This document shows positions 1-24,396 of a stretch of 24,396 nucleotides of DNA, in pieces. Source of the stretch: a virus; IMG/VR virus record IMGVR_UViG_3300032284_000439, positions 1-24,396 of that record. One strand, written 5' to 3'. Position 1 is the stretch's first letter. Each line of letters begins with the position of its first letter. Both the position numbers and the translations under genes were made by a program. The notes under the pieces are model-generated. The model worked only from the letters and a program-made list of their open reading frames with translations, ran no database searches and was not told where the DNA came from.

Positions 1-85
1 CTCTGGGGCAACCCCAGGAGTTAGGACGGGAGCTGGCATACCCCCGTAGTCCACAGTATGCCTTTCTTAACTTAAAGGATTTATC
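1..85. other. Left-edge leader with a hairpin and no confident gene
   Basis: Bases 1-20 can fold as CTCTGGGG / CCCCAGGAG with a CAA loop and one bulged G. No T-run follows, so it is not a convincing terminator. A plus-strand frame open from the edge stops at TAG 47-49, and a minus-strand ATG at 39 opens a frame running off the edge with a poorly placed G-run before it. Neither is long enough to judge. The AAAGGA at 74-79 is the ribosome site of the following glycosyltransferase. No good sigma70 promoter is visible here. Confidence 0.35.
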
Positions 86-886
86 ATGGCAACGAAGAAG
101 AAAACAGAAGAAGTGGCAGTAGAGAAAAAGCCTAGAAAAAAGAAGGCTCCTAATTTGTTTGTGGCAACGCCTATGTACGGTGGAATGTGTACGGGTTACT
201 ACACCCAATCACTGATCACCCTGGGGCATACGCTGCAGCAACATGGCATGAACATGGGTTACTCTGCCATGTTCAATGAGAGCCTCATCCAACGCGGTAG
301 AAACGCCCTGGCGCACCACTTCATGCAGCGCAAGGAGTTCACCCATCTCCTCTTCATAGACGCTGATATTAAGTTCAATCCAGCTGATGTGATACCGATG
401 GTCCAGGCAAACAAGGACATTATCTGTGGCATCTATCCTAAAAAAGAAATCAACTGGGATGGCGTTGCTCAAGCAGCTGCTCAAGGTGTTCCTGTCAGCG
501 AATGGAAGAACAGGACAGGCAGCCTGGTGGTCAACCTCAAAGATTATGATGGTGCAGTCACAGTGCCTGTGAATAAACCTGTGGAAATCTGGAACGGTGG
601 AACTGGGTTCATGCTGATCAAGAGATCAACTTTTGAGAAAATGAACAAGGTGGTCAACGTCTACAAGAATGACGTAGGCTTTATCGGTCAGAAGATGGAG
701 AGAGAAGAGATCACAGAATACTTTGCTTGTGCGATAGAACCAGGCACAGAAAGGTTGCTGTCTGAAGATTACTTCTTTTGCTGGAAGGCAAGGGAGGCGG
801 GTCTTAAAGTCTGGGCAGCGCCCTGGGCAAGTTTAGGACACTTTGGAACTTACTTGTTCGAGGGTGGACTCTTACCAGCTCCTTAA
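86..886 (+). CDS. GT-A-type glycosyltransferase-like protein
   Basis: This 266-aa protein looks like a nucleotide-sugar glycosyltransferase of the GT-A fold. After a lysine-rich leader (residues 1-22) comes a first beta strand (NLFVATPMYGG), then LLFIDADIKF around residues 88-97 with a DxD metal/sugar-nucleotide motif at Asp92 and Asp94. A glycine-rich NGGTGFMLI follows at 170-178, an acidic SEDYFF segment at 226-231, and a late histidine (His252) in LGHFG. That order is typical of phage and bacterial GT-A enzymes. The start is fixed by AAAGGA 6 nt upstream. It is the only plus-strand gene in the window and runs convergently into the lysis cassette, overlapping the 47-aa minus-strand gene by 4 nt. 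The substrate cannot be read from sequence: virion proteins, phage DNA or host surface glycans are all possible. The lysine-rich leader might bind nucleic acid, but that is inference. Confidence 0.75.
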   Translation: MATKKKTEEVAVEKKPRKKKAPNLFVATPMYGGMCTGYYTQSLITLGHTLQQHGMNMGYSAMFNESLIQRGRNALAHHFMQRKEFTHLLFIDADIKFNPADVIPMVQANKDIICGIYPKKEINWDGVAQAAAQGVPVSEWKNRTGSLVVNLKDYDGAVTVPVNKPVEIWNGGTGFMLIKRSTFEKMNKVVNVYKNDVGFIGQKMEREEITEYFACAIEPGTERLLSEDYFFCWKAREAGLKVWAAPWASLGHFGTYLFEGGLLPAP

Positions 887-1026
887 CGCTTGGCAGTCTT
901 GGCAGCCTGTTTAAATGCCTTCCTAGTAGGGTAACCAGGCTGACCAGGTTTCTTTGCGGGTAGTCCCGCTTTACGTCTCTTGTTGATGTTGTAGTAAAGA
1001 CCACGTTTTGCTTTAGGTGTTTTCAT
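883..1026 (-). CDS. Small basic phage protein, 47 aa
   Basis: A short highly basic protein beginning MKTPKAKRGLYYNINKRR and ending AAKTAKR. I recognise the pattern (basic N-terminus, GLYxNIN, a KPGxPGxPT segment, then an AFKxxAKTAK helix) from small hypothetical proteins common in aquatic phage genomes, where no function is established. The start is supported by an ATGA overlap with the stop of the preceding gene, so translation is probably coupled. Its stop overlaps the 3' end of the convergent glycosyltransferase by 4 nt, leaving no room for a bidirectional terminator. The abundance of Lys and Arg suggests nucleic-acid contact or packaging into virions, but this is inference. It is the last gene of the minus-strand transcript seen here. 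Confidence 0.7.
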   Translation of the reverse strand: MKTPKAKRGLYYNINKRRKAGLPAKKPGQPGYPTRKAFKQAAKTAKR

Positions 1027-1250
1027 CTGCATCCCCATCTCTTTCTTGCTGCTTTACCTCTTTCACCCGTCCACCCTTTACTGCGAGCGCAAAATGACTT
1101 ATGTCTTGGACCTGATTTTTGTGGCGCTTTTAGGTTTGATCCTGTTGCTTTGTTGTATTTGGATCGTCCTTTGGCTGTCAACCCTCCCCCTTTGGATACT
1201 GGGAGTTTCTCTCCTCTGCCTACTGATAGGTTGGGTTTTTTGTCAGACAT
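1023..1250 (-). CDS. DUF6321-like small phage protein
   Basis: A 75-aa basic protein beginning MSDKKPNLSVGRGEKLPVSK, with LTAKGRSKYNKATGSNLKAPQ in the middle and a KSFCAR motif followed by a C-terminal Arg/Lys/Trp/Cys stretch (RKRWGCR). This matches my memory of the DUF6321 family of phage proteins, whose function is unknown. The frame also offers a TTG start at 1274, but ATG at 1250 is better: it gives the classical 8-nt ATGTCTGA overlap with the endolysin stop, and AAGGA lies 10 nt upstream. Its own stop overlaps the next start as ATGA. The two conserved cysteines (in FCAR and near the C-terminus) could bind metal, but no full zinc-finger spacing is seen. Position at the end of the lysis cassette is suggestive only. 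Confidence 0.72.
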   Translation of the reverse strand: MSDKKPNLSVGRGEKLPVSKGGGLTAKGRSKYNKATGSNLKAPQKSGPRHKSFCARSKGWTGERGKAARKRWGCR

Positions 1251-1674
1251 AGGCTCTGGTTCCTTGTTTGTCAATGATTAAGGCTTGTCTACGGGGTTTG
1301 TCATCTGGATGGGAAGGCACAGAGATATGTGTCCATCTGTCAAACTCTCTAATCACCTGGTCATAGGGCAATTCACTTGCAATGACTGCCTTCACTACTT
1401 CGTCAGGAACAAGCCCAGGCACACGAATATCAGCAGCACAACCGATACGGTGCTGACTAGTATCCTTAGAGCCAACTGCGTCATTGACAGCTTTTGAACG
1501 AAAGGCTGAATTAACCATGATAGGAGAGCCGTTAAGGAGTTCTTTAATTTGCTCCAGAAAGACTGCCAGGCGCATGAGATTAGCCTTTTCAGATTCATTA
1601 GGTTCATTATCTAACTCCCTGTGATCGGTAAAAGTTAACTCTTCTAGCGTAAAGTGTTTGGTCAGTATGGTCAT
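1243..1674 (-). CDS. Endolysin, M15 family peptidase (D-Ala-D-Ala carboxypeptidase-like)
   Basis: This 143-aa protein carries the zinc-peptidase signature of family M15. SQHRIGCAAD at residues 73-82 gives the first metal ligands (His75, Asp82), and WTHISV at 114-119 gives the third (His116); Glu110 in the preceding IREFD segment is the likely catalytic acid. The N-terminus (HFTLEELTFTDH, then SAFRSKAVN) is also typical. Family members cut peptide cross-links of peptidoglycan, so this is the probable lysis enzyme. There is no signal peptide or transmembrane segment, so export would depend on the upstream holin. Its start overlaps the holin stop (ATGA) and its end overlaps the DUF6321-like gene by 8 nt. 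At about 140 residues it is the normal length for a single-domain phage M15 endolysin. A virion-borne or regulatory role is less likely given its place behind a holin. Confidence 0.88.
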   Translation of the reverse strand: MTILTKHFTLEELTFTDHRELDNEPNESEKANLMRLAVFLEQIKELLNGSPIMVNSAFRSKAVNDAVGSKDTSQHRIGCAADIRVPGLVPDEVVKAVIASELPYDQVIREFDRWTHISVPSHPDDKPRRQALIIDKQGTRAYV

Positions 1675-2165
1675 GTTGTTGGTGTACTCTTGTGAAGTAG
1701 ATCATCTTTAGCCTGGCTGCCAGCTGAAGAACCAAAATAGAACGCAATGATGCCCGTCCAGGCAGTGCCTAGACTGCCCAGCATCAACATCAAAGCCTCA
1801 CTGGTTTTGAAGGTATCCATCATCATGCCCACCAGGATACCGAAAAAGCCTAATGTAACGAGAATAGCGAGCGCTGGAGGAATAAAACTGCGAGTTGTAG
1901 CCTGGAGGTCTCTGGCAGATTTTCTATCGTCTACAGCCAATTTTGCAAAGTCTAGACCCAGTTCCTGTGCGCGTTGCTTGAGCTGCAGTTCTGCTTGTTG
2001 GATAGAGGCAATCTGGTCTGCGGTGAGTTTGCCAGAGTTGATGGTATCTTGTACTTTGTCTGGGTCTATACCTAGAGCAGAGCTGACCGCGTTGACTGCC
2101 AGACCCGCCAAAGGACCACCCAGGGCGGTAGCAAGTGTAGGTGCAATTGACTTTAACCAATCCAT
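1671..2165 (-). CDS. Holin, 3-TM (Holin_3TMs-like)
   Basis: A 164-aa membrane protein with hydrophobic stretches at about residues 13-32, 93-116 and 122-147. Between the first two lies a charged helical region (ADQIASIQQAELQLKQRAQELG) and the segment DDRKSARDLQATTRSF. The order (alanine/glycine-rich first segment, SAR...R.FIPPALA, then LGSL...FYFGSSAGS) fits the Holin_3TMs family first noted in gene transfer agents and widespread in phages. Such holins open the inner membrane to release the endolysin at the end of infection. The gene lies directly upstream of the M15 endolysin with an ATGA overlap, the usual lysis order. Its start codon overlaps the stop of the -1 frame of the preceding gene as TAATG, so its translation may be coupled to frameshifted ribosomes. 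Confidence 0.85.
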   Translation of the reverse strand: MDWLKSIAPTLATALGGPLAGLAVNAVSSALGIDPDKVQDTINSGKLTADQIASIQQAELQLKQRAQELGLDFAKLAVDDRKSARDLQATTRSFIPPALAILVTLGFFGILVGMMMDTFKTSEALMLMLGSLGTAWTGIIAFYFGSSAGSQAKDDLLHKSTPTT

Positions 2166-2727
2166 TATCTGCTCTCCAGATGATATTTTGACTTCTGATA
2201 TTCTATGTGGACATAGTACATGAGTGCAACAAATTCAAGCACCAGGATCAAGATGGCAGCGCTGATAACAATTCTGTACTGGTATCTTTCAAGGAGCGCT
2301 TTCCTTCTTCGGATAGCCTCCTGAGCAGCTTTTTTGCCTCCCGCTCCGCAGCCTCTTGCTCCTTCCTGAGCCTCTCCCTTTCCACCTCAAATTCTTTCCA
2401 CAGACCGCCTAGCCCTGGTGTCTGGTAGATCATAAATTCTCTGAGTTCTTTTTCTTGTTCTGCCAGTTGTCTGACACGCATGATGTTGTCAAAGGCTTGC
2501 TTATTCAGACTTGTGCCTTTAGGAGGGGGCTTCTTCTTGGCTTCCTCTGTGGCTACTTCTAGGGCTTCTTTTGCCTCTAGAAATGTACCAATGTGACCAG
2601 ACACTTCACCAGTAATCTCGGTCACATCGGCTGCTACGGCTTTGGCTTCCTTGTAGAGGTCAACACACTTTCTGACCCCCGCAATGGCAGCCTGTGCCAT
2701 AGCAAATGCTGACACTGGATCAATCAT
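2165..2727 (-). CDS. Predicted -1 frameshift product: coiled-coil protein with C-terminal membrane anchor, 187 aa
   Basis: Full-length product expected if ribosomes shift -1 at the A AAA AAG heptamer (2329-2335). Residues 1-133 equal the zero-frame protein. After Lys133 the new frame adds 54 residues: a basic helix (AIRRRKALLERYQYR), then a clear transmembrane segment from about residue 152 to 174 (IVISAAILILV...ALMYYV), then a short polar tail ending LESR. The shifted frame is open from a TGA near codon 112 and stops at TAA 2165-2167, overlapping the holin ATG by one base. That removes the otherwise unexplained 82-nt gap in an operon whose other genes all touch. I recall single-frame homologues with the same layout (MIDP N-terminus, charged middle, C-terminal membrane segment) in other phages; that is memory, not a search. 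Function is unknown; by position a lysis-related or virion membrane role is possible. A genuine indel, mutation or sequencing error is the alternative. Confidence 0.65.
2248..2727 (-). CDS. Zero-frame product of the same gene: soluble coiled-coil protein, 159 aa
   Basis: The unshifted reading frame starts MIDPVSAFAMAQAAIAGVRK, an amphipathic helix often seen at the start of hypothetical phage proteins near lysis genes. A helical region follows (KEAKAVAADVTEITGEV, KEALEVATEEAKKK), then ELREFMIYQTPGLGGLW and a strongly charged coiled coil (VERERLRKEQEAAEREAKK) at about residues 113-133. After the slippery site the zero-frame tail (LLRRLSEEGKRSLKDTSTE) is hydrophilic and has no membrane segment. 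Start 2727 overlaps the previous gene's stop by one base (TAATG). The gene would therefore make two forms, soluble and membrane-anchored, if shifting is partial. The function is unknown. The relative amounts cannot be predicted from sequence. Confidence 0.75.
   Translation of the reverse strand: MIDPVSAFAMAQAAIAGVRKCVDLYKEAKAVAADVTEITGEVSGHIGTFLEAKEALEVATEEAKKKPPPKGTSLNKQAFDNIMRVRQLAEQEKELREFMIYQTPGLGGLWKEFEVERERLRKEQEAAEREAKKLLRRLSEEGKRSLKDTSTELLSALPS
2297..2348 (-). promoter_or_regulatory. Putative programmed -1 frameshift element
   Basis: The heptamer A AAA AAG occupies 2335-2329 in exact X XXY YYZ phase (codons GCA AAA AAG), the same sequence used in E. coli dnaX. Six nt downstream AGGAG (2322-2318) can pair with CTCCT (2296-2292), extendable by GC/GC past a bulged G, which is the usual spacing for a stimulatory stem. 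A GGAG lies 8 nt upstream of the heptamer, resembling the upstream Shine-Dalgarno-like stimulator of dnaX. A competing hairpin (AAGGA/TCCTT) exists further downstream. The stem strength has not been calculated. Confidence 0.6.
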
Positions 2728-3518
2728 CAGTACCCTACAGAAGTACCGTCATTCAGAATAAGAACACCACCAATATTAACGCTAACCACCGCAGCTGTGT
2801 TTGCACTACTAGCAATCTGGAATCTCAAATCTGTACCACCAGCATACCCAAATGGAAAATGCCTTTGTACCTCATAATTGGTATTGAAAGGTGTTTGAAC
2901 AATTACCCTTTGAACACCAGAAGATGCGTTGGTCAATGCCCTGTAAGTGGTGTAGTTGGTACTGTTTCCATTGAAAGAGGAATAAGCACCATATCTCCAA
3001 CCATAGAAGGTGTATCCATTGGGTACGGTGTACACGCCCATCTGAGATGTACCGATACTAGTAGTAGAACCGCTAACTGTTGTTGTGTTTATCTGAGCGT
3101 AGACGTTACCACCACCAGACAAAGTGACAACGCCTGTGGGATTGGTAGCCGAGCCAACAGATACCGCAATGTTATTGATACGGAAATAACTATTAACAGT
3201 GGTGACATTGGTAGTCCCGTTAAGTGCCAGGTTCTCAGATAAAAGGTTGTAACTAGCGTCCAATCCTGTAATGGTAATTGTGGCTGTATCTGTATTTACA
3301 GTGCTGACCAACGTCATTGTGGATGCCGAACTGGGGAATACATAGTCTGTTGTAGCCATGTTTTCCCAAACCGTTCTAAAGGCTCCCGCTGTTGCTGGTG
3401 TTGTACCGTAAGCAAAGATGTTTGTTGGGGCGTGGTACGGCACTTGACCTCTTGAGACTTGTAGCTCAAAAGGTTCTGACCTACCATGCTGGGTCATTGA
3501 AAAGGTAGACTGTCCCAT
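2727..3518 (-). CDS. Beta-rich virion structural protein, 263 aa
   Basis: A 263-aa protein rich in Thr, Ser, Asn, Gly and Val with few charged residues, beginning MGQSTFSMTQHGRSEPFELQ. It alternates short beta-prone stretches (STMTLVST, TATITITGLD, GVVTLSGGG) with aromatic turns (TFYGWRYGAYSSF), ending VNIGGVLILND. The composition and N-terminus resemble phage virion decoration or fibre-like proteins of beta-sandwich type, though I cannot name the family. No signal peptide or membrane segment is present. The start is set by a one-base TAATG overlap with the 88-aa gene and the stop overlaps the frameshift gene start in the same way. Lying between small accessory genes and the lysis cassette, it is most likely a late structural protein exposed on the particle. 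This is inference from composition and place. Confidence 0.6.
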   Translation of the reverse strand: MGQSTFSMTQHGRSEPFELQVSRGQVPYHAPTNIFAYGTTPATAGAFRTVWENMATTDYVFPSSASTMTLVSTVNTDTATITITGLDASYNLLSENLALNGTTNVTTVNSYFRINNIAVSVGSATNPTGVVTLSGGGNVYAQINTTTVSGSTTSIGTSQMGVYTVPNGYTFYGWRYGAYSSFNGNSTNYTTYRALTNASSGVQRVIVQTPFNTNYEVQRHFPFGYAGGTDLRFQIASSANTAAVVSVNIGGVLILNDGTSVGY

Positions 3519-3784
3519 TAGTACACCTTCTTACCACCGCCAGTGGTGGGTGAGAGTTTAGTAGACTCTGGTCCTGTAGAGAAATCAAAGACCGATCTAA
3601 AACCGCCTTTGGGCATCTCACCTGGTTGCCATCTGGGTTGACCCATCTGAGAGGCATCTCTAGGTTGTTGAGGACGGATAGGTTTAGCCCACTTCTGTCC
3701 CCAGTTCAGATTATCACTGCCTTGAGGAACAGAAGACTTAGTTTCCTTCTCCATGAGGTTCTTGTTCACGATGACTTTTGCCAT
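3518..3784 (-). CDS. Hypothetical protein, 88 aa, disordered
   Basis: An 88-aa hydrophilic protein, rich in Lys, Pro, Gln and Gly (KPIRPQQPRDASQMGQPRWQ), with no predicted membrane segment and little regular structure. It has a good ribosome site (AAGGAG, 7 nt before ATG 3784), which sits inside the end of the preceding membrane-protein gene. The first 47 nt overlap that gene in another frame, an unusually long overlap for this otherwise economical but short-overlap cluster. Its stop shares a base with the next start. I do not recognise the family. The Trp-containing repeats (NWGQKW, PRWQPG) and C-terminal Lys-rich GGGKKVY could mediate protein contacts within a virion complex, but no function should be assigned. 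Confidence 0.6.
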   Translation of the reverse strand: MAKVIVNKNLMEKETKSSVPQGSDNLNWGQKWAKPIRPQQPRDASQMGQPRWQPGEMPKGGFRSVFDFSTGPESTKLSPTTGGGKKVY

Positions 3785-3974
3785 TATTTCTCTCCTTGTT
3801 TCTGACTACGAGATAACTGAATACTACGAATATACCCAATGTTGCTACCCTTGTCCAATCGCCCGCCCAGAGGGTGTAACAGGCAAGACCGCATGACATT
3901 ACTAGCGCTAGAATTGTGATCAATCGGTCTGAGATCACGTTGAGAGCTAAACGTATTAAAGAGACTGAATCCAT
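3738..3974 (-). CDS. Small membrane protein with two TM segments
   Basis: A 78-aa protein with two hydrophobic segments, about residues 20-37 (LITILALVMSCGLACYTLWA) and 44-58 (ATLGIFVVFSYLVV). A short N-terminal amphipathic helix (SVSLIRLALNVISDR) comes before them and a charged tail (RNKERNNGKSHREQEPH) after. The ribosome site AAGGAG is 5 nt before the ATG. The topology (two TM hairpin, hydrophilic C-terminus) is compatible with a class II holin or a small membrane accessory factor, but a recognisable 3-TM holin already lies next to the endolysin. I therefore treat it as an unassigned phage membrane protein, possibly a second holin or antiholin. The last 47 nt overlap the next gene out of frame. 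Confidence 0.65.
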   Translation of the reverse strand: MDSVSLIRLALNVISDRLITILALVMSCGLACYTLWAGDWTRVATLGIFVVFSYLVVRNKERNNGKSHREQEPHGEGN

Positions 3975-4006
3975 GATTACTCCTTTTGTTGTGGATAATC
4001 ATATTA

Positions 4007-4219
4007 TCACTCATCTTTATCATCATCTAACCCCATAAAGCCAGACCCCCATTCATCATCTTGCATCTTCATCTTGATTGCCTCAAGTTTTAATGCTCGA
4101 TCTATTACTTTAGTTTTATCATTGATGGTAGCAGTAGGGTCAACCATGACCGCCTTCAGCATCTCTGCAATGGCTTTCTCCAGTTCTGGGTTCAGACCTT
4201 TATCTTTCTTCTTGCTCAT
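4007..4219 (-). CDS. Hypothetical small phage protein, 70 aa
   Basis: A 70-aa charged protein: a Lys-rich start ([15 protein letters not shown]), a helix ([21 protein letters not shown]), a second helix ([20 protein letters not shown]) and an acidic end ([13 protein letters not shown]). The DPTAT...[16 protein letters not shown] pattern is familiar from short hypothetical proteins in phages; I cannot attach a proven role. The size and helical acidic/basic layout loosely recall small terminase-related proteins, but there is no helix-turn-helix and the gene is far from where packaging genes are expected. The start is supported by the ATGA overlap with the upstream DUF6496-like gene. The stop at 4007 is followed by a 32-nt gap with the next gene's ribosome site. 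Confidence 0.65.
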
Positions 4220-4368
4220 CTTTTAGCCTTGCGCTTTCCCTTCTTGCTCTTCCTGGCAGAAGATAAAGCAATGGCAATGATCTGTTTTTGGGGTCTCTTA
4301 CCCTTGTGCATCATCTCTCTGATGTTCTCAGAAATCACTTTTTTAGATGAACCTTTTTTAAGTGGCAT
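4216..4368 (-). CDS. DUF6496-like small basic phage protein, 50 aa
   Basis: A 50-aa protein starting [20 protein letters not shown], continuing [20 protein letters not shown] and ending in a run of Lys and Arg. The [16 protein letters not shown]...GxPxKQxxAIAxxxA pattern matches my memory of the DUF6496 family, small proteins of phages and bacteria without known function. The start is decided by a very strong TAGGAGG 4 nt before ATG 4368, which overlaps the end of the large gene upstream only at its ribosome site. The stop overlaps the next start (ATGA). Its predicted shape is an alpha-helix with a basic tail, suggesting nucleic-acid or membrane-surface contact; this is inference. It is one of several tiny basic proteins in this genome region. 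Confidence 0.75.
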
Positions 4369-4376
4369 ACGTCCTC

Positions 4377-6362
4377 CTATCTTGGATATTGTTCTGTTGC
4401 GCCTGGTAAAGCATAAGGTGCGACATAACCTTTGGTCATTGCACCTGTGACTTTTCTTTGCTGCTCTTCTGCTTTTCGAGCCAATGCCAGTTTTTCTGCC
4501 AACTGCTGAGAAGTTACCCCAGGAGTCAACAAAGATTGTTGGATAGATGAAGTTACTGGCGGGGTCAATCCTGTGGTTTTACCGTAGACGGTAGGAGCCA
4601 GTTGTAATGCTGCACTTTGAAAATCACCTTTTAATAAAGGAGATAAAAAACCAATATCTGCTCTACCTAATTCACCAATATCACTCTCTCTTGGTGCGGT
4701 TTGAGATCCAGCTCTAGGTGCGACAAAACCCCTAGTTCTTGCCATTAGCTGTTCTGTTTCCATCCTGTTAGCAAATACCCTAAATGCTGCCTCACTAGGA
4801 AATATTGGACGCAAAGCATCAATCATTTCTGGTTTGTCAAACAAAGCCTTTGCTTTATCCACCATAGAACCTTTGCCAGACAATATATCTTTCATGGCTT
4901 GTGCAGCGCCAAGTCTAAAAAATTCTCTCTCTGAAGGATTTAGTTGATTAAATTCATAAGCAACATTGGTAGGATCCATGTTGAATACTTTTCTACCTTT
5001 GTCTATCATCTTTTCTGATCTGTAAGGACCAGCATAAAGTTTTCTGGCTTGTCCATAATCAGGATTAACTTTGTCCAAATAGGCAAGAAAATCTTTTTTT
5101 AACTCTATTAAACGAGTACCTTGAGGACTAAATTTACCTAATGAGTCTTGTTGTTTGTCAATGGCATCATCTAATCCCTCTTTGATTAACTTGTAAATAG
5201 CAAAATCATTTGTTTCTGGTTTTACTTTTAAGTTAATAATGTTTCCTTTTCTGTCTCTTACAGGAATCGTTACTACTTCTTCTAATTGATCAGAGACATT
5301 AGGTATAGGTTGACGCATTGTTCTCAATGCCTCTTTGCCATCAGCAATAACGCTTTTTGGCATGGCATTGATTAAAGTTGCCAACTCCTCAGTATTTTCT
5401 ATTTTGACTTTATCTGCATTTTTATAAAAAGGTGCAGAAGATTCTTTTTTTATTTTGTCTAAACTTCTTTTTACTTCATTTATATCAACACCTCTTTTGC
5501 CCGTCATTGTTTGTTCTATGTCTTTGACAATGCGGTTATATTGTTGTTTTTGTCTTTCATCTAAAAACTTTGTTGTGGCTTGTCTAGCATCACCAGGTAC
5601 ACCAGCTGCACCTCGCATCAAAGCCTGGACATTTTCTCCAGCAACGTCAGCAACCGTTACTTCCGCACCTTTGCCAGACTTTTTCATCTTTTCTATCAAC
5701 TCTTCTGGAGTTGTTTTGTCTGCCTCAAGTGCAGCTGCTATTTTTCTAGCTGCTTGAGTTTCTGGATTACCAAACAAAGTGCGGAATGCTGGACCAGCAA
5801 CATTTACAATACCGCCTAATGCTAGACCAGCTGAACCTCCAGTAACTGTTCCACCTAAGACCGCCTGTGGAACATCTTCTATTTTTTCAGCACCACCCGC
5901 ACCAAACTTTCCACCTATCTCTGCACCGCTAATTCCCATCTTGATAAACTCAGGAAGGGATTGATACAGACCAGGACTGTATTTTTCAATGGCTTTTAAG
6001 GTTAAGTCACTGACCATGCCACCTACTCTCTCGGCAGCCTTTGCAGCGGGTTGTAATGCTTTTACAGCTCCCATACCACCAGTTACTATTGCTGGTGCTA
6101 CTGCCCCCGCCATCTGATAACCCGCAGCCTTCAAAGGGTCTGTCTCTTCATATTCTCTTAGTTGTTGACGTTCTGCCTTGACCGCCTCCTCATAACTGGG
6201 TTGACCAGGTATAAGTGACCGCCCAGCTGCCAGAGCCTCTTCTCCAAACCCAAACGTCATTCCTTGCAAAGCCTCTTTTAACTCTGGTCCACCAGGAATA
6301 GGTTTGACTTGTTTGGGTGCAATCAAGTCACTTAGGGTCATGCTGCTTTCTTTATCTGCCAT
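4377..6362 (-). CDS. Large internal virion (ejection) protein candidate, 661 aa
   Basis: A 661-aa protein with three visible regions. Residues 1-75 include [14 protein letters not shown] and an acidic/basic helix ([20 protein letters not shown]). Residues about 80-200 are glycine/alanine-rich and moderately hydrophobic ([34 protein letters not shown]), resembling glycine-zipper membrane-active segments. The remainder is long charged helices ([36 protein letters not shown]) with a conserved-looking [16 protein letters not shown]. The first part strongly recalls internal or injected proteins of short-tailed phages that enter the cell envelope with DNA. ATG 6362 is preferred over ATG 6374 because GAGG lies 6 nt upstream of it; it overlaps the preceding gene by 11 nt. 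It follows three other low-complexity or coiled-coil proteins in one transcript. No lysozyme-like domain could be recognised, so the specific activity remains unknown. Confidence 0.6.
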
Positions 6363-7875
6363 GTGGAACCTCATTTGTTATTTGAGTTCTGTAAAAATCT
6401 TGCCAAGACCGCCTATCTTTGTTGATTTCCAATGGTTTTGTTGGATCAACAGAAGGTTTAAAGAAAGGGTTAGCAACCATGTAGTTACTCCAATATGCCT
6501 CTGCACCATTTGAAGTCAAATAAGTTGAAACATACTTGTCTATAAAATCTGATTTTTCTTTATTTAACTTTGCAGCCTCTAATTTTTGTTCAATAATTCT
6601 TCTGTTGGTTTCTACAGGATTGCCAGTATTAAAGGTTGTTTTTGCCATCTGCTCACGTTCTTTGTCAGATAACGCACCTTCACCTTTGATATATTGATTT
6701 CTCTGATCATTGTTTGAAATAGCCTCAAACATCTTTGATTCAGCATTGTTCATGTTTTGGTAATAACCCATGCCAGTTGCGCCAGGTTTACCAGTTGTAA
6801 TCCTGTTCAAAATACTCAACGCCTGAGTCATGTCTTTAATGGTGTTGTCTGCTTTCTCAGCTCTTTCTCTTTCAAGTTTTACAACATCATCAGCTTTTTT
6901 GAGTTCAATACCCAAAATAACTTGGTTTTCTTTTGGTGACCTACCAGAATAAGGCAAAGTTTGTGGAATTGGCAAACCTAATAAATAAGCCTTTTGTGCG
7001 TCTATATTTCCTAATGTAGTTTCATCTTTAGGTTTTTGTTTATCCGCAGCAATTGCTCTCATGGTTGCATCATGCTCTCTCCTCAAGATTCTGTCTTGTT
7101 CTTCTTTGTACAGACGATCTAATCTGGCTTGCTCATGCTCTGACAACTTTTCTTCTGCAGCCTTTCTTTTGTCTCTCAGGTCAACCAGGCTTTTAACGTA
7201 TTGATAGGATTTGACAGGACCATACTTTTCAAGAATGTCTTTTGCCATCTTTGCATCATGTTGTGCAACAGTGGTTCTCAACGCAGCCATGCCCGCAGCA
7301 TTATCAGCTGAGTACAACTGCATATCATCTTGCATTTTCTTGTAGAGTGAATCTATAGTCTTGTCTAGCGTTTTGATGTTTTCATCATAGACAGTTTTCT
7401 CTTTGTTATAGAGGTCTTGTCTGCCTTTCTGGTGACCTTCTAGCATCCCGTTCATGGCAGAAAGAGCGGTAGTCGCATTACCCTTGCCTTTGCCACCAAT
7501 CATAAAACCCAGAAGGTTTGTGATAGTAAACAAAGTTCCCAGGTCACCAGCGGTTTCTTGATTAGGAACAAACTTCTTGTCTGCTCTTTCTATTGTTTTT
7601 TCCTCTAACAACTGCCTAGTAGGACTTACCCTTATCTTTTCTGCAGCCTCTTTTGCCAGTTTTTCCTCTCCCTTGGCAAGCATTTCTTTGCTCTCGGCTG
7701 CACCCAATTCTTTCTCGCGCAACATCTTAGACTCTGCTTCTGCAGACTCCACCAGCTGTTCATCCAAATCTTTTGCTGGTGTTTTAAGTTCTTTGGGTGC
7801 TTTTGGAGGCGCAAGGTCTTGAGCAGAAAATGCCCCAAATGTTCCTGATCCTAATTGTCCTAATGCTGCTACCAT
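6352..7875 (-). CDS. Coiled-coil internal virion protein candidate, 507 aa
   Basis: A 507-aa protein, mostly charged alpha-helix. Residues 30-100 are a long Lys/Glu coiled coil (EAESKMLREKELGAAESKE). At about 115-145 there is one hydrophobic patch (LFTITNLLGFMIGGKGKG), followed by more coiled coil (DLYNKEKTVYDENIKTLDKT, EKLSEHEQARLDRLYKEEQD). The C-terminal third is mixed and ends in the aromatic-rich AYWSNYMVANPFFKPS. The ribosome site AAGGAGG, 4 nt before ATG 7875, is strong. Neighbouring genes of the same style (large, low complexity, no enzyme motifs, between tail genes and lysis) point to the set of internal core or ejection proteins of podovirus-like virions. The hydrophobic patch could help insert into the host membrane. 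I do not recognise a named family; a scaffold-type role inside the capsid is an alternative. Confidence 0.58.
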   Translation of the reverse strand: MVAALGQLGSGTFGAFSAQDLAPPKAPKELKTPAKDLDEQLVESAEAESKMLREKELGAAESKEMLAKGEEKLAKEAAEKIRVSPTRQLLEEKTIERADKKFVPNQETAGDLGTLFTITNLLGFMIGGKGKGNATTALSAMNGMLEGHQKGRQDLYNKEKTVYDENIKTLDKTIDSLYKKMQDDMQLYSADNAAGMAALRTTVAQHDAKMAKDILEKYGPVKSYQYVKSLVDLRDKRKAAEEKLSEHEQARLDRLYKEEQDRILRREHDATMRAIAADKQKPKDETTLGNIDAQKAYLLGLPIPQTLPYSGRSPKENQVILGIELKKADDVVKLERERAEKADNTIKDMTQALSILNRITTGKPGATGMGYYQNMNNAESKMFEAISNNDQRNQYIKGEGALSDKEREQMAKTTFNTGNPVETNRRIIEQKLEAAKLNKEKSDFIDKYVSTYLTSNGAEAYWSNYMVANPFFKPSVDPTKPLEINKDRRSWQDFYRTQITNEVPHGR

Positions 7876-7884
7876 GATGCCTCC

Positions 7885-8943
7885 TTATGGTTGTGGTGTT
7901 GCCGTAGCAGTTGTACCGCCTGGTAAGCCACCCGCTAACGTCCTGGCAATGTTCATTGCGTAATTGGATGTAAGGGTATTGACGTACTGATCTGCCTGGA
8001 CACCAGCCTGGATAGCACCTTGTGCAATCTTGTCACCAATGGTCTGGAGTTGTAATCCAAAATTCATCTGGTTTTGTAGCAAGTTGTTGGTCATAGCCTG
8101 GATTTGAGCCTCTGCTTGCATGACCCCTACACCGCCTCTTTGTGCAACGCCTTGCGCTGCTCTGGCTCTTTCTGCTTGGATAATCTGTTGATTAGCTGGG
8201 GTTAACTCACCGCGTTGAGCCTGTGCCAATAACTGCTGACCTTGAGCCTGGTAAGGCGCAGCCAATGCCTGAGTCTGTTTAGCAGCCTCTTGAGCCTGTT
8301 GTCTAGCAGATCGAATCTGTGAACCACCTATTAACGCCTCTAAACCAGAGATGCCTAGTCTAGCCAGGGTAGCGTCTGACATACCACTGGGTTTTTGACT
8401 AGTGTCTGGCAATTGTTGAAATGCGGTTTGTCCTAGTGGTGGTGTAAAACTGCGTTCACTAGGCGGACCTTCTGTTTGTGACAAGGCAAATTCTTGTGGC
8501 GTAAGAGCAGCTGCTCCACCTCTGTAAGTAGGGCTAATTTGTGTGGGTGCATTAAGGTCTGCTAATGGTGCAAATGCAGTTTGACCAGGCGGGGGTGTAT
8601 AACTAGCCTCACTAGGTGGTGCAGCAAATGATTCTGCTGACAAAGGTTGTTGTACAAATTGATTGTCTGAAATGGGAGAATAACTGCCACCACCAACAGG
8701 TGGGGTGTAACTAGCCTCACCTGGAGGCGCAACAAAGTCAGATGCGGGCAAGGCAGTCTCTTCATAACTTGGAATACCCGCCTCAGTAATGCGTCCAGAG
8801 CCACCCCTGTCTTTAAGCAGCTGCGCCTCTTCTTCAGAGATGTAGGCAAGTTTGTGTCCAGGAGGTGCTTTAGCCTGGAGCAAACGTGCGATCTGGCGCA
8901 CATCTGCGCCTACTCTGGTTAAGTTTTTAAGTGCTGTTGCCAT
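7885..8943 (-). CDS. Internal virion protein candidate with Pro/Gly/Ala repeats, 352 aa
   Basis: A 352-aa protein in three parts. The N-terminus (APPGHKLAYISEEEAQLLKD, then GGSG) resembles a motif I recall in phage internal or ejection proteins. The middle (about residues 66-175) holds imperfect repeats of PP(G/S)EASYTPP, twice continuing into GQTAF. The C-terminal half is Ala/Gln-rich helix (AKQTQALAAPYQAQGQQLLA, RGVAQ-type segments, NNLLQNQMNFGLQLQ), ending in a Gly/Thr/Pro tail. There are no obvious catalytic motifs. The start at 8943 sits one base after the stop of the 981-aa gene, with GGGGAT as a weak ribosome site inside that gene's end, so coupled translation is likely. Place and composition favour a virion core or injected protein; the repeats could be a flexible tether. 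Confidence 0.58.
   Translation of the reverse strand: MATALKNLTRVGADVRQIARLLQAKAPPGHKLAYISEEEAQLLKDRGGSGRITEAGIPSYEETALPASDFVAPPGEASYTPPVGGGSYSPISDNQFVQQPLSAESFAAPPSEASYTPPPGQTAFAPLADLNAPTQISPTYRGGAAALTPQEFALSQTEGPPSERSFTPPLGQTAFQQLPDTSQKPSGMSDATLARLGISGLEALIGGSQIRSARQQAQEAAKQTQALAAPYQAQGQQLLAQAQRGELTPANQQIIQAERARAAQGVAQRGGVGVMQAEAQIQAMTNNLLQNQMNFGLQLQTIGDKIAQGAIQAGVQADQYVNTLTSNYAMNIARTLAGGLPGGTTATATPQP
8419..8748 (-). repeat. Imperfect coding repeat PP(G/S)EASYTPP ... GQTAF
   Basis: Three to four imperfect copies of a proline-rich unit in the 352-aa protein: PPGEASYTPP (about residue 73), PPSEASYTPPPGQTAF (109) and PPSERSFTPPLGQTAF (160), with a related GGGSYSP at 84. The last two share a downstream GQTAF. 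The spacing is uneven (about 36 and 51 residues), so this is diverged internal duplication rather than a fresh tandem array. Confidence 0.7.
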
Positions 8944-8944
8944 G

Positions 8945-11890
8945 TTATATCCCCAATGCCGATGATAAAGCCCCGTAATCTGGTGTTCCCTCTGCCTCTT
9001 CTTTCAGTTTAAGAGAGGCAATGTTCCATTTGGGTACTTGTTCCTTACCCGATTCTACCGATACTCCCCCCGCACCGCCACCTAAACTGACAGTTTGACC
9101 CGTAGTAGGCAGTTGTTCTTGAGCAAAAGGAGAACCCCTTAAAGTCTTTGGTACGTTACTGTAAACAAACACATCTGGTTTGTAATCAGGAAATGGTGTC
9201 TTTTCTGTAGATGGTCCTGTAGGCACACCTGGTCTTGGTGGTGCAACACCAGGCGGTGTTGGACTTGGTGGTGTAACTATTTCTGAAATCAATGAAGGTG
9301 GCGGTGTAGGCGGTCTATCTGTAATTTCTATTTTTGGTGGTTTTGGTGGTGTTGGCGGTGTAACAACCGCACCAGGTGGTCTAGGTGGTGTAGGCGTTGT
9401 TGTTGTTGATGTAGGTGTTGGTGGAGTTGGTGTTTGCGTTGTTGAAAACGGATCAATCATGGGTCCAGCTGTTGGAAACACCGTTGTTTTTGGAGATACA
9501 GCTGTTGAAGTTTTTGTTGAAGGTACAAAACTTGGTATTGTTGTAGGTGTAGTTGTGGGAGTTGTTGTAGGCGTAGTTGTTGGAATTTCTATTTGACTTA
9601 AATTCTGAAACAAAACAGGATTTGTCATTTGCATTATTTGTGCATCTTGAATAGAAATACCTAATTTTGTAGCAACATTTTGCACAAGTGCAGTTGCTGG
9701 AGTTTCTCCAGGCGCTGGTGTAACAGATGGACCTTTAGGCACTGGAGTTACACCAGGTGTTACAGGTTGATATTCAGTTATATTAACAGGCGCATTAAAG
9801 TTGTAATCTGCTTTGTATCCTACTTGACCAGTTTTAGGATCAAATATAGCGCCAGATGTATTTTCTGGATTTGTTAAATCTGATAAAACGGCTGCATATA
9901 AAGTATTACCATTTGTATCTTTTACAGGAATAATTTGGCTTACGCCAGTATTTTTGTCTTGCAAAGATACTAATGCAGTTGCAGCTCTACCAGCGGGTGT
10001 TTCTGAAAAATCATAACCAGTGGTTTGTTTAAATGCTTCATTCCAATTAGGATTTGTAGGATTTGTTAATAAAGCATCTTGCAATTCACCTAAAAATTGT
10101 TGATTGCTCATGTTCTGTAAAAGATCAGAACCTAAGATATTACCTATAGTTCCAATAGATTCACTTCTTAGTGCAGCAACAATATTCGTGGTGTTTGACA
10201 AAACAGCTTTGAGTGCTTCTACAGGGTCAACATTGCCACTAGGTCCAACAACATTTTTTGTCATTACTGCTGTACCACCGCCAGGCTCTGGAGGCGCGCT
10301 TGGTGTTGTACCAGTTTTAGGTGCAGAAACAGAAGGTGTTTCTTCTATATTTTTAGATATTCTGTTTAATAAGTCTTGTGCTTGTTGTGCTGCTCTACTT
10401 GATACATCTGGCTTGTTGATACTTCCATCTGCATTTAAGTAGTTTCCAGAAACTGAATCAAAGAATACACCTTTACCCACAGGAATTGCAGAAGAAGGTA
10501 GATTGCTAACCGCTTGCTGTACTCCACCAATTGCTTTACCAGTGATGCTTTCTATGTTTTTTTGATAGGTGGTAGCTTGTGTTTTTAGACTGTCTGCATA
10601 GTCTTGTGCAGATAAAGCAATGTCTTTAATTTGTGCAGTTGTATAACCTTGCGCTCTTAGTGTGTCTGCAAATTGTGCGTCTTGAGCCAAGTTAGCCGTT
10701 GGAGAATACTGAGCCATAGGATTAACAGCCAAATAATTTCTTATTGTTTCGATCAAACCAGGCTGGTAGCCTTGTGGCATATTTCTGGTTAAAGATTCTT
10801 GCAATGTTTGCGTAGCTGTATTTTGAATGTTTTGTAGTAAAAGTTGTGCAGCTGCATTTGTTGTTGCAGACTCTAACAACACTTGTAATGGGTCTTGAGA
10901 GACTACTGCACCTGGAGAAGTAGAGGTGCTAGATGCAATTGATTGATTAACTAATTGATCTTGTGGAACTAAATCATAGTTTTGACCTTGAAAGGTAAAA
11001 CCAGAATATCCTTGTGATTTTGCATTTGCTGCAGCATCATTGATGTTTTGATAATCATTGGCGTTGAAATAATCTTTGCCTATGTATGCACCAGGTGAAG
11101 AAGGTTGCAGTGTTGTTGTTGGTGTAGTAGTAGATGTGGGTGTAGTTACACTTTCTGGATAATTTAACGATACATTTGCCACCCCTTGAAATGGCAAAGT
11201 TGTAGGTGTTAGAGGTGTCAGCGGAGTTGCTGGAGTTGGAACTTCAGAAACTTGAACCGACCCTAAAGGTACTGGAGGCGCAGCTGGAGTTGGTGGTGTT
11301 GTACGCCCCAATTGAGCTGCAGCACTGGTCAATCCAGTTAGAGTTGTGCCTCCAGCCTGAGTAGAGCCACCTACATAACCACCCGCTACATTTGATAGTG
11401 TAGGACTCACTCCAGCATTTTGTAAAAGTGTAGATGTACTTGAACCTAACGCACCAGCAAGTGCGTTTGTAAATGCGTCTGCTCCTGATCCACCAGCCAC
11501 AAGTGTTGCTGCAGCTCCACCCGCAGCAGACCCAGCAATGTTTGCTAAAGTGGTTGTTGTTGGGTCTGGGGTAGCTCCAGCAATTGAACTTGAAACACCA
11601 GAACTTACAGCGCTGCCCGTATATGCAGTGGCTGCAGCTGTAGCAATTTGATTTACGTTTGCACCGTTGGCTGCTGCCACCGCAGCACTAGAGACCGCTG
11701 CAGTTGCGGGAGCGCCTATAGTGCTAGACAATGCTAAACCTTCTGGACCTAAAGCATAAGTGATTGCTACTGTTTCAATGATAGGTATGGGGTTTTGCAA
11801 TGCGGTTGTGACAATGTCTCCAACTCCTTGGACTGCATTATTAACAACTTTTCCAATACCCGTAAATGTGTCATTTACTGCATTTGTCAT
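8945..11890 (-). CDS. Giant low-complexity internal virion protein candidate, 981 aa
   Basis: The largest protein in the window. Residues 1-195 are Ala/Gly/Val/Thr-rich and partly hydrophobic (IVTTALQNPIPIIETVAITY, AGSAAGGAAATLVAGGSG), like a glycine-zipper membrane-active segment. A Pro/Thr linker follows at about 197-262, then a small possibly folded unit (YIGKDYFNANDYQNINDAA, YSGFTFQGQNYDL) at 268-308. A helical and Gln-rich central region comes next, then a second long Pro/Thr linker at roughly 780-905 with TPTT repeats, and a folded-looking end (PKTLRGSPFAQEQL, VPKWNIASLKLKEE, DYGALSSALGI). No catalytic motif was seen. Its start overlaps the previous stop (ATGA). Its place with three other large late proteins suggests a virion core or injected protein whose linkers extend through the tail channel; this is inference. 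Plus-strand open frames inside it are shadows of its skewed composition. Confidence 0.58.
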   Translation of the reverse strand: MTNAVNDTFTGIGKVVNNAVQGVGDIVTTALQNPIPIIETVAITYALGPEGLALSSTIGAPATAAVSSAAVAAANGANVNQIATAAATAYTGSAVSSGVSSSIAGATPDPTTTTLANIAGSAAGGAAATLVAGGSGADAFTNALAGALGSSTSTLLQNAGVSPTLSNVAGGYVGGSTQAGGTTLTGLTSAAAQLGRTTPPTPAAPPVPLGSVQVSEVPTPATPLTPLTPTTLPFQGVANVSLNYPESVTTPTSTTTPTTTLQPSSPGAYIGKDYFNANDYQNINDAAANAKSQGYSGFTFQGQNYDLVPQDQLVNQSIASSTSTSPGAVVSQDPLQVLLESATTNAAAQLLLQNIQNTATQTLQESLTRNMPQGYQPGLIETIRNYLAVNPMAQYSPTANLAQDAQFADTLRAQGYTTAQIKDIALSAQDYADSLKTQATTYQKNIESITGKAIGGVQQAVSNLPSSAIPVGKGVFFDSVSGNYLNADGSINKPDVSSRAAQQAQDLLNRISKNIEETPSVSAPKTGTTPSAPPEPGGGTAVMTKNVVGPSGNVDPVEALKAVLSNTTNIVAALRSESIGTIGNILGSDLLQNMSNQQFLGELQDALLTNPTNPNWNEAFKQTTGYDFSETPAGRAATALVSLQDKNTGVSQIIPVKDTNGNTLYAAVLSDLTNPENTSGAIFDPKTGQVGYKADYNFNAPVNITEYQPVTPGVTPVPKGPSVTPAPGETPATALVQNVATKLGISIQDAQIMQMTNPVLFQNLSQIEIPTTTPTTTPTTTPTTIPSFVPSTKTSTAVSPKTTVFPTAGPMIDPFSTTQTPTPPTPTSTTTTPTPPRPPGAVVTPPTPPKPPKIEITDRPPTPPPSLISEIVTPPSPTPPGVAPPRPGVPTGPSTEKTPFPDYKPDVFVYSNVPKTLRGSPFAQEQLPTTGQTVSLGGGAGGVSVESGKEQVPKWNIASLKLKEEAEGTPDYGALSSALGI
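9535..9590 (-). repeat. Thr/Pro codon repeat (TPTT)n
   Basis: A simple coding repeat in the large protein, read on the minus strand as successive TPTT units (about four) from near-identical 12-nt DNA units of ACA/ACT/CCT-type codons. Such arrays expand and contract by slippage. It lies within the second Pro/Thr linker, where length changes would probably be tolerated. Confidence 0.6.
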
Positions 11891-12276
11891 GCTCCCACCT
11901 CCACAACTGCCATCATCTGTCCACTAGGGGTAGGTTGTAATTTGTATTGCAACCCCATCATTTTTAGGATTTTCTCCATCTGGGGGTTTTGCATAGAGAA
12001 TCGTCCTCTTTTGAACCCCGCTACTTTCATAGCCTGGACAAATTCTTTAATGCTTTTCACCAAATCTCTGGGGTTATCTGCGGTATCTAGCGCAACATCT
12101 ACGTTGCCATTACCCAGGTTGTAATAGGAAAACAAAGAGTTATTCGCCCTCATTATTCTAAATTTAGGGTCTTTCTTCACCAGGTTAGCCATAGCCGTAT
12201 GAACCTTATTTGGGTCTTGTTTGCTCCCTCTAAGGCTTTTTGTCAGTATGTCGATAGGTTGCATCCTAGTAGCCAT
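11887..12276 (-). CDS. Hypothetical phage protein, 129 aa, possibly acetyltransferase-fold
   Basis: A 129-aa protein with alternating helix and strand: MQPIDILTKSL, NLVKKDPKFRIMRANNSLFS, VDVALDTAD, DLVKSIKEFVQAMKVAGFKR, QMEKILKMMGLQYKLQP and a final strand (GQMMAVVEV). The alternation, with a long helix in AMKVAGFKRG and a terminal beta strand, is compatible with a small GNAT-like fold, and T7-like phages carry such a gene (gp13) beside their internal virion proteins. However, the acetyl-CoA loop motif (Q/RxxGxG/A) is not visible, so any enzyme call is unsafe. It starts on a TAATG overlap and its stop overlaps the 981-aa gene (ATGA). It may assist assembly of the following internal proteins; that is inference from position only. 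Confidence 0.55.
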   Translation of the reverse strand: MATRMQPIDILTKSLRGSKQDPNKVHTAMANLVKKDPKFRIMRANNSLFSYYNLGNGNVDVALDTADNPRDLVKSIKEFVQAMKVAGFKRGRFSMQNPQMEKILKMMGLQYKLQPTPSGQMMAVVEVGA

Positions 12277-12617
12277 TACTGCACTCCTAGACGTTTAGCA
12301 ATCTGTTCGTGAATGTCCTGGTGAACACCAATCCAATCATAAAAGTCATCTTCAATGTTCCAATCAGCGTCTAGCAATTGGAAAGGATTATTCAGTTTAA
12401 GAATAGATGCCAGGGATTCGTGCATCTGGTTGTGGATCAGCAGCCAATCGTCCAACAAATTAGGGTCTGCTTGTTCTATAGGGTAGAAAGGCGTGTAGAC
12501 ATTGTTGCGGTTTAGGGTCTGCCAAAACAATCTGTGCTGCTGAAAATTCTCGAACACCAGCCTGGAGAGTCCTTCAACGTCTCCAAACGTGACATAAGAG
12601 AGATCATTCATGTTCAC
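12276..12617 (-). CDS. Hypothetical phage protein with duplicated W...HxxxH motif, 113 aa
   Basis: A 113-aa acidic, helical protein. Two segments resemble each other: DDWLLIHNQMHESLASILKL (about residues 56-75) and YDWIGVHQDIHEQIAKRLGV (93-112). Each has Trp, then HxxxH at residues 62/66 and 99/103, then a Leu-rich helix; the spacing between copies is exactly 37 residues. An HRLFW segment lies at 28-32. I recall similar short phage proteins with paired histidine helices but no function for them. Histidines placed one helical turn apart could bind a metal or stack at a helix interface. The start and stop overlap both neighbours (ATGA before, TAATG after). It lies between a small membrane protein and the internal virion genes, and its role is unknown. 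Confidence 0.6.
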   Translation of the reverse strand: MNMNDLSYVTFGDVEGLSRLVFENFQQHRLFWQTLNRNNVYTPFYPIEQADPNLLDDWLLIHNQMHESLASILKLNNPFQLLDADWNIEDDFYDWIGVHQDIHEQIAKRLGVQ

Positions 12618-12838
12618 AATTTGTCTGCCTTGTTGTCTAGTTTTGCAAAGATTTGCTTACAAATGTCTTTGATTTCATCTATGTCTCTGCGGTAATCGTC
12701 CTTAGAAACATAGTCGTGAGGTAAATCTCTTACATCATTGTCCAGGCGCTCTATAGCCTTGGTGATGTTGTTCAGCACCCACCCACCGAAGAAGGCAGCC
12801 AAACCAACAATGATGTTAAAGATTTGTTGTGTATCCAT
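12614..12838 (-). CDS. Small membrane protein with N-terminal TM and coiled coil, 74 aa
   Basis: A 74-aa protein: one transmembrane segment at about residues 6-25 (IFNIIVGLAAFFGGWVLNNI), then a charged amphipathic/coiled-coil region (KAIERLDNDVRDLPHDYVSK, DYRRDIDEIKDICKQIFAKL) and a short tail. This N-terminal anchor plus KxxYRxDIxEIKxxxxxIFxKLDxKADK pattern is common in phage genomes, where it is usually labelled hypothetical, holin-like or spanin-like. It starts immediately after the stop of the preceding gene with no Shine-Dalgarno of its own, so translation is presumably coupled. The proximity to tail rather than lysis genes argues for a virion or envelope-contact role, but a lysis accessory function cannot be excluded. 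The single cysteine (in DICKQ) is not in a lipobox. Confidence 0.62.
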   Translation of the reverse strand: MDTQQIFNIIVGLAAFFGGWVLNNITKAIERLDNDVRDLPHDYVSKDDYRRDIDEIKDICKQIFAKLDNKADKL

Positions 12839-13270
12839 TTAAACCGCATAGTAAGGGACTTTAACAACCGTACCATTAAGGTCAACTTGTATAAAGCCTA
12901 GAGGTTGAAGAGGAAGAGAGGCAGTCCCATAAGTAGCAGTGCTAGAAGTGGTAGACACAAGATTAGTAGATTGGACATTGATAGAGCCTCCTGTAATGGT
13001 GACATTGCCACTGGTAATGGTTGCGTTGGATAGAGTCAGATTGCCAACAGATGATGTTGTCCCACCCAATGTGATGGTTGCATTTCCTAGCGTTGCTGTG
13101 CTGTTTGACAACTGGTTGTTTGTAATATTTCCTAATGTTCCACCCAACGTCAAGTTGCCAGACGTAGTGACATTACCTGTTAAGGTGATACCGTTAACAG
13201 CTCCCGCACCTTGAACTTGCGTAACTGTCCCTGTACCTCCTCCACCACCACCAGATACTGTCTTTAACAT
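12839..13270 (-). CDS. Short beta-rich virion protein sharing a module with the tail fibre, 143 aa
   Basis: A 143-aa Gly/Asn/Thr/Ser-rich protein. A glycine run at residues 7-12 (SGGGGGGTG) leads into VTQVQGAGAVNGITLTG, and then low-charge beta repeats (GNLTLGGTLGNITNNQLS, LGNATITLGGTTSSVGNLTL). The C-terminus (LGFIQVDLNGTVVKVPYYAV) is a conserved-looking strand pair seen in phage tail-associated proteins. Residues 58-93 align with residues 26-64 of the tail fibre, including a shared IGN/LGN ... LG.T...(I/V)GN.TL pattern and a final NVTIT. Starts after TAATC with only a weak ribosome site; the stop is immediately followed by the next ATG. Likely a small fibre or fibre-assembly protein, possibly a short appendage sharing an attachment module; no enzymatic motif. 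Confidence 0.62.
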   Translation of the reverse strand: MLKTVSGGGGGGTGTVTQVQGAGAVNGITLTGNVTTSGNLTLGGTLGNITNNQLSNSTATLGNATITLGGTTSSVGNLTLSNATITSGNVTITGGSINVQSTNLVSTTSSTATYGTASLPLQPLGFIQVDLNGTVVKVPYYAV

Positions 13271-13272
13271 GA

Positions 13273-13602
13273 TTACATCCCATCACCTGGAGTTATATAT
13301 ATGTTTGCCGAACCCGTAGAAGTTATTCCCGTAAAGTACGCATTAGGCACAAACGTCAGAATCTCATCTGTACCCGCTAGAAGAGGGTAAGCGGGTCCTG
13401 TAGTGGTCACAATGGTTGCATTGTTACTGGCATCTGAAGACGCTACACCATAGCCTAGAAACACTGTTACAGAGCCAGCGTTGATAATCCTGTATTGATT
13501 ACCGCCAAGAGTTGTAGACAAACATTGCACAGGCGTAGGCGCACTTGCTGCAGCCAGAAAGACTACAGTGTTGCCCGTTCTGGTAAAGGCATTTGTACTC
13601 AT
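13273..13602 (-). CDS. Beta-rich small virion protein, 109 aa
   Basis: A 109-aa protein of beta character: TGNTVVFLAAASAPTPVQC, then NQYRIINAGSVTVFLGYGVA, then YPLLAGTDEILTFVPNAYFT and SANIYITPGDGM. Low charge, one cysteine, no membrane segment. The pattern of a short beta-sandwich ending in ANIYITPGDG is familiar from phage hypothetical proteins in tail fibre neighbourhoods; function unknown. The start ATG follows the stop of the DUF7936-like gene directly (TAAATG) with no clear Shine-Dalgarno, implying coupling. It belongs to a run of three short genes behind the fibre gene, which may encode accessory pieces of the adsorption apparatus or head-surface proteins. Confidence 0.6.
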   Translation of the reverse strand: MSTNAFTRTGNTVVFLAAASAPTPVQCLSTTLGGNQYRIINAGSVTVFLGYGVASSDASNNATIVTTTGPAYPLLAGTDEILTFVPNAYFTGITSTGSANIYITPGDGM

Positions 13603-13926
13603 TTAAGTGTTCCAAGGCAAAGTTGGCGTGACCACAGGGGGGTTAATTTGATTAGCAATCATGCCATCTAATGCAGTTTGTGTTGCTGTTTGGTCTACTC
13701 CTGATGCCCAAATCCACTCTAATACTTGATTTTGCGTGAGTTGTGCAAAAGGCGTGAATGGTGAACCTGCTACATAAGTTACTCCACAAGTAGAGTAAAT
13801 CGTTGCATTATGTGTGCCATCAGTAGCGTTGCAACGCCAATGGACATTAAATGCTACATCTGTTTGACCTTCTGATGTTGGATAACAATCAATCTGTTCC
13901 ACTAACCATGTGTATGTGTTTGACAT
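13603..13926 (-). CDS. DUF7936-like phage protein, 107 aa
   Basis: A 107-aa protein beginning MSNTYTWLVEQIDCYPTSEG, continuing TDVAFNVHWRCNATDGTHNA and ending in QINPPVVTPTLPWNT. I recognise this order (YTW...I.CYP...GQTDVVF.VHW...TDG, a TPFAQLTxxQVxxW helix, then NPPxVTPxLPW) as the DUF7936 family as I recall it, found beside tail fibre genes in many phages. No role is proven; a likely guess is a small fibre-associated or baseplate-type accessory. Start and preceding stop share a base (TAATG). Two cysteines (residue 14 region and HWRC) plus a third in STCGV could form a disulphide in an extracellular virion protein. Confidence 0.7.
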   Translation of the reverse strand: MSNTYTWLVEQIDCYPTSEGQTDVAFNVHWRCNATDGTHNATIYSTCGVTYVAGSPFTPFAQLTQNQVLEWIWASGVDQTATQTALDGMIANQINPPVVTPTLPWNT

Positions 13927-15146
13927 TATTTATTCTCCAAAGTATGAATACGTTGTTTAAGGGATTGAATTTCTTTAATCATCATAGGGACTAATTTGGA
14001 ATAATCCACGCCCATCATTTCATCTTGATTTTCTGGTTGATGTACTGCGTATGGTGCTATTTCTAATAGCTCTTGTGCAATAACACCATATGTATTATGA
14101 GAGCCATCAGATTTCCAATCAAAAGAACGAATCTTAATTTGGTCTATATTTCCATCTGGTGCGTCAACAATGTTGATTTTTAGGCGTTGATCTGACGTTA
14201 CGTTGTACAAAACTGCTGTTGTGCCTGATTGAGTAATAGAACCAATACCAGAGCCGTTATAACTAAAATAAACATAAGAAGTGCCTGAACCTGAACCATT
14301 TTGATGGCCTATCGCCATATAAGAACCAGCACTTGATTGTTGCAAAAATGCTGTTCCTGTTGAAAGAGCTACGCTTGCAGTTGTAGTCCCTACTAACAAG
14401 TTACCACTAGAGTCTATACGCATTCTCTCTACGCCCGCATCTCCAACAAATCTAATAATATTGCTTGAACTTGCAATACTTGTTTGATATGTTCCATCAC
14501 TTAAAAAAAGTGTTCCTTCGCCTCCAGTTTGTTGACTATGTATACCAGAACCAAAAACAGATAATTTATAGGGAGGACTAGTTGTACCTATACCTACATT
14601 GCCTGCACTTGTAAGGCGCATAGCTTCTGTGCCAGTAATTTGAAAAATTAAACTATCTGAAGAAGCACCAGTAGCATTAATAACAGAACTGCCACCACCA
14701 GCGGCTTGCAGTTTCAAATACGCGGTGTAAGCCCCTGCTGAACCTCGCAAAGTAAGAGTTGGATTTCCAGAGCCAACTATATCAACAACAGAATTAGGAC
14801 TATTTGTTCCAACGCCTAAACTTGAACCATTCCAAGTCAACGCAGACCCAGTAGCCAACGTACTTGTAGTAGGGGCGTACACAACCGCATTTGCAGTGAA
14901 TGCAGAGCTGTTACCTGTACCACCTTGTGCAGCTGTAATAGGCGTAGAGACACTTGTAATCGTTACATTTGCTGCAGTCGCATTGTTAAGTGTTGGACTA
15001 TTTAAAGTGACGTTACCAATTGTGCTGACTGTATTGCCCAGTTGGATTGCCACGTTACCAATTGTGACGGGTGTAGCAAAGTTATTGTCCAACTGAGACA
15101 AAGGTATTGCAGATGTTGCATTTGCAAAGACATATGGAACTGCCAT
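13926..15146 (-). CDS. Tail fibre/spike with C-terminal S74 self-cleaving chaperone
   Basis: A 406-aa fibre protein. The N-terminus (MAVPYVFANATSAIPLSQLD) is the typical start of phage fibres that attach to the tail. Residues 26-64 hold LGN/IGN beta repeats, the middle carries fibre repeats (MRLTSAGNVGIGTTSP, MRIDSSGNLLVGTTT), and the last about 90 residues form a peptidase S74 intramolecular chaperone. The S74 signature SDQRLKINI begins at Ser318 with the catalytic Lys at 323, followed by FDWKSDG...YGVIAQEL and a final coiled coil (KEIQSLKQRIHTLENK). In this family the chaperone trimerises the fibre and then cuts itself off before the serine, so the mature fibre would be about 317 residues. 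It lies directly after the nozzle gene, as expected for the host-binding appendage. GAGG inside the nozzle gene's end serves as ribosome site. Confidence 0.9.
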   Translation of the reverse strand: MAVPYVFANATSAIPLSQLDNNFATPVTIGNVAIQLGNTVSTIGNVTLNSPTLNNATAANVTITSVSTPITAAQGGTGNSSAFTANAVVYAPTTSTLATGSALTWNGSSLGVGTNSPNSVVDIVGSGNPTLTLRGSAGAYTAYLKLQAAGGGSSVINATGASSDSLIFQITGTEAMRLTSAGNVGIGTTSPPYKLSVFGSGIHSQQTGGEGTLFLSDGTYQTSIASSSNIIRFVGDAGVERMRIDSSGNLLVGTTTASVALSTGTAFLQQSSAGSYMAIGHQNGSGSGTSYVYFSYNGSGIGSITQSGTTAVLYNVTSDQRLKINIVDAPDGNIDQIKIRSFDWKSDGSHNTYGVIAQELLEIAPYAVHQPENQDEMMGVDYSKLVPMMIKEIQSLKQRIHTLENK

Positions 15147-15147
15147 T

Positions 15148-17379
15148 TTAGAACCTCACTCTTAATTCATGTTCAAACTCAAATGTATTGACGATAAACC
15201 CAGCGGAATTACTGGTTTGCGTCAACCCCAAATATTTACCGTACTGTTCTGCATCTGATTTGTACAAATAGTACCCTTGAGCAGTCACCCAAATTATCGT
15301 TGCAGAGCTGTTATTTGTCCAACCTATCAATGTCCCAGAAGTGTTTGTCCACCCCACAGTATTTGACAGCGTATAAGGTGGACTAGAGCCACTTTCTGAG
15401 TCCACAGTGACTTTTAAAGTACCACCCTGGGACAAAGTAGCCTCTACCGCAAATTTGAGCGCCTGTTTTGTTCTGATGGGGTCACCCATCTCATTCAAAG
15501 CAGTCTGGATATAACTGCTCACATTACTTGTCGTGTCAGAATACAATAATTTTAAGACTTTATTGTTGTCTGTGGCGTACAAATTCACCTTGCCATTGTA
15601 GGGAACAGAGGTCACATACTCAATATTTCCCTGGCTTGAGATATACCATCTCTTTTCAAAGAAAATACACTGTATATACCTGGATGGTGATGGACCATAC
15701 GGGAAAGAGCTGTTTACATAGAAGTTGAACACCGCACAAAGGATGTTGTTGATCAGCGCTTGACCCCCAGAGACAGGCTTACTGAAGTCAATATAAGGGA
15801 AAATACCATCTAAGGCATCGCTGATCTTGGTGGTGGTAGAACCAACCAGGGCATAAATGCCATAGTCGTTCATAAAAAGCACCGATCTGAAGTACGGGAA
15901 GATCGCGTAGATGCGTCTAGAACCTATTGAGGCAGAGACGTTTGTGTTTGTAAAGACTGTTGCACCAGTTGAAGTCACCTGGAGATCAGAAAATACGTTG
16001 ATACTGTCATCTCCAAACACATACAAGAAGTTGTTTGCAGACAATAACGCCTGGATGTTGCCATGCAAGGTGGAATCTGTGATGTTGAATGCTACCGCAG
16101 AGACGCTAGTGAAGTCTGTAGGAGACGTAGAGGCAGAACCGTAGACTGTCCTACCCTGTGCAATCCAAACCCGTCCTGAGAAGGTTGCAACGTCCACAAT
16201 AGGGTCTAGAGCTACCACCGCTTTCGCGGTGGCTCCAGACCCAGAACCTCCAGATATACTTACTGTGGGAGCAGAAGTATACCCAGTGCCTGGATTGTTC
16301 ATAATCACCTGGCTGATTGCGTTACCAGAGATGATTGCAGAGGCATTTGCACCCGTTCCACCGCCACCCGTGATGGTCACATACAAATTACCATATTGAC
16401 CGTATCCTGACCCACCATTGGTCACAAAGATGGATACCGTTCCTGTCTTGAAAGTCACCAGTTGAGCAACAGCTGCAGCGTTTGTGCCTCCACCGCCAGA
16501 AAAACTGATGGTAGGCGCGGAGTTGTAGCCTGATCCAGCGTTGGTCAGAATCACACTGTTGACAATACCTGTCGTGAGCGCAGCGTTTGCAGTTGCAGAA
16601 GAACCGCCACCGCCCGTAATAGAGACGCTAGGAGCCGTTAAATAGCCTGATCCAGGGTTAGTGACCGATATGGCAACAACATTGCCTCCTGAGATGGTTG
16701 CGGAGGCTGCAGCGGTATTTCCACCAATCACATCTGGGGTGGTGATGGTCACCGTAGGCACAGAGGTAAAACCAGAGCCACCGTTGGTCACCTGGATTGA
16801 TCTGACTCCTCCAGCTCCTGTCGTGATGGTTGCTATTGCAGTAGCCTGGACGTTAACTGGATTGTCTGGTGCGGAAATAGTTACACTGGGTGCAGATGCG
16901 TAGTTGATGCCTGGGTTTGTTATGGCAATCGCACCCACAGCCCCCACAGGAATAAGCCCAGTACCGTTCCAATCATAAAGTCCCTTGTTTGGATCCCCAA
17001 TAAAAAGATCAGTATTCTGATATTGAGCAGCAGAGACGTTAGCATTTGAGAGAGTACCTGTACTTGCAATAGTGACAAAGTTATTTGATTGCAAATCAAA
17101 CGCCTGTAGACTTCCATCATTTTGCGAAGCAACAATGTAATCATCGGTGATATTGGCAGAGGTCAAATAGGTCACGTTGGCAGTGAACACCACCGCGTTT
17201 GCACCATTTTTGACGTTGGAAGAGGTGGGAATGATCCGCATATTGCCAGAACCCACAGGCATGGCATTCTCTAACCAGGAGAATTCATCCTTGTCGATTG
17301 CGGTTCTGTTTGCCTTGGTGTTGAGACCCTTGAAAGCCTTGATAACCTGGTAGGACTTCTTCTGCTCTGCGGATGCCAT
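15148..17379 (-). CDS. Tail nozzle / stabilisation protein with six inserted beta repeats, 743 aa
   Basis: A 743-aa protein whose outer parts look like the beta-propeller nozzle (T7 gp12-like tail tube end) of short-tailed phages. The N-terminus FKGLNTKANRTAIDKDEFSW and NAMPVGSGNMRIIP are typical, followed by blades such as DLFIGDPNKGLYDW, GRVWIAQGRTVYGSAS, FLYVFGDDSINVFSD and RSVLFMNDYGIYALVGS. The end has aromatic beta strands (YGKYLGLTQTSN, FEFEHELRVRF). Between propeller parts, residues 148-391 contain six repeats of about 40 residues described separately. The gene follows the adaptor, with GGAGG in that gene's last codons and a 2-nt gap. It would seal the tail tip and hold DNA until ejection. 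It is longer than I would expect for a plain propeller mainly because of the repeat block. A generic beta-propeller structural protein is the alternative. Confidence 0.72.
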   Translation of the reverse strand: MASAEQKKSYQVIKAFKGLNTKANRTAIDKDEFSWLENAMPVGSGNMRIIPTSSNVKNGANAVVFTANVTYLTSANITDDYIVASQNDGSLQAFDLQSNNFVTIASTGTLSNANVSAAQYQNTDLFIGDPNKGLYDWNGTGLIPVGAVGAIAITNPGINYASAPSVTISAPDNPVNVQATAIATITTGAGGVRSIQVTNGGSGFTSVPTVTITTPDVIGGNTAAASATISGGNVVAISVTNPGSGYLTAPSVSITGGGGSSATANAALTTGIVNSVILTNAGSGYNSAPTISFSGGGGTNAAAVAQLVTFKTGTVSIFVTNGGSGYGQYGNLYVTITGGGGTGANASAIISGNAISQVIMNNPGTGYTSAPTVSISGGSGSGATAKAVVALDPIVDVATFSGRVWIAQGRTVYGSASTSPTDFTSVSAVAFNITDSTLHGNIQALLSANNFLYVFGDDSINVFSDLQVTSTGATVFTNTNVSASIGSRRIYAIFPYFRSVLFMNDYGIYALVGSTTTKISDALDGIFPYIDFSKPVSGGQALINNILCAVFNFYVNSSFPYGPSPSRYIQCIFFEKRWYISSQGNIEYVTSVPYNGKVNLYATDNNKVLKLLYSDTTSNVSSYIQTALNEMGDPIRTKQALKFAVEATLSQGGTLKVTVDSESGSSPPYTLSNTVGWTNTSGTLIGWTNNSSATIIWVTAQGYYLYKSDAEQYGKYLGLTQTSNSAGFIVNTFEFEHELRVRF
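16207..16938 (-). repeat. Six tandem Gly/Ser-rich beta repeats in the nozzle gene
   Basis: Residues 148-391 of the nozzle are six diverged units of 39-42 aa. The consensus is roughly (V)xxIxVTNxGSGYxSAPTVxIxGGGGxxAxAxA followed by a short turn. Examples of the core are NPGSGYLTAPSVSITGGGG and NAGSGYNSAPTISFSGGGG. The units begin near residues 148, 190, 232, 271, 313 and 352. The DNA copies are diverged, so the duplication is old. Similar GSGYTSAPTV units occur in secreted and viral beta-solenoid-like proteins, to my memory. Confidence 0.85.
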
Positions 17380-17381
17380 CC

Positions 17382-18242
17382 TTAACCTCCATTAGAGTAG
17401 GGGTCTGGAATGCGTCTAGTAAACGTACTGTTGAGGACGTTCAATATGTGTTTGTTATATTCTTGTTTGAAAATCTCAGCCTCACCATAAGACTGCTCAT
17501 AGAACTTGGCTTTGTAGGCTGCATAGTATTGCACTGCCGTATTCCAGGGGTCAATGATGGAATCTGTGACATTAGGAGAACTCAAAGACAATGCAGCGGG
17601 CAAAATGTTGGTGTCCACCTCAATGTAGTAAGACTGATCTGGGATAGGAGCAATGTAAATTGCTTGTTGACCGTACATAGAGAAACAAATCGGTCTACCC
17701 ACATAGTTTTGCCAGTAGCGCAACTGGGCGGTGAAGTTTGACCAGGGCAAATATCTGAGCGGTATGCGACTATTTCCCCAGTACAAGTTCACATTCACTA
17801 CGTCATAGACATTGATACCCTGGGGGAGTGCGTTAAAAGGAATGATCTCACAATTGCTCACATACTGCAGCAAAGCAGACCCATCCGCAAAAGGAGTAGA
17901 TGGGGGGAAAGGATTTGTGCCACTAGGATAGGCTGGCGCACTGCTGCCAGAAGTACCGCTTTGGGTGTAGACGTAATTGAAAATGTTGGAGAAGACGTAC
18001 TGACCAGCTGTGACCGCAGCGTTTCCCGCCCAGGCTGTGGGGGAGACTCCAGTTAATGTGCTTGAGTTGTAGGCGAGGGGGGCGGTTGTAGTCTGTAAGT
18101 TGCGTAGGCAGCCAGTGTCTCTTACAGTTCTTTCTCTTGCCTCATTGATGTAAGTGGTTAACTGAGATTGAGTCCAGAAAACATTATTGACATCATGTAG
18201 CAAGTTTTCAACTTGTGATAAATAATCATTGAGCGTTGCCAT
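17382..18242 (-). CDS. Head-to-tail adaptor (tail tubular A-like) with an inserted domain, 286 aa
   Basis: The first 55 residues (MATLNDYLSQVENLLHD, then FWTQSQLTTYINEARERTVR and DTGCLR) are the helical start of phage adaptor proteins of the SU10/T7 gp11 type, which form the ring below the portal. The later part (DVVNVNLYWGNSRIPLRYLP, YWQNYVGRPICFSMYGQQAI, YYIEVDTNILP) and the final helices (DPWNTAVQYYAAYKAKFYEQ, GEAEIFKQEYNKHI) complete that fold. Between them residues 66-128 look like an extra domain. Located just before the nozzle and after the head genes, exactly where the adaptor belongs. The ribosome site is weak (GGA 9 nt before the start) so coupling to the upstream gene is possible. 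Its stop is 2 nt before the nozzle start. Confidence 0.82.
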   Translation of the reverse strand: MATLNDYLSQVENLLHDVNNVFWTQSQLTTYINEARERTVRDTGCLRNLQTTTAPLAYNSSTLTGVSPTAWAGNAAVTAGQYVFSNIFNYVYTQSGTSGSSAPAYPSGTNPFPPSTPFADGSALLQYVSNCEIIPFNALPQGINVYDVVNVNLYWGNSRIPLRYLPWSNFTAQLRYWQNYVGRPICFSMYGQQAIYIAPIPDQSYYIEVDTNILPAALSLSSPNVTDSIIDPWNTAVQYYAAYKAKFYEQSYGEAEIFKQEYNKHILNVLNSTFTRRIPDPYSNGG

Positions 18243-18255
18243 TGATGGTCCATAG

Positions 18256-18594
18256 TTATGCTACCCGTTTTACAGAGGGTTTTCCCCCCACGTTCTTCTC
18301 AGAACGCAAGGGTACTACGCCTACAGCCGAGGGTAACGAGCTGTTTGTTACTGGTTTTTCGTTTGTAATCACAAACTCATTTAACTTTTTTAATCCTTCT
18401 TCTAATTCGCTGTGGAGTTTAATCCACCCATGTCGAACCAGGATATGCTCTCGGTCATTTAAACCGAAACCAAACAACTGTCTAGCCCCAGACTCTGGCA
18501 GCTCTACAGGAATATTCTTTTTGAATTCGTAGAGAACCCCGTCATACCCAATGGTAAGAGGAGTGTCTCCACGATTCGTTACAAATACAGTCAT
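18256..18594 (-). CDS. Hypothetical head-region protein, 112 aa
   Basis: A 112-aa protein: beta-rich first half (TVFVTNRGDTPLTIGYDGVL, YEFKKNIPVELPESGARQLF), then GLNDREHILVRHGWIKLHSE, a short helix (ELEEGLKKLNEFVI) and a disordered basic tail (SEKNVGGKPSVKRVA). The layout of an N-terminal beta domain with ITNRGxxxLTxxYDGxxYxFxPxxxVExP and a disordered C-terminus is familiar from small phage proteins located between major capsid and adaptor genes. There it could be a head completion or decoration component. No function is proven and I do not assign a family. The start overlaps the previous stop by one base (TAATG); a 13-nt gap precedes the adaptor. Confidence 0.62.
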   Translation of the reverse strand: MTVFVTNRGDTPLTIGYDGVLYEFKKNIPVELPESGARQLFGFGLNDREHILVRHGWIKLHSELEEGLKKLNEFVITNEKPVTNSSLPSAVGVVPLRSEKNVGGKPSVKRVA

Positions 18595-19055
18595 TAGAAT
18601 TGAACTACGTCACCGTAGACACTAAAGCTACAGGTGTTAGAGTTACCGCTGACTGTCGTTACATTCACATACAAGGCAGATGTTTTGCTGCCATCTATGG
18701 TTGTAGTCGTTGAGTACGGTGTTGCAATCGTTAAATCTTGGTATCTTCCCACAGCTGTAAGATTAGCTAGAGCAACATTGGCAACCACCGCGTTGGAGGC
18801 GTTGCCATCGTTACTTGTTGTAATCGTTACATAGGCAGAAGAAACAGACCCAGTAGGATTGTTTGCAGTAATTCTGCGAACAATGACCTGACCAGACCCA
18901 GTTACATTACCAGAGTTTGTCAAACCGCCACTTACAAAAGGCATAGTGCCTACTGCATTGCCCAATGTTGCCATTGAGACAGAGACGGCTTGACCGATAC
19001 GACCGTACCCAAACGAATCTAGGTTAAATTGACCTACTGAATCTGGGTTAGCCAT
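18594..19055 (-). CDS. Beta-rich small structural protein, 153 aa
   Basis: A 153-aa protein beginning MANPDSVGQFNLDSFGYGRI, rich in Gly, Val, Thr, Ser and Asn, with alternating beta-prone stretches (QVIVRRITANNPTGSV, SAYVTITTSNDGNASNA, ALYVNVTTVSGNS) and a final SFSVYGDVVQF. AAGGAG precedes the start by 5 nt. It lies in a tight series behind the major capsid gene and has the appearance of a single-domain immunoglobulin or jelly-roll decoration protein. It has no membrane segment and one cysteine (residue region NTCSF). The function is not established; capsid decoration or a minor head protein is the best guess from location and composition. Confidence 0.62.
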   Translation of the reverse strand: MANPDSVGQFNLDSFGYGRIGQAVSVSMATLGNAVGTMPFVSGGLTNSGNVTGSGQVIVRRITANNPTGSVSSAYVTITTSNDGNASNAVVANVALANLTAVGRYQDLTIATPYSTTTTIDGSKTSALYVNVTTVSGNSNTCSFSVYGDVVQF

Positions 19056-19064
19056 GTTTACTCC

Positions 19065-19409
19065 TTATGATGCGTTGTATGTGCCAGAGACGTTCTGACC
19101 ACCGTCAACGGTCAACAATGTGACTGTTGCATTAGTGACAGACGAATTAGCAAAGACGTTTACACCGTCAGAGAAAATCATACCACCAGTGTTGTTAGCC
19201 AAAACGATAGATGTTGCGGTGGCGTTACCAGCTGTGTTAACTGCTGATGTAGCCTGGATGGTTACGTTAGCAGTAGGGAACACAATGTAAACACCAGCGG
19301 GAATCACGTTACCGACTGTTGTGGCGGGCGTAGTGGTAATCTGAAAATACGCGCCAGGCGTATTAGCGACTGCACTTGCAAGGATAATTTTATTAAGAGC
19401 TAATGCCAT
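19065..19409 (-). CDS. Capsid decoration-like protein, 114 aa
   Basis: A 114-aa protein directly after the major capsid gene, with AAGGAG 9 nt before the ATG. It starts MALALNKIILASAVANTPGA, then YFQITTTPATTVGNVIPAGV, beta stretches (YIVFPTANVTIQATSAV, SIVLANNTGGMIFSDGVNVF) and NATVTLLTVDGGQNVSG. Almost no charged residues and no cysteines. A small beta-barrel decoration (head-stabilising) protein next to the major capsid gene is a common arrangement in phages, which is the basis of the call. It might instead be a minor head-surface protein; the sequence alone does not decide. Confidence 0.62.
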   Translation of the reverse strand: MALALNKIILASAVANTPGAYFQITTTPATTVGNVIPAGVYIVFPTANVTIQATSAVNTAGNATATSIVLANNTGGMIFSDGVNVFANSSVTNATVTLLTVDGGQNVSGTYNAS

Positions 19410-19421
19410 TTTAAATTCTCC

Positions 19422-20444
19422 TTATAGTGACAAGTAGTTGTAATTGGTGATCTTAGACATTGATTTGGGCTTCACAGACACCAACTCAGCAATCATAAGA
19501 ACAGCACCTACATAACCGATTTGCCAATTGGGTAAGGTGGACTCAAAACCTGTGAACACAAATGAACCTTGCTCATGGATATAGAGCGACAAGTAGTTTG
19601 TGTTGAGGAAGTACACTGTACCTTCTGGGCAATAGGGGTCTGGATAAATTGGAACACCAGCAACCATCAAGGCGCGGAAAGCAGCTTGAGGACCGTTGTT
19701 GTCACCATCAAAACCAGAGCCTGGGGTAATAACATATTGCTCTTGACCTACAAAGTCTTGAGCCAACAATGTCCAAGTACCAAATCCACAAACACCGAAT
19801 GAGGGCATTTCTGCGCCTTTTTTCACTGTTCCAGAAATGTATTGGAGAATGTTTTGTCTTGTGGGGTTTACATTACCAGCGTTGTAAACCTTGGACTGCC
19901 ACCAGGTGTAAGTAGAGCGGTTGATGTTACCGTATGTTGTTTGGTAAGTTGCTCCACCTGTACCATCATCCACAGCAGCGGGCAAACCGATAAACTGTTG
20001 ATTGTTGGTAGTGTTGTTGTAGAGAGCCGTTGCCATCGCATCCATCATCACGTTGGTGGCATCGTTCATACGAGCCTCGATCAGAGGAATAATAGCAGCG
20101 TCTTGTTGAGCCACACCTTCCATACCGAGGAACGGTACGGGAGAGATCATCAACTTGAGATCAAATTCAGCGTTATAAGCACCTTGTTGAACTGAAGGCT
20201 GGGCAAAAGAGCCAGAGTAATCAGACCACTGTGCATTAACGAACTGAGCGCCCTGGACGGGGACAGTTACAGAAGAAACACCTCCAGATGCTTGCTGACT
20301 GTTAGCAATCAGAGCAGCCATGAGGGGCGTAGAGTTGTACAGTTGTACAACGAGTTTTGGAATAAAGGCTCTGCGGGTAACGTAGGTTAATTCAGTAAAC
20401 TGACTTGACCCCGTTGCTGGCAGAATACCACCACCTATAGCCAT
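19422..20444 (-). CDS. Major capsid protein (HK97-like fold likely)
   Basis: A 340-aa protein with the shape and place of a major capsid protein. It lies behind a scaffold-like gene, is preceded by the strongest ribosome site of the cluster (AAGGAG, 5 nt from ATG) and is followed by decoration-like genes. The N-terminal arm contains TRRAFIPKLVVQLYNSTPLM, then a beta region (GGVSSVTVPVQGAQFVNAQW), a long spine-helix-like segment (AAIIPLIEARMNDATNVMMD), QFIGLPAAVDDG, and RQNILQYISGTVKKGAE. The C-terminal region is VFTGFESTLPNWQIGYVGAV. The order (arm, E-loop-like beta hairpin, long helix, P-domain and A-domain strands) fits the HK97 fold. No N-terminal protease gene is seen in the window and a separate scaffold-like gene is present, so assembly should be scaffold-driven. 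Confidence 0.85.
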   Translation of the reverse strand: MAIGGGILPATGSSQFTELTYVTRRAFIPKLVVQLYNSTPLMAALIANSQQASGGVSSVTVPVQGAQFVNAQWSDYSGSFAQPSVQQGAYNAEFDLKLMISPVPFLGMEGVAQQDAAIIPLIEARMNDATNVMMDAMATALYNNTTNNQQFIGLPAAVDDGTGGATYQTTYGNINRSTYTWWQSKVYNAGNVNPTRQNILQYISGTVKKGAEMPSFGVCGFGTWTLLAQDFVGQEQYVITPGSGFDGDNNGPQAAFRALMVAGVPIYPDPYCPEGTVYFLNTNYLSLYIHEQGSFVFTGFESTLPNWQIGYVGAVLMIAELVSVKPKSMSKITNYNYLSL

Positions 20445-20461
20445 AATGACTCCTTAAAGAT

Positions 20462-20475
20462 GGGCATTTCTGCCC
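20462..20475 (-). promoter_or_regulatory. GAAA-tetraloop hairpin in the scaffold/major capsid gap
   Basis: In the 49-nt gap before the major capsid gene the minus strand reads GGGCA GAAA TGCCC, a perfect 5-bp stem closed by a GNRA tetraloop, followed by A and TCTTT. The U-tract is short, so a strong terminator is unlikely. A role as mRNA-stabilising or processing element, or as a partial terminator tuning scaffold to capsid transcript ratio, is possible. Confidence 0.5.
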
Positions 20476-20493
20476 CGACAATTACCTACCCTC

Positions 20494-21024
20494 TTACAAA
20501 CCGATAGGGCGTGTAGGCTTACGCAAGTCTGCGAATGCTCTAACCGCCTCTTGCTGTGCAGCACCTCTAGGGTCTTTCCAATATTTGCCAAGATCAAACT
20601 GGCGAATAGCGGAAGGATTGTATCCTGTAGGTGTTGGCACAGCTGCCTGTTTCATCCAGTTGTGATACTCGGCTGCAGTCTCATGGTCTGCAATCTTTTT
20701 CTCCAACATCAATTTCTCAACTTGTGGTAACTCATCTTCAGAAACCAGACCTTTTTTGACAACATTGCGTCTGACACTTTCTAGATTTTCTACCGCCTCT
20801 TTCTGAGCAAACCTGGCTTTCAAAGCCTCATTTTCTGCTCTCATCTGTGCAATGGCAGAGTTAGTGTTTTCTTCAATTTCCAACTCAGGCACATTCAAGC
20901 CTGGGCGAATCTTTTTAGTCAAACGCAAAATGTCTTTGCGAGTCTCTGGAGTGTCCGCGAGTTGCTGCATGAGTCCCGCGAGTTCATCGCGTTGCTCAAA
21001 GGACATATTTTCTAATGAAGACAT
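20494..21024 (-). CDS. Scaffolding protein candidate, 176 aa
   Basis: A 176-aa, mostly alpha-helical charged protein: MSSLENMSFEQRDELAGLM, ILRLTKKIRPGLNVPELEIE, a coiled coil (AIAQMRAENEALKARFAQK, NLESVRRNVVKKGL), VSEDELPQVEKLMLEKKIAD, HETAAEYHNWMKQ and a C-terminal basic PTGYNPS...RKPTRPIG tail. It lies just before the major capsid gene, the usual position of scaffold genes, and the size and helical/basic-tail character match phage scaffold proteins that nucleate procapsids and leave before packaging. The C-terminal basic helix could be the coat-binding part, as in P22-type scaffolds. Ribosome site AGAGGG lies 7 nt upstream. A second ATG at codon 7 is not needed. Confidence 0.75.
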   Translation of the reverse strand: MSSLENMSFEQRDELAGLMQQLADTPETRKDILRLTKKIRPGLNVPELEIEENTNSAIAQMRAENEALKARFAQKEAVENLESVRRNVVKKGLVSEDELPQVEKLMLEKKIADHETAAEYHNWMKQAAVPTPTGYNPSAIRQFDLGKYWKDPRGAAQQEAVRAFADLRKPTRPIGL

Positions 21025-21044
21025 AGTTTTACCCTCTTACCGTT

Positions 21045-21227
21045 TTAAATTACTTTTTTACCGTCAGCTGGTTTCTCAACCTTCATGCCTTGCATGGCTG
21101 CTTTATTAGGAGCAGACAAGCCACCGAGCTGAGAAAATCTGGGGGTGTTGACCACAACACCATTTTTCTGGTTGTTGTCTGTTGGTCTACGGGGTGTTGC
21201 TGAACCTCTAGGTTTGAATAAATCCAT
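21045..21227 (-). CDS. Hypothetical small protein, 60 aa
   Basis: A 60-aa basic, disordered protein starting MDLFKPRGSATPRRPTDNNQ and ending with KVEKPADGKKVI. It has a strong ribosome site (AAGGAG, 6 nt before ATG) and lies between the proline-rich 161-aa gene and the scaffold gene. No membrane segment, cysteine or known motif. Its place in the head-assembly group, short length and disorder suggest a small head-assembly or minor capsid factor, but I cannot assign a family. The DNA just beyond its stop repeats ACGGTAA within 25 nt, which may be chance. Confidence 0.55.
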   Translation of the reverse strand: MDLFKPRGSATPRRPTDNNQKNGVVVNTPRFSQLGGLSAPNKAAMQGMKVEKPADGKKVI

Positions 21228-21236
21228 GATAACTCC

Positions 21237-21722
21237 TTACATTGGGGGTGGTGTCATTCCACCAGGAGGTGGAGGGGGGGGAGGTAATCCACCACCAGGT
21301 GGTGTCATACCAGGGGGAGGTGCTGCAGCAATTGACTTGCTCTCAGGTGTTGCACCACCCGCCTGGGGCAATGATTGCAACATCTGGATAATCTCAGATT
21401 GCTGTAATTCGTTGGTCTTGTTTTTACGGGGTCCAAGCACTTTGTTAAGTGTGGAGATGGCAGACAGAACGGCTTTGCCTTCTTCTGTATTGCTGCCAAT
21501 GTTTGCCAGGGCTTGCTCAAGTAAGTCTTGAGCCATACCCAAATTGATCATGGATGCCTCTTTAGAACCCATCTTAGGTTCTGGCGTAGACATGGGCGCA
21601 CCCATAGGTGGCGTTTCTGCATCAGGCGCACCGCCTGGTGGCATTGGAGGAACAGGGACAGGAGCGCCAGCAGACCTTGGTCCACCCATCAACTCCATCA
21701 ATTTATCTTGAGGTACGCTCAT
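21237..21722 (-). CDS. Proline/glycine-rich helical protein, 161 aa
   Basis: A protein of 161 aa when started at ATG 21722, which follows AAGGAG by 5 nt; the frame is open 27 codons further back, but the start there has no ribosome site. The first part is Pro/Gly-rich (MSVPQDKLMELMGGPRSAGA, PPMPPGGAPDAETPPMGA), then a helical core (KEASMINLGMAQDLLEQAL, NTEEGKAVLSAISTLNKVLG, LQQSEIIQMLQSLPQAGG), and finally a Pro-rich tail with seven consecutive prolines. The core is a pattern I recall between portal and scaffold in other phages. The poly-proline tract would slow ribosomes and need EF-P. It may be a minor head-assembly protein; function unknown. Confidence 0.68.
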   Translation of the reverse strand: MSVPQDKLMELMGGPRSAGAPVPVPPMPPGGAPDAETPPMGAPMSTPEPKMGSKEASMINLGMAQDLLEQALANIGSNTEEGKAVLSAISTLNKVLGPRKNKTNELQQSEIIQMLQSLPQAGGATPESKSIAAAPPPGMTPPGGGLPPPPPPPGGMTPPPM

Positions 21723-21740
21723 AAAATCTCCTTGCCCTAG

Positions 21741-21769
21741 TTTGTAACCACTTACTAACTTTTTGTCAA
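21741..21769 (-). promoter_or_regulatory. Sigma70-like promoter candidate before the head operon
   Basis: On the minus strand a perfect TTGACA (-35; 21769-21764) is separated by exactly 17 nt from TACAAA (21746-21741; 4 of 6 -10 matches). Transcription would begin about at 21734, leaving almost only the ribosome site before ATG 21722. That very short leader weakens the case, although the position just before the head-assembly genes is fitting. Confidence 0.4.
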
Positions 21770-21775
21770 GTGGGT

Positions 21776-21801
21776 GGGGGGTATTTAGCGACATACCCCC
21801 C
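21776..21801. repeat. Perfect 9-bp GC-rich inverted repeat
   Basis: GGGGGGTAT (21776-21784) and ATACCCCCC (21793-21801) pair perfectly around an 8-nt loop (TTAGCGAC on the plus strand). Neither strand has a T-run after the stem, so it is not a normal Rho-independent terminator. It sits between the micro-ORFs and the promoter-like site, so it may pause polymerase, stop RNA decay, or be a protein-binding site. Confidence 0.65.
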
Positions 21802-21818
21802 AATGTCGTTAAGCGAAA

Positions 21819-21854
21819 TTACTTACGCTTGTGTTTGCGTGCTTTGCGTGCCAT
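21819..21854 (-). CDS. Micro-ORF, 11 aa basic peptide (MARKARKHKRK)
   Basis: An 11-codon frame ending TAA with AAGGAG 7 nt before ATG 21854; nothing in frame extends it upstream. All residues except Met and three alanines are Arg, Lys or His. It shares the 13-nt sequence ATGGCACGCAAAG with the 13-codon frame about 80 nt upstream, so the two look like duplicates. It may encode a real peptide, or act as a leader whose translation influences the hairpin at 21776-21801. Function unknown. Confidence 0.45.
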   Translation of the reverse strand: MARKARKHKRK

Positions 21855-21929
21855 GATGCAACTCCTTGAGCAGCGGCCACCTTTTAAAAGGGAAGGCAGC
21901 CAGACCCTTCTTCCTTTGCAAGGAAAATC

Positions 21930-21971
21930 TTACCGTCTGGTTTTCTTGCCTTTGCGTGCCATCTTGTACAT
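21930..21971 (-). CDS. Micro-ORF, 13 aa basic peptide (MYKMARKGKKTRR)
   Basis: A 13-codon frame on the minus strand, ATG 21971 to TAA 21930-21932, with AAAGGA 6 nt before the start, a spacing as good as those of the neighbouring full-length genes. It is followed by a TTCCTT-GCA-AAGGAA hairpin. A second in-frame ATG gives MARKGKKTRR, which aligns with MARKARKHKRK of the next micro-ORF. Very basic, no other recognisable feature. Confidence 0.45.
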   Translation of the reverse strand: MYKMARKGKKTRR

Positions 21972-21994
21972 GATAAATCCTTTGTGAGTAAGTG

Positions 21995-22165
21995 TTAACT
22001 TTTGGCGTAAGACCTTTGTGTCCTACCGCCAGTTGAGTTTTTAACACCAGTTTGCCTGTATGTCAATCCTGGACCAGAAGATTCTTTTCTTAAAGTTTCA
22101 GAACTGACTCTAGGCTGATCTGCCCTCGGCTGCGTTTGCGGTCCCCCGACATTTTTAGTTGCCAT
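21995..22165 (-). CDS. Hypothetical protein after the portal, 56 aa
   Basis: A 56-aa hydrophilic, likely disordered protein beginning MATKNVGGPQTQPRADQPRV and ending RTQRSYAKS. It is tied to the portal gene: portal stop TGA and this ATG share a base (TGATG), with AAGGTGG just before. A tandem ATG three bases upstream could also start it. It contains no motif or membrane segment and I do not recognise a family. Basic (Lys/Arg) and Gln/Ser-rich composition is similar to the other small genes around the portal and scaffold. Coding is supported by the overlap and the ribosome site rather than by homology. Confidence 0.6.
   Translation of the reverse strand: MATKNVGGPQTQPRADQPRVSSETLRKESSGPGLTYRQTGVKNSTGGRTQRSYAKS
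22038..22066 (-). promoter_or_regulatory. Second sigma70-like promoter candidate, within the 56-aa gene
   Basis: The minus strand reads TTGACA (22066-22061), a 17-nt spacer, then TAAAAA (22043-22038), 4 of 6 -10 matches. Transcription would start near 22031 inside the 3' end of the 56-aa gene and run into the micro-ORFs and head genes. Coding constraint in the same bases lowers confidence. Two such matches within 300 nt upstream of the head operon are nonetheless suggestive. Confidence 0.35.
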
Positions 22166-23790
22166 CATCCCACCTTTTTAAGATCAGGTTTACCCTCTTT
22201 GACTTGCGGAGGAGCTGGGGGTTGCCCAGCTTTCTTTTCCTCCATTCGTTTTAGGCGATCTTTCAACTCCTCTTTCATGGGGGGTTCGATCAAGTCCAAC
22301 AAGGACTCTTTATCAATTGCACCCGCCTTGAGTAAGTTAAACGCCAATTGTCTATTGTCTTCCATGAAGATGGGGGAATTGCTGTGCGCGTCCACCTTCA
22401 CCGTAAAGTTCTTTGTGAATTGTTCTGCAATGAATGCGTGACCAGCTGTGTCTCTGAAGTGCGTGTCATCATAGAGTTGCATTGCTTTGAGATACAAAGT
22501 AGCCAGTTTCTCCAGGCTGTCTTCGATCACCAGAGCGCGTTTTTTAGTCCTGGACGATCCAAGTCTAGCCAGTTGTGAGGCGTGACCCGCAGAACGAACC
22601 CCCGCCTCTCCCTTACCAGAGAGAACATTACCGATACCAGATGCCTCTTCAAACATAGCATCCACCTCTCTGATCTCGGTGAACAGATCAGGTGGCATAT
22701 TGGGAGCCATTTTTTCTACTTTGGCGTTGGGCATATCTGTAGAGAGTAACCCCCCCGCGCGGTTGAGTGCGAAATTCTTCTCATCTAAGATGCCTGTAAA
22801 TCCGATCAGAGCCGTAGGGGGAGATACCTGTTTGGACAAGAGATCAAGTATCTCTGTCATGCGTCTGTTTCTCAGCTGCTGCAGATACACCAGGCGTTGC
22901 ACTTCACTTGCACCCCAGTAGTAGTCATAGAGCGGATTAGGGCAAATCTGAATGAAAGGCAATTCACCTTTGATGAAGAGTGACTCACCTGGGCGGTCAT
23001 AAATGATGACATCTGGGTCTGCCTTGGTGACTACGCGGTAATCTTTTTCATCATCATCCCAGACCCAGAGTTCTGTCATCTCAACGGTATCTTCTGAGAC
23101 TTCTGCCTTGTACCTGTTGCCACCCGCCAAATCCAGATTGACGTTACCGTAAATGGTTGGGTTGGATTGACTGATAATGATACGTTCTAACCCGTTGGCA
23201 ATTTCTGTGCGTTCATGGGGCATAGAACCTACGCGCTGCACAATCTCTTCCCGTCTGGGGTGAGAGTACAAGCGAGAGTACAGTTCAGACTTGGTGATGT
23301 AGTATTTTTGAATCAACGCCTCTTGTCTGTCTGTGTAGGTGATGTCTTCTCTCAGAACACCCATGCTGCCAGGCTCCACCATGTAGGGGTGGATGCCGTT
23401 GTTCATAATCAGTTTGACGTAGGTTGTTCCGTAGACGAGAGACCAGGTGGTTGCCGTTGAGAACACCTGGTCAGCATTCGAGTTGAGCCATTCATCATTC
23501 AGCGCCTTGGTCAGCACTGGGACTTTCTGGTGTTCGTTGGGTGGCGTAGATGCCCCCAGGTTGATGCTGAACCTGGTGGTCTCAGCTGAGTACAGGAAAG
23601 AGGTCAGCTGATCCAGATGAGGGAAAATCTTGTTGTAAAGAGCTGGAGCCTCATCAGGACCGTTACCAAACAGATACCAATTGCGTAGAGAGGCGTAATC
23701 TACCTTGCGAGAGTTCAGAGACACTTCGCACTTGTAAATTACATTTCTGAAAAACTCATCTCTCTCTTGCGCGTTCTTTGGTATCTTCAT
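22165..23790 (-). CDS. Portal protein, 541 aa
   Basis: A 541-aa protein with the layout of phage portal proteins: helical N-terminal wing (ERDEFFRNVIYKCEVSLNSR, YASLRNWYLFGNGPDEAPAL, FPHLDQLTSFLYSAETTRFS), a central region with QVFSTATTWSLVYGTTYVKL and VEPGSMGVLREDI, then strands around MTELWVWDDDEKDYR and a stem/clip (PFIQICPNPLYDYYWGASEV, QQLRNRRMTEILDLLSKQV). Long C-terminal helices follow (MFEEASGIGNVLSGKGEAGV, AGHASQLARLGSSRTKKRAL, DSLEKLATLYLKAMQLYD). The portal is the dodecameric vertex through which DNA is packaged and ejected. The start shares an ATGA with the preceding gene's stop, and the Pro-rich basic C-terminus runs into the 56-aa gene. The length is normal for podovirus-type portals. 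Confidence 0.88.
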   Translation of the reverse strand: MKIPKNAQERDEFFRNVIYKCEVSLNSRKVDYASLRNWYLFGNGPDEAPALYNKIFPHLDQLTSFLYSAETTRFSINLGASTPPNEHQKVPVLTKALNDEWLNSNADQVFSTATTWSLVYGTTYVKLIMNNGIHPYMVEPGSMGVLREDITYTDRQEALIQKYYITKSELYSRLYSHPRREEIVQRVGSMPHERTEIANGLERIIISQSNPTIYGNVNLDLAGGNRYKAEVSEDTVEMTELWVWDDDEKDYRVVTKADPDVIIYDRPGESLFIKGELPFIQICPNPLYDYYWGASEVQRLVYLQQLRNRRMTEILDLLSKQVSPPTALIGFTGILDEKNFALNRAGGLLSTDMPNAKVEKMAPNMPPDLFTEIREVDAMFEEASGIGNVLSGKGEAGVRSAGHASQLARLGSSRTKKRALVIEDSLEKLATLYLKAMQLYDDTHFRDTAGHAFIAEQFTKNFTVKVDAHSNSPIFMEDNRQLAFNLLKAGAIDKESLLDLIEPPMKEELKDRLKRMEEKKAGQPPAPPQVKEGKPDLKKVG

Positions 23791-24308
23791 GTTTGTACTT
23801 TCAAGCCTTCATGGTCAATCATTGTGCCTGGTCCCGCTTTGGGGGGCGTGAACGAACCTATATCTTTGGGCATGATGCTCACAGATTCATCAGCGACAGG
23901 CTTAAACTGCCCGCCCATGACAGATTTGAGGTTGATATTACCACCATTCCCCCACATAACGCTATCCCCTGGGCGTTGTTCTCTGGGTTGCTCGGCAGCA
24001 ATCCTCTTGTTGTTTGCCTCCATTGCCTCAGTAGCCTTTGCAAACTCTTTGTCAGACAATTTGTTCTTGCGTTTGAGGTAACCATCCTGGTGTTCCCCCG
24101 CTTTGGTGGATTTGATGTTGGTCATATCAAAATCAATTGCCAACTGTTTGAGATTTGCGTCTGTTGCCTTTGTTTTCTGGGATTTGATCGCTATAGGTTG
24201 CAAAAAAACAACCGACAACTCGGCTCCGCACCCTTTTATGGGGCATTTAGCCTCCCTAGACTCAAAAACACCATGACTTGCACAGAAATAATCTTTTAAA
24301 ACACCCAT
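23787..24308 (-). CDS. Zinc-ribbon-like hypothetical phage protein, 173 aa
   Basis: A 173-aa protein with an N-terminal metal-binding pattern: Cys9-x2-His12-x9-Cys22-x4-Cys27 (CASHG...CPIKGC). It continues with a helical, Lys-rich middle (KATDANLKQLAIDFDMTNIK, KRKNKLSDKEFAKATEAM), QPREQRPGDSVMWG, and a C-terminal Gly/Pro-rich end. I recall similar proteins (MGVLKDY.C..HG.FES, MTNIKST..GE, QPREPRPGDSV.WG) immediately before portal genes in other phages; no function is known. It could serve packaging, for example as a DNA or terminase contact, but that is inference. AGGGGG lies 5 nt before the ATG, and its stop overlaps the portal start (ATGA). Confidence 0.7.
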   Translation of the reverse strand: MGVLKDYFCASHGVFESREAKCPIKGCGAELSVVFLQPIAIKSQKTKATDANLKQLAIDFDMTNIKSTKAGEHQDGYLKRKNKLSDKEFAKATEAMEANNKRIAAEQPREQRPGDSVMWGNGGNINLKSVMGGQFKPVADESVSIMPKDIGSFTPPKAGPGTMIDHEGLKVQT

Positions 24309-24310
24309 TT

Positions 24311-24396
24311 TTACCCCCTTTTTGACAAAATTTCGCTGATTTGACTGTAATCATGCCTGTTTACAGGTCCTAAAGTGACCTTTGGAACCCCGTTGA
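24311..24396 (-). CDS. 3' end of an upstream gene (partial)
   Basis: One minus-strand frame is open from the window edge to TAA 24311-24313. It encodes 27 residues (NGVPKVTLGPVNRHDYSQI, then SEILSKRG), and its stop lies 2 nt before the start of the zinc-ribbon-like gene. The other two minus frames are interrupted by stops. The short distance and the shared AGGGGG at its end make a real gene likely. Too little is visible to name it; the packaging terminase or a small assembly gene could lie here. Confidence 0.55.
   Translation of the reverse strand, partial: NGVPKVTLGPVNRHDYSQISEILSKRG

Follow-up and report, generated by a model that had tools for sequence, protein, structure and literature searches.

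Conserved micro-ORFs for polycationic peptides and a covarying pseudoknot next to the portal gene in a group of freshwater phages

Two micro-ORFs next to the portal gene

Can frames of 13 and 11 codons, lying next to the portal gene of a virus, be genes in their own right, and what might their products and the RNA around them do? The window analysed in this study, meaning the whole stretch of DNA examined, is a virus record of 24,396 bases. Two frames on its minus strand, named ORF A and ORF B, lie within the 272 nt separating a 57-amino-acid frame (56 amino acids if counted from the second ATG) from a gene of 161 amino acids. A preliminary description had placed two such frames, each behind a good Shine-Dalgarno (SD) sequence, between genes of 56 and 161 amino acids, and our analysis found both frames intact, with their SD sequences at proper distances, in this gap (Table 1). 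ATG frames of 5-40 codons preceded by a match to the SD of 5 nt or longer occur six times in the whole window, and A and B are two of these.

The portal gene gave PHROG matches, and no PHROG family was found for the flanking 57-, 60- and 161-amino-acid proteins. A megablast search of the micro-ORF region against phage records gave no match, and the micro-peptides are shorter than the 20-residue minimum of profile searches. Another very basic small gene of the window, at 4216-4368 on the minus strand, encodes a 50-amino-acid basic protein matching phrog_2423 (unknown function).

Table 1. Features of the micro-ORF locus in the window
Feature	Position	Strand	Details
Upstream 57-amino-acid gene (unknown)	21995..22168	-	Flanking, after the portal gene
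SD of ORF A	21978..21983	-	AAAGGA, 6 nt 5' of ATG
ORF A	21930..21971	-	13 codons, MYKMARKGKKTRR, stop TAA; ATG at 21971, TAA ends at 21930
Hairpin 1	21909..21927	-	Right behind the stop of A; core UUCCUU-GCA-AAGGAA
H-type pseudoknot	21875..21908	-	Covariation
Pseudoknot S1	21905-21908 with 21889-21892	-	AGGG with CCCU
Pseudoknot S2	21894-21901 with 21875-21882	-	GGCUGCCU with AGGUGGCC
SD of ORF B	21862..21867	-	AAGGAG, 7 nt 5' of ATG
ORF B	21819..21854	-	11 codons, MARKARKHKRK, stop TAA; ATG at 21854, TAA ends at 21819
G-rich hairpin	21775..21802	-	UGGGGGGUAU/AUACCCCCCA, 3' of ORF B, no U-run
Promoter-like element	21741..21769	-	TTGACA-N17-TACAAA, just before the 161-amino-acid gene
Downstream 161-amino-acid Pro-rich gene	21237..21722	-	Scaffold-like position, upstream of the major capsid gene

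Distribution of micro-ORFs in related phages

Related loci were collected by portal searches of viral contigs, one search of genome contigs and two annotated phage genomes (Manatee Spring). The hundreds of loci found in this way gave 240 distinct portal-to-next-gene regions once identical ones were removed. The group consists of freshwater phages; all loci except two are metagenomic, and the few genome bins among them are mixed and may represent contamination. A micro-ORF was defined as a frame, 8-25 codons long, in which lysine and arginine make up 40% or more and which is preceded by an SD sequence, the SD being thus part of its detection. At least one such micro-ORF (one to three) was present in 216 of the 240 regions, whereas the identical scan found none in the 240 antisense strands and 21 in 1200 dinucleotide shuffles. 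The micro-ORFs always adjoin the portal gene. Comparison of their arrangement revealed A then B in 159 regions, only B in 32, only A in 15, other arrangements (mostly three micro-ORFs) in 10 and none in 24; some of the regions counted as holding only B (L012, L018, L159) do hold an A frame that the SD criterion missed.

Regions lacking micro-ORFs belong chiefly to the clade of L160, and a search elsewhere in the genomes of this clade gave scattered chance-like matches only. Absence of the whole cassette shows that the peptides are dispensable there. Three consecutive micro-ORFs were observed in L094, L138, L234, L178, L243, L365 and L396, the extra one usually ending in GRKSCK, with a cysteine. 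A sister clade (L303-L318) carries a single A-type peptide ending in RGRKCRR, with a conserved cysteine, directly behind the 57-amino-acid gene and without the pseudoknot described below.

Evidence for protein-level selection

Among the 393 micro-ORFs of these regions, 390 start with ATG, and their length changes in frame, by whole codons. The peptides have 9-22 residues, mostly 12-14, and are highly basic, with a mean charge of +7.6 over 12.8 residues; an acidic residue is present in just eight of them. A C-terminal RKx[RCK][RK] is common to 351 of the 393 peptides, the A family being conserved in relatives as ..(K/R)(G/S)RK[TSC][RC]R and the B family as (A)RKxRKxRKxRK. When viral contigs were searched with a context-blind degenerate pattern for a 13-codon B peptide, 80 of 80 among the matches listed lay in this phage group. 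Synonymous single-base differences were far above expectation, with omega-like values of 0.05 for A and 0.08 for B from pairwise codon comparisons that are not tree-corrected. Start, stop and SD are conserved across the related genomes, the comparison that the preliminary description had proposed. Conservation of the micro-ORFs, in-frame indels and mostly synonymous changes mark A and B as real protein-coding genes, and in our estimation they are almost certainly genes under strong protein-level selection; the earlier suggestion of real basic peptides, putatively of the virion, thus gains strong support at the level of the genes.

Frames this short might also arise by chance or persist as decayed copies of a longer gene, as had been suggested earlier. 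The 24 empty regions would fit such an origin, as would the isolated broken A copies of L139 (A start lost) and L201 (frameshift in a run of A), which may be sequence errors and are the only interrupted frames among the relatives, interruption having been named beforehand as the finding that would speak against genes. The alignment contradicts this explanation through presence in nine regions out of ten, intact frames, indels in frame, the strong synonymous excess and the empty antisense scan, and we regard functionless frames as extremely improbable and reject decay as a general explanation.

The preliminary description had also pointed to 13 nt, ATGGCACGCAAAG, shared by A and B. The repeat is present in the window; it is not general. 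Across the 161 relatives that carry a pair of micro-ORFs, A and B typically match over 5-9 nt at the longest, and just two of these relatives have a match as long as 12 nt. By this comparison the 13-nt identity belongs to this genome alone and is not ancestral, and duplication at the DNA level as the general state was ruled out. The resemblance of A and B, as read from the aligned peptides, sits at the level of the protein family, basic and ending in RKx[RCK][RK]. A is a paralogue that was lost or multiplied in some lineages, and A and B form one family.

The prediction that gene callers would miss both frames is borne out by MW202753 and MW202825, the two relatives with an annotation, in which antisense 'hypothetical proteins' are annotated over the micro-ORF region (4740-5038 and 25683-25943, respectively). 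An antisense frame was rejected as a real gene, being open across both micro-ORFs in just 79 of 169 regions, and the two annotated proteins are probably spurious calls. Since such calls occupy the site of the micro-ORFs, phage maps may be systematically wrong there.

A hairpin and an H-type pseudoknot precede ORF B

Comparison of the RNA between the stop codon preceding B and the ribosome site of B added an element to the preliminary description. Behind hairpin 1, whose stem of at least 5 bp is found in 81% of 134 distinct segments versus 27% of mononucleotide shuffles, the order along the RNA is S1-UNU-S2-S1'-A-rich loop-S2'. Covariation was analysed in 41 distinct sequences including the window, picked for diversity among loci with a parsable S2. 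Both helices together were 93.9% paired, versus 81.4% with partners shuffled and 40-62% with slid controls. Helix S1, whose pairing played no part in the choice of sequences, was 99.4% paired with double changes in three of its four pairs; S2 was 91.2% paired, a figure partly selected by that choice, with double changes in five of eight pairs. The first S1 pair occurs in four types (AU 22, GC 12, CG 3, UA 3), and the helix as AGGG/CCCU, CGGG/CCCG, UGGG/CCCA, GAGG/CCUC, CCGG/CCGG and AUGG/CCAU. In one lineage, which accounts for 11 of the 41 sequences, mismatches replace the internal UG/GU pairs of S2. The result of a simpler permutation test, run on 131 distinct sequences, is in accord with this covariation. 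Compensatory changes in two crossing helices leave very little doubt that a conserved H-type pseudoknot would form 5' of the SD of B.

Folding of the single intergenic RNA was unexceptional (z -1.25), and the pseudoknot was revealed by comparison only. Rfam searches of the window, of the intergenic stretch at a permissive threshold and of eight relatives gave nothing credible, and no family, the Downstream-peptide motif included, reached its gathering threshold. The L131 group has a shorter variant of the pseudoknot that looks like AGAG/CUCU, and none was recognisable in L143, which holds only B, or found in the A-only clade L303-L318. These loci, with the empty clade of L160, indicate that peptide and knot are not essential group-wide.

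In loci without A, hairpin and pseudoknot lie directly behind the 57-amino-acid gene and before B; their persistence there indicates that the RNA belongs with B. The stop codon of A lies 12-31 nt before S1, and that of the 57-amino-acid gene takes its place where A is absent. In IncI-type plasmids, translation of a leader peptide activates repZ through pseudoknot formation. By the same token A could be a translation device only: ribosomes that terminate beside hairpin 1, on A or on the 57-amino-acid gene, would aid the pseudoknot and so activate B. The placement of the stop codons speaks for this possibility, which we consider quite unlikely given that the A peptide sequence is itself conserved to a degree needless for a pure device.

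The region downstream of ORF B

Of the 216 regions that carry micro-ORFs, 180 have a stem of at least 6 bp between B and the -35 box, in a count made with no shuffled control, and no terminator-like site with a U-run was found on this strand. The stop codon of B itself lies in the loop of a weak hairpin (AAGCG..CGCUU, window 21811-21830, minus strand), and stronger hairpins at this stop occur in relatives, for example AAACGCAA-GUAA-UUGCGUUU in L042. A -35-like TTGAC[AT] is present in 226 of 240 regions versus 12 of 240 shuffled ones, also in clades without micro-ORFs; the full TTGACA-N17-TACAAA of the window was not among the sites listed by a consensus promoter scan. An imperfect palindrome, GTTAGTAA-GTGG-TTACAAAC, overlaps the spacer of this element, and it is perfect in many relatives (GTTTGTAA-GTGG-TTACAAAC), which suggests that element and palindrome constitute a putative regulated promoter for the head genes.

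Tiny frames that carry strong SDs, lie between two parts of an operon and are followed by hairpins recall leader peptides, and the preliminary description had raised leader peptides for the head operon as one option. In this view, ribosomes on A and B would act on the head operon downstream of them through attenuation or coupling. The conserved -35-like box between B and the 161-amino-acid gene makes this role unlikely: if the TTGACA element is the promoter of the 161-amino-acid and head genes, A and B lie outside the leader of that transcript. The missing U-run terminator, the conservation of amino acids and not of codons, and the RNA structure that B keeps upstream of itself likewise weigh against leader peptides, which we therefore consider improbable.

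Proposed function

A and B are accordingly read here as micro-genes, which would specify polycationic peptides 12-14 residues long with a charge near +7 or +8, presumably translated from the terminase-portal late transcript. From their composition, it is on balance likely that the peptides bind nucleic acid, whether by protamine-like charge neutralisation or in the manner of an arginine-rich motif. The RK order of B is held more rigidly than charge alone demands, so rigidly that a specific target is possible. The pseudoknot plausibly regulates B, as its position and the precedent of T4 gene 32 suggest, and may set the level of B translation; free peptide could then bind its own leader in autogenous repression, as T4 gp32 does. 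The combined model, in which polycationic nucleic-acid-binding micropeptides are made with the packaging genes and B is controlled via the pseudoknot, is one that we adopt tentatively, at slightly short of even confidence; the loci in which knot or peptide is missing weigh against it. Its most specific form, protamine-like peptides of 9-22 residues that are packaged or linked to packaging and control themselves through a dedicated H-type pseudoknot, is unlikely to hold in full; if true, a minimal nucleic-acid-binding gene and its own riboregulator would be contained within about 150 nt.

Charge and small size are also general properties of cationic antimicrobial or cell-penetrating peptides, and the products might act late in infection on host membranes, ribosomes or the nucleoid. 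A hydrophobic face and a signal sequence are both missing, and the genes keep a fixed place within the module for packaging and head, which renders a host-directed role rather improbable.

Genes of 10-13 codons are at or under the size where gene finders and databases look, and several hundred natural homologues let protein-level selection be shown at this length. On the codon comparisons, A/B-type genes are among the smallest with strong protein-level conservation demonstrable. The covarying pseudoknot, with no Rfam family, gives a concrete testable regulatory hypothesis.

Comparison with known systems

Protein J of phiX174 and peptide mu of adenovirus are viral packaging peptides that are likewise very small and strongly basic, and they are proven virion components. 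Both are longer than A and B, to which they are not known to be homologous. A catalogue of phage small proteins was reportedly compiled by Fremin in 2022. No earlier description of these micro-genes was found in the literature, the Fremin catalogue lying outside the comparison. What phage small-protein catalogues share with the present locus is short phage genes that standard callers miss, and the small-protein catalogue GMSC covers ORFs of 30 nt or more (PMC11364881).

The Downstream-peptide RNA motif (RF01704; PMC2864571) is a precedent for short conserved frames preceded by structured RNA. As at the phage locus, the case for its short frames came from synonymous substitutions and three-nucleotide indels; that motif is cyanobacterial, with frames of 17-100 amino acids, and the phage locus has no Rfam match. 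In T4 gene 32, a pseudoknot 5' of the SD is bound by the gene's own nucleic-acid-binding product (PMC535899). The T4 product is a folded ssDNA-binding protein, in contrast to the 10-14 residues of the B-type product, and the likeness is one of analogy only: in both, a pseudoknot lies before the ribosome site of a phage gene, and here too the product is expected to bind nucleic acid.
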